Source of the DNA: Bernardetiaceae bacterium
GTDB taxonomy: Bacteria > Bacteroidota > Bacteroidia > Cytophagales > Thermoflexibacteraceae
Direction: 5' to 3'
NCBI GenBank assembly: GCA_025056255.1
Contig: JANWVT010000016.1
Span: 1-64,000 of the forward strand
Length of the DNA: 64,000 bases
The notes beneath the pieces were generated by a model. It was not told the origin of the DNA. It searched no databases and saw nothing but the letters and a program-made list of their open reading frames with translations. Both the position numbers and the translations under genes were made by a program. Position 1 is the first letter of the stretch; each line of letters starts with the position of its first letter. Shown one piece after another: positions 1-64,000 of this stretch.

Positions 1-1232
1 AATTGCTCGTAGGGAATGTTGGCTAGCAAGGTGTTCAACGCATCCTGAAACTGCTCATACTGGCGGGCTTGCAGATAGCGAACCATGTTGCGCACAATCG
101 GATGCACCGACTCCTGACCACTCCAATCCCTGAGCATGAATTGCAGCAGCGAATCTTTGACTTCTTGGTTAGGATAGCGCAAGATGAATGTGCCCATGTC
201 GCGCTCTTTGATGGTCAGGTAGCCAGTTTGAAACAACAAAGCTGTTTCGCTGATGTTTTCAATCAACAGATTGGAAAGAATACCCTCGTCGGCACTGACC
301 TCCTCCAAGTTGTACGTGAACTTTTCCCTGAGCTTTTTGACCAAAAACGTCGGTGTGCCGGTGGCAAACCAGTAGTTGGCAAACTCGCCTTTTTGCATCA
401 AGCTGAGGATGGAAAAGGGATTGTACACGGTTTCCTTGCCGCCCCAGAGGTAGCCGTTGTACCACAGCCGGATTTTGTCTATCATCGCCTCGCGGCTGAC
501 CCCTTCGTTTTGTGCCAACAGGTCAATTTCCTTGTCAAAATAGTGCTCTAACTCTGCCTGTGTGTAGCCCAGCAGGGTGGCGTACAAGCCCGTCAAGGAA
601 ATATCGTTGAGGTTATTCAAGTCCGAGAAAATAGACACTTTGCTGAACCGCGAAACGCCCGTGAGAAAGAAAAAGCGAATGTAGGGGTCTAAGTCTTTGA
701 TGACCGAGTAAAACGATTTGAGAATGTCTCGGTTTTGTAGCGCAATCGGCAGTTCATCCTCACCCAAAAAGTCGATAATCGGCTTGTCGTATTCGTCAAT
801 CAAAATGACAACTTGCCCCTGCTGCTGATAAACACCCTTAATCAGTTCCTCAAATCGATTGCTAATGTCCTGACTTTTGAGTACCAAACCAAAGTCAACA
901 GCTTCCTGCTGCAAGCGTTTGCTGATAGCTTCTTGCAAAGGCAGTTGCTTGAAATCAGACTTGCCAAAACTCAAATGAATCACGGGGCTTTTGCGCTGCC
1001 AGTCGATTTTATCTGCTATCCACAGCCCTTTGAACAGCGCTTGATTGCCCAAAAACACCTCCTTCATCGTGCTGAGCAGCAGCGACTTGCCAAAACGACG
1101 CGGACGAGAAAGAAAGTAGTACGCCCCCTGTGTAATCAGCTGGTAAATGTGCTGCGTCTTGTCTATGTACACATAACCTTCCTCCCGCAACTTGCGGAAA
1201 TCCTGAATGCCGATGGGATATTTCTGAATCAT
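1..1232 (-). CDS. AAA-ATPase-like protein (PF09820/DUF1703 type), 3' end cut by window
   Basis: I translated this reading frame by hand: it opens at the ATG complementary to 1230-1232 (MIQKYPIGIQDF) and stays open for 410 codons to the window edge, so the C-terminus is missing. Residues 43-54 (RPRRFGKSLLLS) form a Walker A-like loop, and a hydrophobic strand ending in LIDEYDKPI is the Walker B. The layout (an early tyrosine-rich YVYIDKT segment, RRFGKS, then DEYD) is that of the AAA-ATPase-like family, whose members usually end in a PD-(D/E)XK nuclease-like DUF1703 domain; that end lies outside the window. These genes are often present in many copies in Bacteroidota and vary between strains. 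The role is unknown; mobile or defence associations have been suggested for the family. The gene is transcribed away from the M14 peptidase gene. Confidence 0.85.
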   Translation of the reverse strand, partial: MIQKYPIGIQDFRKLREEGYVYIDKTQHIYQLITQGAYYFLSRPRRFGKSLLLSTMKEVFLGNQALFKGLWIADKIDWQRKSPVIHLSFGKSDFKQLPLQEAISKRLQQEAVDFGLVLKSQDISNRFEELIKGVYQQQGQVVILIDEYDKPIIDFLGEDELPIALQNRDILKSFYSVIKDLDPYIRFFFLTGVSRFSKVSIFSDLNNLNDISLTGLYATLLGYTQAELEHYFDKEIDLLAQNEGVSREAMIDKIRLWYNGYLWGGKETVYNPFSILSLMQKGEFANYWFATGTPTFLVKKLREKFTYNLEEVSADEGILSNLLIENISETALLFQTGYLTIKERDMGTFILRYPNQEVKDSLLQFMLRDWSGQESVHPIVRNMVRYLQARQYEQFQDALNTLLANIPYEQ

Positions 1233-1341
1233 AGCCTAAAAATAAGGTTTTCCACCTCATTTGAGCTGAAAAATTGCGATTTGTATGTTAAGCGTCTAAT
1301 TTAACGCGCAGAAATGTTATTCACCTTTTTTCTATAACACT

Positions 1342-3939
1342 ATGAAGCCCATTTTCTACACTATTTTATTCGTTATAGTTATTGGCATGAGCAACAATGT
1401 TCGTGCTCAAGAGCTCTCTTATTACTTACCGGATTCTATTCGATATAATCCCGCCGTGCCTACTCCTGAGGCAGTAATGGGACATAAGTTTGGGGAGTGG
1501 CACATGACGCATGACAAGTTAGTGTATTACTTTCGAGCACTGGCAGCAGCTTCTGACCGAGTTAGAGTAGAGGAATTTGGACGTACTTACGAAGGTCGTC
1601 CGCAGTTGTTGGTTGTTATTTCGTCGGCGAAGAATCAGGGCAACATAGAAAATCTGCGTTTGCAACACTTGCAACTCAGCGACCCCGCAAAGTCGGCATC
1701 TTTAAATATAGAAAACATGCCAGTAGTTGTGTGGATGGCAGCTACGATTCACGGCAATGAACAGAGTGGGGTAGGAGCTATGGTATTGATGGCTTACCAC
1801 TTGGCAGCCGCTCAGAATGCACGGATAGAGGAAATGCTTGATAAAACCATTGTTGTAATGGAACCTTGTCAGAATCCTGACGGTATGAATCGCTTTTCCA
1901 CTTGGGTAAACATGCATAAAAGTATAGGCACAACCGTATCGGATGCTGCTGCAAGAGAGTTTAATGAAAACTGGCCTGGTGCAAGAACCAATCACTACTG
2001 GTTCGATTTAAATCGCGACTGGTTACCCGCCCAGCACATAGAAAGCCGCAATCGTTTAGTTAAGTATCATGAGTGGAAGCCCAATGTAGTAGCAGACCAA
2101 CACGAAATGGGTACTAATGCCACCTACTTTTTTATGCCCGGCGAGCCTTCGCGTACCAATCCGATTACTCCTTCTATCAATCAGGAGCTAACCACAAAGT
2201 TTGGACGCTATCATGCAGCCTTCATGAATCGCATCCAATCACTTTATTACACCAAGGAAGGGTTTGATGATTTTTACTATGGAAAAGGCTCTACCTACCC
2301 TGATGGCAATGGTGCGGTAGGTATTTTATTTGAACAAGCCAGTTCGCGCGGGCATGCACAAGAAAGCGAAAACGGCATTCTAACCTATCCCTTTACAATT
2401 CGCAACCAACTGGCAACTTGTCTTTCTACTTGGCAAGCCGCTTACGACTTGCGGCTAGACTTGCTCAAAATGCAACGCGATTTTTACCAGTCTGCTATTC
2501 GAGAGGCAAATGCTTCGCCTATAAAGGGCTATGTATTTGGAGATGCTTATGACAAAGCTCGCAACTATCATTTTATAGAGTTATTGCGCCGTCATCAAGT
2601 AGAAGTTTACGAACTGAAAAATAGTGTACAAGCCGGAGGCATCAACTTCCTGCCTGCTACAAGCTACATAGTGCCTACTTTGCAACCACAGTATCGCTTG
2701 GTGCGTGCCATTTTTGAAAAAACACTAGGCGACTACTACAAAGACAGCTTATTCTACGACGTTACAACTTGGACAATGCCCTTAGCATTTGGTTTGCCTT
2801 ATGCTGAATTGCGTGCACCTATTAATGCACTGTTAGGCAATAAAATTGAAGGAATGCCGCAAATGCCAAAAGGAGAAGTGATAGGCGGTGTGAGCAGTTA
2901 TGCTTACATTTTTGACTATGACGAATACTATGCGCCCAAGGCACTGTACGACATCTTAAATAAGAATATGGCAGCGCGAGTGGCAGCGCAACCGTTTGAA
3001 ATAACTCTTTCGAATGGCAGCAAAAAGCAGTTTAATAGGGGCGCAATAGCAGTAATGGCAGGCTCAAATCCTGCTGTAACGCACGAAACATTAAAAAGCA
3101 TTGCCGAACAGTCTGGCATTACCATCTTTGCCGTTAATACAGGTTTGGCAGATTCCGGACCCGATTTGGGGGGGCGCTTCTTCCAGAAAGTACGCAAACC
3201 TTCTATCCTATTGTTTGCAGGGCAAGGTACAAGCAGCTACGATGTAGGTGAAATTTGGCATTTGCTCGACAACCGCTTCCGCATTCCAGTTACAGTAGTA
3301 GACTTGCGCGACGCTGCACGTGCTAATTTAGAGCGCTACAATACCATTATCATGGCAAATGGCAGCTATTCAGAAATAGGGCAGGCATTGCAAGCTCGTT
3401 TAAAAAGCTGGGTGCAAAACGGCGGTACGCTTATCGCCATTGAAGAGGCTGTTTCGTGGGCTATTCGCAACAACTTTACTGATGCAGCTTTCAAACCAGA
3501 TAGGAAAGATTCGCTACAACTAAATGTTCCCTATGCAGGATTAGAGAGTTTGGCGGGGGCTCAGCAAGTAGGTGGCAGTATTTTCGAAGCGCGTTTAGAT
3601 TTGACACACCCTTTGGCTTACGGCTATCGGAATGCTTCCATAAGCTTGTTCAAAAACAACAAACTCTTCTTGAAACGGGGTAACAATTCGGCGGTTAGTC
3701 CACTCAACTATACAAATAACCCACTGCAAAGCGGTTATATCTCTAAACAAAACTACGAGCAAATCAAAAACAGCAGTGCTATCCACATCAGCACCCAAGG
3801 CAGAGGAAAGGTAATTAGCATGACAGAAAGCCCTAACTTCCGCGCTTTTTGGTATGGTGGAACAAAACTGTTGATGAACAGCATTTTCTTTGGCAATCTG
3901 ATTCGCACTTCTTTCAATAATTTTGGTGAAGAAGAATAA
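1342..3939 (+). CDS. Secreted M14 family zinc carboxypeptidase, 865 aa
   Basis: Predicted secreted metallopeptidase that removes or trims C-terminal residues. Residues 1-22 are a signal peptide (hydrophobic run ending NVRAQ). The peptidase domain covers about 40-370. The zinc ligands appear to be H137 and E140 in the HGNE motif and H254 in ADQHEMG; E331 in GILFEQASSRG fits the catalytic glutamate. An LNRDW segment near 225 is also typical. The C-terminal half (about 385-865) is not peptidase; residues about 620-720 look like a class I glutamine-amidotransferase-like fold (ILLFAGQG, then TVVDLRD and IIMANGSY) without an obvious catalytic Cys. This long two-part form is known in Bacteroidota. 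No sorting tail of the T9SS kind is clear. The ATG sits directly before the signal peptide. Confidence 0.88.
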   Translation: MKPIFYTILFVIVIGMSNNVRAQELSYYLPDSIRYNPAVPTPEAVMGHKFGEWHMTHDKLVYYFRALAAASDRVRVEEFGRTYEGRPQLLVVISSAKNQGNIENLRLQHLQLSDPAKSASLNIENMPVVVWMAATIHGNEQSGVGAMVLMAYHLAAAQNARIEEMLDKTIVVMEPCQNPDGMNRFSTWVNMHKSIGTTVSDAAAREFNENWPGARTNHYWFDLNRDWLPAQHIESRNRLVKYHEWKPNVVADQHEMGTNATYFFMPGEPSRTNPITPSINQELTTKFGRYHAAFMNRIQSLYYTKEGFDDFYYGKGSTYPDGNGAVGILFEQASSRGHAQESENGILTYPFTIRNQLATCLSTWQAAYDLRLDLLKMQRDFYQSAIREANASPIKGYVFGDAYDKARNYHFIELLRRHQVEVYELKNSVQAGGINFLPATSYIVPTLQPQYRLVRAIFEKTLGDYYKDSLFYDVTTWTMPLAFGLPYAELRAPINALLGNKIEGMPQMPKGEVIGGVSSYAYIFDYDEYYAPKALYDILNKNMAARVAAQPFEITLSNGSKKQFNRGAIAVMAGSNPAVTHETLKSIAEQSGITIFAVNTGLADSGPDLGGRFFQKVRKPSILLFAGQGTSSYDVGEIWHLLDNRFRIPVTVVDLRDAARANLERYNTIIMANGSYSEIGQALQARLKSWVQNGGTLIAIEEAVSWAIRNNFTDAAFKPDRKDSLQLNVPYAGLESLAGAQQVGGSIFEARLDLTHPLAYGYRNASISLFKNNKLFLKRGNNSAVSPLNYTNNPLQSGYISKQNYEQIKNSSAIHISTQGRGKVISMTESPNFRAFWYGGTKLLMNSIFFGNLIRTSFNNFGEEE

Positions 3940-3966
3940 TATTCGATTCATCTATTCAATCTTTAT

Positions 3967-4407
3967 ATGAAAACAGCAGAAATCCACACTAAATACGGGG
4001 TAATGCGGGTAGAATTCTTTGAGAAAGATGCGCCCGGCACAGTAGCTAATTTTATTAAACTTGCAAAATCTGGTTTTTATGATGGGCTCACTTTTCACCG
4101 CGTTATTCCCGGTTTTGTTACCCAAGGCGGATGTCCTAATGGCCTTGGAAATGGTGGTCCAGGCTATCGGATTCCTTGTGAGTTAGATGGCAACAATCAA
4201 TACCACGATACTGGCGTACTTTCCATGGCGCACGCTGGGCGCGATACGGGTGGTTCGCAGTTCTTCATTTGCCACAATCGCGAAAACACCAAACACCTAG
4301 ACCGCAAGCATACTGTCTTTGGCAAAGTGGTGGAGGGTCTGGATATTATCCCTAAAATCAAACAAGGTGACAAAATGGAAAAAGTTGTCATCATAGAGCA
4401 AGGCTGA
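3967..4407 (+). CDS. Peptidyl-prolyl cis-trans isomerase, cyclophilin type, 146 aa
   Basis: Catalyses cis-trans isomerisation of prolyl bonds. The whole protein is a single short bacterial cyclophilin domain. Hallmarks visible in order are [19 protein letters not shown], the [13 protein letters not shown] strand with the catalytic Arg, [16 protein letters not shown], and [12 protein letters not shown] near the end. There is no signal peptide, so it should be cytoplasmic. It starts 27 bases after the M14 peptidase stop on the same strand and may be co-transcribed. The length matches the compact cyclophilins of Bacteroidota and other bacteria. Confidence 0.93.
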
Positions 4408-4485
4408 TAAATAGCCCTGATAATACTGATTATCAAGGTTTTCTATTAATGTAATGCTCCTTTTTTGCATAACCAAACAGTAAAT

Positions 4486-6915
4486 ATGAAGTACATCTCA
4501 CTACTACTTTCATTGGCTATTACTGCTTTGCTTATAGCCATCCTAAATACCAAAATAGGGCAAATACCTCCTTTGGGTAAGTTTCTTAACCCCTTCGATG
4601 GGTTTTGGCAAAATGCGCAAAGCCATCAGCAAGTTCGCAGTGCGCCCACACAACTAACCTTGGAAGGCTTGAAAGCCAAAGTGCAAGTGATTTACGACGA
4701 TCGCTTAGTGCCACATATTTTTGCCGAAAATGAAGAAGACCTGTTTTTTATGCAGGGCTACATCACCGCCCAACATCGTCTTTGGCAGATGGAGTTTCAA
4801 ACACATGCAGCTGCTGGAAGAATTTCAGAAATTGTAGGAAAAATTGCCATAGATTTTGACCGCACTAATCGCCGCAAGGGCTTAATGTTTGGAGCCGAAA
4901 GAGCTATTCAACAAATGGATACCTTACCGTTGGCGAAAATGATGTTGGAAAGCTATGCAAACGGTGTGAATGCTTATATCAACAGTCTGAGCCAGAGAGA
5001 CTTACCTGTGGAGTATAAACTGCTCGACTATCACCCAGAACCTTGGACACCGCTCAAAACAGCTTTGTTGCTCAAATACATGGCAAATACATTAGCTTCT
5101 GGTGACGATGCCATTGAGAATACAAACACAATTAAACTATTAGGACGACCTACATTTGACTTGCTCTTTCCTGATTATCACCCTGAACAAGCTCCTATTG
5201 TGCCCACCGAAGGCAAATGGAATTTTGAACCGCTTAAAGTGAATACGCCTGCTGTGCAGTTTTCAGACAGCTTTTATCATACTGTTCTTATGGATAAAAC
5301 AGCCCCCGGCACAGGCAGTAATAATTGGGCAGTAGCAGGCAGTAAAACCGCCTCGGGAAATCCTATTCTGTGCGACGACCCGCACTTAACCTTGAGTTTA
5401 CCTTCTATTTGGTATGAAATGCAGTTGGTTGCTCCGGGAGTCAATGTATATGGCGTCACACTGCCGGGTGCACCCAACGTCATCATCGGATTTAATAACT
5501 ACGTAGCTTGGGGAGTAACTAATGCACAGCGCGACTTGGTAGACTTATACGCCATTCGATATAAAGACCGTTCACGCAACGAGTATTTCTTAGATGGCAA
5601 ATGGGAAAAAACAACCAAACGCATTGAAGAAATTAAAGTGCGTGGCGATAAGCCTTACTACGATACAGTGATTTACACTCATTGGGGACCAGTTGCCTAT
5701 GACAAAACCTTTCATCAGGACAAACAGCACGCCGAGCTTGCCATGCGATGGATTGCACACGACCCTTCGTTGGAAATACTGACCTTTTATTATTTGAACC
5801 GCGCTAAAAATTATCAAGATTATGTGAAGGCACTTACCTACTATGATTGCCCAGCACAAAACTTTGCCTTTGCTGCTACTAATGGCGATATTGCCATGCA
5901 TGTTCAGGGAAAATATCCGCTAAAGTGGCGGGAGCAAGGCAAATTTATTCTCGACGGTACCACAAATGCTTGCGCTTGGCAAGGCTACATTCCTGACGAA
6001 CACAACGTACAAGTACTCAATCCTAAGCGCGGCTACGTAAGTTCGGCTAATCAACACCCTGCCGATACTTTGTATCCTTATTATGTGTATGCCTCCAATT
6101 TTGAATACTATCGCAACCGGCGTATTAATCAGTTGTTAGATTCCATGAAAAGCATAACGCCACAAATGATGATGGCAATGCAAAATGACAACTTTAACCT
6201 GAAGGCTGCCGAGAGCTTACCTTATTTCTTGGCGCAAATAAATGCCAACACGCTCAATACGCAGCAAAAGGCAATTTATCAGTTGCTTCAAAAATGGGAT
6301 TTCTACAATCATGCAGACCTTGAAGCACCAAGTTATTACGAGGCTTGGTGGGACAAGCTCTTTCCTTTGGTTTGGGATGAACTAACAAATCAAACCATAC
6401 CTTATGCCCGTCCAGATGCCTTCACTACTATTAAATTGCTCAAAAACAAACCGCAGCACCCTTTGTTCGACAACAAAAAAACTCCTGAGGTAGAAACTGC
6501 CAAAGAAATTATTACCAAAGCTTTCTTCCAAAGTGTAGACAGCATCAATAATTGGAAAAAATCTCACGACAACAAAATACCCCTTTGGGCAGACTACAAA
6601 GCTACCTCCATCCAACACTTAGCGCGGCTGGCGCCTTTTGGTGTAAGCAACATTCGCAACGGCGGCAACCACAATATCATCAATGCCACCAGTGAACGGC
6701 ACGGTCCTTCTTGGCGGATGGTAGTGGAATTAGACAAAAAAGGCGTTAAAGGTTGGGGCGTCTATCCCGGCGGACAGTCTGGCAATCCGGGAAGTCCTTA
6801 CTATGCCAATATGGTAGAGGCATGGCAAGATGGAAAGTATTACGAGTTGTTATTTATGCAAACCCCAACGCAATCGGCAAAAAACATTCTCTTTCGGCAG
6901 TCTTTTTCTAATTAA
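4486..6915 (+). CDS. Penicillin acylase family protein (Ntn hydrolase, S45), 809 aa
   Basis: Member of the penicillin amidase family: N-terminal-nucleophile hydrolases that cut amide bonds of acylated substrates such as penicillins or acyl-homoserine lactones; the true substrate cannot be read from sequence. The N-terminus MKYISLLLSLAITALLIAIL is a signal or anchor segment. The precursor would self-cleave between G277 and S278, giving a beta chain starting SNNWAVAG, followed by the typical NPILCDDPHL segment. A GWGVYPGGQSGNPGSPYY segment near the C-terminus is also characteristic. I start at the ATG at 4486 rather than the upstream in-frame TTG at 4465, because the ATG places the hydrophobic segment at the N-terminus. 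Likely periplasmic. Confidence 0.88.
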   Translation: MKYISLLLSLAITALLIAILNTKIGQIPPLGKFLNPFDGFWQNAQSHQQVRSAPTQLTLEGLKAKVQVIYDDRLVPHIFAENEEDLFFMQGYITAQHRLWQMEFQTHAAAGRISEIVGKIAIDFDRTNRRKGLMFGAERAIQQMDTLPLAKMMLESYANGVNAYINSLSQRDLPVEYKLLDYHPEPWTPLKTALLLKYMANTLASGDDAIENTNTIKLLGRPTFDLLFPDYHPEQAPIVPTEGKWNFEPLKVNTPAVQFSDSFYHTVLMDKTAPGTGSNNWAVAGSKTASGNPILCDDPHLTLSLPSIWYEMQLVAPGVNVYGVTLPGAPNVIIGFNNYVAWGVTNAQRDLVDLYAIRYKDRSRNEYFLDGKWEKTTKRIEEIKVRGDKPYYDTVIYTHWGPVAYDKTFHQDKQHAELAMRWIAHDPSLEILTFYYLNRAKNYQDYVKALTYYDCPAQNFAFAATNGDIAMHVQGKYPLKWREQGKFILDGTTNACAWQGYIPDEHNVQVLNPKRGYVSSANQHPADTLYPYYVYASNFEYYRNRRINQLLDSMKSITPQMMMAMQNDNFNLKAAESLPYFLAQINANTLNTQQKAIYQLLQKWDFYNHADLEAPSYYEAWWDKLFPLVWDELTNQTIPYARPDAFTTIKLLKNKPQHPLFDNKKTPEVETAKEIITKAFFQSVDSINNWKKSHDNKIPLWADYKATSIQHLARLAPFGVSNIRNGGNHNIINATSERHGPSWRMVVELDKKGVKGWGVYPGGQSGNPGSPYYANMVEAWQDGKYYELLFMQTPTQSAKNILFRQSFSN

Positions 6916-6929
6916 AAATCTATGATACC

Positions 6930-7280
6930 ATGTTTCTCATTCAAGTAATACTGTTGGCAGTTGTTTGCGCTGTTTTTCAAATGCTTTTGCCCGGTAATGC
7001 TGTATATGTAGTGGCAGCTATTGCGCTTGTATTTGGGCTTATATTTGGGCAGAAACCTTTTCATGCATTTGTAATGGGACTTTTGGGTGTCGGGTTTTTG
7101 TGGGGAGGCTATGCGCTCTGGTTAGACCAAATGACCGACTCTATCCTTGGCTCAAAGGTAGCAGTCCTTTTTTCTTTGCCAAATGCCTTAACTTTGGCAT
7201 TGGCTACTGGGCTTATCGGAGGGATATTAGGAGGATTTGCCGCTTTATCAGGTGCGCTGATTCGCAAACTGATAGCTTAA
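6930..7280 (+). CDS. Small hydrophobic membrane protein, 116 aa
   Basis: I do not recognise a named family. The protein is almost entirely hydrophobic, with about four membrane segments (roughly residues 2-20, 25-42, 47-66 and 82-110). The last contains a glycine-rich run (LIGGILGGFAALSGALI). The only long polar stretch is WLDQMTDSILGSK. It starts 14 bases after the penicillin acylase stop, so the two are probably co-transcribed. An upstream ATG at 6922 in another frame terminates after eight codons, leaving 6930 as the start. Confidence 0.7.
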   Translation: MFLIQVILLAVVCAVFQMLLPGNAVYVVAAIALVFGLIFGQKPFHAFVMGLLGVGFLWGGYALWLDQMTDSILGSKVAVLFSLPNALTLALATGLIGGILGGFAALSGALIRKLIA

Positions 7281-7340
7281 TGAGGTAAGCCTGAACAGTG
7301 TGTGGTATGGTGCCTCGGAGCCAAGTTAAATAATCAAATC

Positions 7341-8279
7341 ATGCAAGCACTTAAACAAACCGATTTTCAATTCCCTGCCCAAACCGGCTTTTATCGTGGC
7401 AAAGTGCGCGATGTATATTTCTTTGGCGACCGACTGGCGATGGTTGCCTCAGACCGCATATCTGCTTTTGATGTGGTGTTGCCACGAGCTATTCCCTACA
7501 AAGGGCAAGTGTTAAATCAAATTGCGGCTCATTTTTTACGTGCCACAGCCGATATTGTGCCTAATTGGTTAGAAGCTACGCCGCATCCACAGGTAAGCAT
7601 CGGCAAACGTTGCGAGCCTTTCCGAGTAGAAATGGTTGTACGCGGATACTTAGTAGGGCATGCTTGGCGCGAGTACAAAGCCGGTAAACGGACCATTTGC
7701 AGTGAGCCAATGCCCGAAGGTATGCGCGAAAATGATGCTTTCCCCCAGCCCATTATTACCCCAACAACCAAAGCGCAGGCAGGACACGACCAAGATATTT
7801 CCGAAGCTGAGATTTTATCGGAAGGCATCGTTACCGCAGAAGAATACAATCTGCTCAAACAATATGCTTTGGCTCTCTACAAAAGAGGCGTGCAAATGGC
7901 AGCTGCTCGCGGGCTCATTTTGGCTGATACCAAATACGAATTTGGCAAGTGGAACGGACAGATTTATCTCATCGACGAGGTACATACGCCCGACTCCTCG
8001 CGCTATTTTTATGCAGAAGGCTATGCTGAGCGCCAAGCCAAAGGCGAGCCTCAACGACAGCTTTCCAAAGAATTTGTGCGAGAGTGGCTTATGGCAAACG
8101 GTTTTCAAGGTAAAGAAGGACAGCAAATACCTAACATGGATGATGAGCGAGTAGCCGCTATTTCCGAGCGATATATTGAACTGTATGAAAAAATCACCGG
8201 AGAGACTTTTCAGAAGCAAGATTATACCAATATCCTCCAAGATGTTGAAGCCGCTATTCGCAACTTCTTAGAAGACTGA
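7341..8279 (+). CDS. purC: Phosphoribosylaminoimidazole-succinocarboxamide synthase, 312 aa
   Basis: SAICAR synthase of de novo purine biosynthesis: joins aspartate to CAIR using ATP. Family hallmarks are GKVRDVY near the N-terminus, the [11 protein letters not shown] segment, the [13 protein letters not shown] strand, and the [12 protein letters not shown]-type motif (here [13 protein letters not shown]). The length fits the longer (about 310 aa) form used by Bacteroidota. I start at the ATG at 7341 (MQALKQTDF). The in-frame GTG at 7302 would add 13 residues with no similarity to the family. purK, guaB and tdk lie elsewhere in the window, so the nucleotide genes are scattered. Confidence 0.95.
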
Positions 8280-8306
8280 CTATATTTACGGAAAATAAAC
8301 AAAGTT

Positions 8307-8687
8307 ATGCAATACCAAACAGAAAGATTTGACAAATATACCCTGCTAACCATACAAACAGAAAGGTTGGCTACATCTACTGCTACTACATTGAAAGCAG
8401 ATATAGCTCAACTGTTTAATGAAGAGGGGGTTGTCAATATGATTATCGACATGTCCAACGTAAATTATATAGACTCCTCAGGTTTGAGCGCCATATTAGT
8501 TGCCAATCGCTTAGCAAATGAAGCCGGAGGAATGTTAGTACTAAGTGGCATCACTGAACTGGTTATGAAAATTATCACCATTTGCAGATTAGACAATGTG
8601 TTCACCATGATGCCAACTGTAGCAGAAGGAGTAGATGCTATTTTTCTCAATCAGATGGAGCGCGATTTAAGTAACGAGGAAGGATAA
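8307..8687 (+). CDS. STAS-domain protein, anti-sigma factor antagonist-like, 126 aa
   Basis: A stand-alone STAS domain like SpoIIAA/RsbV, which bind anti-sigma kinases or other partners in a phosphorylation-controlled way. The key segment is IDMSNVNYIDSSGLSAIL, with the conserved serine of the D-S-S-G motif at the usual phosphorylation site. The gene starts 27 bases after purC and is followed by a strong terminator. No partner anti-sigma factor or phosphatase is encoded nearby, so the pathway it serves is not visible here. Confidence 0.85.
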   Translation: MQYQTERFDKYTLLTIQTERLATSTATTLKADIAQLFNEEGVVNMIIDMSNVNYIDSSGLSAILVANRLANEAGGMLVLSGITELVMKIITICRLDNVFTMMPTVAEGVDAIFLNQMERDLSNEEG

Positions 8688-8718
8688 CAAGCTCCAAAAG
8701 AGCATGTCAATACACTTC

Positions 8719-8758
8719 AAGCCTGTTGAAAATCAGTTTCAACAGGCTTCTATTTTTT
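8719..8758 (+). terminator. Rho-independent terminator after the STAS gene
   Basis: Perfect 13-bp inverted repeat (AAGCCTGTTGAAA, 8719-8731; TTTCAACAGGCTT, 8737-8749) with a 5-base loop, then a T-rich run at 8751-8759. It ends the purC-STAS unit. It also argues against the alternative TTG start of the antiporter at 8726, which would lie inside the stem. Confidence 0.92.
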
Positions 8759-8797
8759 TCCAAAATTTTATTAATTGAATTATCAACCTCCACTAGT

Positions 8798-10468
8798 ATG
8801 AACTGGCTGAGCATTGTTGCTGAAAATCCTTTCTATGAGTTCAGCTTGATATTATTGCTGGCAGTATTACTAGGTGCATTGGGGCAACTCCTCAGGCAAC
8901 CATTGATTGTCATCTTCATTGCACTAGGTATTTTAGTAGGTCCTTCTGGATTAGACATCATCAAATCCAAGGCAAACATCCATTTATTATCCGATGTAGG
9001 CATTGCTATTCTGCTATTTATTGTTGGCTTAAAATTAGACTTGCGCATTATAAAGTCAGTTGGGTCAATAGCCTTATTAACTGGATTAGGTCAGGTTATT
9101 TTTACCTCGCTTATTGGCTATTGTATTGGTTTAGCCATGGGTTTTTCCCACTTGCATAGTTTTTACATAGCCGTAGCGCTCACTTTTTCCAGTACCATTA
9201 TCATTGTAAAGTTATTGTCAGATAAAAAAGAAATAGACTCTTTGCACGGGCAAATTGCCATTGGCTTTCTCATCGTGCAAGACATGGTCGTGATTTTGGT
9301 AATGATTATTCTTTCAGCAATGCGCAAGAGCGGCGAGGCTTCTCTGCTCGAAGATTTGTTAAAGACACTGCTGTCTGGTCTTGCGTTAGTGGGTATGGCT
9401 GTTGCCATTATGCGGTTTGTGATACCCTATTTAAGTTTATGGACAGCCAAGTCGCAAGAGCTGTTAAGTTTATTTGCCGTAGCATGGGCGGTTTCACTCT
9501 CGTCGGCAAGTGAAATGTTGGGCTTTAGCCGAGAGGTGGGTGCATTCTTAGCAGGTATAGGGCTTGCTTCTTCGGAGTTCAAAGATGTGATAAGCAGCCG
9601 CCTAACCACTCTGCGCGACTTTCTGTTATTGTTCTTTTTTGTGCACTTAGGCATCGGATTAAACCTGCAACTTATTGGTAAGCAGTTGAATGCAGCTATT
9701 GTTTTTTCTCTTTTTGTGCTGATTGGCAACCCCGTCATTGTACTTTTGATTATGGGGCTGATGGGGTATAGAAAACGAACCGCTTTTTTGGCAGGTCTTA
9801 CAGTAGCTCAAATCAGTGAGTTCTCACTCATTTTTGCAGGCTTGGGGCTGTCAGTAGGGCACATCAACCAAGAAACATTGGGATTGATTACGCTGGTGGG
9901 GTTAGTTACCATTGGGCTTTCTACCTACATGATATTATACTCACATCAACTATACGAATGGCTCGCTCCTTTATTGAGTATTTTTGAGCGAAAAAACCCT
10001 TACCGAGAAACATTAGATTGGGTAGATGAGCATGCTGAGTACGACCTGATTATTTTTGGCTACGGGCGTTTTGGCGGCAAGCTAATAGCACTGCTTGAAG
10101 AACATCCTCAGGTGCGCTACCTATGCATCGATTTCGACCCCTTCTTGGTCCGAAGAGGAAGACAGTCGGGTGTCAACATTATTTATGGGGATATTGAAGA
10201 CCCTGACTTATTAATGCATATTCCTTTTCAAACTAGTCGCTGCATCGTCAACACGGTAGCAGATGTAGAAATTGCCCAGCAACTATTTACGGCATTGCGG
10301 CAGGCGGCATATACCGGTAAAATTTTTCAGGTAGCAACCAACGATGCTCACAGTGAAAGATTTAGTTCTTGTGGAGCAGACCGCGTGCTTGTGCCGCACA
10401 GCATGGCAGCAGCCAATTTTTACAATAGTGTACTGGTTGATTTACTGACAGATTCATCCAAAAATTAG
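8798..10468 (+). CDS. CPA2 family monovalent cation:proton antiporter with NAD-binding domain, 556 aa
   Basis: Kef/CPA2-type antiporter or K+ efflux system of the inner membrane. Residues about 10-395 hold roughly 12 membrane helices with the family's RQPLIVIFIALGILVGPSGL start and the GFLIVQDMVVI helix. A cytoplasmic RCK/TrkA-N Rossmann domain follows from about residue 415 (LIIFGYGRFGGKL, GxGxxG nucleotide loop, then acidic strand IDFDP). There is no TrkA-C domain; the protein ends after the Rossmann fold. I use the ATG at 8798 (MNWLSIVAENP); longer forms from TTG at 8726 begin inside the preceding terminator. Probable role: K+/Na+ and pH homeostasis. Confidence 0.9.
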   Translation: MNWLSIVAENPFYEFSLILLLAVLLGALGQLLRQPLIVIFIALGILVGPSGLDIIKSKANIHLLSDVGIAILLFIVGLKLDLRIIKSVGSIALLTGLGQVIFTSLIGYCIGLAMGFSHLHSFYIAVALTFSSTIIIVKLLSDKKEIDSLHGQIAIGFLIVQDMVVILVMIILSAMRKSGEASLLEDLLKTLLSGLALVGMAVAIMRFVIPYLSLWTAKSQELLSLFAVAWAVSLSSASEMLGFSREVGAFLAGIGLASSEFKDVISSRLTTLRDFLLLFFFVHLGIGLNLQLIGKQLNAAIVFSLFVLIGNPVIVLLIMGLMGYRKRTAFLAGLTVAQISEFSLIFAGLGLSVGHINQETLGLITLVGLVTIGLSTYMILYSHQLYEWLAPLLSIFERKNPYRETLDWVDEHAEYDLIIFGYGRFGGKLIALLEEHPQVRYLCIDFDPFLVRRGRQSGVNIIYGDIEDPDLLMHIPFQTSRCIVNTVADVEIAQQLFTALRQAAYTGKIFQVATNDAHSERFSSCGADRVLVPHSMAAANFYNSVLVDLLTDSSKN

Positions 10469-10645
10469 CATACAATAGTAAAAACAACGCAGTTGAACAC
10501 TTATTTATCAAATTAAACTGTGCTTTGGAGTAAGCGCCTTTTGTAGAATCATTCTAAATTACTTATTTATGAGAAGAACTTTGAAAAACATGCTCAAAAT
10601 GAAGCCTGTGAATAATAATTTTCGGTGCCCTAACAGCATTCAAAG

Positions 10646-10677
10646 TTTGTTATCAAGTGTTTCGGCAATTACCTTTG
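10646..10677 (+). promoter_or_regulatory. Bacteroidota housekeeping promoter of the act operon
   Basis: TTTG at 10646-10649, a 20-base spacer, then TACCTTTG at 10670-10677: an exact match to the Bacteroidota consensus TTTG-N19-21-TAnnTTTG. The transcription start would be near 10684, about 55 bases before the actA ATG at 10740. The promoter lies inside the longer open frame that begins at 10569, supporting the shorter actA. Confidence 0.75.
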
Positions 10678-10739
10678 CAAAGCGAAAAAAACTATATCAG
10701 TGCGGAATTATTAAAAACATACTATTCAACTATATAACG

Positions 10740-12035
10740 ATGCTCAGGTTTAAGTTTCCATCTCTATTGGCGCTTATTGTATGGTGTGCTTTTGCTTGCT
10801 CTGTGCCGGTCTTTGCCCAAGACGGTGGCAACGGAGATGGCGGAAGTACCACTGATAGCGCCCCTGCTGCTGCCAGCAGTGCAGCAGGGCTTTCGGCTGA
10901 CCAAGCCGTTATTGAACAAGGCAAAGGATTGTTTAACGCCAACTGTAAGCAGTGCCATGCTGTACACGAGAAAGTAGTAGGTCCGGCACTGGCAAAAGTT
11001 TATGAAAGACGTACAATACCTTGGTTGATTAATTTTATTAAGTATCCGCAGCGAGTGATTGAAAGTGGAGATGCCTATGCGGTTGCCCTATATAAGGAGT
11101 ATCAGCAATATATGCCTAACCACGATTTTTTGAAAGATGACGAAATCAAAGCCATCTTGTCGTGGGTACAAGCTGAAACAATCAAAGGTCCTGCCACAGC
11201 AGCTGCCACAGCTACTACTACGGGTACAGCTGCCACAGCCTCGGGAGGAGAAGCTAATTCTGGACTACTCACTGCAGTAATAGCTGGTTTAGCATTTCTG
11301 CTTATTGTTACTCTTGCTGTTCTTGCTTTAATGGCAGCTACATTGAGCAAGTATCTCAAAAAAGAGACAGACCTTTCCGAAGAAGACCGCGAACTGCTCG
11401 AGCAGCGAGTTGACTGGGCAGGTATCTTCAAAAGTCAGGCTTTTATTGGCATTACAGCTTTTGTATTTCTTGCACTCGTGCTGAAAGCAACTGTAGAAGG
11501 TTTAATCACCATTGGCGTACAACAAGGCTATGCGCCTACCCAGCCCATTCCTTTTTCGCACAAATTACATGCTGGCGAATATGAAATTGATTGTAAATAT
11601 TGCCATACGGGTGTAGAAAAAGGCAAGTCTGCCAACATTCCTTCTGCTAACATCTGTATGAACTGCCACAATGCCATTAAAACCACATCGCCCATTATTC
11701 AAAAAATTTACGAACACATTGAAAAAGACGAGCCTATACAATGGGTTCGCGTGCACAACCTGCCCGACTTGGCATACTTCAATCATCAACAACACGTTAA
11801 GGTTGCCGGATTAGATTGTGAAAACTGCCATGGCAACATTAAAGAAATGGAAGTGGTGCAGCAGGTATCTTTGCTGACTATGGGCTGGTGTATCGACTGC
11901 CACCGCAAAACAGATGTGAATGCAAAAGGCAATGCTTACTATGACAACTTAGTGCAATTACATGCTAAATCTTCCAAAACACCTATGAAAGTAGAAGATA
12001 TTGGAGGTTTAGAATGTGCTAAGTGCCATTATTAG
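10740..12035 (+). CDS. actA: Alternative complex III subunit A: multiheme cytochrome c with extra N-terminal monoheme domain, 431 aa
   Basis: Multiheme subunit of alternative complex III, which oxidises quinol and reduces a cytochrome c or the terminal oxidase. Signal peptide 1-27 (ends VFAQ). A class I-like cytochrome domain with CKQCH at 69-73 follows, then a low-complexity Ala/Thr linker, two membrane helices (about 176-201 and 235-255) and a C-terminal domain with five CxxCH motifs at 285, 306, 360, 384 and 426. Six hemes in total. I start at 10740, where the signal peptide begins and below a consensus promoter; the frame is open back to 10569. First gene of the act-cox cluster. Compare the pentaheme ActA of Rhodothermus; the monoheme domain is additional. 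Confidence 0.92.
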   Translation: MLRFKFPSLLALIVWCAFACSVPVFAQDGGNGDGGSTTDSAPAAASSAAGLSADQAVIEQGKGLFNANCKQCHAVHEKVVGPALAKVYERRTIPWLINFIKYPQRVIESGDAYAVALYKEYQQYMPNHDFLKDDEIKAILSWVQAETIKGPATAAATATTTGTAATASGGEANSGLLTAVIAGLAFLLIVTLAVLALMAATLSKYLKKETDLSEEDRELLEQRVDWAGIFKSQAFIGITAFVFLALVLKATVEGLITIGVQQGYAPTQPIPFSHKLHAGEYEIDCKYCHTGVEKGKSANIPSANICMNCHNAIKTTSPIIQKIYEHIEKDEPIQWVRVHNLPDLAYFNHQQHVKVAGLDCENCHGNIKEMEVVQQVSLLTMGWCIDCHRKTDVNAKGNAYYDNLVQLHAKSSKTPMKVEDIGGLECAKCHY

Positions 12036-12098
12036 TATAATAGCTGCTCACTCATTCAAGATTCAATCATTACTCTGTAAATTTTTGACAACTGAATA

Positions 12099-15000
12099 AT
12101 GGAAGAGACAAGAAAGATATACTGGAAAGGGATTGAAGAACTCACCAACGATGCAGAATTTGTAAAATACGCTGAGAAGGAGTTCCCACAGTACCTCCCC
12201 ATAAAAGACAGTTACGGTGACAATGAGTCGGCAGCGCCTACTCGCCGCGACTTTCTCAAGCTCATGGGTTTTAGCGTAGCAGCTGTATCACTTGCAGCTT
12301 GCGAAACGCCTGTTAAAAAGGCTATTCCTTGGCTTAACAAGCCTGAGTCGGTAGATCCAAGTATTGCTAACTACTACGCTTCTACTTTCCTCGATGGTAG
12401 CGACTATTGCTCTGTGGTAGTGAAAGCACGCGACGGACGCCCTATTTTCATTGAAGGAAATACGTTTTCTAACGTAACCAAAGGAGGTATTAGCGCTACG
12501 GCAACAGCCTCCATCATGTCTTTATACGACATAGAAAAAGCCAAGGCACCTTCTAAACAAGGCAAAGAAACCGACTGGGCAACGCTTGATAAAGAAATCA
12601 TCGAGCAACTTTCCCAAATTGCGCAAGCCGGCGGGCAAATTCGCATTGTGAGCAATACTATCATGAGCCCCTCTACACAGGGGGTTATCAACGAGTTTGC
12701 AGCTAAATATGCAAACACTAAGCATGTTTTGTACGACCAAGTGTCTGCATATGGCATACTGCAAGCCAATGCGCAACAGTTTGGAAAAGCAATTATTCCC
12801 TCCTATCATTTCGATAAAGCGGAAACAATTGTGTCCATAGGAGCCGATTTTCTAGGTACGTGGATTTCACCTGTTGAATACACCAAGCAATTCAACATCA
12901 CCCGCAAAATAGGAAAAGACAAGAAAACCATGTCGCGCCTATATGCTTTTGAGTCTATCATGAGCATTACCGGCGCATCAGCCGACTATCGCACCCCTAT
13001 CAAGCCGTCTCAGGAAGGGCTTGTGGTGGCTACGCTTTACAACTTAATTGCGCAAAAAGCTGGAAAGCCTACTGTCCAGACTACGGAGGTGCAAGTACCT
13101 TACTTGGCAGCCGCAGCAGATAAATTGTGGAGCACCAAGGGTAAATCGCTGGTAGTAAGCGGCTCTAACGATGTCAACGTACAGCTGATGGTTAACGCCA
13201 TCAATGAAATGCTAGAAAGTTACGGAACAACTATCGACCTCAACACCCCTTCTTTCCAAAAAAGAGGGAACGATGCCGAAATGGCGGCATTTATGAAAGA
13301 GGTGGAAAGTGGAGCTATTAAAGCAGTAATTTTCTTGAACGCTAACCCCGTTTACGACCATCCGATGGGAGCTGTGCTGGAAGCCGCTTTGAAAAACAAA
13401 AAAGTGCAACTTACCATTGGCATCTCCGACCGCCTCAACGAAACCACTTCGCTGTGCACCTACCACGCTCCCGACAGCCATTTCTTAGAATCTTGGAACG
13501 ATGCAGAGCCTAAGAAAGGACACTTTAGCCTTGGGCAGCCCACTATTCGGCATATTTTTAACACCCGTCAGGCACAAGAATCGCTGTTAAAGTGGGCTGG
13601 TTCAGCTACCGACTACTATACCTTCATTCGCAATTTCTGGAAAGCCAATCTGTTTAAATTGCAAAACAAAGAAACAGAGTTCGAGGCATTCTGGAATCGT
13701 TCGCTTCACAATGGTGTTTTTGAACTTACCGAACTGGGTAGCTATACCTCTGTATTTGAAAAAACAGGTGCTGCCAGTACAGTAGATATCAATGCTGTGG
13801 CGGCGCAAATTAATACTAACTACAAGCCCAGCAACGCCTTAGAACTAGTGCTTTATCAAAAAGTTACCATCGGCACAGGTACGCAAGCCAACAATCCATA
13901 CTTGCACGAAACTCCAGACCCTATCTCCAAAGCTTGCTGGGGAAATTATTTGTCTATTCCTGTTTCATTGGCAACTCAGTTAGGCTTCACCCAGAAAGAG
14001 GGTAAAACGCAAATAGGAAGACTCACCGTTGGCAAAACGACCATTGAGTTACCTGTACTGATTCAGCCCGGACAAGCCAAAGAAACAGTGGCGCTTGCCA
14101 TAGGTTTTGGTCGCAAAGATGCTGGCAAAGTTGCTACCGAAGCAGGAGGAGCCAATGCTTATCCTTTGGCTTCTATGTTGGGTGATGCAGTGCGCTTGGC
14201 AAATTTGAAAGATATAAAGCTGGAAAATATAGACCAACGCGTGCGCTTGGCGCAAACCCAAACACATGAAACTTTCATGGGTCGCCAAAGTATCATTCAG
14301 GAAAGTATTTTGGCAGAATACGTGAAAAACCCCAAAGCAGGGCGCTACGAGCCTACTATTGCCACTTACAAAGGGGCCGAGCGTCCAACGGATATATCCA
14401 TTTGGGATATTCGGGGCGACGGCTATGGCAAAAAAGAGAAAGAATTAACTGATTACGAAAAAACACTGTGGGAAAACCGTAAAGTAGCTCACGGCATTTC
14501 TAGTGGCGAGGCAGATATTCACACCTATGCTAATCACCACTGGGGAATGGCAATAGACCTGAACTCTTGTACAGGTTGTTCGGCTTGTGTGGTAGCTTGC
14601 CATTTGGAAAACAACGTTCCCATAGTAGGCAAGAGAGAAATTATCAACCGCCGCGAGATGCACTGGATTCGCATAGACCGCTACTACAGCTCTGACGGTG
14701 CACCCAAAGACTACGACGCTCTGGAGATTGCCTCCGAAAATCCGGAAGTAGTATTCCAGCCCATGATGTGCCAACACTGCAATAATGCGCCTTGCGAAAC
14801 AGTATGCCCGGTGGCTGCTACTACCCACAGCTCTGAGGGGTTGAATCAGATGACTTACAATCGCTGTGTAGGTACTAAATACTGCGCTAACAACTGTCCT
14901 TACAAAGTGCGTCGTTTCAACTGGTTCAGATACCACAACAACGACGAGTTTGACTACCACATGAACAATGATTTAGGGCGAATGGTGTTAAACCCCGACG

Positions 15001-15308
15001 TTACGGTTCGTTCACGTGGCGTGATGGAGAAGTGCTCGTTGTGTGTGCAACGTATCCAAGCTGGCAAGCTAAAAGCCCGTAGTGAGAAGCGCCGTCCTGT
15101 GGATGGAGAAATTAACACGGCTTGTGCGGCTGCTTGTCCGGCTGATGCTATTGTATTTGGCGATTTGAACGACCCTACCTCTCGCATTTCGCAATTGTTG
15201 GACAGCGAAATAAAGGAACGCGCATACAACGTGCTTTCTGAAATCGCTACCAAACCCAATGTGTACTATCTCACTAAAATCCGCAACAAGGATAAGGCGC
15301 AGGCATAA
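12099..15308 (+). CDS. actB: Alternative complex III subunit B: Tat-exported molybdopterin-like/iron-sulfur protein, 1069 aa
   Basis: Large periplasmic subunit of alternative complex III. Near residue 47 is a twin-arginine motif (TRRDFLKLMG), followed by a hydrophobic stretch ending in LAAC with the cysteine at 68, suggesting Tat export and lipid attachment. Residues about 80-780 resemble the molybdopterin oxidoreductase fold; in known ActB no molybdenum is bound. From about 824 the ferredoxin part carries four cysteine groups: CTGCSACVVAC, CQHCNNAPCETVCPV, CVGTKYCANNCP and CSLC with CAAACPAD, for iron-sulfur clusters. It follows actA by 63 bases. Length agrees with Bacteroidota ActB. Confidence 0.95.
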   Translation: MEETRKIYWKGIEELTNDAEFVKYAEKEFPQYLPIKDSYGDNESAAPTRRDFLKLMGFSVAAVSLAACETPVKKAIPWLNKPESVDPSIANYYASTFLDGSDYCSVVVKARDGRPIFIEGNTFSNVTKGGISATATASIMSLYDIEKAKAPSKQGKETDWATLDKEIIEQLSQIAQAGGQIRIVSNTIMSPSTQGVINEFAAKYANTKHVLYDQVSAYGILQANAQQFGKAIIPSYHFDKAETIVSIGADFLGTWISPVEYTKQFNITRKIGKDKKTMSRLYAFESIMSITGASADYRTPIKPSQEGLVVATLYNLIAQKAGKPTVQTTEVQVPYLAAAADKLWSTKGKSLVVSGSNDVNVQLMVNAINEMLESYGTTIDLNTPSFQKRGNDAEMAAFMKEVESGAIKAVIFLNANPVYDHPMGAVLEAALKNKKVQLTIGISDRLNETTSLCTYHAPDSHFLESWNDAEPKKGHFSLGQPTIRHIFNTRQAQESLLKWAGSATDYYTFIRNFWKANLFKLQNKETEFEAFWNRSLHNGVFELTELGSYTSVFEKTGAASTVDINAVAAQINTNYKPSNALELVLYQKVTIGTGTQANNPYLHETPDPISKACWGNYLSIPVSLATQLGFTQKEGKTQIGRLTVGKTTIELPVLIQPGQAKETVALAIGFGRKDAGKVATEAGGANAYPLASMLGDAVRLANLKDIKLENIDQRVRLAQTQTHETFMGRQSIIQESILAEYVKNPKAGRYEPTIATYKGAERPTDISIWDIRGDGYGKKEKELTDYEKTLWENRKVAHGISSGEADIHTYANHHWGMAIDLNSCTGCSACVVACHLENNVPIVGKREIINRREMHWIRIDRYYSSDGAPKDYDALEIASENPEVVFQPMMCQHCNNAPCETVCPVAATTHSSEGLNQMTYNRCVGTKYCANNCPYKVRRFNWFRYHNNDEFDYHMNNDLGRMVLNPDVTVRSRGVMEKCSLCVQRIQAGKLKARSEKRRPVDGEINTACAAACPADAIVFGDLNDPTSRISQLLDSEIKERAYNVLSEIATKPNVYYLTKIRNKDKAQA

Positions 15309-15337
15309 AGATTCAGAAAAACTAAAACCAACAGCAT

Positions 15338-16771
15338 ATGCAAATTATATCTGAAGTAAGAGAGCCGTTGGTAACAGGCGGAAAAACCATCAAAGATGTT
15401 ACCAATGATATAGCCCGCCACGTAGAGAATCAACCTACACGGCTTTGGTTTATTTGTATGGCTATCTCTATCCTATTTTTGGGAGTAGGGGGCTATTTTG
15501 TAGGCGATTTGGCATGGAACGGAATTGGTCGTTGGGGATTGAATAAAACCGTTCAATGGGCATGGGACATTACCAACTTCGTATGGTGGGTAGGTATTGG
15601 TCATGCTGGTACGCTTATTTCTGCCATTTTGTTGCTATTCCGTCAAAAATGGCGTACTTCTATTAACCGAGCTGCTGAGGCAATGACCATTTTCGCCGTT
15701 ATTTGTGCGGCATTCTGGCCAATCATCCACATGGGGCGTCCGTGGGTAGGTGCTTACTGGGTATTGCCACTACCCAATACATTTGGCTCTTTGTGGGTGA
15801 ACTTCAACTCACCGCTATTGTGGGACGTATTTGCTATTTCTACCTATTTTTCTGTATCACTCGTGTTTTGGTATGTAGGTCTAATTCCAGACTTTGCTAC
15901 CATTCGCGACCGTGCCACCTCAGCCGCTTCACGATTCTTCTATGGTATTCTGAGCTTCGGATGGACTGGCTCTGCCAAAGATTGGATGCACTACGAAGCT
16001 GTCTCACTCATTTTAGCGGGTCTTTCTACTCCACTGGTGCTTTCTGTACATACCATTGTAAGCTTCGACTTTGCTACCTCAGTAATTCCCGGATGGCATA
16101 CTACCATCTTCCCGCCCTATTTCGTTGCGGGTGCTATTTTCTCAGGGTTTGCGATGGTACTCACTCTTATGCTAGTAGTGCGCAAAGTCTATCGTTTAGA
16201 AAACTACATCACCATTGAGCATATCGAGATGATGAACATCATCATCATTGTGACAGGCTCTATTGTGGGTATTGCTTATACCACCGAGTTTTTTATTGCA
16301 TGGTACTCTGGTGTGGAATATGAACAATACGCATTCATTAACCGCGCTACCGGTCCTTACTGGTGGGCATACTGGGCAATGATGACCTGCAACGTAATAT
16401 CTCCTCAGTTGTTCTGGATTAAAAAGATACGCACCAGCATAGTTTGGACATTCTTCCTGTCTATTGTGGTCAATATTGGCATGTGGTTCGAGCGTTTTGT
16501 AATTATTGTTACTTCGCTGCACCGCGACTACTTGCCTTCTAGCTGGGTATATTTTACCCCTACTATTCACGACATCATGTCTTACTTGTTCACTTTTGGG
16601 TTGTTCTTCTTCCTGTTCTTCTTGTTTGCTAAGTTCTTCCCAGTGGTGAACATGGCAGAGGTAAAAGCTATTTTGAAAGACAGCAATTCAAAAGTATATC
16701 GTGCGCGTCGCACCTTAGTGGATGAACCTCTACCACAATTGGAAGAAAAAACAACCGTGGCAGCCAAGTAA
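15338..16771 (+). CDS. actC: Alternative complex III subunit C: NrfD-like quinol-oxidising membrane protein, 477 aa
   Basis: Integral membrane subunit of the NrfD/PsrC family that forms the quinol site of alternative complex III. About ten membrane helices can be traced between residues 40 and 445. Typical segments are the [19 protein letters not shown] helix and [11 protein letters not shown], which belong to the quinone-binding region in NrfD-like proteins, and the [13 protein letters not shown] loop. The C-terminus is a short charged cytoplasmic tail. It lies between actB (29 bases upstream) and actD (12 bases downstream), the usual order. Confidence 0.95.
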
Positions 16772-16783
16772 ACAATTTCGATT

Positions 16784-17407
16784 ATGGCAATGGAAAAAGA
16801 TAAGCATTATTTGATAGGCGTGTTCAGCGACCATGACGATTTGCTGCATGGTATAGAAGATATGCGCGCCAAAGGAGTGAAAATATACGAAGTGTACTCT
16901 CCTTATCCGGTGCATGGCTTAGAGCATGCGCTCGGTTATAAGCGTTCTTGGATGCCCAGAGCCGCCTTTGCATTTGGCGCCTTGGGAACCACACTTGCTA
17001 TTACTATGCAAGTGTATATGATGGCTATCGACTGGCCTATGATTATTGGCGGAAAGTCTTACTTAGCAGTTCCAGACTTTGTGCCTGTCAGTTTTGAAAT
17101 GACAGTGCTGCTGGCAGCTTTTGGTATGGTGGGCACCTTTTTGGTTGTCAGAGACTTAAAACCTTACAAAGTGCCGCGCATATTTGATATCAGGGCTACT
17201 GACGACAAACACATCGTAGCAGTTGATTTAGCTGCTAATTCGCTTTCCGAAGAGCAAATTACGGCTTTATTCAAAGAGGCACATGCCGAAGAAGTGTATC
17301 GCCGCGATTTTGAAGAAGATGATAAATCTACCTCTTTCATTAGCTATGCCGTAGACTTGTTTACGAATGGTGTTACTCGTTCCAGTCGGATTCCTACACA
17401 TCGCTAA
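16784..17407 (+). CDS. actD: Alternative complex III subunit D (DUF3341), 207 aa
   Basis: DUF3341 protein, the small two-helix subunit of alternative complex III. The N-terminal 55 residues are soluble (HYLIGVFSDHDDLLHGIEDM, the family's opening). Two membrane helices follow at about 65-88 and 105-128. The C-terminal soluble part includes DIRATDDKHIVAVDL and an acidic segment. It has no cofactor motifs; in known structures it has a structural role. It overlaps nothing and sits 12 bases after actC and 23 bases before actE. Confidence 0.93.
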   Translation: MAMEKDKHYLIGVFSDHDDLLHGIEDMRAKGVKIYEVYSPYPVHGLEHALGYKRSWMPRAAFAFGALGTTLAITMQVYMMAIDWPMIIGGKSYLAVPDFVPVSFEMTVLLAAFGMVGTFLVVRDLKPYKVPRIFDIRATDDKHIVAVDLAANSLSEEQITALFKEAHAEEVYRRDFEEDDKSTSFISYAVDLFTNGVTRSSRIPTHR

Positions 17408-17430
17408 ATTTCAAAGACTGTTTAAGACCT

Positions 17431-18081
17431 ATGTTGAAGATTGCATATATTACATTATTTGTTGCCACTGTCGCTTTGCTAACTGGTTGTACAGGTGCAA
17501 GTGGCGATGACCCGGGCGTAGAGTATGCGCCTCAGATGTACCATTCGGTTGCCTACGAACCGCTTTCTCAGGTAGTAGATGAAAGCAGCCCTTATTACAA
17601 CTCGGCGCCGGTTAATGATTACCAAGGAAAGAAAAAAATTAACTTGATGACGCCTGTTGCCAGAACAGTAGCTCGGCAAAACTATTCAAGTGTTACAGGC
17701 TCTGTATTTGCCTCAGAAGACCAACCGCTGCTTATCTACGAACTGCACAAAGATAGCCTCGATTTGGCTGCTCGAATTCTGAAAAATCCTATCCCGTTAG
17801 ATTCTGCTGGCAAAGTGATAGAAGAGGGCAAACATTTGTATTTGGGCTTTTGTGCGCCTTGCCACGGAGAAAATGGTCAAGGCGACGGTAAAGTAGGAGC
17901 TCAATATAAAGGTGTGCCCAACTACTCAGTAGGGCGCTATAAAACCCTGACCGAAGGACACATTTTCCATGTGATTACGCATGGCAAAGGACGCATGTGG
18001 TCGCATAAGAGCCAGCTTTCACCCGAAGAGCGCTGGAAAGTGGTACACTACGTACAAAAACTACAAAAAGGCGAGTCGTAA
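17431..18081 (+). CDS. actE: Alternative complex III subunit E: monoheme cytochrome c lipoprotein, 216 aa
   Basis: Periplasmic lipoprotein cytochrome of alternative complex III. The signal peptide ends in a lipobox LLTGC, giving an acylated cysteine at about residue 20. One heme site, CAPCH, lies at about residue 144 followed by the GENGQGDG segment typical of class I cytochrome c; a distal methionine candidate is in GRMWSHKSQ near residue 190. The N-terminal 120 residues carry no cofactor motif and resemble other ActE proteins (EYAPQMYHSVAYEPL and NLMTPVARTVAR segments). It would relay electrons from ActA toward the oxidase. Confidence 0.93.
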   Translation: MLKIAYITLFVATVALLTGCTGASGDDPGVEYAPQMYHSVAYEPLSQVVDESSPYYNSAPVNDYQGKKKINLMTPVARTVARQNYSSVTGSVFASEDQPLLIYELHKDSLDLAARILKNPIPLDSAGKVIEEGKHLYLGFCAPCHGENGQGDGKVGAQYKGVPNYSVGRYKTLTEGHIFHVITHGKGRMWSHKSQLSPEERWKVVHYVQKLQKGES

Positions 18082-18119
18082 TAGGGCGCTAATGGTTAGA
18101 CTTTAATTGATTTTATCAA

Positions 18120-19445
18120 ATGAAAGCCGAAGTACATCATCATAACATAGAAGAGCATTTTGTATTTTCCGATACTGCCAAGAAGTCTATCTTCACTGTG
18201 CTTGTAGTGGGTATCATCCTGTTTGTAATTGGTTTGGCATTGTTGGCGTTTGGTGGAGATGCACATAGTCACGATAGCCATGCCTTAGCCAATAATGGCA
18301 GCGACTTTGTAACCGTAAGTGAATCACACGGACACGACCACGCCCATGCTTACCACTGGACAAACCGTTTGAAAGTAACGCTGTGGCATAATAGCGTGTT
18401 CTTTATTGGGCTTACTGTTATTGGTATCTTTTTCACAGCCATTCAGTATGCAGCTCATGCAGGATGGTCAGCCCTGCTAAAAAGAGTGCCAGAGGCTTTT
18501 GGTAGTTTTCTACCCTATGCAGCCGTATTGCTGATAGCTTCATTTGCTTGGGGGTATCATGAAATTTTTCACTGGACAGATGCCTCGCTTACAGACCCCA
18601 ACAGCCCTAACTACGACCCTATTATTGCTGGCAAAAAAGGGTTTTTAAATATGCCCTTCTACATTGCTCGCATGTTCATCTTCTTAATTGGCTGGTACGC
18701 ATTTTATTACTTCTTGCGCAAGCACTCTTTGGCAGAAGACTTGGAAGGTGGTACTCATCGGTTTTGGAAAATGAAGGTGATTTCAACCTTGTTCATTATT
18801 TTCTTCGCTATTACTTCCTCCGTTGCTGCTTGGGACTGGGTAATGTCTATTGACACGCACTGGTTTAGTACCATGTTTGGCTGGTACAATTTCGCCAGTT
18901 GGTTTGTGGCAGGCTTGGCAGCCATTACCTTAGCCGTATTATATTTGAAAGATGCCGGCTATTTGAAAGCCATCAACGAAAGTCATTTGCACGACCTAGG
19001 CAAATTTGTATTTGCATTTAGCATTTTTTGGACGTATATTTGGTTTGGTCAGTTCCTGTTGATTTACTATGCCAATATTCCGGAAGAAACTATTTACTTT
19101 GTTGAGCGCTTGCGCAGCGACCAGTATGCCAAGTTTATTTTCATTAATCTGTTCTTGAACTTCTTCTTCCCGTTTTTGGCATTGATGACGCGTGATGCAA
19201 AACGCAAAGCTGTTATTTTGAAAATCGTTTGCTATGCAGTTATCATTGGGCACTGGCTAGACTTTTACCTAATGATTACCCCGGGTACATTGAAAGAACA
19301 TGGAGGACTAGGCTTCCTTGAAATAGGGCTTGCCTTGATTTATTCGGCTATGTTTGCCTATGTAGTTGCGCAAACACTAACCAAGGCACCACTAATAGCT
19401 AAGAATCATCCAATGTTGCAAGAAAGCTTGCATCATCACATCTAA
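18120..19445 (+). CDS. actF: Alternative complex III subunit F: NrfD-like membrane protein with His-rich N-terminus, 441 aa
   Basis: Second large membrane subunit of alternative complex III, homologous to ActC. About ten membrane helices cover residues 22-425. The family segments HWFSTMFGWYNFASWFVAGL and WFGQFLLIYYANIPEET are clear. Residues 6-80 hold many histidines (EVHHH, then DAHSHDSHA and ESHGHDHAHAYH), an unusual local composition that could bind metal but may be neutral. Last act gene, 38 bases after actE. It is followed by a hairpin and a promoter-like box before coxB. Confidence 0.93.
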   Translation: MKAEVHHHNIEEHFVFSDTAKKSIFTVLVVGIILFVIGLALLAFGGDAHSHDSHALANNGSDFVTVSESHGHDHAHAYHWTNRLKVTLWHNSVFFIGLTVIGIFFTAIQYAAHAGWSALLKRVPEAFGSFLPYAAVLLIASFAWGYHEIFHWTDASLTDPNSPNYDPIIAGKKGFLNMPFYIARMFIFLIGWYAFYYFLRKHSLAEDLEGGTHRFWKMKVISTLFIIFFAITSSVAAWDWVMSIDTHWFSTMFGWYNFASWFVAGLAAITLAVLYLKDAGYLKAINESHLHDLGKFVFAFSIFWTYIWFGQFLLIYYANIPEETIYFVERLRSDQYAKFIFINLFLNFFFPFLALMTRDAKRKAVILKIVCYAVIIGHWLDFYLMITPGTLKEHGGLGFLEIGLALIYSAMFAYVVAQTLTKAPLIAKNHPMLQESLHHHI

Positions 19446-19453
19446 AAAATATC

Positions 19454-19480
19454 TGTGCAGGTAAACTTTTTACTTGCACA
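19454..19480 (+). promoter_or_regulatory. Intergenic hairpin between actF and coxB
   Basis: Arms TGTGCAGGTAA (19454-19464) and TTACTTGCACA (19470-19480) pair over 11 positions with one G-T pair and a 5-base loop. No long T run follows, so it is a weak or partial terminator, or an RNA processing or stability element separating the act and cox parts of the message. Confidence 0.55.
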
Positions 19481-19488
19481 ATTTGTCG

Positions 19489-19496
19489 TATGTTTG
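19489..19496 (+). promoter_or_regulatory. Candidate -7 box for coxBA
   Basis: TATGTTTG matches the Bacteroidota -7 consensus TAnnTTTG exactly and lies 22 bases before the coxB ATG. No clear TTTG is found 19-21 bases upstream (only a T run at 19467-19470), so this is a candidate secondary promoter. Confidence 0.4.
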
Positions 19497-19517
19497 GTTT
19501 AATTTAACAAAAGCAAC

Positions 19518-20555
19518 ATGACAGGTCTTCTTCTTTTAACAGGTGGCATTTTGGTAATTGCCGTGTTTGCTTTGGTATATCGCATTCTATCCCTTATTGA
19601 TATTGCCAAAGGTAAGCAAGGCAAGCCAGTAGGTACAACCAGCAATGCAGTAAACAGCTTCTTATTTATTGTGTTTTTCTTTGTAGGGTTCGGGCTATTG
19701 TTTTGGTATTCTGGTAAGGCAAGTGAAAATTTCTTACCTGAATCAGCATCCGAGCACGGTAAACTTACAGACAAGCTCTTCTGGATTACTACAGGTATTA
19801 CGTTTGTCGTATTCTTCCTCACACATGTAATACTGTTCTTAACGCCTTACTTCTTTCGCTATCGCGAGAACCGTTCAGCTTACTGGTGGCCAGACAATAC
19901 CAAATTGGAGGTAGCTTGGACAGTTTTACCAGCTATTGTGCTGACCGTATTGGTACTTACTGGTTGGTGGGCATGGCGCGATATCACAGCTCCTGCTCCC
20001 GATGATAGTTTGCAAGTAGAAATAGTAGGTAAGCAATTCAACTGGATGGTGCGCTACGGTGGCAAAGACGGCAAAATTGGAAAGTACGACTATCGCAAAA
20101 TAGATGCAACTAATCAACTTGGAATGGATTTCGCTGCGGACAAATCTAATTTCGACGATTTTACTCCTCGTGAAATTCATCTTCCGAAAGGAAAGAGTGT
20201 TTTGTTGAAAATTCGCGCGCGTGATGTGCTACACAGCGTATTCATGCCTCACTTCCGCGTGAAAATGGATGCCGTGCCGGGTATGCCCACTAGTTTTTGG
20301 TTCACCCCTACTAAAACTACTGAAGAGATGCGCAAAGAGTTGAATGACCCTAACTTTAACTATGAATTGGCTTGTACAGAGATTTGTGGACAAGGGCACT
20401 TTGCTATGCGCATGGTAATAGTAGTTTCTGAACCAGAAGAGTTTGAAAAGTGGTATGCCTCCCAAGAGCCTTGGGCAAAGCAAAACGCTGACTATATTGC
20501 TTCGCTGAATTTGGAAAATAGCAAAGAATTGGCAAGTCTCTTCAACCAGAAATAA
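19518..20555 (+). CDS. coxB: Cytochrome c oxidase subunit II, 345 aa
   Basis: CuA-carrying subunit of an aa3-type oxidase. Four hydrophobic segments are visible (about 3-22, 46-64, 86-110, 130-152); the last two are the standard subunit II hairpin and the first two are an N-terminal extension. The CuA ligands are H239 (VLHSVFMPHF), C286 and C290 with E288 between (CTEICGQGH), H294 and M297. A loop of about 45 residues around 180-225 is an insertion in the cupredoxin domain. There is no fused cytochrome c domain, consistent with direct electron transfer from alternative complex III. Confidence 0.95.
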   Translation: MTGLLLLTGGILVIAVFALVYRILSLIDIAKGKQGKPVGTTSNAVNSFLFIVFFFVGFGLLFWYSGKASENFLPESASEHGKLTDKLFWITTGITFVVFFLTHVILFLTPYFFRYRENRSAYWWPDNTKLEVAWTVLPAIVLTVLVLTGWWAWRDITAPAPDDSLQVEIVGKQFNWMVRYGGKDGKIGKYDYRKIDATNQLGMDFAADKSNFDDFTPREIHLPKGKSVLLKIRARDVLHSVFMPHFRVKMDAVPGMPTSFWFTPTKTTEEMRKELNDPNFNYELACTEICGQGHFAMRMVIVVSEPEEFEKWYASQEPWAKQNADYIASLNLENSKELASLFNQK

Positions 20556-20582
20556 GTCTCTACCTTAAATAATCATTCTGTT

Positions 20583-22448
20583 ATGGCAACAGTAAATATT
20601 GATTTGCACAAGTCAGTTGGTGAGCATGCCCACCAAGATGAGCACCATCATGATGAGCATCATCATGAAAACTTTATCACCAAGTACATTTTTACCGAAG
20701 ACCATAAGATGATAGCTAAACAATTCCTGTTAACAGGTATTTTCTGGGCTATTATCGGCGGTATATTATCGGTTATTTTCCGACTGCAACTAGGTTTTCC
20801 CGATGCCAATTTGGAGTTTTTGCGCCCCGTTTTAGGCGACTGGATTACTACTCAGGGCAAGTTAGACCAAAACTTTTACCTTGCTCTTGTTACTATGCAC
20901 GGTACCATTATGGTGTTCTTCGTGCTGACAGCAGGGTTGAGTGGTACATTCAGCAACTTCCTTATTCCGTTGCAGATTGGCGCACGTGACATGGCTTCTG
21001 GGTTTATGAACATGCTCTCTTACTGGTTCTTTTTCCTGTCAAGTGTAGTCATGTTCATTTCCTTGTTCATTGAAACAGGTCCAGCAAGTGGCGGTTGGGT
21101 AGTATATCCTCCCTTGAGTGCGCTTCCACAAGCAATGCCCGGTTCGGGTTTGGGTATGACCTTGTGGTTAGTGAGCATGAGCTTGTTTATTGTATCGTCT
21201 TTGCTTGGAGGTATCAACTACATTGCCACTGTTATCAACCTTCGTACCAATGGCATGTCTTTCTCAAAGCTGCCGTTGACCATCTGGGCATTTTTCTTGA
21301 CAGCTGTTTTGGGCTTATTGTCTTTCCCTGTACTGTTTGCAGCAGCTCTTTTATTAATATTTGACCGTAGCTTTGGTACAAGTTTCTATCTTTCAGAAAT
21401 ATATATCAACGGCGAGCCGCTACATAATATGGGTGGTAGTCCCGTGCTGTATCAGCACCTTTTCTGGTTCTTGGGACACCCCGAAGTGTACATTGTAATG
21501 CTTCCCGGCTTGGGTATCACTTCTGAAATTATTGCTACTAATGCTCGCAAGCCTATATTTGGCTACCGTGCCATGGTTGGCTCATTATTAGCTATTGCAT
21601 TCTTGGCATTTATTGTTTGGGCGCACCACATGTTTGTGTCAGGCATGAATCCTTTCTTGGGCACTATCTTCATGTTCTTGACCCTCATTATTGCTGTTCC
21701 CTCAGCTGTAAAAGTTTTCAACTATTTAGCCACGTTGTGGCGTGGAAACATTGTGTTTACGCCAGCAATGTTGTTTTCCATAGGTTTGGTTTCCTTCTTC
21801 ATTTCAGGTGGGGTAACAGGTATTGCACTGGGTAATTCTGCTATTGACATTCAGTTGCATGATACTTATTATGTAGTTGCGCATTTCCACTTGGTGATGG
21901 GCTCGGCCTCCTTCTTTGGCATGTTGGCTGGTATTTATCACTGGTTCCCCAAAATGTTTGGAAGAATGATGAATGAGAAGTTGGGATATGTGCACTTCTG
22001 GATTACCTTTATTGGTGTTTACATGGTATTCTTCCCAATGCATTACTTGGGTATTGCAGGTTTTCCGCGCCGCTACTACTCATGGACCAACTTCAATGCA
22101 TTTGACTCATTCTCAGACCTGAACGCTTTCATCAGTACAGCTGCCATTATTACGCTAAGTGCCCAATTGATATTCCTGTTCAACTTCTTCTATTCTATGT
22201 TTAGAGGTCGCTTAGCACCTGCAAATCCATGGCGTTCTAACACTCTCGAGTGGACAACACCGCGCTTCCCCGGACATGGCAACTGGCCTGGCAAAATTCC
22301 AACAGTATATCGCTGGCCTTATGACTACAGCAAACCGGGGGCGAAAGAAGACTTCATACCGCAGACGGTTCCGTTCTCAGCAACGCCAGAGTCTAATCTG
22401 CCTCATGAAAATGAGTTGATAGCTTTGGAAAAAGAGTTTGCAAATTGA
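20583..22448 (+). CDS. coxA: Cytochrome c oxidase subunit I, 621 aa
   Basis: Catalytic subunit of the heme-copper oxygen reductase. Residues 10-29 are strikingly histidine-rich (EHAHQDEHHHDEHHHE). Twelve membrane helices follow. Ligands by position: H106 and H436 for low-spin heme, H299, H348 and H349 for CuB, H434 for the high-spin heme. The H299-Y303 cross-link pair (GHPEVY) marks it as an A-type enzyme. It starts 27 bases after coxB and ends with a strong terminator. Subunits III and IV are not in this window. Confidence 0.97.
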   Translation: MATVNIDLHKSVGEHAHQDEHHHDEHHHENFITKYIFTEDHKMIAKQFLLTGIFWAIIGGILSVIFRLQLGFPDANLEFLRPVLGDWITTQGKLDQNFYLALVTMHGTIMVFFVLTAGLSGTFSNFLIPLQIGARDMASGFMNMLSYWFFFLSSVVMFISLFIETGPASGGWVVYPPLSALPQAMPGSGLGMTLWLVSMSLFIVSSLLGGINYIATVINLRTNGMSFSKLPLTIWAFFLTAVLGLLSFPVLFAAALLLIFDRSFGTSFYLSEIYINGEPLHNMGGSPVLYQHLFWFLGHPEVYIVMLPGLGITSEIIATNARKPIFGYRAMVGSLLAIAFLAFIVWAHHMFVSGMNPFLGTIFMFLTLIIAVPSAVKVFNYLATLWRGNIVFTPAMLFSIGLVSFFISGGVTGIALGNSAIDIQLHDTYYVVAHFHLVMGSASFFGMLAGIYHWFPKMFGRMMNEKLGYVHFWITFIGVYMVFFPMHYLGIAGFPRRYYSWTNFNAFDSFSDLNAFISTAAIITLSAQLIFLFNFFYSMFRGRLAPANPWRSNTLEWTTPRFPGHGNWPGKIPTVYRWPYDYSKPGAKEDFIPQTVPFSATPESNLPHENELIALEKEFAN

Positions 22449-22467
22449 TAAATGGTATTTTGCTTGC

Positions 22468-22498
22468 AAAAGGCTGCCTCTTCCGGCAGCCTTTTTTG
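22468..22498 (+). terminator. Rho-independent terminator after coxA
   Basis: AAAAGGCTGCC (about 22469-22478), loop TCTTCC, then GGCAGCC running into TTTTTT (22485-22497). A GC-rich 7-8 bp stem extended by A-T pairs; it closes the act-cox cluster. Confidence 0.93.
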
Positions 22499-22533
22499 CT
22501 GATAGACGACTAAACGGGATATTTTATCGGTGC

Positions 22534-22541
22534 TACATTTG
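22534..22541 (+). promoter_or_regulatory. Candidate -7 box of the VOC gene
   Basis: TACATTTG, an exact match to TAnnTTTG, 72 bases before the VOC gene ATG. No TTTG at the expected upstream distance. Confidence 0.4.
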
Positions 22542-22613
22542 TACTTATGATGGTTATATGCGAAAAAATGTTTGTATTGGCTTGGTAATAAACACAACTT
22601 TGGTTTTACAGGT

Positions 22614-22985
22614 ATGAATGTTGTTGGGTTAGACCACATCTCGCTGCATGTGTCCAATTTGCAGCTCAGTTTAGCGTTCTATACCGATATTATTGGATTG
22701 CGCCCTGTTCCACGTCCTGCTTTCGATTTTGAAGGCGCTTGGCTTTCGATAGGCAACGGACAGACGCTTCATTTAATAGCAGGACGCACACAACAAGTGC
22801 TTTGGGGAAGTAGAGGAACTCATATGGCTTTTGCTGTGTCGGATGTAGAACAAACTGCAGCTTATTTTCAGACTAAAGGAATAGAGCATACTCCTATTAA
22901 GCCGCGTCCAGATGGTGTTCGTCAGTTTTTTGTAACCGACCCCGACGGTTATTGCATCGAGTTTTGCCAAACCATTGGAAAATAA
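22614..22985 (+). CDS. VOC superfamily protein (glyoxalase/bleomycin resistance-like), 123 aa
   Basis: Single vicinal-oxygen-chelate domain. The opening GLDHISLHVSNLQLSLAFYTDIIGL has the metal-binding His (H8) of the first beta-alpha-beta unit. The second unit has GTHMAFAVSDVEQTAAYFQ and ends DPDGYCIEFCQ with the glutamate ligand. Such proteins include lactoylglutathione lyases, dioxygenases and resistance proteins; I cannot assign a substrate. I use the ATG at 22614; the longer frame starting at 22572 adds residues without family similarity. Confidence 0.85.
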   Translation: MNVVGLDHISLHVSNLQLSLAFYTDIIGLRPVPRPAFDFEGAWLSIGNGQTLHLIAGRTQQVLWGSRGTHMAFAVSDVEQTAAYFQTKGIEHTPIKPRPDGVRQFFVTDPDGYCIEFCQTIGK

Positions 22986-22988
22986 CAT

Positions 22989-23019
22989 TTTGAATATTAG
23001 CCAAATGTATTTACTTTTG
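22989..23019 (+). promoter_or_regulatory. Promoter of rpmE2
   Basis: TTTG (22989-22992), 19-base spacer, TACTTTTG (23012-23019): an exact match to the Bacteroidota consensus. Predicted transcription start near 23026, 47 bases before the rpmE2 ATG. Confidence 0.7.
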
Positions 23020-23072
23020 CATCCGCTTTTGAGCCTTGCGGATTGTAAAGTGTACCTATCATTCATAAAGTC

Positions 23073-23321
23073 ATGAAAAAAGATATCCACCCTAATTATC
23101 GCGAAGTTGTTTTTCTGGATACACAGAGTAACTTCAAATTTCTGACTCGCTCTACAGTTGAAACAAAAGATACAATTGTGTGGGAAGACGGAAAAACTTA
23201 TCCTTTGGTAAAAATTGAGATTAGCTCAGCTTCTCATCCGTTTTATACGGGAAGTGGAAAAGCCTACGTAGCTACTGCTGGTCGAGTTGAGAAATTTCTC
23301 AAAAAATACAACAAAAAATAA
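23073..23321 (+). CDS. rpmE2: Ribosomal protein L31 type B, 82 aa
   Basis: Zinc-independent (type B) L31 of the large ribosomal subunit. Starts [16 protein letters not shown] and contains no cysteine, so it lacks the CxxC zinc site of type A. The segment [25 protein letters not shown] is characteristic. Transcribed alone: a consensus promoter lies just upstream and a terminator just downstream. Type B L31 is the usual form in Bacteroidota. Confidence 0.96.
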
Positions 23322-23348
23322 GAATTATTGGCTGTTGTGCGAAATTTA

Positions 23349-23382
23349 AAAGACTTTCCCGCGGAGGAAAGTCTTTTTTTTT
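23349..23382 (+). terminator. Rho-independent terminator after rpmE2
   Basis: AAGACTTTCC (23350-23359) and GGAAAGTCTT (23365-23374) form a 10-bp stem with a 5-6 base loop, followed by eight or more T. Confidence 0.93.
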
Positions 23383-23551
23383 AGCAAATCTTGAACGAAC
23401 GAGCTTATCAGTTGAACAAGCTATTGCTACTATGACTGTTCCCTTCAAAGCCATGAACAATTTTTGCACCTGCAGGCAAACGTAATACCATAAAAACCTC
23501 TTGGGTTTTGTAGCATGGCCGCCAATCTTGTTCAGTTTGCATATACTGCGG

Positions 23552-23986
23552 TTATGCTTGATGCGGATGTATGGACAAGGTCTCAAAACTATGTGAAATA
23601 GTAGCTGTTGCGCGCAGCATAGCAGCTACTGAACAATATTTTTCTACTGACAACTGAATAGCTCGGGCTGCTTTTTCATCGGGTATATCCCCTGTTAAGA
23701 TGAAATGCATGTGAATGTCGGTAAATACTGCTGGAATAACTCCTTCGGCTCGCTTGGCACTGATTTGTAGTTTGATATCTTTTAAGTGCAAGCGTTGTTT
23801 TTTTAAGATATCTATCACATCTATGGCTGAACAGCCCCCCAATGCAGCTAATACCATTTGCATAGGGCGCATGGCGGCATTGTGCCCGCCAATAGCGAGA
23901 GCTGCGTCCATTTCAACCGTTTTGCCTTCTTCATTAGTGGCTTGCATATGAAAGGCATCATCTAAGCGACTAATTTCAATCTTCAT
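23552..23986 (-). CDS. OsmC/Ohr family protein, 144 aa
   Basis: OsmC-like fold; members are thiol peroxidases that reduce organic hydroperoxides, or related detoxifying proteins. The two conserved cysteines of the active site are present: C52 in AALGGCSAIDVI and C118 in VEKYCSVAAML. The N-terminal half forms the beta-strands and the helix carrying the first Cys, as in OsmC rather than Ohr (closest to the YhfA-like subgroup by its short N-terminus and GGHNAAMRPMQ segment). Divergently oriented from the PhzF gene, with 55 bases between the start codons. Confidence 0.88.
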   Translation of the reverse strand: MKIEISRLDDAFHMQATNEEGKTVEMDAALAIGGHNAAMRPMQMVLAALGGCSAIDVIDILKKQRLHLKDIKLQISAKRAEGVIPAVFTDIHMHFILTGDIPDEKAARAIQLSVEKYCSVAAMLRATATISHSFETLSIHPHQA

Positions 23987-24041
23987 TTGCGGTTTCGTGT
24001 TTGATTTTACAAATTACGCGAAAATAAAAACAGGATTTTCC

Positions 24042-24824
24042 ATGCAACGAATTTCAATTTATCAGATAGATGCTTTTACCGATAAGGTCTTTCATGGTAA
24101 TCCGGCGGCGGTGTGTCCCTTAGCTGAGTGGTTGCCAGCTACTACTATGCAAGCTATTGCAGCAGAAAACAATCTTTCCGAGACAGCTTTTTTTGTGCCC
24201 TACGGTAGGGATTTTCAGATTCGCTGGTTTACCCCAGAGGTAGAAGTAGATTTGTGTGGACATGCTACGCTGGCAGCCGCCTATGTAATTTTACATGAAC
24301 TGGGTTGTCCAGACAATTACGTTCATTTTCACTCGCCGAGTGGTTTGCTAAAAGTATATCGGAAACACGATTATTTAGAATTAGATTTTCCCAGTCGTCC
24401 ACCACAGCCTGCTGAGTATCCGCCCGGATTGATTGCAGGACTAGGCGCCATGCCTCAGCACATTTTACGATCGCGCGACTATTTGTGTGTGTACAGTTCG
24501 GAAGAAGAAGTGGCTGCGCTACAACCCAACTGGGAAGAGTTAGCCAAATTAGATGTACTGGGTATTATTGCTACTGCTCCGGGTAAACAAGTAGATTTTG
24601 TTTCCCGATTTTTTGCTCCTAGCGCTGGTGTGCGCGAAGACCCCGTAACAGGTTCTGCACACAGCACACTGATTCCGTACTGGGCAGCAAGGTTAGGAAA
24701 ACATAAGCTCATTGCCCAGCAGATTTCAAAGCGAGGTGGAAAACTTTTCTGCGATTTGCACGGCGAACGCGTGCGCATCGGAGGATATGCTGTTTTGTAT
24801 ATGCGGGGTGAAATATACATATAA
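24042..24824 (+). CDS. PhzF family protein (phenazine biosynthesis-like isomerase), 260 aa
   Basis: Isomerase-like fold of the DapF/PhzF superfamily. The opening YQIDAFTDKVFHGNPAAVC, the NNLSETAF segment with the catalytic Glu, RWFTPEVEVDLCGHATLAAA and DPVTGSAHSTLIPYW are all family hallmarks. True phenazine genes are not present around it, so the substrate is unknown; most bacterial PhzF homologues are uncharacterised. I start at ATG 24042 (MQRISIYQ); the frame is open from a GTG at 23997, which is less likely. Confidence 0.92.
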   Translation: MQRISIYQIDAFTDKVFHGNPAAVCPLAEWLPATTMQAIAAENNLSETAFFVPYGRDFQIRWFTPEVEVDLCGHATLAAAYVILHELGCPDNYVHFHSPSGLLKVYRKHDYLELDFPSRPPQPAEYPPGLIAGLGAMPQHILRSRDYLCVYSSEEEVAALQPNWEELAKLDVLGIIATAPGKQVDFVSRFFAPSAGVREDPVTGSAHSTLIPYWAARLGKHKLIAQQISKRGGKLFCDLHGERVRIGGYAVLYMRGEIYI

Positions 24825-24887
24825 TTGCATCTGTTTAAGCACCCTTTTCGTAATTACCAATGCTGAAACCTTAAATCTTCTAATACA

Positions 24888-25472
24888 ATGACAGCACGCA
24901 TCATGATAGGGGGGCTGGCGGTATTGTTGCTAGTAACAGCTTGTAGCCCTATGAAGGTATATATTCGCCAAGATGAGTCTGTTGATTTTACTCAGTATAA
25001 AACTTTTGCTTTTTTGCAGCGTCCGCCTGAGGAGCGTGTATATGGTAGCCTACTGGCTGAAAATGAAATGATTTACGGCATTCAAGAGGAGTTGGAGGCA
25101 AGAGGCTTGAAGGCAGATACTGCAGCACCAGACTTGTTGATTTCCTTCAAGTCTAAGGCACAGGTATCTCAAAAGCAAGTTACTACTACGCCTCCTATGT
25201 GGGTGATGCCTATGTGGGGATTTTATGACCCTTTCTTTTGGGGACCTGCCATGATGAACCCCTGGAATCAGCGCCAAACGCAAACCATTACTGAGTCCAA
25301 AGGTACTATTGAACTGTTTCTATTTGATCGCGCTACCAAAAAGCCAGTTTGGCAAGGAGCAGCTATTGGCAATGCCGACAATCCTTATGAAAATGTACGT
25401 ATGTCGCTGCAAAAGCTATTCAGTCGCTTCCCTTTGAAGCGACAAAAACCATACCCAAAGTACGATTTGTGA
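24888..25472 (+). CDS. DUF4136 lipoprotein, 194 aa
   Basis: Predicted outer-membrane or periplasmic lipoprotein. The signal peptide ends in LLVTAC with the lipid-attachment cysteine at residue 19. The body has the DUF4136 pattern: DFTQYKTFAFLQ at the start, a helix with IQEELEARGL, then DLLISF and a later strand IELFLFDRATKKPVWQG. A proline, tryptophan and methionine-rich stretch (PPMWVMPMWGFYDPFFWGP) sits in the middle and is common in this family. Function unknown. It stands alone between PhzF and glnN and ends in a terminator. Confidence 0.85.
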   Translation: MTARIMIGGLAVLLLVTACSPMKVYIRQDESVDFTQYKTFAFLQRPPEERVYGSLLAENEMIYGIQEELEARGLKADTAAPDLLISFKSKAQVSQKQVTTTPPMWVMPMWGFYDPFFWGPAMMNPWNQRQTQTITESKGTIELFLFDRATKKPVWQGAAIGNADNPYENVRMSLQKLFSRFPLKRQKPYPKYDL

Positions 25473-25496
25473 GAATAGCTTAAATTTTTAAGTACC

Positions 25497-25530
25497 AAAG
25501 CACCAAAAAAAGGTGCTTTTTCATTTTTTT
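25497..25530 (+). terminator. Rho-independent terminator after the DUF4136 gene
   Basis: AAAGCACC (25497-25504), loop of seven A, GGTGCTTT (25512-25519), then a T-rich tail to 25530. Confidence 0.85.
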
Positions 25531-25541
25531 ATGCTGAAATT

Positions 25542-25557
25542 TGGCAGTGTTTTCGCA
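25542..25557 (+). promoter_or_regulatory. Possible sigma-54-type promoter of glnN
   Basis: TGGCAGTGTTTTCGCA keeps the invariant GG and GC of a -24/-12 promoter with the required 10-base spacing (consensus TGGCAC-N5-TTGCW). It lies 59 bases before the glnN ATG, between the upstream terminator and the gene. The -12 half differs from consensus at one base and the -24 half at one. Confidence 0.35.
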
Positions 25558-25615
25558 AAACACTATTTTTTAAAAAAAACAAGTTAAATTTTGAACCACT
25601 TAACGCTATTCAACA

Positions 25616-27799
25616 ATGTCCAGACTGAGATTTATTGCTTTGGAGCAAGCTGCTTCCCGCAGTATTGTAGATGTAGCAGCCCCTTCAAAAAAGGTATCTG
25701 ACTACTATGGAGTAAATGTATTTGGCGATGAGGCGATGAAAAGTTATCTCTCATCGGACATGTACAAGCAACTCAAAGCGCACGTACAAAAAGGAGAAGC
25801 CTTAGACGAAGCCTTAGCAGATGCAGTAGCAGCAGCTATGAAAACATGGGCTTTGGAAAGAGGCGTTACGCACTACACCCACTGGTTCCAACCGCTCACC
25901 GGCGCCACAGCAGAAAAACACGATGCCTTTTTTGAGCCTGCCGGCAGTGGAAAAGTGCTGGAAAAGTTCAAAGGTAGCGCTTTGATACGTCAAGAGCCAG
26001 ATGCCTCTTCGTTCCCAAGTGGAGGCATTCGCAATACTTTTGAAGCACGCGGATATACAGCATGGGACCCTACCTCGCCTGCTTTCATTATTGAAAATGG
26101 TAGCAGCAAAACCCTTTGTATCCCTACTGTATTTGTTTCATACACTGGCGAAGCGCTTGACAATAAGACTCCTTTGCTTAAATCGCTGGCCTTGTTAGAC
26201 AAAGCCGCCACAGCTGTTTGTGAGTACTTCGACAAAGACGTTACGCACGTATATGCTACTTTGGGGGTGGAGCAAGAATATTTCCTCATTGACCGAGCCT
26301 TGTATTTTGCCCGTCCTGACTTGGTGATGTCTGGCAGAACCTTATTCGGACATGCGCCTGCCAAAGGGCAACAACTGGAAGACCATTACTTTGGCTCTAT
26401 TCCTTCTCGTGTGCGTGCCTACATGCAAGACTTGGAGATAGAAGCTTACAAGCTTGGTATTCCGCTGCGTACAAGGCATAACGAAGTAGCCCCCAGTCAG
26501 TTTGAATGTGCCCCTACATTTGAAGAAATCAATCTTGCCAACGACCATAACCAGTTGCTCATGGACATTATGGAAAAAGTGGCAGAGCGACACAACTTCA
26601 AAGTATTATTGCACGAAAAGCCATTTGCTGGCATCAATGGCAGCGGTAAGCATAATAACTGGTCTTTGGCTACCAATACAGGCGTTAATTTATTGCAGCC
26701 TACTTCTAAGGCAAAAGAAAACCTGCAGTTCCTCGCCTTTTTTGTCAATATCATCAAAGCTGTACACGACAATGCCGATTTGTTGCGCGCTTCTATTGCC
26801 TCAGCAGGCAACGACTTCCGCCTCGGAGCAAACGAAGCACCTCCTGCCATCATGTCGGTATTTATTGGCAAACAACTCACTGAGGTGTTGGACGAGTTAG
26901 AGCACAACGGCAACATTAAAATTGACAAAGGCGATAATATGTACATGAAATTAGGCATAGATAAGATTCCGCCTATCTTACTCGACAATACCGACCGCAA
27001 CCGTACTTCACCGTTTGCCTTCACTGGCAATAAATTTGAATTCCGTGCAGTGGGAGCCTCTGCTAACTGTGCTACTGCTATGATTGTGCTCAACACCATT
27101 GTGGCAGACCAGTTGAAAAAATTTAAAGTAGAGGTAGATGCACAAATTGAAACCGGTAAGAAGAAGGAAGTAGCTATTGTAGATGTTTTACGTGAATACA
27201 TCAAACAGTCCAAAGCTATTCGTTTCGAAGGAAATGGCTATAGCCAAGAGTGGGTAGAAGAAGCAGCCAGACGTGGCTTGTCAAACATCAAAACAACCCC
27301 ACACGCTCTGGAAGCATACCTAAGCAAAAAATCCCGCCAAGTACTGGTAGGAAACGGCATCTTCAGCGATGTAGAGTTGGAGGCTCGTGTAGACGTAATG
27401 CTGCACAACTACGCTTTAAGGGTGCAAATAGAATCCAGAGCCCTAGGCAACTTTGCTAGAAATCAGATTATTCCTGCCGCATTAGAGTTCCAAAACAAGC
27501 TGATTGAAAATGCCAAAGGTTTGAAAGAATTAGGGCTAGCAGCAGAGTCTGAAAACCTCAAAGATGTCATTCAAGAGATTTCTCGCCATGTAAGTGCTAT
27601 CAAAACGAATGTGGATGCCATGATAGAGGCACGTAAGGTAGCCAACGAATTAGACACGCATCATAAAGCAGTGGAATACTGCGAAAAAGTGAAGCCTTAT
27701 TTCGATGTTATTCGCTACCACATCGATAAGTTAGAACTCATTATTCCCGACGATATGTGGCCCTTCCCTAAATATCGCGAGCTGCTGTTTATTAAGTAA
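25616..27799 (+). CDS. glnN: Type III glutamine synthetase, 727 aa
   Basis: Forms glutamine from glutamate and ammonia with ATP; the main ammonia-assimilation enzyme of Bacteroidota. The size (about 725 aa, far above the 450-470 of type I) and the N-terminal YGVNVFGDEAMK segment identify type III. Catalytic-domain motifs include GVEQEYFLID, RTRHNEVAPSQFE, NGSGKHNNWSLAT and NRTSPFAFTGNKFEFRAVGASAN. The C-terminal 170 residues are helical. It is transcribed alone between two terminators, with a possible sigma-54 promoter upstream, which would suit nitrogen control. Confidence 0.97.
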   Translation: MSRLRFIALEQAASRSIVDVAAPSKKVSDYYGVNVFGDEAMKSYLSSDMYKQLKAHVQKGEALDEALADAVAAAMKTWALERGVTHYTHWFQPLTGATAEKHDAFFEPAGSGKVLEKFKGSALIRQEPDASSFPSGGIRNTFEARGYTAWDPTSPAFIIENGSSKTLCIPTVFVSYTGEALDNKTPLLKSLALLDKAATAVCEYFDKDVTHVYATLGVEQEYFLIDRALYFARPDLVMSGRTLFGHAPAKGQQLEDHYFGSIPSRVRAYMQDLEIEAYKLGIPLRTRHNEVAPSQFECAPTFEEINLANDHNQLLMDIMEKVAERHNFKVLLHEKPFAGINGSGKHNNWSLATNTGVNLLQPTSKAKENLQFLAFFVNIIKAVHDNADLLRASIASAGNDFRLGANEAPPAIMSVFIGKQLTEVLDELEHNGNIKIDKGDNMYMKLGIDKIPPILLDNTDRNRTSPFAFTGNKFEFRAVGASANCATAMIVLNTIVADQLKKFKVEVDAQIETGKKKEVAIVDVLREYIKQSKAIRFEGNGYSQEWVEEAARRGLSNIKTTPHALEAYLSKKSRQVLVGNGIFSDVELEARVDVMLHNYALRVQIESRALGNFARNQIIPAALEFQNKLIENAKGLKELGLAAESENLKDVIQEISRHVSAIKTNVDAMIEARKVANELDTHHKAVEYCEKVKPYFDVIRYHIDKLELIIPDDMWPFPKYRELLFIK

Positions 27800-27816
27800 C
27801 ACCAACTTTGAGTCAT

Positions 27817-27850
27817 AAAAGCCGCCCTGAAAATTGCAGGGTGGCTTTTT
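27817..27850 (+). terminator. Rho-independent terminator after glnN
   Basis: AAAAGCCGCCCTG (27817-27829) pairs with CAGGGTGGCTTTT (27837-27849) with one G-T pair; 7-base loop and T run. The A-rich 5' arm makes it potentially active in both directions, toward porG-like transcripts as well. Confidence 0.92.
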
Positions 27851-28220
27851 AAATGCTGCAGCTTAGGAACATGTTTAGGTTTTTGTAAGATGCATGTTGC
27901 CCAATGCATTCATGAAGGTAAACTCCATGCACTATAAGACAGCAGCATTATTTTTCAGCTAAAATCCTGTTCATCTTGCTATCCTGTCTAAGTTAGGTGG
28001 TTGTTCTTATTTTTGACTTGCCTTATAGCCAACAAAAAAGTAGGGTAGTATAGTTTGGGCGATAGAATTTGCGTTAATCGTTTTAGGTTATTCCGTAGGC
28101 AAAAACAAACTTACTTGGCATTAGTATAATGCACAAATGTCAAGTTACAGAATAGCATATACGTCTCTCTGGGTGCTCTAAATGATTCAGCTGGCAGCAC
28201 AGTATAAGTAGCAAGCGTTT
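27851..28220. other. Non-coding gap between glnN and the porG-like gene
   Basis: Convergent genes flank this 370-base stretch. I see no open frame with family similarity, no tRNA or riboswitch pattern and no second strong hairpin. It is AT-rich and looks unremarkable. Confidence 0.6.
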
Positions 28221-29315
28221 TTATAAGCGGTGTCTGCGGAAGCGTTTTTTGAAAGGTTCAGGACAGCGCACTTGACCGGGAATAATGTACATCAGATGGA
28301 TGCCGGCAGTTATAAGCACATCTTTGTCGCGATAGTTACCACGAATGTTGTCTTCGTACTGTTCATTGCCAAATCCCTCTAAGGTGCGGTACACGCGTCC
28401 GTCGGCACCTACGTAGGTATAAAAGTTCGGTTGGAATGTGAGCCCCAGTTGGTCAATTCTTCTGCCGCCTTCTAGCGAGCGGTCCGACATGGCGCGAGCC
28501 AAATCGTTGTCGCCAAAAATGCCTAGGTCCACGTATTTGCGGCTCACGTCGTCTATATAGTCGGTAAATAACTTGCGGTAAGACACTTCAAAGGCTAAGT
28601 CCCAGCGGGTACTGATGCGGTAGCGCATTCCGAAGCCCATAGGGATAGCAATTTGCCAGCGCGAATATTTTTTGCCATATTCATCTGCATAGCCTTGTCC
28701 TTCTGTTCCGAGGGGTTGCAAGGCTACCCAGCCGCCACCAAAGGCTTCTGGTGCTTGTGCCTTGGGATTATGCCTAAAAACGGAGATACCCCCTACCAAA
28801 TAAGGAATTACCCGCTTCGGACGCTGATAGAAAGTACCGCGATTGCTTACCAAGTCCCATACCCCTACGGCAGAAAGTTCCAAAATGTCGTTGCGGAAGC
28901 GCAGGTTGCGAATGTAGCGGAATTGGTTGTGTTCCCAGCGGGGCTTATCTGGTCCAATATTAGTAGTATCGTCGCCTTTTACCCTACCCCATGAAAGGGA
29001 GTAACGCATGCTAAAATTGGGGCGATAGCGCTTTTGAGCATGTAGGGCAATATTGGGGCGTGTATAGCCTAAATCCATGCTAGTAAAGTAAGGCTGTGGC
29101 ACAATGTCGCCGAAATAATTCATAGCGCCAAGGCTTGCACCAATACTCCAATACTTCTTGCGATTGAACCAAGACCAAGTGTGTTTGGGATTTTGCTTAA
29201 ACTTTGGATTCTCTCTTTTCTCAATCAACTGCGCCTGTGCTTGTTGAACAGCCATAATAGTTGTTCCTAACAACAAAAGGACTAAAAAGCGTACGGTGAA
29301 AGACTTCATAAGCAT
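28221..29315 (-). CDS. DUF6089 family outer-membrane protein, PorG-like, 364 aa
   Basis: Predicted beta-barrel of the outer membrane. Signal peptide to about residue 29 (ends QQAQAQ). The body starts after an NRKKYWSIGASLGAMNYFGD segment, and alternating strands with aromatic residues follow (YIRNLRFRNDILELSAVGVWDL, IPYLVGGISVFRHNP, WQIAIPMGFGMRYRIS). DUF6089 includes PorG, a type IX secretion barrel of Porphyromonas gingivalis. The position directly downstream of nadK matches that gene's usual neighbourhood, though the usual next genes uppS and bamA are not here. The tail FKKRFRRHRL is very basic. An in-frame ATG at 29309 is an alternative start. Confidence 0.78.
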   Translation of the reverse strand: MLMKSFTVRFLVLLLLGTTIMAVQQAQAQLIEKRENPKFKQNPKHTWSWFNRKKYWSIGASLGAMNYFGDIVPQPYFTSMDLGYTRPNIALHAQKRYRPNFSMRYSLSWGRVKGDDTTNIGPDKPRWEHNQFRYIRNLRFRNDILELSAVGVWDLVSNRGTFYQRPKRVIPYLVGGISVFRHNPKAQAPEAFGGGWVALQPLGTEGQGYADEYGKKYSRWQIAIPMGFGMRYRISTRWDLAFEVSYRKLFTDYIDDVSRKYVDLGIFGDNDLARAMSDRSLEGGRRIDQLGLTFQPNFYTYVGADGRVYRTLEGFGNEQYEDNIRGNYRDKDVLITAGIHLMYIIPGQVRCPEPFKKRFRRHRL

Positions 29316-29390
29316 TCCTTAAATCAGGGAACTGTAGCCCTTATTGCCCACTCATTTCTGCAAAAAAAGTGCCTCAAAATAACAACTTTG

Positions 29391-29398
29391 CAAAGTTA
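29391..29398 (-). promoter_or_regulatory. Candidate -7 box of the porG-like gene, inside a palindrome
   Basis: On the minus strand TAACTTTG matches TAnnTTTG. It overlaps the 14-base perfect palindrome AACTTTGCAAAGTT at 29384-29397, just past the nadK stop codon. The upstream TTTG is 16 rather than 19-21 bases away. It suggests that porG-like can be transcribed independently of nadK. Confidence 0.35.
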
Positions 29399-29405
29399 AA
29401 TGGAT

Positions 29406-30281
29406 TTAATTTCTCAAATCATTGCCCCAATTGAGTTTTTGCCGAAGGGTTCGTAGAAAGTTGTCGCCTTCTAAGCGAATCAGCCGTGCGTTGAATTCAC
29501 ATTTGCGCAACGACAACTTGATATTAGAATCTACGGTACGGAAACGCGAGTCGAGCGAAACTAAAAAGTTGTTATTGCGTCCTTCTATTTCAAAAGAAAG
29601 TACGCAGCCGTCGTGAATGACCAATGGTCTAACATTTAAATTGTGAGGGCTAATAGGGGCAATAATAAAGTTGCGCGAATCGGGTAATACTACTGGTCCT
29701 CCTACACTAATAGAGTAAGCCGTAGAGCCAGTAGGGGTAGCCACAATGAGCCCGTCTGCCCAGTAAGCATTCAGATATTCGCCATCTAAGTAAGTGTGCA
29801 CCACAATCATAGAGGCACTGTCTCGCTTGCTGATGGTGCATTCGTTGAGGGCGAAGTTTAGGTCGCCAAACAGGTTGATGCTACTGTCTAAGCGCACCAT
29901 AGAACGCTCTTCTATGGTATATCTACCTTCGCAAATAGCGTGCAACCCCTTGGCTATGTTTTCTTTGGAGAGAGTAGCCAAAAAACCCAATCTTCCTAAG
30001 TTAATGCCTAAAATGGGAATGCCTGTGTGGCGCACTAAAGTGATGGTTTCCAAAAATGTGCCGTCTCCACCAATGCTTAGCATCAAATCAGTATCGGCTA
30101 ATTCATGATAGCTCGAAAAAGTGTATTCACAGGCAACTTCTTGCCCAATTTGTTCCAAGTGTTTTTGAAAGGGTTCAGAAATGCGCAGCTGAGCACCCAG
30201 TTTGTGCAGTTCGTTGAAGATAGTTTGTAAATATAGTTGCTTTTGGTTGTCAACAGGGCGGCTGTGTAAAGCTATTTTCAT
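29406..30281 (-). CDS. nadK: NAD kinase, 291 aa
   Basis: Phosphorylates NAD to NADP with ATP. The GGDGT motif is at 71-75 (SIGGDGTFLETI), followed by GINLGRLGFLA and the second conserved region TPTGSTAYSISVGGP, and a later SPHNLNVRPLV segment. Size and motif order match bacterial NadK. The start ATG at 30281 overlaps the stop of the CBS gene by one base (TAATG), which indicates translational coupling. The order CBS protein, nadK, PorG-like is conserved in many Bacteroidota. Confidence 0.96.
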   Translation of the reverse strand: MKIALHSRPVDNQKQLYLQTIFNELHKLGAQLRISEPFQKHLEQIGQEVACEYTFSSYHELADTDLMLSIGGDGTFLETITLVRHTGIPILGINLGRLGFLATLSKENIAKGLHAICEGRYTIEERSMVRLDSSINLFGDLNFALNECTISKRDSASMIVVHTYLDGEYLNAYWADGLIVATPTGSTAYSISVGGPVVLPDSRNFIIAPISPHNLNVRPLVIHDGCVLSFEIEGRNNNFLVSLDSRFRTVDSNIKLSLRKCEFNARLIRLEGDNFLRTLRQKLNWGNDLRN

Positions 30282-30997
30282 TAGTTTTCAAGAAATTTGA
30301 ATAGACTACTGAGGCGCTCCCGAGCAATATTTATCTCTTCGTTTTCATTGAAGCGAGCCGCTACATGGTAGCCGAAGCGCTCCAAGGTAGCAATGATTCT
30401 GGAAGTTTCCATTGCGCTCAGTTTGAGTGTTAACTTGACCATATTAGGATTGTGCGGGTCGGTTTCTACATAGCTGCTGAGTATTTTGGCATCATTAGAT
30501 TCTATCAGTCGGCTAATTTGGGCTAAGGAGTAGTCATATACGGGCATAGAAAGCACAATAATACCCCCCGGATTTTGTGTAGCAAATGTGCGTGCTAACG
30601 CACCCAAGGTGTCGCGCAGTACTACCACGCCTTTAAAAAGTTGTTCATTGGACAAAACAGGCACTGTCTGCACTTTAAACGATTCTGCTACGCGAATCAC
30701 GTCATAAAAGTGCTGGTCTTCGGTTACAAAACAATCAGTAAAGTCAGGTTGCAGGTTGGCTAAGGGAGTATCGGCAGGTAAGTTAGCGTCGTACAATGCT
30801 GTTTCTGAAAACATGCCCTTGTAATTACTGTTTTCTACTACCGGCAATTGATGTACGCGAAACTCTTCCATCCAAGCCAAAGCGCGCCCAACAGTATCTG
30901 ATGGTTTCAGCGGCGGCACCAAAGTGTTAATAAAATCTTTTGCACACATTCCCAGAGGGGTGCGCTCCTCCGGCGAAAGTGCTAAGCCTTCATCCAT
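30281..30997 (-). CDS. CBS-domain protein, 238 aa
   Basis: Two CBS motifs in tandem (about residues 18-150: LPVVENSNYKGMFSETAL and VPVLSNEQLFKGVVVLRD) followed by an ACT-like C-terminal region (about 160-230). CBS pairs bind adenine nucleotides and ACT domains bind small ligands, so a nucleotide- or metabolite-sensing role near nadK is plausible but unproven. A second ATG at 30949 (MCAKDFINTLVPPLK) may be the true start, since related proteins begin close to this point. A promoter box lies about 70 bases upstream. Confidence 0.85.
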   Translation of the reverse strand: MDEGLALSPEERTPLGMCAKDFINTLVPPLKPSDTVGRALAWMEEFRVHQLPVVENSNYKGMFSETALYDANLPADTPLANLQPDFTDCFVTEDQHFYDVIRVAESFKVQTVPVLSNEQLFKGVVVLRDTLGALARTFATQNPGGIIVLSMPVYDYSLAQISRLIESNDAKILSSYVETDPHNPNMVKLTLKLSAMETSRIIATLERFGYHVAARFNENEEINIARERLSSLFKFLEN

Positions 30998-31064
30998 AGG
31001 CTTTTACGTTAATTAACAAGTAAACAAGTGATTGAGTTGCATTCATTTGCATGGCTTATTTGGT

Positions 31065-31096
31065 CAAATCTATAAAACTTTAACGATAATCTGCAA
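31065..31096 (-). promoter_or_regulatory. Promoter of the CBS-nadK operon
   Basis: Minus strand: TTG (complement of 31094-31096), 21-base spacer, TAGATTTG (complement of 31065-31072). A match to TTTG/TAnnTTTG with only the three-base TTG core at -33. Predicted start near 31058. Confidence 0.55.
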
Positions 31097-31144
31097 TAGA
31101 AATTTTATCTGTTGCCACTTAATAGCTTACCTGTTCGCATATTT

Positions 31145-31175
31145 TTTGCAGATTGGGCATAAAAGGATAATTTTG
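31145..31175 (+). promoter_or_regulatory. Consensus promoter abutting the bamD start codon
   Basis: TTTG (31145-31148), 19-base spacer, TAATTTTG (31168-31175): an exact match to the Bacteroidota consensus. Transcription would begin near 31182, at or within the bamD start codon (31181), implying a leaderless or nearly leaderless message. Confidence 0.55.
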
Positions 31176-31180
31176 TGGCT

Positions 31181-32056
31181 ATGTTTATCTGTAAACAGGC
31201 TAACGCTGTTGCTATTTTACTTCTCATGATGGTGGCAGCAGCAGGTAGTGCGTGTAGTAAATTTCAGAAAATCCTTAAAAGTGATGACTGGAAATTTCGC
31301 TACAATGCTGCCATAGACTACTACGAAAAAAAAGGCGACTATTACCGTGCTGGCATTTTGCTTGAAGACCTCGTTCCTATTATTCGCGGTACGCCAGAGG
31401 CAGAAAAAGCCCAATTCTACTGGGCATATTGCTACTATAAGCAGGGGCAGTATGAAACCAGTGCTGCCGAATTTAAAAAATTTCACGATACCTACAATCG
31501 CAGTAAATTTGCAGAAGAGGCGTTGTATATGCACTGCTATTCACTTTATATGAGCTCGCCTCCTTTGCATTTAGACCAAGCCAATACTATTACTGCTATC
31601 GACGCTTTTCAAGATTTTATTAATCGCTATCCGAACAGTGCCTATGCGCAACAGGCGGCTGGGGCTATTGTGGCGCTGCGAGCTAAGTTGGAAACAAAAG
31701 CATTTAAAAATGCTAAACTCTACCAGCAATTAGAGCGTTATAAGTCGGCAGTGATTGCCTACGACAACTTTCAAAAAGACTTCCCAGACTCGCGCTACCA
31801 AGAAGAAGTAGCTTTTCGCAAACTGGAGGCACAGTACGATTTGGCACAAAACAGTTACATGGATAAGAAGCGAGAACGCTTCATAGAAGTAGTGCGCATG
31901 TATCAGGTATTTGTAGACAAGTACCCAAAAAGTATTTTCCTCAGGCAGGCAGAAAACATTTTTGAAAATACACAACGACAACTAAAAAATATAGCTGCTG
32001 TGGAAGCCGCTATGAAAAAGGAACAAGAAAAAGTTGAAAAAACAGCGCAAAACTAA
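31181..32056 (+). CDS. bamD: Outer membrane protein assembly factor BamD, 291 aa
   Basis: Lipoprotein of the BAM complex that inserts beta-barrels into the outer membrane. The signal peptide ends in AGSAC with the lipobox cysteine at residue 25. The body is a run of TPR helices: YNAAIDYYEKKGDYYRAGILLEDL, FYWAYCYYKQGQYETSAAEFKKF, then AIDAFQDFINRYPNSAYA, YKSAVIAYDNFQKDFPDSRY and MYQVFVDKYPKS. The C-terminus is lysine and glutamine-rich. It heads the bamD-rpoZ-coaBC-DUF4835 cluster common in Bacteroidota. A GTG two codons upstream (31175) is possible but lies in the promoter box. Confidence 0.9.
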   Translation: MFICKQANAVAILLLMMVAAAGSACSKFQKILKSDDWKFRYNAAIDYYEKKGDYYRAGILLEDLVPIIRGTPEAEKAQFYWAYCYYKQGQYETSAAEFKKFHDTYNRSKFAEEALYMHCYSLYMSSPPLHLDQANTITAIDAFQDFINRYPNSAYAQQAAGAIVALRAKLETKAFKNAKLYQQLERYKSAVIAYDNFQKDFPDSRYQEEVAFRKLEAQYDLAQNSYMDKKRERFIEVVRMYQVFVDKYPKSIFLRQAENIFENTQRQLKNIAAVEAAMKKEQEKVEKTAQN

Positions 32057-32088
32057 CTCAGTGGTACGCATCAAAAAGTTTCAAACAT

Positions 32089-32415
32089 ATGTCTAAACAC
32101 AGATATACCAGCAACACTTCGCTAATCACCAGAGACATTTCTAAAATAGCTGACTTGGCAAACGGCAATTTGTACGAAGCCGTAGTAATTATTTCCAAAC
32201 GCTCGCGCCAGATAGCTGCCAAGCTAAAAGAAGAGCTAGCAAGCAAACTGGAAGAGTTTTCTAGTGGTATTGATAACTTGGAAGAAATTCACGAAAACCG
32301 CGAGCAAATTGAAATTTCGCGCTATTATGAACGGCTGCCTAAGCCAACTACCATTGCCACCGATGAGTATTTGGAAGGCAAACTGGTGTATTATCGCAGC
32401 GACGATGCTGAATAA
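32089..32415 (+). CDS. rpoZ: RNA polymerase omega subunit, RpoZ-like, 108 aa
   Basis: Small RNA polymerase assembly subunit. The segment ITRDISKIADLANGNLYEAVVIISKRSRQIA matches the omega fold: an N-terminal helix followed by the YEAV/I and RA(R)QI helix. The C-terminal half (IEISRYYERLPKPTTIATDEYLEGKL) is the Bacteroidota-type tail. It sits 32 bases after bamD and 8 bases before the coaBC ATG, its usual place in this phylum, which is a large part of the assignment. Confidence 0.82.
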   Translation: MSKHRYTSNTSLITRDISKIADLANGNLYEAVVIISKRSRQIAAKLKEELASKLEEFSSGIDNLEEIHENREQIEISRYYERLPKPTTIATDEYLEGKLVYYRSDDAE

Positions 32416-32423
32416 CTTTGAGC

Positions 32424-33644
32424 ATGTTGAAGGGTAAAAAAATTTTAATAGGCGTTTGCGGTAGCATTGCCGCCTATAAAACTGCTACCCTCATACGGCT
32501 TTTAGTTAAGCAGCAGGCAGAGGTACAAGTAATCATCACCGATGCTGCTGCTGACTTTATTTCTCCGCTTACCTTAGCTACTTTGTCTAAAAAACCCGTA
32601 CTCAAGCACTACACCGCCAACAGCGAAACAGGTGAGTGGAACAACCACGTAGCACTGGGGCTATGGGCAGACCTGATGCTTATTGCACCTGCTACTGCCC
32701 ACACACTCGCCAAAATGGCAAGTGGCTTGTGTGATAACTTGCTGATGGCTGCTTATCTTTCAGCGCGCTGTCCGGTGGCAGTAGCACCTGCTATGGACTT
32801 AGATATGTGGCATCACCCTGCTACCCAGCGGAATATCAGTCGCTTACAGGCAGATGGTTGTTATGTAATTCCCCCCGGCGAAGGCGAGCTTGCCAGTGGG
32901 CTCTCGGGCAAAGGCAGAATGGCTGAGCCTGAGCAAATTGCCCAATGGCTCAGTCTTTTTTTCACTGCTTCTAATTGGTTGAAAGGAAAGAATGTACTGC
33001 TCACCGCAGGACCTACCATTGAGCCCATAGACCCTGTTCGCTATATTACCAATCACTCAACCGGTAAAATGGGCTACGCCTTGGCACAAGCTTTTGCCGA
33101 TGCTGGGGCAAGTGTCCGTCTTATTTCCGGACCGGTATCTTTACAACTGCTACATCCATTGGTGCAGATTACGCCTGTGCATACCGCACGCCAAATGCAT
33201 CAAGCAGTAATGGAACGCTTATCGCAAGCCGATATCATTGTGCATTGTGCAGCCGTTGCTGACTATGCGCCTGCACAAATAGCTCCTCAGAAAATTAAAA
33301 AGCAAGAAGAAAGGCTTACGCTTGATTTGGTAAAAAATCCTGATATTGCAGCCGAAGCAGGACAGCGCTTGCAATGGCACCAAGTGCACGCAGGTTTTGC
33401 CTTAGAAACCGACCACGAAGAAGCAAATGCACACCAGAAAATGTTGCGCAAAAATTTTGACCTCATTGTGCTCAACTCGCTCAATCAAAAGGGGGCTGGT
33501 TTTGGGCACGATACCAACCGCGTAACGCTGCTTTTTAGAGACGGTAAGCGTGAAGATTTGCCGCTACTACCCAAAAATGAGGTTGCTCGCATTATTGTAC
33601 AACATCTTACCCAACTGCTTCAAACAAAATCGCATGTGGTTTAA
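32424..33644 (+). CDS. coaBC: Bifunctional coenzyme A biosynthesis protein CoaBC, 406 aa
   Basis: Two enzymes in one protein: phosphopantothenate-cysteine ligase (CoaB) and phosphopantothenoylcysteine decarboxylase (CoaC). The N-terminal flavoprotein half opens KKILIGVCGSIAAYKTATLIR, with the catalytic His in the NHVALG segment and PAMDLDMWHHPAT. The C-terminal half has VLLTAGPTIEPIDPVRYITN, STGKMGYALA and the DLVKNPDI segment. ATG at 32424 is preferred over the TTG at 32418. The gene overlaps the next by 11 bases. Confidence 0.95.
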   Translation: MLKGKKILIGVCGSIAAYKTATLIRLLVKQQAEVQVIITDAAADFISPLTLATLSKKPVLKHYTANSETGEWNNHVALGLWADLMLIAPATAHTLAKMASGLCDNLLMAAYLSARCPVAVAPAMDLDMWHHPATQRNISRLQADGCYVIPPGEGELASGLSGKGRMAEPEQIAQWLSLFFTASNWLKGKNVLLTAGPTIEPIDPVRYITNHSTGKMGYALAQAFADAGASVRLISGPVSLQLLHPLVQITPVHTARQMHQAVMERLSQADIIVHCAAVADYAPAQIAPQKIKKQEERLTLDLVKNPDIAAEAGQRLQWHQVHAGFALETDHEEANAHQKMLRKNFDLIVLNSLNQKGAGFGHDTNRVTLLFRDGKREDLPLLPKNEVARIIVQHLTQLLQTKSHVV

Positions 33645-34533
33645 AAGAATGCTAATCTTGCTGTTAGGCTGGTTTGCAGCCACCGCCTATGCACAAGAAC
33701 TCAATGCCAACGTTATCATTAACGATGCACAAGTACAAACACAAGAGCGCCAAGTGATTCAACAACTTCGCGATGCCATCGCCAATTTTATGAACACTAC
33801 GCGATGGACCAATGACAACTACAAACCCTACGAGCGAATTAAATGTAACTTCCTTATTACTCTCACCAGTGGCACAGACCTTGCCAACGGACGGTACACT
33901 GCCAACGTGCAAATTCAGTCTAGCAGACCTGTGTATGGAACAAATTATGAAACAGTGCTACTCACGTTCTTCGACCGCAATTTTAACTTCGAGTTTTTAC
34001 CCTCGCAGCCACTCATTTTTACTGAAAACGTATTTTCAACCAATCTAACAGCCATGCTTGCCTACTATGCGTATACTATTTTGGCGTTAGATGCCGATAG
34101 TTTTGCACCATTAGGCGGTACTCCTCATATTGAGCGCATTCTCAACATTTTGAATAATTCACAACAAGCCAACGCCTCTGGCTGGGGTAGCAACGATACG
34201 CGCAACCGGTATTTTATCTCTGAAAACCTGAACAATCCGCAACTAAGTGGTTATCGAGAGGCTCTTTATCTGTATCATCGCAAGGGGCTAGACTACTTTG
34301 CCGACAATCCTGAGCTAGGCAGGCAGAACATTTTAGAGGCAATCAAAAAAATAGCTCAAGTGAATCAAACGCGTCCCAATGCAGTACTCATCAACGCCTT
34401 TTTTGATTCTAAAGCAGAAGAACTGGTAAACATTTTCTTGCAAGCCGATACTCCTATGCGCCGAGAAGCTGCTGCTTTGCTTACACGCATAGACCCTACT
34501 AATGCTAACCGGTATCAAGTGCTAACAAGGTGA
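33634..34533 (+). CDS. DUF4835 family secreted protein, 299 aa
   Basis: Signal peptide MWFKRMLILLLGWFAATAYA, then a mature protein starting QELNANVIINDAQVQTQERQV, the typical DUF4835 opening. The rest alternates strands and helices; TRWTNDNYKPYERIKCNFLI and FFDRNFNFEFLPSQPLIF are recognisable family segments. Conserved in Bacteroidota next to coaBC and recN. I recall the family being linked with type IX secretion in some databases, but I do not assert that. The start overlaps the end of coaBC by 11 bases, and a second ATG lies at 33649. It converges on the Gly/Cys protein gene with only 3 bases between stops. Confidence 0.83.
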   Translation: MWFKRMLILLLGWFAATAYAQELNANVIINDAQVQTQERQVIQQLRDAIANFMNTTRWTNDNYKPYERIKCNFLITLTSGTDLANGRYTANVQIQSSRPVYGTNYETVLLTFFDRNFNFEFLPSQPLIFTENVFSTNLTAMLAYYAYTILALDADSFAPLGGTPHIERILNILNNSQQANASGWGSNDTRNRYFISENLNNPQLSGYREALYLYHRKGLDYFADNPELGRQNILEAIKKIAQVNQTRPNAVLINAFFDSKAEELVNIFLQADTPMRREAAALLTRIDPTNANRYQVLTR

Positions 34534-34536
34534 GGA

Positions 34537-35406
34537 CTAACTGCTGCAGCCACCCCCGCAGCCCGAGTCGCCACCCCCGCAGCCCGAGTCGCCACCCCCA
34601 CAACCCGAGTCGCCACCCCCACAACCCGAGTCGCCACCGCCATCTGAGCTATCGCCACCGCCATCGCTGTCACTGCCAAATCCGTCTTCAAAAGAGTCGT
34701 CAAAGCTCCAATCCTCAGCAATGAAGAGGAATTCCTCTGCACTATCATCGTCCGCCGATGCAGCATGTTCGCGCGCAAAAAGACGGCTCAATTCTTCATC
34801 CACTAACAGTAGCAAGTTGTGGTCAATGGCATTAGAGAGAAACAAATTGCCATTCATCATGTGCAGCAAGCGTCTGACTGTTGCCCGGTCGGAGTGATAC
34901 ACTTGGGGCAACAAATTAGTAAGTTCGTTCAGTTCGGTTTCTACATGAGTGCGCTTCAAAGCTCCCTCTGCTGTGTATTTCACTTTATCGGTGAGACTTA
35001 TCCAAAATCCACGCTCAAAGGATGTGAGCAGTTGTGGGGTTTTCATGATTTTTTGGCGCAAATAAGTAGTGCTAATAGCATATCGGCGCCCTAAGCGAAT
35101 CAGATTGATAAAAGAAATTTCTCGGTTCGGTTCGCGAGCAAAGTGCTTTGTGTAGATAGCTTCATGTGCCAGCGGACGATACTCGGCATATTTTGCTCCG
35201 CGGTGGAGGTACATGTGGACAACGGGTTGGTTGCTCGATTTGATGAAAGGCGTAGTTCTGATAGCAAGTACTTTTTTGAGCAACAAGTCCATCAAAGTTA
35301 GTTTAAGCAATTGCTTGAAATTGAGCATTTTGCCATGCAGCAGCACAAGCGCCTCTGCTGGCGTGAGCAGAGGTAGTATTTGAAAGTTTAGCGGCGAGGT
35401 TGCCAT
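34537..35406 (-). CDS. Protein with Gly/Cys heptad-repeat tail, TIGR04222-like, 289 aa
   Basis: N-terminal two thirds are soluble and mixed helical, beginning LPLLTPAEALVLLHGKMLNF and continuing with KVLAIRTTPFI; this resembles the domain of TIGR04222 proteins that precedes a low-complexity tail. An acidic Asp/Ser/Phe segment (EDWSFDDSFEDGF) leads into a tail of four GGGDSGC units plus degenerate copies, ending GGGCSS. Six cysteines in the last 30 residues could bind metal. No membrane helix is obvious. ATG at 35406 is used, overlapping the upstream GRDP-like gene by 19 bases. Role unknown. Confidence 0.75.
   Translation of the reverse strand: MATSPLNFQILPLLTPAEALVLLHGKMLNFKQLLKLTLMDLLLKKVLAIRTTPFIKSSNQPVVHMYLHRGAKYAEYRPLAHEAIYTKHFAREPNREISFINLIRLGRRYAISTTYLRQKIMKTPQLLTSFERGFWISLTDKVKYTAEGALKRTHVETELNELTNLLPQVYHSDRATVRRLLHMMNGNLFLSNAIDHNLLLLVDEELSRLFAREHAASADDDSAEEFLFIAEDWSFDDSFEDGFGSDSDGGGDSSDGGGDSGCGGGDSGCGGGDSGCGGGDSGCGGGCSS
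34550..34675 (-). repeat. 21-bp tandem repeat encoding the Gly/Cys tail
   Basis: Plus-strand unit CCACCCCCGCAGCCCGAGTCG (34550-34570) is repeated exactly at 34571-34591, with two base changes at 34592-34612 and 34613-34633, and in degenerate form at 34634-34654 and 34655-34675. The 21-bp period keeps the reading frame and encodes a seven-residue unit. Such tracts vary easily in copy number. Confidence 0.95.
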
Positions 35407-35927
35407 AATTGCTCTAATGCGTTTTGAATAAGCAATAACCAAGTGGGTTTAGGGATTATCCAGTAAGTATCGGTGTTAACTCTGCGAAAGTTAACAAAAC
35501 GAAAACAAATTTTGGCAGTAGGCCAAAGATCTTCGGGGGGCAAGCAGTCAAAAACTGATACGTAACTTTTTAATGTATAGTTATACCAATCATTAAACTT
35601 GCTACGTTCTGCAATGCCGCCGCGCGTAGGTGCGTGATGCAGGGGTTTGCCAAGCACTTTGCCGCAAAGCTCTTCCCAGTAGCTATGGGTATAGAGCAAA
35701 TGCAGGTGCCAAACCTGATCTACTGGGTCAGAGGGGGTTACTGGGTGGGGCAAGGTAGCTGCCAGTAGCAAAAATTTCTTGTATTCGTCTATGGCACGCA
35801 AGGTAAAATCTAAATCCCAACCGTTTTCACGAGCCAGCCTCGCTGAAAAAGGAAGTGTTGCCTTAGGGTCGTCTAATTCAAAATATCGAAGTTGTTGCCA
35901 TAGCGCTGCCTGTTGGGAGGTCATCAT
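35388..35927 (-). CDS. GRDP-like (glycine-rich domain-containing type) protein, 179 aa
   Basis: Shows the conserved core of GRDP-like proteins and of the N-terminal part of TIGR04222 proteins: SARLARENGWDLDF, AIDEYKKFLLLAATLPHPVTPSDPVDQVWHLHLLYTHSYW, then LHHAPTRGG. Histidines in VWHLHL and LHH are suggestive of a metal or active site, but no function is established. No signal peptide or membrane helix. The start ATG overlaps the transporter stop (ATGA), and its end overlaps the Gly/Cys protein gene, so the three are tightly coupled. In many relatives the two soluble parts belong to one polypeptide. Confidence 0.8.
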   Translation of the reverse strand: MMTSQQAALWQQLRYFELDDPKATLPFSARLARENGWDLDFTLRAIDEYKKFLLLAATLPHPVTPSDPVDQVWHLHLLYTHSYWEELCGKVLGKPLHHAPTRGGIAERSKFNDWYNYTLKSYVSVFDCLPPEDLWPTAKICFRFVNFRRVNTDTYWIIPKPTWLLLIQNALEQLWQPRR

Positions 35928-37057
35928 TGTCGGGTAAGTGTTTGGAAGGGAAGCGGGAGGTAATATGCCAATGTACCTACAACTAATGCAGCTGCAAATC
36001 CATAAGGAAGAGCAAAAGCCATGATACCGGTTAGCAGCGCAATAAAAAAAGAGCGTTTTTGCTCGGCTAAGTCGCCTATTAGAAAACTTAGGCTCAATCC
36101 TTCAAAAAACAAGATGACGCCCAGAATAGGGAGTGGGAAAACGTGTATCAACTGCATAAATCCTTTGCTAAAAAATAGCCCCAACAAGAGATAAAAAAGT
36201 CCATAAATGAACACAGAGCCTCCGCTGCGTCCACCAAAAGTGTAGTGTCCCATCATGCCACCCGCTCCGTGACAACAAGGAATGCCCCCCAGAAAAGGAG
36301 CTACTAAATTCATGAGCGAGTAGGTAATGCCAATTTTTTGTACGGTAATATCCTTGCGTGTTGGAAAGAGGTCGTTGCTGAGTTGTTTAGTGGCAATAAT
36401 AGAGTTGCTTAATGATAAAGGAATCTGGGGTATTGCCAATAATACAAATCCTTTTGCAATATCGTCCAGACTGGGAGTGAATAGCGTAGGTAGTTGCAAG
36501 TCAAAACTCTCAGCAAACCTGAGGGGCGAAATCTTAAACATAAATGCATACACCAGCCCCAGTGCTATTACTACCAGAGCAGCAGGATATTTTCGGCTAT
36601 CGGACAGAACAAGCACGACCACAAAAGCCACACCTGCCAGTACATAGCCTTGCACTTGTTCAGCAGCTAGGTACTCTTTGCTTGCCAGCAAGCAAAGGCT
36701 TATGCCGAGCCCTAGTTGTAACCCTCTGACAACAGCTTGGGGAATCAGCCGTGTTAAACGCTCTAAAATACCGCTCAACGACAAGACAAGCATTACCACC
36801 CCAATAGCAATGCCAGCTCCAAGCAAAATGTTACCGGCAATTTTTTGGGCAATGACCAACGATGTCATTGCTTTAAGTGGTTGTACAGGCATGGGCATGC
36901 GGTAAGTGAATGCTGTGAGCACTTGCAGCAGTCCGAAAACAGTCAGTACGTTGGCGCTATCCAATTCTGCAGCCATGACAACCGCCACCAGCAGCGGGAG
37001 GTCTGTACCAATATCGCCAAATGCACCTGCCAGTTCTCGTCGGTTGAGCGTCAACAT
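35924..37057 (-). CDS. Putative molybdate/sulfate transporter, MOT1-like, 377 aa
   Basis: Inner-membrane anion transporter of the MOT1 branch related to the SulP superfamily. About ten to eleven membrane helices. Both signature regions are present: PMPVQPLKAM near residue 55 and IPCCHGAGGMMGHYTFGGRSG near residue 265. The AGAFGDIGTDLPLLVAV N-terminal helix is also typical. Unlike SulP transporters it has no C-terminal STAS domain. I use ATG at 37057; the frame is open to a TTG at 37081. Molybdate is the favoured substrate, sulfate possible. Confidence 0.9.
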   Translation of the reverse strand: MLTLNRRELAGAFGDIGTDLPLLVAVVMAAELDSANVLTVFGLLQVLTAFTYRMPMPVQPLKAMTSLVIAQKIAGNILLGAGIAIGVVMLVLSLSGILERLTRLIPQAVVRGLQLGLGISLCLLASKEYLAAEQVQGYVLAGVAFVVVLVLSDSRKYPAALVVIALGLVYAFMFKISPLRFAESFDLQLPTLFTPSLDDIAKGFVLLAIPQIPLSLSNSIIATKQLSNDLFPTRKDITVQKIGITYSLMNLVAPFLGGIPCCHGAGGMMGHYTFGGRSGGSVFIYGLFYLLLGLFFSKGFMQLIHVFPLPILGVILFFEGLSLSFLIGDLAEQKRSFFIALLTGIMAFALPYGFAAALVVGTLAYYLPLPFQTLTRQ

Positions 37058-37204
37058 CTTTCCAACGATTCGAGTTTGCAAGTAAGCTATTCAATGGCGA
37101 ACAGTTTTACAAGAGCCGGAGTACTTTCTTCTTTCAAATGGCTTCATTTTATGCTAACATAGCATCACCACTCTACCTGTGTGGTAGCAGCATGGTCAGT
37201 AAGG

Positions 37205-37627
37205 CTATTTGGTGGTTACTAACTGGTTGGTGTAGAGCCACTGAAGAGCAGACTCTTCTTGTTCAAAAATCTGACTTTCCAATACCACATTGCTCACCGG
37301 TGATTTTCCTTTAATTTGCTCTATGGCAATTTTAGCAAAGATGGATACAGGGGCAAGGATGGCTATTTTTTGTATGCCAACTTCAACAGCACGAGGTAGC
37401 CAGTAAGAAATAATCCACTCTTGCATTTCCATCCCTACTGCTTGCGCATGGCGAAGGTCTTGCAACATCAGTGAGCACTTGCTTTTTTGCAGGTGGGTGA
37501 GTACTTGTTCCAATAATGACTTCATTTCTTGTGGAGGGGCAAAACCTTTCCACGCGTAGTAAAAAACTCTTCCCTCTTCCATCCATCCGGCGAGGAAATA
37601 CCTGTTATCAATAATTACTTGTAGCAT
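37205..37627 (-). CDS. SpoIIAA-like/STAS-related protein, 140 aa
   Basis: Matches the pattern of SpoIIAA-like (STAS/SEC14-type) small cytoplasmic proteins common in Bacteroidota: an N-terminal strand and GRVFYYAWKGFAPPQEM, a helix KSLLEQVLTHLQKSKCSLMLQDL, then WIISYWLPRAVEVGIQKIAIL and a C-terminal FEQEESALQWLYTN helix. There is no signal peptide. The transporter gene lies 147 bases downstream on the same strand, so the two could be co-transcribed. No conserved phosphorylatable D-S motif is seen. Function unknown. Confidence 0.7.
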   Translation of the reverse strand: MLQVIIDNRYFLAGWMEEGRVFYYAWKGFAPPQEMKSLLEQVLTHLQKSKCSLMLQDLRHAQAVGMEMQEWIISYWLPRAVEVGIQKIAILAPVSIFAKIAIEQIKGKSPVSNVVLESQIFEQEESALQWLYTNQLVTTK

Positions 37628-38104
37628 GTCTAATGTTGTGAGATGCTTTAATTGTTTGCAACTAAATCTACATAACTTTCTTTGAATTCTTTTGTTTGTG
37701 CATCAGCGCTAACTTTTTATAATTTTAAAAAAGTTGCATTAGTCTTTGACCGGATGCGGGAGATGGATGCCGATGCTTGTTGAGCCGAGTACGAAGCAAG
37801 GATAGAAAAGCGTTTTAAGTCAACTGAGTTGTGCAATTAGGCATTTGAGAAATGCAATTTTCACGCTATTGCCGTTGTTGGTATCTCATGTGCGCCTGTC
37901 TTCAAGTGCAATGGCGAAAACTTTCGTTTTTGTGTTTCCACACGAACCTCCCTTCTGTTGTTGGTTGTCTCGATGCATGCTCGTTCGGTTTGGCATGTGG
38001 ATTTCGGAGTATGGAAGGCAAAGAGAAACGTTTGTTGTGTTGTTAGCCAGCTATTGGGCTGATGCTGAATAATTTCCGTTAAATTATTTGGTGGAAAAAA
38101 GGTT
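37628..38104. other. Non-coding gap upstream of the SpoIIAA-like gene
   Basis: Overlapping short open frames on both strands (for example 37845-38072 and 37861-38118) contradict one another, lack family similarity and are probably chance. The sequence contains AATAATTT/AAATTATT arms near 38070-38090, a weak hairpin just beyond the hemH stop. I see no RNA gene. Confidence 0.55.
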
Positions 38105-39142
38105 TCAGCTGTTTGCAAGTACCATTTCTTTCAAAGTTTGTACCCAGCGCGGATGATTGTTGAGACTTTCTACCATTTGCCAATGCGTACCTCCTTTTTG
38201 CTCGAACAGTTCTTTGTACTCCTCGCCAATTTCTATGGTGGTTTCTAAGCAGTCTGCCACAAAAGAAGGAGAAAATGCTAAAATGCTTTTTTTTCCTTCG
38301 GCTACCAACCGTTCAATGGTTTCATCGGTGTAGGGACGAATCCAAGGGTCGGTACCCAGACGAGATTGAAAACAAGTAGTGTACTGCTCGGGTCTGAGTC
38401 CTAATTCTTTTGCCAGTAGGCGAGAGGTTTCAAAGCACTGCGCACGGTAGCACAAGCGATTGCCTTGGTGATAGGTATGGCAACAGGTAGCATCTACTAT
38501 GCAACGCTTGTTAGGGTCAGCTTTGCGCAATTGGCGCTCTGGCAGCCCGTGATAGGAAAAAATGAAATGGTCAAACTGGTGTTGCGCCATGTATTTGCGT
38601 CCCAGCTCGGCATAAACGGAAATCATTGTAGGATTGTTGGCATACGTGTCCAATAGGATGAGGTGAGGAATTTGCTCCCATTGGCGCAAGCAACGCATCA
38701 CCTCTTCGTGTACCGAGCCAGTTGTGGCAGAGGCATATTGTGGAAAAAGAGGTAGTACAATTAGTTTGCGAATAGGTGTAGTACGCAACTTTTCCAATTC
38801 AGCAGCAATGCTCGGGTTTTGATAGCGCATAGCCAAACGAACCGTATACCCCTCGCCAAGTTCTTGTTGTAACATGGCTTGCACCTCTTGTCCGTAGAAC
38901 AATAGCGGAGAACCGCGCTCAGTCCACAATTGCCGGTATACTCTTGCCGATTTAGGTGCGCGAAAGGGAGCAATAATGAGATTGACTAACAAAAAACGCC
39001 CTATGGCACCAATATCTACTACTCGGCGGTCGGAGAGAAATTCTCGCAAGTATTTGCGCACATCGGCAGGAGCAGGCGAGTCGGGCGTGCCTAAATTGAC
39101 CAATAGCACAGCAGTATGCGGATTAGTGAGCATATTCTTCAT
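38105..39142 (-). CDS. hemH: Ferrochelatase, 345 aa
   Basis: Inserts ferrous iron into protoporphyrin IX, the last step of heme synthesis. Motifs in order: VLLVNLGTPDSPAPADVRKYL, RFFL-type RRVVDIGAIGRFLLV, YQLWTERGSPLLFY-like segment (YRQLWTERGSPLLFYG), MRYQNPSI, FSYHGLPERQLRKADP with the catalytic His, TCFQSRLGTDPWIRPYT and FSPSFVADCLETTIEIGEEY with the catalytic Glu. ATG at 39142; a second ATG at 39133 is possible. Heme supply suits the many c-type and a-type heme proteins encoded in the window. Confidence 0.96.
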   Translation of the reverse strand: MKNMLTNPHTAVLLVNLGTPDSPAPADVRKYLREFLSDRRVVDIGAIGRFLLVNLIIAPFRAPKSARVYRQLWTERGSPLLFYGQEVQAMLQQELGEGYTVRLAMRYQNPSIAAELEKLRTTPIRKLIVLPLFPQYASATTGSVHEEVMRCLRQWEQIPHLILLDTYANNPTMISVYAELGRKYMAQHQFDHFIFSYHGLPERQLRKADPNKRCIVDATCCHTYHQGNRLCYRAQCFETSRLLAKELGLRPEQYTTCFQSRLGTDPWIRPYTDETIERLVAEGKKSILAFSPSFVADCLETTIEIGEEYKELFEQKGGTHWQMVESLNNHPRWVQTLKEMVLANS

Positions 39143-39158
39143 AGCGGTTGCATTACGA

Positions 39159-39166
39159 CAAAGTTA
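39159..39166 (-). promoter_or_regulatory. Candidate -7 box of hemH
   Basis: Minus strand TAACTTTG matches TAnnTTTG, 17 bases before the hemH ATG at 39142. No good TTTG is found at the expected -33 distance. The predicted transcription start is close to the ATG, so the leader would be very short. Confidence 0.35.
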
Positions 39167-39352
39167 TGGTAAAACACTGTTTTTACATCTGGGGACATAT
39201 AACCTTGTGCTGTTGCTCGCGTATGGACAAATAACCACTTGCTGCGTGCAATGGCATAGACAAGTTGTTTTCAACTGCTCAATCTATTACTATCCCGTTA
39301 ACCCTGCCAATTCTATCTTGCAAGCTTGCGAGTACACATTTGGAAAGTTAAT

Positions 39353-39391
39353 TTGCACGTCGCCGTTGCACGTCGCCGTTGCACGCCGCCG
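39353..39391. repeat. Three-copy 13-bp tandem repeat
   Basis: TTGCACGTCGCCG at 39353-39365 and 39366-39378, then TTGCACGCCGCCG (one change) at 39379-39391. GC-rich in an AT-rich intergenic region and not in a convincing reading frame. Confidence 0.9.
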
Positions 39392-39603
39392 TTGTTCTTG
39401 TTTTTCTCAAACAACTCCCTTAACATGGCAACAAGTGTTTTCAAAAGTAAAAGCATGCTTTGGGGCTAATGTTGTATTTTTGAGCTATAAGTAGCTGACT
39501 ATCAAGTTTTTCTAAGCAAGTAGCCTTTGTTGTCAAAAAACTCAGCCGAGCTTGGTGCAACCCTTCGCAAGTTTTTGGTAGAAACGAGAGGTTGTTTTCA
39601 TGC

Positions 39604-40266
39604 TTACCAGTCAATCTCGGGCACATTGCGGCTGCGCAGATACTCGTTGGCTTTACTGAAGTGGCGGCAACCGAACCAACCTTTGTCGGCAGAGAAAGGA
39701 GAGGGATGCGCAGCAGTTAGCACCAAATGGCGCGTTTTGTCAATAAACTTACCTTTTTCCTGTGCATACTTGCCCCACAGCATGAATACTAGTCCTTCTT
39801 TTTGTTCTGCTAGCAGGTGCACTACTGCATCGGTGAAGGTTTCCCAGCCTTTTTTCTGATGAGAGCCGGGTGAATTGGCGCGTACCGTCAGTGTGGCATT
39901 GAGCAGCAGCACGCCTTGCGATGCCCATCGTTCCAAATTTCCAGTTTTGGGAATAGGCTTGCCCACATCGGCTTGAATTTCTTTAAAAATGTTGATCAGC
40001 GAGGGGGGCATAGGCACGTGGTCGGCTACTGAGAAACACAGTCCATTTGCTTGTCCCTCGCCGTGGTAAGGGTCTTGACCAAGAATCACTACTTTAACTT
40101 CGTCGAAAGAGCATTTGTCAAACGCATGAAAAATCAGCCGTCCGGGTGGATAGACCTTCTGGGTGCGGTATTCTTCTTTGATGAAGGCTACTAATTGTTG
40201 GAAGTAGGGTTTTTCAAACTCGGCTGAGAGTCGTTCTTTCCATGAAGGAGCAATTTTTACGTCCAT
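39604..40266 (-). CDS. ung: Uracil-DNA glycosylase, family 1, 220 aa
   Basis: Removes uracil from DNA in base-excision repair. The water-activating loop GQDPYHGEGQANGLCFS (D65, H68) and the C-terminal HPSPFSADKGWFGCRHFS loop are both present, as is LLLNATLTVRANSPGSHQKKGWETFTD. Length and motifs match family 1. It starts 110 bases downstream of the DUF4286 gene and could belong to the same transcript. Confidence 0.97.
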   Translation of the reverse strand: MDVKIAPSWKERLSAEFEKPYFQQLVAFIKEEYRTQKVYPPGRLIFHAFDKCSFDEVKVVILGQDPYHGEGQANGLCFSVADHVPMPPSLINIFKEIQADVGKPIPKTGNLERWASQGVLLLNATLTVRANSPGSHQKKGWETFTDAVVHLLAEQKEGLVFMLWGKYAQEKGKFIDKTRHLVLTAAHPSPFSADKGWFGCRHFSKANEYLRSRNVPEIDW

Positions 40267-40375
40267 GCAAGTTTATGCGTTTTTGATAGTCATACACTCC
40301 TGTTAGGATTTAGCGCGCTCCCTGCGGGCTTCGTGCAACTCGCATTTTTTCGTTAGGCATCCAATAGCAATTCAT

Positions 40376-40681
40376 CTACACTTCTTGCATCAGCGAGCGA
40401 AAAACAAAAAACTTGCCGCCGAACTTTTCTTCGGTAGCCTTGCGAAGAGCAGGAGCGTATTTGTCTTCGTATTCGCGGAAGCGCTCCATGCTTTCACAAG
40501 TGTATTGGATAGTGTAGTTATGTCCGTGGTCATCGTCGGCATTGGTGAGCAGGTAGTACATTTTTGCTCCCGTGAACATACCGGTTGCCAGTACATCGGG
40601 GATGTGCTCTTCCCGCATCCAACGTACCCATTCTTCACGGACACTTTCTTCAATACTAACAGTAACGTTATACACAATCAT
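40376..40681 (-). CDS. DUF4286 family protein, 101 aa
   Basis: Small soluble protein starting MIVYNVTVSIEESVREEWVRW and containing HIPDVLATGMFTGAKMYYLL, with a C-terminal segment RFREYEDKYAPALRKATEEKF GGKF. This is the DUF4286 pattern, a dimeric ferredoxin-like (DabB-like) fold by relatives. Function unknown. It sits 14 bases after the fabH stop. Confidence 0.88.
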   Translation of the reverse strand: MIVYNVTVSIEESVREEWVRWMREEHIPDVLATGMFTGAKMYYLLTNADDDHGHNYTIQYTCESMERFREYEDKYAPALRKATEEKFGGKFFVFRSLMQEV

Positions 40682-40694
40682 TTGACTTCCAACT

Positions 40695-41699
40695 TTACCA
40701 ACGAATCAGTGCTGATGCCCATGTAAAGCCGCTGCCAAAAGAGCACAGGCATACCAAATCTCCGTCTTTAATACGACCTGCTTCCCATGCCTCGCACAAA
40801 GCAATAGGGATAGAAGCCGCTGTGGTGTTGCCGTAATTGTGGATGTTGTTCACTACTTTTTCATCGGGTAAACCAAGGCGTTGCTGAACGGCTTGTGTGA
40901 TACGCGCATTGGCTTGATGTGGCACCAGTAAGTCAATATCTTCGGGTTTGTAATGGTTGGCTTCTAAGGCTTCCATAATGGCTTCTGGCATGCGTGTTAC
41001 GGCGTGCTTGAAAACATACTGCCCGTTCATCACAGGATAAAAGCCGCCTCCGGGACGAAGTTCTTCAATTGGGTTGCGGTTTTTGGCGCTGGATTTGGGA
41101 TAGATTACTGCCAACTCTTCAGCATATTTACCTTCGCTGTGCAGGTGAGTGGAGAGAATGCCTTTGCCGGGTTCGTTGGTAGCAGACAGTACAGCGGCAC
41201 CTGCTCCGTCGCCGAAAATAACAGCTACATGTCGTCCGTAATCGGAGTAGTCTAATCCACTGGAGTGAATTTCAGAACCTACTACAAGTACATGATTATA
41301 CATGCCTGTTTTAATAAATTGGTCGGCTACAGAAAGCGCATAGATAAAGCCTGAGCATTGTGCGCGTAAATCAATGGCAGCAATGTTGCGAAAGTTCATG
41401 GAGCGCTGCAATAACACGCCCGAGCCGGGGAAGTAGTAGTCGGGGCTGAGCGTAGCATACACAATTAGGTCAATATCTGCTGGTGTGAGTCCAGCGCGTT
41501 GTAATGCAATTTCGGAGGCTTTAACAGCAAAGCCGAAATTAGTTTCTCCTTTGTCGGGGTCAAAGTAATGACGCTTGCGGACGCCGGTTCTTTCTACAAT
41601 CCATTCATCGGTAGTGTTCATGAAAGTGGTCAAATCATGATTAGTAACCACTTTTTCAGGTACATAAAAACCTAAGCCTGCAATTTTTGAGTTTCTCAT
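40695..41699 (-). CDS. fabH: 3-oxoacyl-ACP synthase III family protein, 334 aa
   Basis: Condenses acetyl-CoA (or another starter) with malonyl-ACP to begin fatty acid synthesis. The catalytic triad is in place: Cys115 in AQCSGFIYAL, His261 in PHQANARI and Asn291 in NYGNTTAASIP. I start at the internal ATG 41699 (MRNSKIAGLG); the frame runs back to 41732 with 11 residues that do not resemble the family. The usual rpmF-plsX neighbours are absent, so this may be a paralogue, but the motifs are complete. DUF4286 follows 14 bases downstream. Confidence 0.92.
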   Translation of the reverse strand: MRNSKIAGLGFYVPEKVVTNHDLTTFMNTTDEWIVERTGVRKRHYFDPDKGETNFGFAVKASEIALQRAGLTPADIDLIVYATLSPDYYFPGSGVLLQRSMNFRNIAAIDLRAQCSGFIYALSVADQFIKTGMYNHVLVVGSEIHSSGLDYSDYGRHVAVIFGDGAGAAVLSATNEPGKGILSTHLHSEGKYAEELAVIYPKSSAKNRNPIEELRPGGGFYPVMNGQYVFKHAVTRMPEAIMEALEANHYKPEDIDLLVPHQANARITQAVQQRLGLPDEKVVNNIHNYGNTTAASIPIALCEAWEAGRIKDGDLVCLCSFGSGFTWASALIRW

Positions 41700-41732
41700 T
41701 TGGGCAGTGTACAATTTAAAATTCCATTTCAT

Positions 41733-42170
41733 TTATTCGAAGCGCCCCCGATGGATAACATCAGAATGCCTTCATTTTCAGCGGCAAAATAAGTAAAAAC
41801 ACAAAAGTTTAACTATATTTTAATCTGCAAAGGCTGGCAAAATCTGCCTTTGTGTGTGCTATCGTTGGGTAAGTTGTGCGAAAACTCATTGACAATCAAC
41901 GGTTGGTAAGTAAAGAATCAGAAAGTAAGAAGTAGCTGAAAAAGCATGTCTTGATGTTGGGCTTTTTCAAGAATTGGCTTTTTGCCACGTCGCTAAGGAC
42001 GCATGATGCACATAGCTGTTAGTTGTTGGTAGGGAGGCGAACTACGGCGAAAGTACCATGCAAAAATAGGCTTTTTGCAGCCCCTTGCTTTTTATGTTCG
42101 TAAACATCTGATTTTCAGAATATTACAAACAGTTCGCATTAAATCAAACAGAAAGCCTCTGTGCGTAAAT
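41733..42170. other. Non-coding gap between fabH and the MBL hydrolase gene
   Basis: A 438-base stretch with no plausible gene. It has loose repeats of a GGCTTTTT-type motif near 41965, 41985 and 42070 and a weak GAAAAAGC/GCTTTTTC inverted repeat around 41938-41975. No tRNA or known riboswitch is visible. Confidence 0.55.
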
Positions 42171-43040
42171 TTATGCGCTTAGTTCCCTTAGTCGGAAAAA
42201 TTCTTTGGGGCGGATGCCTTTTTCGGTTTGTTGCAATGTACAACATTCGTGTACAGGGTCATGTTCAAAGAACAATACCCAATCCTCAGCCAAGGCGCGG
42301 TTCAGCACCCATTCTTTTTCTTGCAAAGTAAGAAGCGGGCGCACGTCGTATGCCATTACGTAGGGCAAAGGAATGTGTGCCGATGAAGGCAGTAGGTCGC
42401 CACAAAACAGGATTTTTCTTCCTTTAAAGCTTACAAGTGGCAGCATTTGTTTTTCGGTATGTCCATCTACGAACAGCAGTTCTATTCCTTCGGCAAAAGG
42501 AATCAAAAGGGGAGTAGTGCTGCTGAGTGGAGGGAGCTGGACCATTTGCAACTGTCCGCTTTCCTGCATAGGCAACAGATTTTCGGGCAGAAAACTCGCC
42601 TTTTCGCGTGCATTGGGCTGGGTTGCCCATTGCCAATGGGCTTGGTTTGTCCAATAAACAGCTTGGGGAAAAGTGGGTATTAGGCGCCCCTCAGAAGTAC
42701 GGACAACCCCACCGCCGCAGTGGTCGAAGTGCAGATGTGTGAGTAGCGCATCAGTAATATCCTGAAAATGAATACCTAAGTGTTGTAAAGAACTTTGCAG
42801 CGATGCTTCGCCATGTAGGTAATAATGGCTAAAAAACTTCTCACTTTGTTTATTGCCAATGCCATTGTCAACCAGTACTAAGCGATTACCTGTTTCAATA
42901 AGCAGGCAACGCATCGCCCACGTGCACATGTTATTGGCATCAGCTGGATTGAGATTTTGCCAAATCGTTTTGGGCACTACGCCAAACATAGCGCCGCCAT
43001 CTAATTTAAAAAAGCCGGTCTCTATGGTGTGCAACTGCAT
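42171..43040 (-). CDS. MBL-fold metallo-hydrolase, 289 aa
   Basis: Metallo-beta-lactamase fold hydrolase. The zinc-binding motif THLHFDHCGG (HxHxDH) is present, with further conserved parts VLVDNGIGNKQ upstream, FVDGHTEKQMLPLV and ILFCGDLLPSSAHIP. The layout is closest to the AHL-lactonase/AttM-AiiA-like or lactonase-type group, but substrate cannot be assigned. There is no signal peptide. It is oriented away from the TonB receptor gene. Confidence 0.87.
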   Translation of the reverse strand: MQLHTIETGFFKLDGGAMFGVVPKTIWQNLNPADANNMCTWAMRCLLIETGNRLVLVDNGIGNKQSEKFFSHYYLHGEASLQSSLQHLGIHFQDITDALLTHLHFDHCGGGVVRTSEGRLIPTFPQAVYWTNQAHWQWATQPNAREKASFLPENLLPMQESGQLQMVQLPPLSSTTPLLIPFAEGIELLFVDGHTEKQMLPLVSFKGRKILFCGDLLPSSAHIPLPYVMAYDVRPLLTLQEKEWVLNRALAEDWVLFFEHDPVHECCTLQQTEKGIRPKEFFRLRELSA

Positions 43041-43144
43041 GTTTCTGCAATTTTAGTGATGTCTTGTTGAGCTTCTGTTACACAAAAGTGGATTTATGGT
43101 TGCAATCAACTAACTTTTTGGCTCATTTATCAACCTGTTTTATT

Positions 43145-45886
43145 ATGAAAAATCTTTACTTCCTCATTTGGCTGTGCTTGTTTGCCACAGCAGCAATGGC
43201 GCAAAATTTTAAAGGCAAAGTTACGGATGCAGAAGGCAATGGGTTGCCGGGCGTATCAGTTGCCGTAGTAGGCAGTTCGCAGGGTACAATTACCAATGCA
43301 GAGGGCAATTTCAGCCTGCAACTCAAACAAGGCACCTACAAAATTCGCTTTTCTTTTGTTGGTTACAAAACACAGGAGCAAACTGTTACCATTGGTGCAG
43401 AAACTGTTACGCTCAACGTACAACTGGAAGACGATGTAGTCAGTCTTTCCGATGTGGTAGTATTGGGCTCGCGCTCAGCAGCTGTGCGTACCAGTGTGCA
43501 AACACCTGTTCCGGTAGATGTTATTACGATGAAAGACATGCAACTCACCGGTCAGATTGAGCCTACGCAAATGGTTAACTTTGTGGCTCCTTCTTTTAAC
43601 TCTGCCCGCCAAACTGTCGCCGATGGTACCGACCACATAGACCCCGCTACCTTGCGTGGCTTAGGACCCGACCAAGTGTTGGTACTGGTAAACGGCAAAC
43701 GCCGCCACAACCAAGCGTTAACCAACGTAAACGGTACCGTAGGACGTGGCTCGGTGGGTACCGACTTAAACGCTATTCCTGCTGCCGCTATTGAACGAAT
43801 TGAAGTGCTACGCGACGGTGCTGCCTCGCAGTATGGCTCTGATGCCATTGCAGGAGTAATTAATGTGGTGATGAAAAAAGAGGCGGGCACTTCTGCCAGT
43901 ATGCACTGGGGGCGCCACTACGCCGGCGACGGACGCAACCTGATGTTGGGGCTGTATCACGGCATGAAAGTAGGTAAAAGCGGCACTATCAGCTTTGCAG
44001 GCGATTTCCGCTTCCGCGAACCTACCAACCGTGCAGGCGACTACACCGGACCGGTTTACATCAACTGGAACACCGGCACCGACATTGCGCGCCGCCAGCA
44101 ATTGTACGAACAAGACGAAGCCCTGATTGCGCAACGCGGTTTCAGCCGCGCTAAAAACATGCAAATCGGCAACTCTAAGGTAGATAACTTTGGCGGTATG
44201 GTCAATGGCGAGCTTCGAGTAAGTGCCAAGACCAACTTCTATTTTACAGGCATGTTGAACTATCGCAGGGGACAAGCCGCAGGTTTTTACCGCTATCCTT
44301 TCCAAACTTCTCAAGTAAATTTAGACCTGTATCCCAATGGCTTTTTGCCGCAAATTCACTCTACCATCTGGGATCGCTCTCTTTTAGTAGGTATCAGCGG
44401 CGAGTTGGGCAACGGTTGGCGTTGGGACTTGTCCAATGTGTATGGTGGCAACTCTTTCCGGTTTGATGTGAAAAACTCGAACAATGCTTCGCAGTTTGCC
44501 TTAGGTGCACGTGCGCAAACCGAATTTTACGCTGGTACGTTAGGCTTCAATCAAAACACAGCCGATTTTGGCATATCCAAAGACCTTGGCAAACAAGTCG
44601 GCTTGAAAACCTTCAACGTGGCAGCCGGCTTGAATTTTCGCATCGACCAATACTCCATTAAAGCAGGAGAAGAGGCATCGTGGCGCAACTACGACCCAGC
44701 CTCTGGCAGAGCAGGCGGCGCACAAGTGTTTCCCGGCTTTCAGCCTGCCAATGAGGTAAATCAGAGTCGCAATGTACTGGGTGCTTATGTGGACTTAGAG
44801 TCTGACCTGACTGAGAAATTTTTGGTAAACGTAGCAGGGCGTTTCGAAAATTATAGCGACTTTGGCAGCAACTTTGCCGGCAAGTTGAGTGCGCGTTATA
44901 AATTTGCTGAGGTATTTTCCGTACGAGGAGCTATTTCCAACGGCTTCCGAGCCCCTTCGGTGCATCAAAGCGCCTTTAGTGCTATTTCCACCGTATTCAT
45001 TTCTGTTCCAGGGCAGGGTTTGCAGCCTCGCCAACAAGGTACCTTCCGCAACGGCAGCCCTGTTGCCAATGCTTTTGGCATTCCAAAGTTGAAAGCAGAA
45101 ACCTCGGTTAACTACAGCTTTGGGGTTACCTCCCAAATTACCGATAACATTAGCCTGACCATTGATGCTTATCAAATTGACATCAAAGACCGCATTGTAC
45201 TCACCGGTCAGTTCCAACGCGGCACTTCGCCTACTGGTCAACTTATTGCGCGCATCCTTGACAACGCCGGTCAGCAAGAAGTGAACGCCGCAGTATTCTT
45301 TACAAACGCTATTAATACTCGTACGCAAGGGTTAGACATTGTGTTGAGTGGTAGCCAAGCCATCGGCAAGGGAACCTTGAATTTTACCTTAGCTGGCAAC
45401 ATGAACCGCACTACTGTGCAAGGCGAGCCGCGCGTATCGGAAACCCTGCCACCCGACCAATTTGGCAATGTACTGTTTAACCGCTTAGAGCGTTCTCGGA
45501 TTGAAGTAGCACAGCCCCGCAGCAAGTATACACTGGGTTTGAACTACAAAATCAATAGCTTTGGAGCCAACCTGCGCCTCACACGTTTTGGACGCGTAGA
45601 AGTGTGGGACCCTGCCAACCCCGCCTTGGACGAAAGTTTCTCGCCCAAAGTAGTTACTGACCTGAGCGTAAGTTATCGGATTATGAAAAACATCGGTATT
45701 ATGGTAGGGGCTAATAATTTGTTAGACGTATATCCTGACCCCTTGCGGGCAAACCAATGGCCTACGCCTACGCGAACTACTGCTTTGGATAATACTTCTT
45801 TCAACCGCTTCATTTACAGCCGTAATGCTACGCAATTTGGCTTTAATGGAGGTTACTACTACCTTAGCATCAACGCTAATTTTTAA
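43145..45886 (+). CDS. TonB-dependent receptor with carboxypeptidase-like regulatory domain, 913 aa
   Basis: Outer-membrane active transporter energised by TonB. Signal peptide to about residue 19 (ends AAMA). Residues 22-110 are the beta-sandwich regulatory domain (GKVTDAEGNGLPGVSVAVVGS, FSFVGYKTQEQTVTIG). A plug domain follows to about 230 (TLRGLGPDQVLVLVNGKRRHNQ; IEVLRDGAASQYGSDAIAGVINVV), then the barrel with the terminal LSINANF. No SusD partner lies next to it and it lacks the SusC-specific features, so it is more like a siderophore or cofactor receptor. Substrate unknown. The in-frame region 43064-43144 is excluded because the signal peptide begins at 43145. Confidence 0.95.
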   Translation: MKNLYFLIWLCLFATAAMAQNFKGKVTDAEGNGLPGVSVAVVGSSQGTITNAEGNFSLQLKQGTYKIRFSFVGYKTQEQTVTIGAETVTLNVQLEDDVVSLSDVVVLGSRSAAVRTSVQTPVPVDVITMKDMQLTGQIEPTQMVNFVAPSFNSARQTVADGTDHIDPATLRGLGPDQVLVLVNGKRRHNQALTNVNGTVGRGSVGTDLNAIPAAAIERIEVLRDGAASQYGSDAIAGVINVVMKKEAGTSASMHWGRHYAGDGRNLMLGLYHGMKVGKSGTISFAGDFRFREPTNRAGDYTGPVYINWNTGTDIARRQQLYEQDEALIAQRGFSRAKNMQIGNSKVDNFGGMVNGELRVSAKTNFYFTGMLNYRRGQAAGFYRYPFQTSQVNLDLYPNGFLPQIHSTIWDRSLLVGISGELGNGWRWDLSNVYGGNSFRFDVKNSNNASQFALGARAQTEFYAGTLGFNQNTADFGISKDLGKQVGLKTFNVAAGLNFRIDQYSIKAGEEASWRNYDPASGRAGGAQVFPGFQPANEVNQSRNVLGAYVDLESDLTEKFLVNVAGRFENYSDFGSNFAGKLSARYKFAEVFSVRGAISNGFRAPSVHQSAFSAISTVFISVPGQGLQPRQQGTFRNGSPVANAFGIPKLKAETSVNYSFGVTSQITDNISLTIDAYQIDIKDRIVLTGQFQRGTSPTGQLIARILDNAGQQEVNAAVFFTNAINTRTQGLDIVLSGSQAIGKGTLNFTLAGNMNRTTVQGEPRVSETLPPDQFGNVLFNRLERSRIEVAQPRSKYTLGLNYKINSFGANLRLTRFGRVEVWDPANPALDESFSPKVVTDLSVSYRIMKNIGIMVGANNLLDVYPDPLRANQWPTPTRTTALDNTSFNRFIYSRNATQFGFNGGYYYLSINANF

Positions 45887-45910
45887 TACCAACTGAAAAC
45901 AACACAACTC

Positions 45911-47491
<1,581 letters not shown>

Positions 47492-47576
47492 AATTTTTTG
47501 TTACCTTTTTTAAACAGTATTTGCAAAGGCGATGTTTACAACAATACACGATTGATGTTTCGGCATAAAAACATCG

Positions 47577-47584
47577 TAGTTTTG
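47577..47584 (+). promoter_or_regulatory. Promoter -7 box of hslU
   Basis: TAGTTTTG, exact match to TAnnTTTG, 23 bases before the hslU ATG. A TTG at 47552-47554 is a possible -33 (22-base spacer). A GATGTTT/AAACATC hairpin (47554-47575) lies between the boxes. Confidence 0.45.
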
Positions 47585-47606
47585 TAAGATTTAAAGCCGG
47601 ATTGCC

Positions 47607-48989
47607 ATGCTGGAACAAAGCGAATACCTGACTCCCAAGCAAATTGTAGCCGAATTAGATAAATACATTATTGGACAACACGAAGCTAAGCGCAACGTAG
47701 CCATTGCTTTGCGCAATCGGTGGCGGCGCATGAATGCTCCTACGGACATGAAGCGCGAAATACTGCCTAACAACATTTTGATGATTGGCGCCACAGGCGT
47801 AGGCAAAACCGAAATAGCCAGACGCTTAGCTAAACTTGCTGATGCTCCTTTTGTGAAAGTAGAAGCCTCAAAGTTTACCGAAGTAGGCTACGTAGGTCGC
47901 GATGTAGAAAGTATGGTGCGCGACTTAGTAGAGCAAGCTGTTAATATGGTCAAAATGCAGAAGCGCGAAGAGGTGAAGCACCGAGCAGCCGAAGCGGTGG
48001 AAGAAATCATCTTAGATGCGCTGATTCCGCCAATAAGATCTAAGCGCAATGCCACTGAAAGCGCAATGGGCTTTCAACTTAGCGACTCAGACATAGAACT
48101 AAACGAGCGCACCCGAGAGCGTTTTCGCGAAAAACTGCGCAATGGCGAGCTGGAAGACCGCAAAATTGAAATTGAAATAGAAAATACCGTTGGCAACATG
48201 AGCATCATTGGCGGCGCCATTGATGAGGTTTCGATGATGAACTTGCAAGAAGTGATCAGCAATATGATGCCCAAAAAAACGCGCAAGCGGAAAGTAGCCA
48301 TTTCAGAAGCACGCCGCATCCTGATGGAGGAAGAGGCTGCTAAGCTGATTGACATGGACGAGGTGAAGCAAATTGCTTTGCAGAAAGCTGAAAACTTGGG
48401 CATCATTTTCATTGATGAAATCGATAAAATTGCCTCTTCTCATAAATCGGGCAGCGGACCAGATGTGAGCCGAGAAGGCGTACAGCGCGACTTACTGCCT
48501 ATTGTAGAAGGCAGTGCAGTCAATACCAAATACGGTGTTGTCAATACCGACCACATCTTGTTTATTGCAGCCGGCGCTTTTCACTTCTCCAAACCCTCTG
48601 ACCTCATTCCCGAGTTACAAGGTCGTTTCCCTATCCGTGTGGAACTACAAAGCCTCACCAAAGAAGACTTCTACCAAATCTTAAAAGCACCTAAAAATGC
48701 ACTGACTAAGCAGTACCAGTGTTTACTGGCTGCCGAAGGCGTGGAGCTAACTTTTACCGATGAGGCACTGGAAGCTATTGCCGAGGTAGCTTTTACCATT
48801 AATGCTGAGATAGAAAACATTGGTGCGCGCCGCTTGCACACGGTGATGAGCCATTTGCTCAACGAATTTATGTTTGAAGTACCCGATACCATTCCGCCCA
48901 ACTCTAAACTGGTGGTAAATCGGGATATGGTGCACCAACGTTTGAGTTCACTGGTCAAAAATCGCGACCTCAGCCACTATATTTTGTAG
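47607..48989 (+). CDS. hslU: ATP-dependent protease ATPase subunit HslU, 460 aa
   Basis: AAA+ unfoldase that feeds substrates to the HslV peptidase. N-terminal LTPKQIVAELDKYIIGQHEAKRNVAIAL is diagnostic, followed by Walker A GATGVGKTE (61-69), GYVGRDVESMVRDLVEQA, the I-domain (about 110-245), Walker B in IIFIDEIDKIA and the sensor-2 region NIGARRLHTVM. Size is normal. hslV is not adjacent, as it often is in other phyla. Followed 54 bases later by nuoH. Confidence 0.97.
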   Translation: MLEQSEYLTPKQIVAELDKYIIGQHEAKRNVAIALRNRWRRMNAPTDMKREILPNNILMIGATGVGKTEIARRLAKLADAPFVKVEASKFTEVGYVGRDVESMVRDLVEQAVNMVKMQKREEVKHRAAEAVEEIILDALIPPIRSKRNATESAMGFQLSDSDIELNERTRERFREKLRNGELEDRKIEIEIENTVGNMSIIGGAIDEVSMMNLQEVISNMMPKKTRKRKVAISEARRILMEEEAAKLIDMDEVKQIALQKAENLGIIFIDEIDKIASSHKSGSGPDVSREGVQRDLLPIVEGSAVNTKYGVVNTDHILFIAAGAFHFSKPSDLIPELQGRFPIRVELQSLTKEDFYQILKAPKNALTKQYQCLLAAEGVELTFTDEALEAIAEVAFTINAEIENIGARRLHTVMSHLLNEFMFEVPDTIPPNSKLVVNRDMVHQRLSSLVKNRDLSHYIL

Positions 48990-49043
48990 TATTGGCAGGA
49001 AGTATTCTTCCCAGTATTCAGAAAGAAAGCGCTAATCGCGGTT

Positions 49044-50093
49044 ATGCCCACAGTGGTTTTGCTTTTTCTGTTCTTCTTGGGCTTTTTGCTACTCTACACA
49101 GTATTTGCTGTGTATGCAGAGCGAAAGATAGCAGCATTTATCCAAGACCGGCTCGGACCGATGGAAACAGGCTATTATGGCTTGCTGCAAACCATTGCCG
49201 ACCTGTTAAAAATGCTGCAAAAGGAAGACATCGTGCTGCACAATGCCGATAAGTTGTTGTTTAAACTGGCACCGTTTCTCATTTTTGCATCGGTTTTTGC
49301 GGGTTTTTGTTTTGTTCCCCTTGCACCGCATGCTGTTGGTTCAGGCAGTGCTACGGGTGTTTTTGCATTAATGGCAATTATTTCTTTGGATGTAATGGGC
49401 ATTTTAATGGCAGGGTGGGGGAGCAATAGCAAGTTTTCTGTTATTGGTGCAATGCGCTCAGTTGCGCAGATTGTGTCGTACGAAATTCCGCTCGGCTTGT
49501 CGGTACTTTGCGTAGCAGTATGTGCCGGCACACTTAATTTACAAGAAATGGCATGGCAACAAAGCATCTTTGCTCCGGCAAGCAATCTATGGGGCGGTAT
49601 TTTCAATTGGCACATCGTCCGCTATCCTTTGCTGTTACCTGCTTTCCTGATTTTTTTCATTGCTTCGTTAGCAGAGTGCAACCGCGCCCCCTTCGATTTG
49701 CCCGAAGCCGAGTCGGAATTAGTGGCGGGCTATCAAACTGAATATGCTGGCTTTCGCTGGGCAATGCTGATGCTAAGTGAATACGGCATGATGTTATTGG
49801 TTAGCTTGCTTTCGGCAGTAATGTTTTTCGGAGCTTGGAATACGCCACTACCCAACATAGGTGCATGGCGCCTTGCTGAATGGACGAGCGGCATGCTTGG
49901 GCAACTCTCTGCATGGCTTTGGGGTAGTTTTTGGCTGCTCAGCAAAGCTTTGTTGTTAGTGGGGGTGCAAATGTGGGTGCGCTGGACTTATCCGCGCTTG
50001 CGTATAGACCAACTCATGGCACTTTGTTGGAAATATTTGACTCCAGCAGGGCTACTCTTGCTTTTATTTTGTGCTTTAATGAAACTGATGTAA
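49044..50093 (+). CDS. nuoH: NADH-quinone oxidoreductase subunit H, 349 aa
   Basis: Membrane subunit of respiratory complex I at the quinone-binding junction. Eight membrane helices can be drawn. Diagnostic segments: YAERKIAAFIQDRLGPMETGYYGLLQTIADLLKM, the SMRSVAQIVSYEIPLGL segment (here AMRSVAQIVSYEIPLGLSVL), RAPFDLPEAESELVAGYQTEYAG, and WVRWTYPRLRIDQLM near the end. No other nuo gene is adjacent; neither nuoI nor nuoG is in this window. The start ATG at 49044 gives MPTVVLLFLFF, a helix at once. Confidence 0.95.
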   Translation: MPTVVLLFLFFLGFLLLYTVFAVYAERKIAAFIQDRLGPMETGYYGLLQTIADLLKMLQKEDIVLHNADKLLFKLAPFLIFASVFAGFCFVPLAPHAVGSGSATGVFALMAIISLDVMGILMAGWGSNSKFSVIGAMRSVAQIVSYEIPLGLSVLCVAVCAGTLNLQEMAWQQSIFAPASNLWGGIFNWHIVRYPLLLPAFLIFFIASLAECNRAPFDLPEAESELVAGYQTEYAGFRWAMLMLSEYGMMLLVSLLSAVMFFGAWNTPLPNIGAWRLAEWTSGMLGQLSAWLWGSFWLLSKALLLVGVQMWVRWTYPRLRIDQLMALCWKYLTPAGLLLLLFCALMKLM

Positions 50094-50269
50094 GTACTGC
50101 AACCTATCAGACCAGATTTGGATTGAAGGAACACTACAAAGCCAAAAGGAGCCAAAAATTGTTGGGTTTGGTAGTACTCAACCACATATGAGGTGGCGTG
50201 CGTCTGCATATGCTTGCTACAAGTGATGGCGAACAAAAGCACGTGCAGCAGTGCGAAAAGTGGCTAAAT

Positions 50270-50875
50270 TTAGCTGTCTCTCCTGCCTTGCCCTTCCATT
50301 ACGGCGCGTCCTTTGAGAAAACAGGCACGACAGCGCGGCTCATATACATCTTGTTCACCCAAAAGCAGGCGCTCGCGTGAGGCACTAAGCCGATAGGAGA
50401 ACGATGCCATACCGCCACAGCGCACGCAAATAGCATGTACTTTGGTAACAAACTCCGCAATTGCCATTAGCGGCGCCATCACACCAAACGGTTTGCCTTC
50501 AAAATCCATATCCAAACCCGAAACAATGATGCGTTTACCTTTGCGCGCAAGGGTTTCGCAAATTTCTATGAGTTCTTCATCAAAAAACTGCGCTTCATCT
50601 ATTCCGATAACGTCGCAGTCGCGCCCTAATAGCAATATTTCTTTGGCAGTTTGAACAGGGTTAGAGTGAATTTCGGTTTTGTTGTGCGAAACCACTTTTA
50701 CTTCATCGTAGCGGATGTCGAGCGCTGGCTTGAAAATAGCCACTTTTTGCCGCGCTATTAGGGCGCGATTTACGCGGCGGATTAGCTCTTCTGTTTTACC
50801 AGAAAACATAGAGCCGCAAATCACTTCAATCCAGCCGTGTGGAGTTTTATTAGGATGATAGGGTTCAATAAACAT
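50270..50875 (-). CDS. tdk: Thymidine kinase, 201 aa
   Basis: Phosphorylates thymidine for salvage. The P-loop GSMFSGKTEEL is at 21-31, followed by VNRALIARQKVAIFKPALD, the DEAQFFD motif and a C-terminal Zn-type CVRCGGMASFSYRL with a later RCRACF pair. I start at ATG 50875 (MFIEPYHPN); the frame runs to 50950 but the extra 25 residues lack family similarity. Divergent from purK, with 68 bases between starts. Confidence 0.96.
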   Translation of the reverse strand: MFIEPYHPNKTPHGWIEVICGSMFSGKTEELIRRVNRALIARQKVAIFKPALDIRYDEVKVVSHNKTEIHSNPVQTAKEILLLGRDCDVIGIDEAQFFDEELIEICETLARKGKRIIVSGLDMDFEGKPFGVMAPLMAIAEFVTKVHAICVRCGGMASFSYRLSASRERLLLGEQDVYEPRCRACFLKGRAVMEGQGRRDS

Positions 50876-50943
50876 CTGAAAAGCATATAAACTGGGCGTA
50901 AAGTAAGGAAAAATGAAGAACTTTGCACTCCACTTTTTTATCC

Positions 50944-52116
50944 ATGGCATTCAAACAAATTCACTTAGGTATTTTAGGAGGCGGGCAGTTAGGCAAAATG
51001 CTTATTCAGGCTGCTGCCGATTGGAACGTATATGTGAAGGTATTAGACCCTGCTCCTGATGCGCCTTGCCGCGCACTGGCTCATGAATTTGTCTGCGGTG
51101 CACTAACCGACTATCAAACCGTTGTTCATTTTGGGCAAGATGTAGACATCCTCACCATAGAGATAGAACACGTCAATGTACAGGCATTGGAAACCTTGCA
51201 AGCACAAGGCAAACGGGTTTATCCTGACCCCCAATGGCTGCAAATTATTCAAGACAAGCGCCTGCAAAAGCAGTTCTACCAAGCCCATCAAATTCCAACC
51301 GCGCCTTTTGTGTTAACGGAAAATCGTGCCGATGTAGCCCGATATGCCGACCGCCTTCCTGCTGTTCACAAACTCGGCAAAGAAGGCTACGACGGACGCG
51401 GCGTGCAGAAAATCAACACCATTGCCGAGTTGCCCAAAGCCTTTGATGCACCCAGTGTATTAGAGCAACACATCGATTTTGAGAAAGAACTCTCAGTAAT
51501 AGTTGCTCGCAATCGCTCAGGGCAAATGGAGGTTTTTCCGGTAGTAGAAATGGTTTTTCATCCGGAGCATAACTTAGTGGAATACTTGTTTGCTCCTGCC
51601 AATGTGCCTGCTACCATAGCGCACAAGGCTCAGAAAATAGCAGAACAGATAGTAGCCACTATGGGCTACGTAGGCTTGTTGGCAGTAGAAATGTTCCTGA
51701 CCAAACAGGGTGAGATACTGGTCAACGAAATAGCACCTCGCCCACATAACAGCGGTCACCATACCATAGAAGCCAATTATACTTCGCAATATCAGCAGTT
51801 GTTGCGTGCCATTTTCGACTTTCCTTTGGGCGATACCACTGCTCGCTGTCCGGCAGCAATGGTAAACTTACTTGGCGAACCGGGCTACACCGGCGAGGCA
51901 GTGTACAAAGGAATAGAAAAAGTGTTAGCCCTGCCGGGTGTGTACGTACATCTGTATGGCAAAACCATCACTAAGCCCTTCCGCAAAATGGGGCACGTAA
52001 CCATTCTGGCTACTGCTGCCGACGAGTTGGCGCAAAAGGTTGCACTGGTAAAACAACGACTGAAAGTGATTGGAGAGCAGCGTACTGCCGCGCAAACGTC
52101 GGAGGTAATATCATGA
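50944..52116 (+). CDS. purK: 5-(carboxyamino)imidazole ribonucleotide synthase, 390 aa
   Basis: ATP-grasp enzyme of purine synthesis that carboxylates AIR. The opening LGILGGGQLGKMLIQAA is diagnostic, with DKRLQKQFY, PAVHKLGKEGYDGRGV, EQHIDFEKELSVIVARN, and VNEIAPRPHNSGHHTIEAN (ATP-grasp metal site). Start ATG at 50944 (MAFKQIHLG). The 4-base ATGA overlap with the downstream RluA gene suggests coupling. purE is not in this window. Confidence 0.96.
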   Translation: MAFKQIHLGILGGGQLGKMLIQAAADWNVYVKVLDPAPDAPCRALAHEFVCGALTDYQTVVHFGQDVDILTIEIEHVNVQALETLQAQGKRVYPDPQWLQIIQDKRLQKQFYQAHQIPTAPFVLTENRADVARYADRLPAVHKLGKEGYDGRGVQKINTIAELPKAFDAPSVLEQHIDFEKELSVIVARNRSGQMEVFPVVEMVFHPEHNLVEYLFAPANVPATIAHKAQKIAEQIVATMGYVGLLAVEMFLTKQGEILVNEIAPRPHNSGHHTIEANYTSQYQQLLRAIFDFPLGDTTARCPAAMVNLLGEPGYTGEAVYKGIEKVLALPGVYVHLYGKTITKPFRKMGHVTILATAADELAQKVALVKQRLKVIGEQRTAAQTSEVIS

Positions 52117-53156
52117 GCGAAGAAATGGATGATTTTGCTGTTGAACAAGATGATGATGCCCTTTTTGAACACTACCGCATTGTGGTAGACAAGGGGCAGT
52201 CGCTATTGCGCATAGACAAGTTTCTTTGCGACCGCTTGCCCAATACCTCACGCAGCAAAATTCAGGATGCTATTCACCACGGCTTTATTCAGGTCAACCA
52301 GCAGCCAGTAAAGCCCAACTACAAAGTGCATCCGTTAGATGTCATTACCGTTTCGTTGCCCGAGCCACCGCGAAGCGGGGAAGTCAAGCCTGAAAACATT
52401 CCGCTAAACATTGTTTTTGAAGATGAGCACCTGTTGGTGCTCAACAAACAAGCCGGCATGGTAGTACATCCGGGCTACAACAACTGGGAAGGCACGCTGG
52501 TTAACGCATTGGTATATCATTTTCAACAATTGCCAGAGATGCAGGGTAATGAAGGACGCCCCGGACTGGTACATCGGATAGACAAAGATACCAGTGGGCT
52601 CATGGTAGTTGCCAAAACCGAAATAGCCATGATGGGGTTGGCGCGGCAGTTCTTTCATCATACCATCGAACGGACTTATTACGCGCTTGTCTGGGGCGAA
52701 CCCAAAGCGCCCCGAGGCACCATCAATGCACCACTGGGCAGAAGCCCCAAAGACCGACGCGTTACAATTGTGTACGAAGGAGAAATGGCTGCACAAGGGC
52801 GCCATGCTGTCACTCACTACGAGGTAGTTCAACCGCTGCGCTACGTGTCGCTTGTTAAATGCCAACTGGAAACAGGACGCACACATCAAATCAGGGCGCA
52901 CATGAAATATTTGGGTCATCCACTCTTCAACGATGCCACTTACGGCGGTAACCAAATTTTGAAAGGAACGCCCTTTTCCAAGTATCGCGCTTTTGTAGAA
53001 AACTGCTTCAACCTAATGCCTCGTCAAGCCCTGCATGCCAAGTCGCTGGGCTTTGAACATCCTGTTACTAAGCAATATATGCAGTTCGACTCCGACCTAC
53101 CTGCCGACTTTCGCGCTGTGCTGGAAAAGTGGCAACACTATGTTACTTACAACTAA
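52113..53156 (+). CDS. RluA family pseudouridine synthase, 347 aa
   Basis: Isomerises uridine to pseudouridine in rRNA or tRNA. N-terminal S4 RNA-binding domain (RIDKFLCDRLPNTSRSKIQDAIHHGFIQVN), then the catalytic domain with the motif HRIDKDTSGLMVVAK containing the catalytic Asp, and GRTHQIRAHMKYLGHPLFND. The S4-bearing form and length fit RluD/RluB-type members (RluD likely), but the target site cannot be read from sequence. Overlaps purK by four bases (ATGA). Confidence 0.93.
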   Translation: MSEEMDDFAVEQDDDALFEHYRIVVDKGQSLLRIDKFLCDRLPNTSRSKIQDAIHHGFIQVNQQPVKPNYKVHPLDVITVSLPEPPRSGEVKPENIPLNIVFEDEHLLVLNKQAGMVVHPGYNNWEGTLVNALVYHFQQLPEMQGNEGRPGLVHRIDKDTSGLMVVAKTEIAMMGLARQFFHHTIERTYYALVWGEPKAPRGTINAPLGRSPKDRRVTIVYEGEMAAQGRHAVTHYEVVQPLRYVSLVKCQLETGRTHQIRAHMKYLGHPLFNDATYGGNQILKGTPFSKYRAFVENCFNLMPRQALHAKSLGFEHPVTKQYMQFDSDLPADFRAVLEKWQHYVTYN

Positions 53157-53177
53157 CTGTTGAAGATTGTTAAAATA

Positions 53178-53208
53178 TTGCTGCTCAGCCATAAAGATGT
53201 TAATTTTG
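53178..53208 (+). promoter_or_regulatory. Promoter of the first small lipoprotein gene
   Basis: TTG (53178-53180), 20-base spacer, TAATTTTG (53201-53208). Match to TAnnTTTG with a core TTG at -33. Predicted start near 53215, 57 bases before the ATG. Confidence 0.6.
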
Positions 53209-53271
53209 CGCGCCCATTTTGAAAGGCAGACAGAAATTTCTAAAAATCACTCAACCTGAAAAGTATTGCTC

Positions 53272-53757
53272 ATGAAAAAAATTTATATCCTGATAGCTGT
53301 TGCCTTGTTGGCATGGTCTTGCGGCAAGTCATACGAAGAACAACGCGCCGAGTTGAAAGCGCAAATCAAAAAAGAGTTAGCCAATAATAAACGTGCCATT
53401 CATTTTGTAGACAAAATGATTGAGGAGATGATAGTGAAGCAGGGAAAAGCAGGATTCGAGGTAATGGATACCGGTCAGTTTCCGATTGCGACCTTCCCAT
53501 TGGCACACGATTCTGTCAATTACCTTGTAGGTGAAGATATGGCAGTGCTGGGTGTATTAATGCGCAATCAATTTAACGGTGATACCCTCAAAGTAGATTT
53601 CAAATTGCAGTGGGACCCCAACATTAAGGTAAATGACAGCACAATGGGTGGCCTCAAACTCATTGCAGCCGAAATACGCGCCATGAAAGGAAAAGAACGC
53701 TATCGCTGGGTGAAACAAGGCGAGTATTACATCAAGCAAGCCAAAGTTTTACAATAA
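53272..53757 (+). CDS. Hypothetical lipoprotein, 161 aa
   Basis: Not a recognised family. The signal peptide MKKIYILIAVALLAWSC ends in a lipobox (LAWSC). Then a charged helical stretch (KSYEEQRAELKAQIKKELANNKRAI) and a mixed beta-rich region ending GKERYRWVKQGEYYIKQAKVLQ. The central DTLKVDFKLQWDPNIKVNDSTMGGLKL resembles a segment of the next gene. It is followed 40 bases later by another lipoprotein of nearly the same size. ATG at 53272 is used; the TTG at 53266 is two codons earlier. Confidence 0.75.
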   Translation: MKKIYILIAVALLAWSCGKSYEEQRAELKAQIKKELANNKRAIHFVDKMIEEMIVKQGKAGFEVMDTGQFPIATFPLAHDSVNYLVGEDMAVLGVLMRNQFNGDTLKVDFKLQWDPNIKVNDSTMGGLKLIAAEIRAMKGKERYRWVKQGEYYIKQAKVLQ

Positions 53758-53797
53758 TAGTTTGTCTTTCACTCACCTGTTAAACCTTTAAAACCCT

Positions 53798-54286
53798 ATG
53801 AAAAAGATTGTTTTACTATTCATTGTTGCACTGTTGGCTTATGCCTGTGGAGGCAAAAAACAAAAACAATACGAACTAAAAGCCGACTGGACACGCGTGG
53901 ACTCTATCATGGCAAAAGTTACCAATGAGTTAAAACTGATGGGCGGCGACTCGGGCAAGTTCGTGCGTTTTGATAACAATATTCGCCAAATGGTTACATT
54001 AACTATTGGCGAGCCAACCAAAGAAGTACTGCCTTTTAATGATTTCATGGCTTATGTGCCCGTGAAAATGAAAGAAGAGCGCTTCGGCGATGTATTGGTA
54101 GATGTGGCGGTTACTTGGGATACTACCTTGTATCAAATCAAAGATAAAGATACTGTATGGGGAAACTTCCGCGTAACCGGTTTTTATTTCCGCCAACTGG
54201 GCGACAGTGTGTTGTACGAACTTGTGAAAGACCCCACTACGAACCTTTACGTTAAGCAAACTGTTACACCTAAGGTGGTTCAGTAG
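53798..54286 (+). CDS. Hypothetical lipoprotein, possible paralogue of its neighbour, 162 aa
   Basis: Signal peptide MKKIVLLFIVALLAYACGG with lipobox LAYAC. The body shares a layout with the preceding gene: charged N-terminal stretch, then a region with matching strands (DVLVDVAVTWDTTLYQIKDKDTVWGNFRV compare KVDFKLQWDPNIKVNDSTMGG) and a C-terminal strand with VKQ. Sequence identity is low, so paralogy is suggestive only. No known family is recognised. Confidence 0.75.
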   Translation: MKKIVLLFIVALLAYACGGKKQKQYELKADWTRVDSIMAKVTNELKLMGGDSGKFVRFDNNIRQMVTLTIGEPTKEVLPFNDFMAYVPVKMKEERFGDVLVDVAVTWDTTLYQIKDKDTVWGNFRVTGFYFRQLGDSVLYELVKDPTTNLYVKQTVTPKVVQ

Positions 54287-54312
54287 ATTTTTCCCAAACC
54301 GTTTTCATTGCC

Positions 54313-54346
54313 CGCCTCGAAAACCCAACAGGTTCTCGGGGCGTTT
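54313..54346 (+). terminator. Terminator after the lipoprotein pair
   Basis: CGCCTCGAAAACC (54313-54325), 5-base loop, GGTTCTCGGGGCG (54331-54343), then a T-rich run. One mismatch and one G-T pair in a 13-bp stem. Confidence 0.8.
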
Positions 54347-54347
54347 T

Positions 54348-54355
54348 TATTTTTG
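54348..54355 (+). promoter_or_regulatory. Candidate -7 box of the FG-GAP gene
   Basis: TATTTTTG matches TAnnTTTG but lies in the T-rich tail of the terminator, so the match may be partly compositional. It is 106 bases before the ATG. Confidence 0.25.
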
Positions 54356-54460
54356 TACCGGCACAACTACATATGGAAAGGCAGAAGCAAAATTGTCAAA
54401 ACATATCGCCAATCTCTAATCTGAACATGCAACTGATGTACTGGTCTGGTTTTCATACAT

Positions 54461-56650
54461 ATGCAATATCTACTCTCTCTCTTTGGCGGCTTGCTGATGT
54501 GTGCAGCCATGGCACAAAACCCCACTTTCGTTTTCTCCGATTCTATTCCTGTACAAATTAACGGGAGGAATCTTTCCTTGGCGTGGGCAGGCGGATTTAA
54601 CGCACCACAATTTTCCACCATAGACCTCAATAGCGACGGGCGCAACGATTTGTTCATTTTTGACCGAACAACTAACAAAGTCAGCACATTTTTGAACCTA
54701 AACAACCGTTGGCAATATGCGCCTGAGTACGAGTCGCTTTTCCCAACCGATTTAAATGCTTGGTGCCTACTTGCTGACTACGATGGCGACGGACGCAAAG
54801 ACTTGTTCACTACTACCAACTTTGGCATCCGAGTATTACGCAACGTTACACCGCCTAACGGCAGGTTGCAATTCCAAACTGTGCGCAATCCCTTGCAGGT
54901 GCGCGGCATTGCCGGAGCCAATCTGAACTTGCGCATCGACCTGACTGATATCCCTGCTATTGCCGATGTGGATAACGACGGCGACTTGGATATTCTCAAT
55001 TTTATTCCTGCCACGGGCTTCAATATAGAGTGGAATCGGAACATGAGCCGCGAACGATTCGGACACTCCGACAGCCTCGTATTTGAAAAAGCAACGTTGC
55101 GTTGGGGAAACATTGAAGAATGTGCCGACTGCAACGAGTTCCTTTTTGGCAATAGCTTTTGCCGTGTTGAAGCCGTTGAACATGCCGGTTCCACTATGTT
55201 GCTCATAGATTTGAACGGCGACAACGTGAAAGATGTGTTAATTGGCGATGTCAGTTGTACTAACTTAGTAGCTATGATAAACGTGGGTACGCCGGCTAAC
55301 GCCAACTTCAACAGTTTTCAACCTTTTTTCCCGTCGGTCAATCCTGTTAATTTTCAACTATTCCCCGCTGCTTACTACGAAGACGTGGACTTTGACGGCA
55401 TCCCCGACTTACTGGCTGCGCCCAATGTATTTATCAACGAACCTGCAACCGCGCCTGCACTTGACTTTACGCGCTCGGCTTGGTTCTATAAAAATGAAGG
55501 AACTTTACAACGCCCCGATTTCCGCTTTCGCCAGCGCAACTTTTTGCAAGCAGATATGGTTGAAATCGGTGAAACAGCGCGCCCTGCCGTATTAGATGTG
55601 GACGGCGACGGCGACTTAGACCTGCTTTTGAGTACCATCGGGCAGCGCAGCGATGCCAATCCCGCTGAGTTAGAGCGCATTGTTAGTCGCATTTATTACT
55701 TTGAAAATACAGGCACCCATGAGCGTCCAGCTTTTAGATTAGCAAATGATGATTTTGCAGGATTTACCGCAGCTAATTTGCGCCAACTTAAAATTACAGT
55801 TGCCGACCTCAACGGCGATGGAGCCATAGATTTGGCATTTTCCGCGCAGCGCAACACCGACAATCGCGGAAGGTTTGCCTACCTACTCAACACCGCACGG
55901 CGGAACGAGCCGGTTCAGTTTAATTTGGCAGCTGCTGTTGATTTGAATATCAGTACACTTGCTATTGGCGACGAGCTACTTTTTGCCGATACAGATGCTG
56001 ATGGAGATGCCGATTTGTTGGTAGCAAAATTTCAAGGAGCTTTGGAGCGCTACGAAAATACAGGCAATTTGAACTTCGTCTTACGCAGCAGCAACGTTGC
56101 CGGTATTGAAAACGATGCATTGAAACGCGGGCTGAGTATTGCCGTAGCCGACCTCAACGGCGATGGACGATTAGACTTAATTGCCTCTAACCGCAGTGGA
56201 GAGTTTTTGTTTTACAGCCACTTTCTAAGCTCCAATCCGCAACCGGTGCGCAACTTGCTGTTCAATCGCCTAACCAATCGGTTAGAAGAAAAAAACTTCG
56301 GCAGAGAAGTGTTGCCTGCTGTTTTAGGCAATCACCTGATTCTGGGAACAGCCGGAGGCGGATTGCATCTGCTTCGTTTTCAGCAAGATGTGCCAACCGC
56401 TTTGCCCGCCGATAACCTATTGCCGCGCAATTGGTATAGTCTAAGTCCTATACAGGGCAGCCTACAGCTGCAACTTACCGAAAGTGCAACTGTTAGCATT
56501 GCAGACTTATCGGGGCGTATCTGTTTACAGTTGAACCTTGCATCGGGGTTGCATAGTTTGCAATTGCCAAGTTCAAGTAGCCTCTATCTCATTCGGTTAG
56601 TGGCAGATAGCGGCAAAGTAGCAGTAGAAAAATGGTGGGTAGGCAACTGA
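54461..56650 (+). CDS. Secreted FG-GAP/VCBS repeat protein with T9SS C-terminal sorting domain, 729 aa
   Basis: Signal peptide to about residue 19 (ends AAMA). The body has eight or nine calcium-binding FG-GAP/VCBS-type repeats, recognisable as DxNxDGxxD: DLNSDGRNDLFIF, DYDGDGRKDLF, DVDNDGDLDIL, DLNGDNVKDVLIG, DVDFDGIPDLL, DVDGDGDLDLLL, DLNGDGAIDLAFS, DTDADGDADLLVA and DLNGDGRLDLIAS. The last 75 residues have the type A sorting-tail pattern: a SPIQGSLQLQL strand, ATVSIADLSGRICLQLNLASG and SSLYLIRLVADSGKVAVEKWWV. It should be exported through the type IX system to the surface or medium. Cell adhesion or an enzyme-associated role is possible; none can be assigned. Confidence 0.88.
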   Translation: MQYLLSLFGGLLMCAAMAQNPTFVFSDSIPVQINGRNLSLAWAGGFNAPQFSTIDLNSDGRNDLFIFDRTTNKVSTFLNLNNRWQYAPEYESLFPTDLNAWCLLADYDGDGRKDLFTTTNFGIRVLRNVTPPNGRLQFQTVRNPLQVRGIAGANLNLRIDLTDIPAIADVDNDGDLDILNFIPATGFNIEWNRNMSRERFGHSDSLVFEKATLRWGNIEECADCNEFLFGNSFCRVEAVEHAGSTMLLIDLNGDNVKDVLIGDVSCTNLVAMINVGTPANANFNSFQPFFPSVNPVNFQLFPAAYYEDVDFDGIPDLLAAPNVFINEPATAPALDFTRSAWFYKNEGTLQRPDFRFRQRNFLQADMVEIGETARPAVLDVDGDGDLDLLLSTIGQRSDANPAELERIVSRIYYFENTGTHERPAFRLANDDFAGFTAANLRQLKITVADLNGDGAIDLAFSAQRNTDNRGRFAYLLNTARRNEPVQFNLAAAVDLNISTLAIGDELLFADTDADGDADLLVAKFQGALERYENTGNLNFVLRSSNVAGIENDALKRGLSIAVADLNGDGRLDLIASNRSGEFLFYSHFLSSNPQPVRNLLFNRLTNRLEEKNFGREVLPAVLGNHLILGTAGGGLHLLRFQQDVPTALPADNLLPRNWYSLSPIQGSLQLQLTESATVSIADLSGRICLQLNLASGLHSLQLPSSSSLYLIRLVADSGKVAVEKWWVGN

Positions 56651-56698
56651 CAACCACTTAAAATAGGTCTGCCTTGCAATAAAACGTTGCCTTAGGTG

Positions 56699-56706
56699 TA
56701 AATTTG
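56699..56706 (+). promoter_or_regulatory. Candidate -7 box of ccmC
   Basis: TAAATTTG, exact match to TAnnTTTG, 21 bases before the ccmC ATG. A TTG at 56674-56676 gives a 22-base spacer. Confidence 0.45.
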
Positions 56707-56726
56707 TAAACTAAAATCCAACAACA

Positions 56727-57398
56727 ATGAAATTAGCTTGGTGGAAATGGCTGACCATCGCCTTGTTGTTTTACACTTTGTTAGGCGGGCTACTCATGGA
56801 GGTGCCCCGTTTGAATATTCTCAACGAAACCATTCGCAACCTGTATTTTCACGTGCCGATGTGGTTCGGTATGATGATCTTACTGACCATTTCGTTGGTG
56901 TATTCTATCAAGTATTTGCGTAACCCGTTGGAAAAATATGACCAATGGGCGGCTGAGTCTGCCAATACTGCCATTTTATTTGGCATTTTGGGGTTGCTCA
57001 CAGGAATGTTTTGGGCAACCTACACGTGGGGTGACCCTTGGCACGGCGACCCGAAACAAAACGGCTCGGCAATTGCCATGCTTATTTATATGGCATACGG
57101 ACTGCTGCGCGGCTCATTTTCCGACCCACAGCAGCGCGGACGCATCAGTGCAGTGTATAATATTTTTGCATTTGCTGCCTATATTCCCCTTATCTGGATT
57201 TTACCGCGCCTAACCGACTCCCTGCATCCGGGCTCGGGTGGCAACCCCGGATTTAATGCTTACGACTTAGACTCCAAGTTACGACTGGTTTTTTACCCTG
57301 CTGTTATTGGCTGGACGCTCCTTGGCATTTGGATTACTTCGCTGCGTGTGCGCCTGAGACAGGTAGAAGCTAAGAAAATCGAAAAATCGCTCCTGTAA
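56727..57398 (+). CDS. ccmC: CcmC-like heme transporter for cytochrome c maturation, 223 aa
   Basis: Integral membrane protein of the CcmC/CcsA family that handles heme for c-type cytochromes. Six membrane helices; NLYFHVPMWFGMMILLT contains the periplasmic His motif, and TYTWGDPWHGDPKQNGSAI is the tryptophan-rich loop. In E. coli this loop reads WGxWWxWD; here it is WGDPWHGD, the variant I recall from Bacteroidota. It stands alone: ccmB, ccmE and ccmF are not next to it. Partner functions would serve ActA/ActE. Confidence 0.87.
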   Translation: MKLAWWKWLTIALLFYTLLGGLLMEVPRLNILNETIRNLYFHVPMWFGMMILLTISLVYSIKYLRNPLEKYDQWAAESANTAILFGILGLLTGMFWATYTWGDPWHGDPKQNGSAIAMLIYMAYGLLRGSFSDPQQRGRISAVYNIFAFAAYIPLIWILPRLTDSLHPGSGGNPGFNAYDLDSKLRLVFYPAVIGWTLLGIWITSLRVRLRQVEAKKIEKSLL

Positions 57399-57414
57399 AC
57401 TGACTTTTTTAAAG

Positions 57415-57422
57415 TAAATTTG
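57415..57422 (+). promoter_or_regulatory. Candidate -7 box of sbcDC
   Basis: TAAATTTG, exact match to TAnnTTTG, 35 bases before the sbcD ATG at 57457. Confidence 0.45.
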
Positions 57423-57456
57423 GCGTAAAGTGGTTAAAAACTTTTACGCCCTTTCT

Positions 57457-58608
57457 ATGCGTATCCTCCATACAGCCGATTGGCATTTAGGCAAATCCTT
57501 CAAAAACTTTGACCTGCTGCAAGGGCAGCAATACGCCTTGCAACAACTTACAGACCTTATCCGTAGCGAAAAGCCCGATGTGCTGCTCATTGCAGGAGAT
57601 ATTTACGACCGCTCTGTTCCACCTGCTTGTGTAGTAGAGCTGTTCGACGAGGTGATGTCTGAGATTGTGTTGGAATTAAAAACGCCTGTGATTGCCATAG
57701 CAGGCAACCACGACAGTGCCGAACGCATTGACTATTTCAACGGACTTTTGCAACGACAGGGTTTGTACATTTTCGGCAAGCCCGGTATAACTACGCCCGT
57801 AGTGCTGCACGATGCACACGGCGAAGTCCATTTCCATCCGATACCCTATACCGAGCCGACCAACCTGCGCCTACCTGAGAATGATAAGGCTTATTTTGAC
57901 AGCCACGAAGCGGTCATGCGCCATTTGGTAGCCAATATCACAAGGAAAACTTCGTCGCAGGCGCGGCACGTAGCTGTTGGGCATGCCTTTATTAGTGGTG
58001 GCGAGAGTTGCGAATCGGAACGAGCGCTAATGAGTGTTGGTGGGGCTTCAGTAGTGCCTGCAGAAGTGTTTGCTCCTTTCCACTACACTGCTCAGGGGCA
58101 CTTGCACCGCCCCCAGTCATTCATGGACGGGCGCGTACGCTACTCGGGCTCACTGCTCAAATATTCTTTTTCCGAAGCTGACCACCAAAAAGTATTCTTA
58201 ATGGTGGAAATAGATGGAAAAGGACAGATACAGACTGAAAAAATTCCAATTGTGCCCAAACAAGATGTCCGCCGCGTTAAAGGCTATGTGCGCAATGGGC
58301 TTTTTCAATTAGCTGAAAATCAGGCTACTGTTAGTCAAGATGATTTGCTGGAAGTAACATTGCTTAACGAAGAACCCGTCATAAATGCAATGGAGATCGT
58401 GAAAAGACAGTACCCGCATGCACTGGAAGTGCGGCAACCCAATGCCTACCGCAATTATTCAGAGAGCCGCCTCTCTACTGAACAACTTTCCAAAATGGAT
58501 GATAGGGAAATAGCCAGAACATTTTTTCTGCGCTATTTACCTGACTTAGATGCCACGCACGAAAAAATTATTACTCAAATCATCCGCGAAATTCAACTCG
58601 ACGCATGA
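57457..58608 (+). CDS. sbcD: Exonuclease subunit SbcD (Mre11-like), 383 aa
   Basis: Nuclease subunit of SbcCD, which cuts hairpins and DNA ends during repair. Calcineurin-like phosphoesterase motifs in order: HTADWHLG, GDIYDRSVPP, AGNHDSAERI, VGHAFI and AQGHLHRPQ, covering the two-metal site. The capping domain and C-terminal region (about 280-383) are of standard length. I use ATG 57457 (MRILHTADWHLG). It overlaps sbcC by four bases (ATGA). Confidence 0.95.
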   Translation: MRILHTADWHLGKSFKNFDLLQGQQYALQQLTDLIRSEKPDVLLIAGDIYDRSVPPACVVELFDEVMSEIVLELKTPVIAIAGNHDSAERIDYFNGLLQRQGLYIFGKPGITTPVVLHDAHGEVHFHPIPYTEPTNLRLPENDKAYFDSHEAVMRHLVANITRKTSSQARHVAVGHAFISGGESCESERALMSVGGASVVPAEVFAPFHYTAQGHLHRPQSFMDGRVRYSGSLLKYSFSEADHQKVFLMVEIDGKGQIQTEKIPIVPKQDVRRVKGYVRNGLFQLAENQATVSQDDLLEVTLLNEEPVINAMEIVKRQYPHALEVRQPNAYRNYSESRLSTEQLSKMDDREIARTFFLRYLPDLDATHEKIITQIIREIQLDA

Positions 58609-61600
58609 GACCACAATTTCTCGAAATACAAGCCTTCGGACCTTACGTAGAGCTGCAACGAATTGATTTTGACAAATTTTCGGGTAGCAACTTGTTTCTA
58701 CTGCACGGTCCAACGGGTGCAGGCAAAACCACTATTTTCGATGCCATCAGTTGTGCCCTATTTGGCTATACCACCGGCGACCGCCAGCATAAGCAAATGC
58801 GTTCCGACTTCGCCCCCGATACACACCCTACTATCGTAAAGTTTTGCTTTAGGCAGCGCGGCAATTACTATGTTGCTCAATATGAAAGGAAGAAGAAAAA
58901 GCGCAGCGAAGACTTCGAAGACCACCGCCTTTTCTATCGCTCCGATGCGAACGGCAATCCACTGGTAGGTGAAAAAATATTCAATAAAACAAAAGAAGTT
59001 GACAGTGAGATCGCACGCCTTTTACACTTTACCAAAGAGCAGTTTTTGCAGATTGTGGTACTGCCGCAAGGTAAGTTTCAACAGTTTTTACAAGCAAACG
59101 GTGAGGAAAAAACAAAAATCCTCAGCACCATTTTCCAAACCGAACGCTTTGCAAAAGTGCAAGAAAAACTAAAAGAGCGATTAGAAAGAGCCCAAAAAGA
59201 ACTACAGAGCTTGCAAACTGCCAGAGGAGTACTCCTTGCTAATTTGCAACTGCCCGAAGGCGAAAGCATAGAAAGCTATTTGCAAAAGTTACGCGAAGAA
59301 CAGCAAACGCTTGCTGAACAGTTACAAATACTGGAAACAGCCAACAGCCTCGCCCAGCAACAATTGGCAACCAACCGCGCCTTACTTGCTGATTTTCAAC
59401 AGTTTGAACAAATACAGCAGCAACTCAACACGCATTTGGCAAGCCAAGAAACACACCAGCAGCACAAACAATACAAAGTCCGTTTGGAAAATGTGCGCTA
59501 CCTAAAACCACTGTTTGACCGAGGCTTTGAACTGAAAGACAACATCAAAAAAAAACAATCAGAACAGTTACAAACCGCATTGAAAAAAGAGCAAGCGCTG
59601 CAAAACTGCCAACAAATCGAACAAGACTTGGCTAAGCATTTGGAGCAAAAAAATGTTGCTGAGCAGGCGCGAGAGGAAGCACAACGTTTACGTGAAAAAC
59701 TGCCCGATTTTCACAAAGCCGCAGAGTTACAGCAAGAAATGAAGGCAATGCAGCAGCAATTGGCTGCCCAATTGAATAGTTTGGAGGCGCTGCAAAAAGA
59801 AGTGGCAGGCATAGAAGAGAAAATTGCTGCCAACAACAAACAATTGACCGAGCTACACCAAATTGCACAGCAATTGACTTCGTACGAACGCACAGAAAAA
59901 GACCTGAACGCACTGCTGGCTACCTTGCAAAAACTAACGGCAGCTCAGGCAGCAGCAGCGGAAGCCGCAAAACTGACCACTAAAGCTGCAGCAGAATACG
60001 ATTTGGCTGCAAAGGCAGCAGAAAAAGCTCATCAGCAATATCGCCAAACCGAGCAATTGTGGCGCAGCAGCCAAGCGGCTTTGCTGGCAGCAACACTGCA
60101 ACCCCAACAGCCCTGCCCCGTTTGCGGAGCAACCGAACACCCGCACCCTGCACAGCCCATCCAAGAGCAAGTGAATGATGCCGCATTAGAAAAAGCCCGC
60201 CAAGCCAAAGAACAGGCAGAAAAAGTTGAGAAAGAAGCACTTAGTACCTACCAAAACGCAAAAACCGCACAAGCAGAGAAGGACAGCGCCTACCGAACGC
60301 TAGCAGCAAGTTTTACCGAAGGCATCCCTTCGCAAGAAGATTTAGAACAGCAGTGGAAACAGGCAGTTCAAAACTGCAAGAATGCCGAAGCAGCGCAAAA
60401 GCAACTGCAAGCACTGCAACAAACTACCGAGCAACTTAAACAACAACACCAAGCAATCATTGCCTCAGTACAAGCCGCACAAGAGCAGCGCCACCAATGC
60501 GAACTTGAACTAAGTCGCCTCCAAAGTGCATTGCAAGCCATTACAACGCGCCTCCCTGCCAATGTTGCCGATGCAGCAGCCGCAGAAAAAAAAATGAGCG
60601 CACTAGCAAACCAATATGCACTGTGGGAGCAACAGCAGCAGACCTTAGAAAAACAACTCAGCCAAGCCCGCGATACCTACACGCGCTTGCAAACCGAAGC
60701 CGAACAGCAACAAACAGCATTGCAAGAAGCCGAACGGCAACTCAATGAACTGCGCGAACAAACCAAGCAAGAATGCCTTGCCAGAGGTTTTAGCGATATG
60801 CATGAAACGCGAGCTTTGATAGAAGCATTTTCCGAAGATGCCTTGGCTGAGCTCTCCCAACAAATAGAGCAATGGGAAAAAACAGCACTCTCACTGCAAA
60901 CCTTACTAGATGAAGCGCAAAAAAAGATAGCAGGCAAAGCCAAACCCGACCTAAACGCTACCGAACAACAAGCTGCCGATGCTGCAAAAGCATTGCGCGA
61001 ATATCAAACAAAAATGGGCAAAGTCAGCAGCAATATCGAGCGCTTGCAAAATGCACAGCAGCAAATGGACAGCCTGCAACAGCAAATTAGCGAACAGGAG
61101 CTTGCTATACAGCCCCTAGAGCAGTTGTTTGACCTTGCCAACGGCGACAACCAAGACAAATTGCGGCTACATCATTTTGTTTTGCGTTTCTACTTCGAAG
61201 AAGTGCTAACCAAGGCAAACTTGCGATTAGAGCAACTTTCATCTAGACGCTACACCTTGCTAAATGATGAAACCGTTGGGCGTGGCAAAGATGGAATGAG
61301 GCTCATCGTTTTCGACCAACACACAGGCACTACTCGCCCGGTGGAAAACCTCTCTGGGGGCGAAACCTTCTTCACCTCACTGGCTTTGGCACTGGGTTTA
61401 AGCGATGTGATTACTGCACAGAGCGGCGGCATTGCCTTAGAGTCCATGTTCATAGACGAGGGCTTTGGTACGCTGGACAGCGAAACGCTGGATTTAGCCA
61501 TCCGAACCCTTGCCGAACTGGAAGGCAGCCAACGCCTTGTCGGCATTATTTCGCACGTAAATGAACTCAAAGAGCGGATTCCTGCCAAAATTGAGGTCAT

Positions 61601-61637
61601 CAAAGGGCAAAAAGGCAGCAAAATTGTACAAACGTGA
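58605..61637 (+). CDS. sbcC: Exonuclease subunit SbcC (Rad50-like ATPase), 1010 aa
   Basis: SMC-like ATPase partner of SbcD. Walker A HGPTGAGKTTIFDAIS is near residue 35, then long coiled-coil arms rich in Gln, Glu and Ala flank a zinc hook CPVC at 504-507 (QQPCPVCGATEHPHP). The second half ends with the signature NLSGGETF, Walker B SMFIDEGFGTLD and a D-loop. The length is typical. The coiled coils have unusually high glutamine content, which is consistent with AT-poor codon stretches here. It is co-transcribed with sbcD. Confidence 0.96.
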   Translation: MRPQFLEIQAFGPYVELQRIDFDKFSGSNLFLLHGPTGAGKTTIFDAISCALFGYTTGDRQHKQMRSDFAPDTHPTIVKFCFRQRGNYYVAQYERKKKKRSEDFEDHRLFYRSDANGNPLVGEKIFNKTKEVDSEIARLLHFTKEQFLQIVVLPQGKFQQFLQANGEEKTKILSTIFQTERFAKVQEKLKERLERAQKELQSLQTARGVLLANLQLPEGESIESYLQKLREEQQTLAEQLQILETANSLAQQQLATNRALLADFQQFEQIQQQLNTHLASQETHQQHKQYKVRLENVRYLKPLFDRGFELKDNIKKKQSEQLQTALKKEQALQNCQQIEQDLAKHLEQKNVAEQAREEAQRLREKLPDFHKAAELQQEMKAMQQQLAAQLNSLEALQKEVAGIEEKIAANNKQLTELHQIAQQLTSYERTEKDLNALLATLQKLTAAQAAAAEAAKLTTKAAAEYDLAAKAAEKAHQQYRQTEQLWRSSQAALLAATLQPQQPCPVCGATEHPHPAQPIQEQVNDAALEKARQAKEQAEKVEKEALSTYQNAKTAQAEKDSAYRTLAASFTEGIPSQEDLEQQWKQAVQNCKNAEAAQKQLQALQQTTEQLKQQHQAIIASVQAAQEQRHQCELELSRLQSALQAITTRLPANVADAAAAEKKMSALANQYALWEQQQQTLEKQLSQARDTYTRLQTEAEQQQTALQEAERQLNELREQTKQECLARGFSDMHETRALIEAFSEDALAELSQQIEQWEKTALSLQTLLDEAQKKIAGKAKPDLNATEQQAADAAKALREYQTKMGKVSSNIERLQNAQQQMDSLQQQISEQELAIQPLEQLFDLANGDNQDKLRLHHFVLRFYFEEVLTKANLRLEQLSSRRYTLLNDETVGRGKDGMRLIVFDQHTGTTRPVENLSGGETFFTSLALALGLSDVITAQSGGIALESMFIDEGFGTLDSETLDLAIRTLAELEGSQRLVGIISHVNELKERIPAKIEVIKGQKGSKIVQT

Positions 61638-61657
61638 AATAATTGATAGCTTTCGGC

Positions 61658-62203
61658 ATGTTTCGCTTTTTTGACCGAAAATCGTATTCGCCGCGCGAAA
61701 AAGTAATGTTTCGCTTCCTGCGCCGCAGCGATTTGTTTCACGACCTCACCGATGATGAGCTGGCTACTTTTATTCCACACTTGCATCCGCGTCGCTATTT
61801 GCAAAACGAGGCTATTTTTTTTCGCGGCGACCCCAGTCAGGCTCTCTACATCATCAAATCGGGTGAAGTCAAACTCAACCTCGATGTAGAAGATAGCTTT
61901 GAAGAATTGATTACCCTAACGCGTGGCGATACTTTTGGCGACAATGCTATTTTGGAAGGGGCGCGACGTAATTTTAATGCCATTGCTGCCTCAGAAGTAT
62001 GCGAACTCTGGGTGTTAGCACAGGTGAATATTTTAGAAATTTTTGAGGAAGAACCTCAAATAAAAGCTAAGATGGCGTTAGCATTTGCAGCTTATTACGA
62101 CCGCTATGTGCGGCACATTGTGAAGGCTTATCGGAATAATTTTGGTTTTTTTAATTTAGGAGAAGCCTACCTAAGCGCCAAACGTGAAAAAAACAAAAAC
62201 TAA
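61658..62203 (+). CDS. Cyclic nucleotide-binding (Crp/Fnr-like) protein without HTH, 181 aa
   Basis: Single cyclic nucleotide-binding beta-roll, residues about 25-140, with GEVKLNLDVEDSFEELITLTRGDTFGDNAILEG and the helix ARRNFNAIAASEVCELW. The C-terminal 40 residues (LAFAAYYDRYVRHIVKAYRNNF) are helical but show no winged-helix DNA-binding domain, so it is not a complete Crp-type regulator. It could be a ligand sensor that works by protein contact. ATG 61658 is used; an upstream in-frame TTG at 61643 is the alternative. It lies 20 bases after sbcC. Confidence 0.82.
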   Translation: MFRFFDRKSYSPREKVMFRFLRRSDLFHDLTDDELATFIPHLHPRRYLQNEAIFFRGDPSQALYIIKSGEVKLNLDVEDSFEELITLTRGDTFGDNAILEGARRNFNAIAASEVCELWVLAQVNILEIFEEEPQIKAKMALAFAAYYDRYVRHIVKAYRNNFGFFNLGEAYLSAKREKNKN

Positions 62204-62237
62204 ATAGCGCAACCGTGTGTACTTATTGCAAAACAAC

Positions 62238-62777
62238 ATGCGATTCATTCGGCTTTGGCACTTAATAGCATTTCAATGCCTCATTTTGATAGGTATGTTT
62301 TTGAAGGCATACTATCCGCTTTGGATAGGGCAGGAAGTAGTGCTGCCAGTGGTGCCCCAAGACCCACGCGATATGTTTCGGGGCAACTATGTAAGCCTCA
62401 ATTACGCCTTTTCCACTATTCGCTTAGATACTTTTCCTAACAATTTGCAAAAAGACAAAACCTATCACTTCGGAGATGCGCTGTATGTGCAACTTAAAAA
62501 GCAAGGCCAACTACACTTGCCTACTGGGCTCTATGAAAAATGTCCAGAAGGCAGCCTTTGCTTGCGCGTAACGCCTACTTATGCCTACACGCATACTACT
62601 TACAGCAATATTTACTTGCAAGCAGGCATAGAGTCTTACTTTACCAATCGGGAACAAGCAGAAAAGTTAGAGCAGTTCACATCGTCCACCAGCGGCGACT
62701 CGGTGCGCATCTATGTAGCTGCCAAAATAGCCCCAAACGGCACGGCGCGCATTAGCAAACTGATGATACAGCAGTAA
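62238..62777 (+). CDS. GDYXXLXY domain protein, 179 aa
   Basis: Recognised by its hallmark segment RDMFRGNYVSLNY, which fits the GDYxxLxY pattern with G-N-Y at the start. An N-terminal membrane helix (about residues 5-22) and the soluble region with VTPTYAYTHTTYSNIYLQAGIESYF follow. The family is a membrane-anchored protein of unknown function found widely in bacteria. The start at 62238 (MRFIRLWHLIAFQ) is preferred over GTG at 62217. It lies 34 bases after the Crp-like gene. Confidence 0.8.
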   Translation: MRFIRLWHLIAFQCLILIGMFLKAYYPLWIGQEVVLPVVPQDPRDMFRGNYVSLNYAFSTIRLDTFPNNLQKDKTYHFGDALYVQLKKQGQLHLPTGLYEKCPEGSLCLRVTPTYAYTHTTYSNIYLQAGIESYFTNREQAEKLEQFTSSTSGDSVRIYVAAKIAPNGTARISKLMIQQ

Positions 62778-63119
62778 CCCAATGGCATTCACAAAACCAA
62801 CTATTGCAAGTTTTAGCAAGTCATGAGAATTTATTGGAGTTTTGGTAAGGTTCATGTTGCCATATTCATATTCGTTGCCCTTATTCCTGTCCTGATGAAC
62901 GACTCTTAACCGCGCGTGGAGGGGCATGCAACGGCAAAAAGATTTTGGAGTGCGGAGGATGTAAAATTCTAAAATTCGGAATCCTCAATCCAAACTCCTT
63001 TAAGCTGCTATTCGTGTTCTCACAAGCAACTCTGTTGCAAGTAGGTGCTACGATGTAGCTTTTTCAGCTATTCCATACTGAAACCTTGTTAGTGCTGTCA
63101 TCCTATGGATGGTTCAATA
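62778..63119. other. Non-coding gap between the GDYXXLXY gene and the helicase gene
   Basis: A convergent intergenic stretch of about 340 bases. It contains an imperfect inverted repeat around 62944-62996 with GGAGT-rich arms. I see no convincing gene, tRNA or riboswitch. Confidence 0.55.
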
Positions 63120-64000
63120 TTATTTTTCCACAATCATCAGTTTGGCGAAGTTCAGTAGTAGGGTTTTTTCGCCTACTTGGTCAAATAAAATGACGGCGCG
63201 TCTGTTTGCTCCTTGTGAATCCAATTTAATGATTTTGCCAAATCCAAATTTAGCATGTTCCACGCGCATCCCTTCGCGTAAGTCACTGGGGTTAGAGGCT
63301 ACAAAATGGGTAGAGGGTTGATGTATATATGGGCGGGCAGGAGGGGTTGTCTTGTTCAGAAAAGTTTCATACGCTTTTTGTTGCATCTTTTTGTGCAAAA
63401 AAGATTCATTTTCGGCAACTATTTTAGAAGCAGCATTGCCACGTATCTGACTGGTATTATCCACAAACCCCTCGCGAAGGATGTGGCTAATTCGCACATG
63501 GCGATGGTCTAATTCATCCAAAAAGCGACTGGGTTCGCAAGGGCGCAAGTTGCCAAAGCGGTATCGTTGCAGAGCGTAGCTCAAAGTGAGTTTCTTCTGG
63601 GCGCGCGTGATGGCTACGTAAAACAAGCGGCGCTCTTCTTCCAAATCGGCACGAGAGGCAAGCATCATTTGCGAAGGAAATAAATCTTCCTCCATGCCTA
63701 CTACATACACGTATTTAAACTCTAAGCCCTTTGCTTGGTGAATGGTCATGAGTGAGACAGTGTCGGTGTCCTCTTTGTCGGTCTCGTCGGCAGAGGTGAG
63801 CAGCGAAACTTCCTGCAAGAATGCAGAAAGGGTTTTATCTTGCCGGTCGGGTGCATCAGTGAATTCTTTGATAGCGTTGAGCAACTCTTGTACGTTGTCG
63901 TAGCGGGCTCGTCCTTCTACGGTTTTGTCTTCAAACAGTTCGCGCAGCAAGCCAGAGGTTTTAGCAATATAGGAAGCGGCTTCATAAGCATCTTTTTGGG
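63120..64000 (-). CDS. ATP-dependent DNA helicase, UvrD/PcrA type, C-terminal part; 5' end cut by window
   Basis: Superfamily 1 helicase in DNA repair. The frame is open from the window edge at 64000 to the stop at 63120, so only the C-terminal 293 residues are here. Motif V-like SLMTIHQAKGLEFKYVYVVGMEEDLFPS and motif VI ERRLFYVAITRAQKKLTLSYA identify the UvrD/PcrA group. After the helicase domain is the C-terminal segment GMRVEHAKFGFGKIIKLDSQG, the PcrA/UvrD Tudor-like tail known to contact RNA polymerase in other bacteria. PcrA is favoured over Rep by this tail. Confidence 0.9.
   Translation of the reverse strand, partial: QKDAYEAASYIAKTSGLLRELFEDKTVEGRARYDNVQELLNAIKEFTDAPDRQDKTLSAFLQEVSLLTSADETDKEDTDTVSLMTIHQAKGLEFKYVYVVGMEEDLFPSQMMLASRADLEEERRLFYVAITRAQKKLTLSYALQRYRFGNLRPCEPSRFLDELDHRHVRISHILREGFVDNTSQIRGNAASKIVAENESFLHKKMQQKAYETFLNKTTPPARPYIHQPSTHFVASNPSDLREGMRVEHAKFGFGKIIKLDSQGANRRAVILFDQVGEKTLLLNFAKLMIVEK

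Follow-up and report, generated by a model that had tools for sequence, protein, structure and literature searches.

The GRDP domain takes its name from plant proteins studied in growth and stress, and one account of these proteins describes its function as unknown (PMC4299439). Plant GRDP2 is described there as having DUF1399 at its N-terminus and, at its C-terminus, a glycine-rich domain with interspersed cysteines, of consensus [CG]GGGCGG[GC]; the glycine-rich part is missing in two of the four Arabidopsis DUF1399 proteins (PMC4299439). The link between the domain and a glycine-rich tail is already published for plants (PMC4299439). Among other tailed proteins, subsets of the TIGR04222 family have been proposed as substrates of MNIO enzymes (PMC12452194), in a paper whose main text contains none of the terms GRDP, glycine-rich, PF07173 and Bacteroid. 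A bacterial link between GRDP and Gly/Cys tails was absent from the titles and abstract openings on TIGR04222, DUF692, DUF1399/GRDP and DUF2207/YciQ, among the matches listed.

A pair of overlapping genes in Bernardetiaceae

Our window is a stretch of 64,000 nucleotides from a Bernardetiaceae bacterium (assembly GCA_025056255.1, contig JANWVT010000016.1; genome G000 in our set). The earlier note had described four minus-strand genes in a row, and all four open reading frames were confirmed on that strand: a SpoIIAA/STAS-like protein (37205..37627), a MOT1-type transporter (35924..37057, with its ATG at 37057), a GRDP-like protein of 179 aa (35388..35927), and a partner of 289 aa with a Gly/Cys tail (34537..35406, with its ATG at 35406). 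The spacing it gave also holds, with 147 nt between the SpoIIAA-like gene and the MOT1 ATG, an ATGA overlap of MOT1 with the GRDP-like gene, and frames of the GRDP-like and the Gly/Cys gene that share 19 nt (35388..35406). The latter two genes do belong together, as had been claimed. Congeners G002 and G003 keep the pair with the same 19-nt overlap (loci L089 and L090), placed after uvrC; the pair is absent from a third congener, G001.

The GRDP-like protein, predicted to be an all-helical domain, is matched by PF07173 along profile positions 79-142 of 143, at 17.8 bits (E 0.0058); because this is below the curated cut-off of 22.7, we regard it as a diverged relative of the family and call it GRDP-like. 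PF07173 matches 20 of the 64 aligned GRDP proteins at E up to 0.01, the best at 3e-5. In this alignment (A5, which excludes L075, L076 and L081), Asp70, Trp73, His74, Tyr83, His98 and F126 are invariant in all 64 domains; the domain of the window protein has Asp70, Trp73, His74, His76, Tyr83, Cys88 and His98. The invariance of Asp70, Trp73, His74, Tyr83 and His98 suggests that they form a metal or catalytic site. The AlphaFold2 model (pLDDT 79.9) had no Foldseek match in the PDB at E 0.001 (best E 1.7), and VIA-align gave Z up to 3.9 with chains of transcription-initiation and cyclin complexes, values that decide neither kinship nor its absence. Neither PDB sequence searches nor a phage search gave a match.

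The partner consists of an N-terminal domain, which begins LTPAEALVLLHG, and a C-terminal Gly/Ser/Asp/Cys tail, whose GDSGCGG repeats are encoded on the minus strand by a 21-bp tandem repeat of 4.5 copies (34549..34642; Tandem Repeats Finder, 95% matches). Its relatives beside GRDP genes in the window's order are 13-63% identical (20-61% over the trimmed domain). The NCBIfam scan of the window partner found nothing at E up to 1, and the Pfam scan gave a single match, to a low-complexity GRP model and below its cut-off. The AlphaFold2 model of the partner (pLDDT 78.1) had no Foldseek match in the PDB at E 0.001 (best E 0.69), and a crude hydropathy scan found no hydrophobic segment in the protein.

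Association of the GRDP domain with Gly/Ser/Cys tails

A GRDP profile built without the tails (A1) matched 66 places in 57 of the 291 genomes of the window's order. We read 61 of these places (skipping G049, G125, G087, one of G107 and one of G252), which correspond to 59 genes once a 66-aa fragment of G252 is left out and the two fragments of a broken gene, L075, are counted once, as split. A C-terminal Gly/Ser/Cys tail accompanies 51 of the 59 by rule, fused to the domain in 39 and on the next downstream gene in 12, and 55 when four hand-checked genes are added. Among the other genes of the loci, defined by the lack of a match to the GRDP or the partner profile (two loci without GRDP contribute 19 of them), a tail ends 1 of 537, and that gene follows a GRDP gene. 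These counts use a second rule, loosened once after a first look. Under the first (at least 3 Cys and at least 6 Gly within the last 30 residues), 60 ORFs divided into 35 fused, 10 downstream and 15 with none, with 0/537 among the other genes; by ORF, the second rule gives 40/60 fused, including the fused ORF of L075, the broken gene later counted as split. The association of domain and tail far exceeds that of the other genes at the same loci. The tail is absent from L098, and L095, L097 and L104 end in another type (CWHDC...CWHAC). With start codons as chosen, 11 of the 13 split pairs measured have overlapping frames, sharing 4 to 43 nt, and a crude scan predicts hydrophobic segments in 59 of 60 fused forms. 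Ohtaekwangia koreensis (L003) also has the split pair.

The same combination is found in other phyla. In Verrucomicrobiota, a tail is present at 12 of 13 GRDP places, three of them split, and one weak GRDP match (L148) has none; the three split partners pass the TIGR04222 cut-off of 43 bits, with 138, 68 and 132 bits. In Cyanobacteria, all 15 GRDP places of at least 80 bits have a tail (10 by rule and 5 by hand), and the ten weak matches below 60 bits comprise one with a tail, eight without, and one with no readable ORF. A plasmid search with the cyanobacterial kinases that have a CGGGC end found no place covering 80% of the kinase. A quick tree of 88 domains, which leaves out the broken genes L125 and L126 of Cyanobacteria and the cyanobacterial and verrucomicrobial matches below 80 bits, shows six changes of state between the fused, split and kinase-linked forms, with some states set by hand. 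Domain and tail co-occur, fused or adjacent, across three phyla, with switches between forms.

The 75 tails compiled are made of 40.6% Gly, 22.9% Ser and 12.5% Cys, with Asp at the very end in 38. Their commonest cysteine spacings are C-x2-C and C-x3-C, regular and flanked by Gly or Ser on both sides. The earlier note was right that the window tail suits metal binding; thiol chemistry would suit it as well. The number of cysteines varies widely even between congeners, from five in the window tail to one in that of G003. Two partner-like proteins of G044, a genome where no GRDP was found, have Gly/Ser/Asp ends without cysteine. TIGR04222-type tails also occur without GRDP and therefore do not depend on it.

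A candidate domain-tail unit and its rivals

We propose that GRDP and tail form a unit, split in the window pair, and that the domain binds the tail, loads it with metal or modifies it, a reading to which we give an even chance. The linkage itself has good support; what GRDP does chemically to the tail is our inference. The GRDP-like protein is small, helical by prediction, and has the conserved Asp/His/Tyr/Cys/His set, and the partner would be a carrier in which the flexible Gly/Ser/Cys tail at the C-terminus does the work. In most relatives both pieces are joined in one protein, usually with hydrophobic segments between them, whereas in the window they are separate, apparently soluble and cytosolic, and would be co-produced via the overlapping frames. 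GRDP may bind the tail directly, the thiols of C-x2-C and C-x3-C may bind metal or become modified with its help, and the domain would serve these tails as MNIO enzymes are proposed to serve some TIGR04222 tails. In favour of this reading, MNIO occurs in 7 of 8 genomes with free-standing TIGR04222 tail proteins vs 31 of 283 others, and in 13 of 57 GRDP genomes vs 25 of 234 others. A more ambitious version, which we put forward tentatively and consider unlikely, is that GRDP has gone unrecognised as a metal-dependent enzyme or as a domain that loads metal, acting on Gly/Ser-Cys tails, in cis or in trans, in place of MNIO. If it were true, a single domain-tail chemistry would extend from bacteria to plant GRDPs. 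In the bacterial pair, domain and tail sit on separate small proteins, which makes binding, metal content and tail modification directly testable.

The earlier note suggested that the four genes together could be an uptake unit for a metal or oxyanion (here molybdate) with a receiver inside the cell, a role that would fall to the Cys-rich or the STAS-like protein. The shared strand and the ATGA overlap are in keeping with it, and the transporter is what it was said to be, a MOT1 lacking the STAS domain (PF16983, 183.9 bits, above its cut-off; otherwise Xan_ur_permease alone matches at E up to 1). The STAS-like protein scores 22.3 bits against PF11964, below the cut-off of 25. Yet the four genes are not neighbours in other genomes: in both G002 and G003 MOT1 is on a different contig from the pair. 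A tblastn search (E up to 1e-3) over the gathered loci, many with ~1.5 kb on each side only, found no window-type STAS outside the genome of the window; MOT1 was confined to that genome and to loci recruited by the MOT1 search. GRDP neighbourhoods contain no generally recurrent gene family, the largest cluster being of 10 genes in 9 loci and of long proteins. Genes that are not neighbours elsewhere are what the earlier note had named as refuting its reading. We therefore rejected the MOT1/STAS unit, now very improbable, and the receiver role is left unsupported; we judge MOT1 to be a local neighbour of the pair, and both it and the STAS-like gene to be outside the conserved unit. In G002, MOT1 adjoins a 135-aa ORF that matches nothing in Pfam or NCBIfam and bears a weak similarity to the STAS-like protein of the window (21% across 86 residues; pairwise E 9e-8). 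This is a point in favour of the uptake reading, and it could also mean that MOT1 and STAS-like proteins form a separate pairing of their own.

In another reading, the tail is a passive metal or thiol buffer of the metallothionein kind, with GRDP as a scaffold lacking chemistry of its own; the spacing and variable number of its cysteines and their flexible Gly/Ser surroundings would fit, but the invariant Asp/His/Tyr/His set would go unexplained, as would the fact that GRDP in particular is tied to tails, and we think this unlikely. The tail could also be a RiPP-like segment modified in trans by MNIO or YcaO enzymes, with GRDP as a passive anchor or leader-like domain. Gly/Ser-Cys tails, we presume, resemble azole precursors, and a few relatives weakly match thiopeptide-precursor and YxzE bacteriocin models. 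Subsets of the TIGR04222 family are proposed MNIO substrates (PMC12452194), and MNIO occurs in 13 of 57 GRDP genomes. That share is rather above the 25 of 234 in other genomes (p 0.026, a value that ignores kinship), and in G252 an MNIO gene is ~60 bp past the GRDP gene; both observations weigh against our own reading. However, MNIO is unmatched in 44 of the 57 GRDP genomes and YcaO in 53, and searches of G000 (rated 100% complete) and three congeners matched neither MNIO (PF05114) nor YcaO (PF02624); modification from within the window genome is rejected because of this, and the wider reading seems distinctly doubtful. Finally, GRDP and tail could have a structural, sorting or assembly role, as a membrane-associated scaffold or condensate without metal or modification. 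The hydrophobic segments of the fused forms, the low complexity of the tails and the RNA-binding-like motif described for plant GRDPs (PMC4299439) would agree with such a role, which we nevertheless hold to be very unlikely given the regular, Gly- or Ser-flanked cysteine spacing.

Comparison with known systems

TIGR04222 (near_uncomplex) membrane proteins resemble the window partner in their C-terminal Ser/Gly-rich tail with spaced cysteines, and they take its slot beside GRDP in Verrucomicrobiota or are fused to GRDP (L006, 114 bits; L058, 107 bits), with a match at E up to 0.01 in 22 of the 64 GRDP proteins. Unlike them, the window partner has neither a profile match at E up to 1 nor a predicted membrane segment. 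For direct homology of its N-terminal domain with TIGR04222, the comparison of profiles A3 and A4 gave no support, having aligned the low-complexity tails only, and profile scans for such kinship of the soluble partners gave nothing above a cut-off. The C-terminal domain of DUF2207 (PF20990) has weak matches to 6 of the 64 GRDP proteins and, with E down to 2.3e-6, to 3 of the 15 proteins of partner type, and none to the window partner. Bufferins, methanobactins and other metal-binding peptides made by MNIO enzymes are Cys-rich like the window tail (PMC12452194), but the window genome lacks an MNIO match, which also sets the pair apart from the MNIO-linked subsets of TIGR04222. Plant GRDPs (DUF1399/PF07173; AtGRDP1 and AtGRDP2) have the same N-terminal GRDP domain and Gly-rich, Cys-containing C-terminal segment as the bacterial forms, and the AtGRDP2 consensus resembles the bacterial tails (PMC4299439). 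Whereas plant members belong to PF07173, the window protein is below its cut-off, and whereas AtGRDP2 is described as one 787-aa chain that includes a putative RNP motif (PMC4299439), the window encodes domain and tail in two genes.

A gene pair within the four-gene cluster

The four minus-strand genes, coding for a SpoIIAA/STAS-like protein (37205-37627), MOT1 (35924-37057), a GRDP-like protein (35388-35927), and a Gly/Cys protein (34537-35406), lie in the order described in the earlier note, with the 147-nt gap, the ATGA overlap, and the 19-nt overlap it gave. A ferrochelatase gene (38105-39142) stands upstream of the cluster, and a convergent T9SS PorD gene (33550-34533) ends at its 3' side. 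From its Pfam match, the transporter gene is certain to be MOT1 (PF16983, 183.9 bits). Scores for the SpoIIAA-like and GRDP-like proteins fall under their respective Pfam cut-offs, and a low-complexity match is the sole family assignment of the Gly/Cys protein in Pfam and NCBIfam. A 21-bp unit repeated 4.5 times encodes the C-terminal Gly/Ser/Cys segment of this protein, its tail.

The proposal that MOT1 belongs to the same unit was not borne out, and the GRDP-like and Gly/Cys genes form a pair of their own, independent of MOT1 and STAS. In two congeners (G002 and G003), the two genes adjoin with a 19-nt overlap, as in the window, but after uvrC (called from Pfam domains in loci L089 and L001), and MOT1 is on contigs other than the pair's; the pair in G003 is the same as that of L001, an uncultured Cytophagales bacterium record. 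Ohtaekwangia koreensis also carries the pair, in a 12.5-kb locus (L003) from which MOT1 and the window-type STAS gene are absent. Neither protein was matched in the third congener (G001). MOT1 and the STAS-like gene may form a pairing of their own, since a 135-aa ORF adjoining MOT1 in G002 (L152, 696-1103) is weakly similar in sequence to the window STAS-like protein. No general third partner was seen, because the largest cluster of neighbours within 4.5 kb of GRDP genes had only 10 genes from 9 loci, the others spanning at most 5 loci.

Linkage of the GRDP domain to a Cys-containing tail

Domain and tail are linked across the order Cytophagales. Profile A1, built from 11 GRDP sequences without any tail, matched 66 places in 57 of 291 genomes, of which 61 were read, mostly as 12-kb stretches, giving 60 ORFs in 57 loci and 59 genes once two fragments at L075 had been joined, with one 66-aa fragment left out. 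When a tail was defined as last 40 residues with at least 2 Cys and with Gly plus Ser totalling at least 14, 39 of the 59 genes had it fused and 12 had it on the next gene downstream; this rule had been relaxed once, the first version giving 35, 10, and 15 without tail among the 60 ORFs. Four further genes were assigned a tail by hand: L071 and L090, where the tail and the partner's tail, respectively, have a single Cys; L076, where it lies in another frame; and L081, which runs off its contig and whose last 41 residues reappear at another contig end of the same genome, in an ORF (L203) that continues from them into a Gly/Cys tail. A diverged group (L095, L097, L104) ends in CWHDC...RCWHAC in place of the tail, and L098 has none. 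Among the 537 genes in these loci that match neither profile (19 of them from two loci without GRDP), one had such a tail by the second rule and none by the first, and it directly follows the GRDP gene of L096. As GRDP genes are mutually related, a p value for this link overstates independence.

At L096 (5487-7096), the GRDP gene is diverged and the gene after it has a SCSSCSSCSSC-like tail; its product weakly matches a thiopeptide precursor (E 0.14). In G044, where the A1 search found no GRDP, two genes (L102, 5265-6074; L103, 5058-5789) encode the partner N-terminal domain with Gly/Ser/Asp-rich ends and no Cys in the last 40 residues; these are two cases only, but they run in the expected direction.

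The GRDP residues are conserved: Asp70, Trp73, His74, Tyr83, His98, and Phe126 are invariant in an alignment of 64 proteins, and His76 and Cys88 are kept in 63 and 61. They read like a putative metal or catalytic site, and the domain would contact the tail, with a metal and tail modification as further presumed elements. AlphaFold2 predicts an all-helical GRDP (pLDDT 79.9) and a partner with helices and a beta hairpin (pLDDT 78.1), a model that reads as winged-helix-like. The partner's domain was found in 4 of 59 relatives, the window's own genome included. The composition of the 75 tails is 40.6% Gly, 22.9% Ser, and 12.5% Cys, with Cys spaced mostly by 2 or 3 residues and flanked by Gly or Ser; Asp is the last residue in 38. 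A crude hydropathy scan gave at least one hydrophobic segment in 59 of 60 fused proteins and none in 9 of 15 partners, the window's among them. With start codons as we chose them, 11 of the 13 split pairs measured have overlapping frames, the overlap being 4 to 43 nt, and in the other two 1 and 3 nt separate the frames.

Occurrence in other phyla and on plasmids

Verrucomicrobiota had matches in 12 of 240 genomes, at 13 places (including L006, itself in the profile): 9 fused, 3 split, and one tailless, scoring 30.7 bits. All three split partners are TIGR04222 proteins above the curated cut-off. Cyanobacteria had 25 places in 23 of 244 genomes; among the 15 with at least 80 bits, 9 are fused and one has the tail downstream by the rule, two more, assigned by hand, have CSGCACSM or GGCGC at the end, and three GRDP genes come immediately after a protein kinase gene identified by Pfam. 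Two of these kinases end in CGGGC and one in a single Cys and a Gly run (by hand). Of the ten weaker matches, eight are tailless, one carries a tail, and the last gave no ORF match. The kinase-GRDP arrangement recurs in L007-L009, the L007 kinase gene being only partly within its locus. In L007-L009, L122, and L136, the gene just upstream of GRDP codes for a kinase with a CGGGC end; such kinases are a third, unrelated kind of tail carrier in Cyanobacteria. A quick tree of 88 domains gives 6 changes among fused, split, and kinase-linked forms; the starred branches alone force only 2 changes for the split label, and the tree carried a long-branch warning.

Seven plasmid records matched and five were read: the Planktothrix and two Rhizobium copies have a tail by the rule, the Gloeothece copy ends in GGCGCGC, and the Deinococcus copy, with a Gly-rich stretch and one Cys, fails the rule. 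The Rhizobium gallicum M101 copy (L209, 4166-4741), whose frame is shortened and which has Val in place of the Asp that is invariant elsewhere, is probably a decayed gene. The phage collection gave no GRDP match.

Tail-modifying enzymes and known systems

TIGR04222, a family with Cys-containing Gly/Ser tails, matches 22 of 64 GRDP proteins at E of at most 0.01 (best 8.1e-33). Across the order, its profile matched 26 of 291 genomes, 14 above the cut-off, of which three are GRDP fusions (G068, G168, G251). The other 11 were read together with the weaker G132, whose match is the remainder of GRDP gene L081. Eight of the 11 (G143, G069, G004, G074, G177, G094, G070, G169) carry a rule-defined tail, and the stretches read around them contain no GRDP match; three (G056, G107, G099) have no tail. 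MNIO (PF05114) matched in 7 of these eight genomes (partially in G169) versus 31 of 283 others, and in G070 its gene adjoins the tailed one. L200 (3446-5860), where a free TIGR04222-type tail protein lies beside an MNIO gene and a gene for a 178-aa protein, is by its gene content likely an MNIO cluster within the order. GRDP genomes have no comparable tie to MNIO, with matches in 13 of 57 versus 25 of 234 others (p 0.026, with no correction for kinship) and full-length matches of high score in 3 of 57. These counts suggest that such tails may have GRDP and MNIO as alternative partners. In L099 (5681-8599), an MNIO gene (PF05114, 124 bits) lies about 60 bp beyond a fused GRDP-tail gene, on the opposite strand. 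YcaO occurs in 4 of 57 GRDP genomes versus 15 of 234 others. Genome profile searches matched neither enzyme kind in the window genome or its congeners.

The window Gly/Cys protein occupies the same slot as TIGR04222 proteins but is not classed among them, because it has neither a match to the profile nor a predicted membrane segment. Neither the split unit in bacteria nor its bridge to TIGR04222 nor its distribution came up in the parts consulted of the literature searched on GRDP/DUF1399, TIGR04222, and DUF2207. The kind of system is known, because the domain-tail architecture was already described in plant GRDPs: AtGRDP2 carries DUF1399 (PF07173) at its N terminus and, at its C terminus, a glycine-rich domain in which Cys residues are scattered, and two other Arabidopsis DUF1399 proteins are without the glycine-rich domain (PMC4299439).
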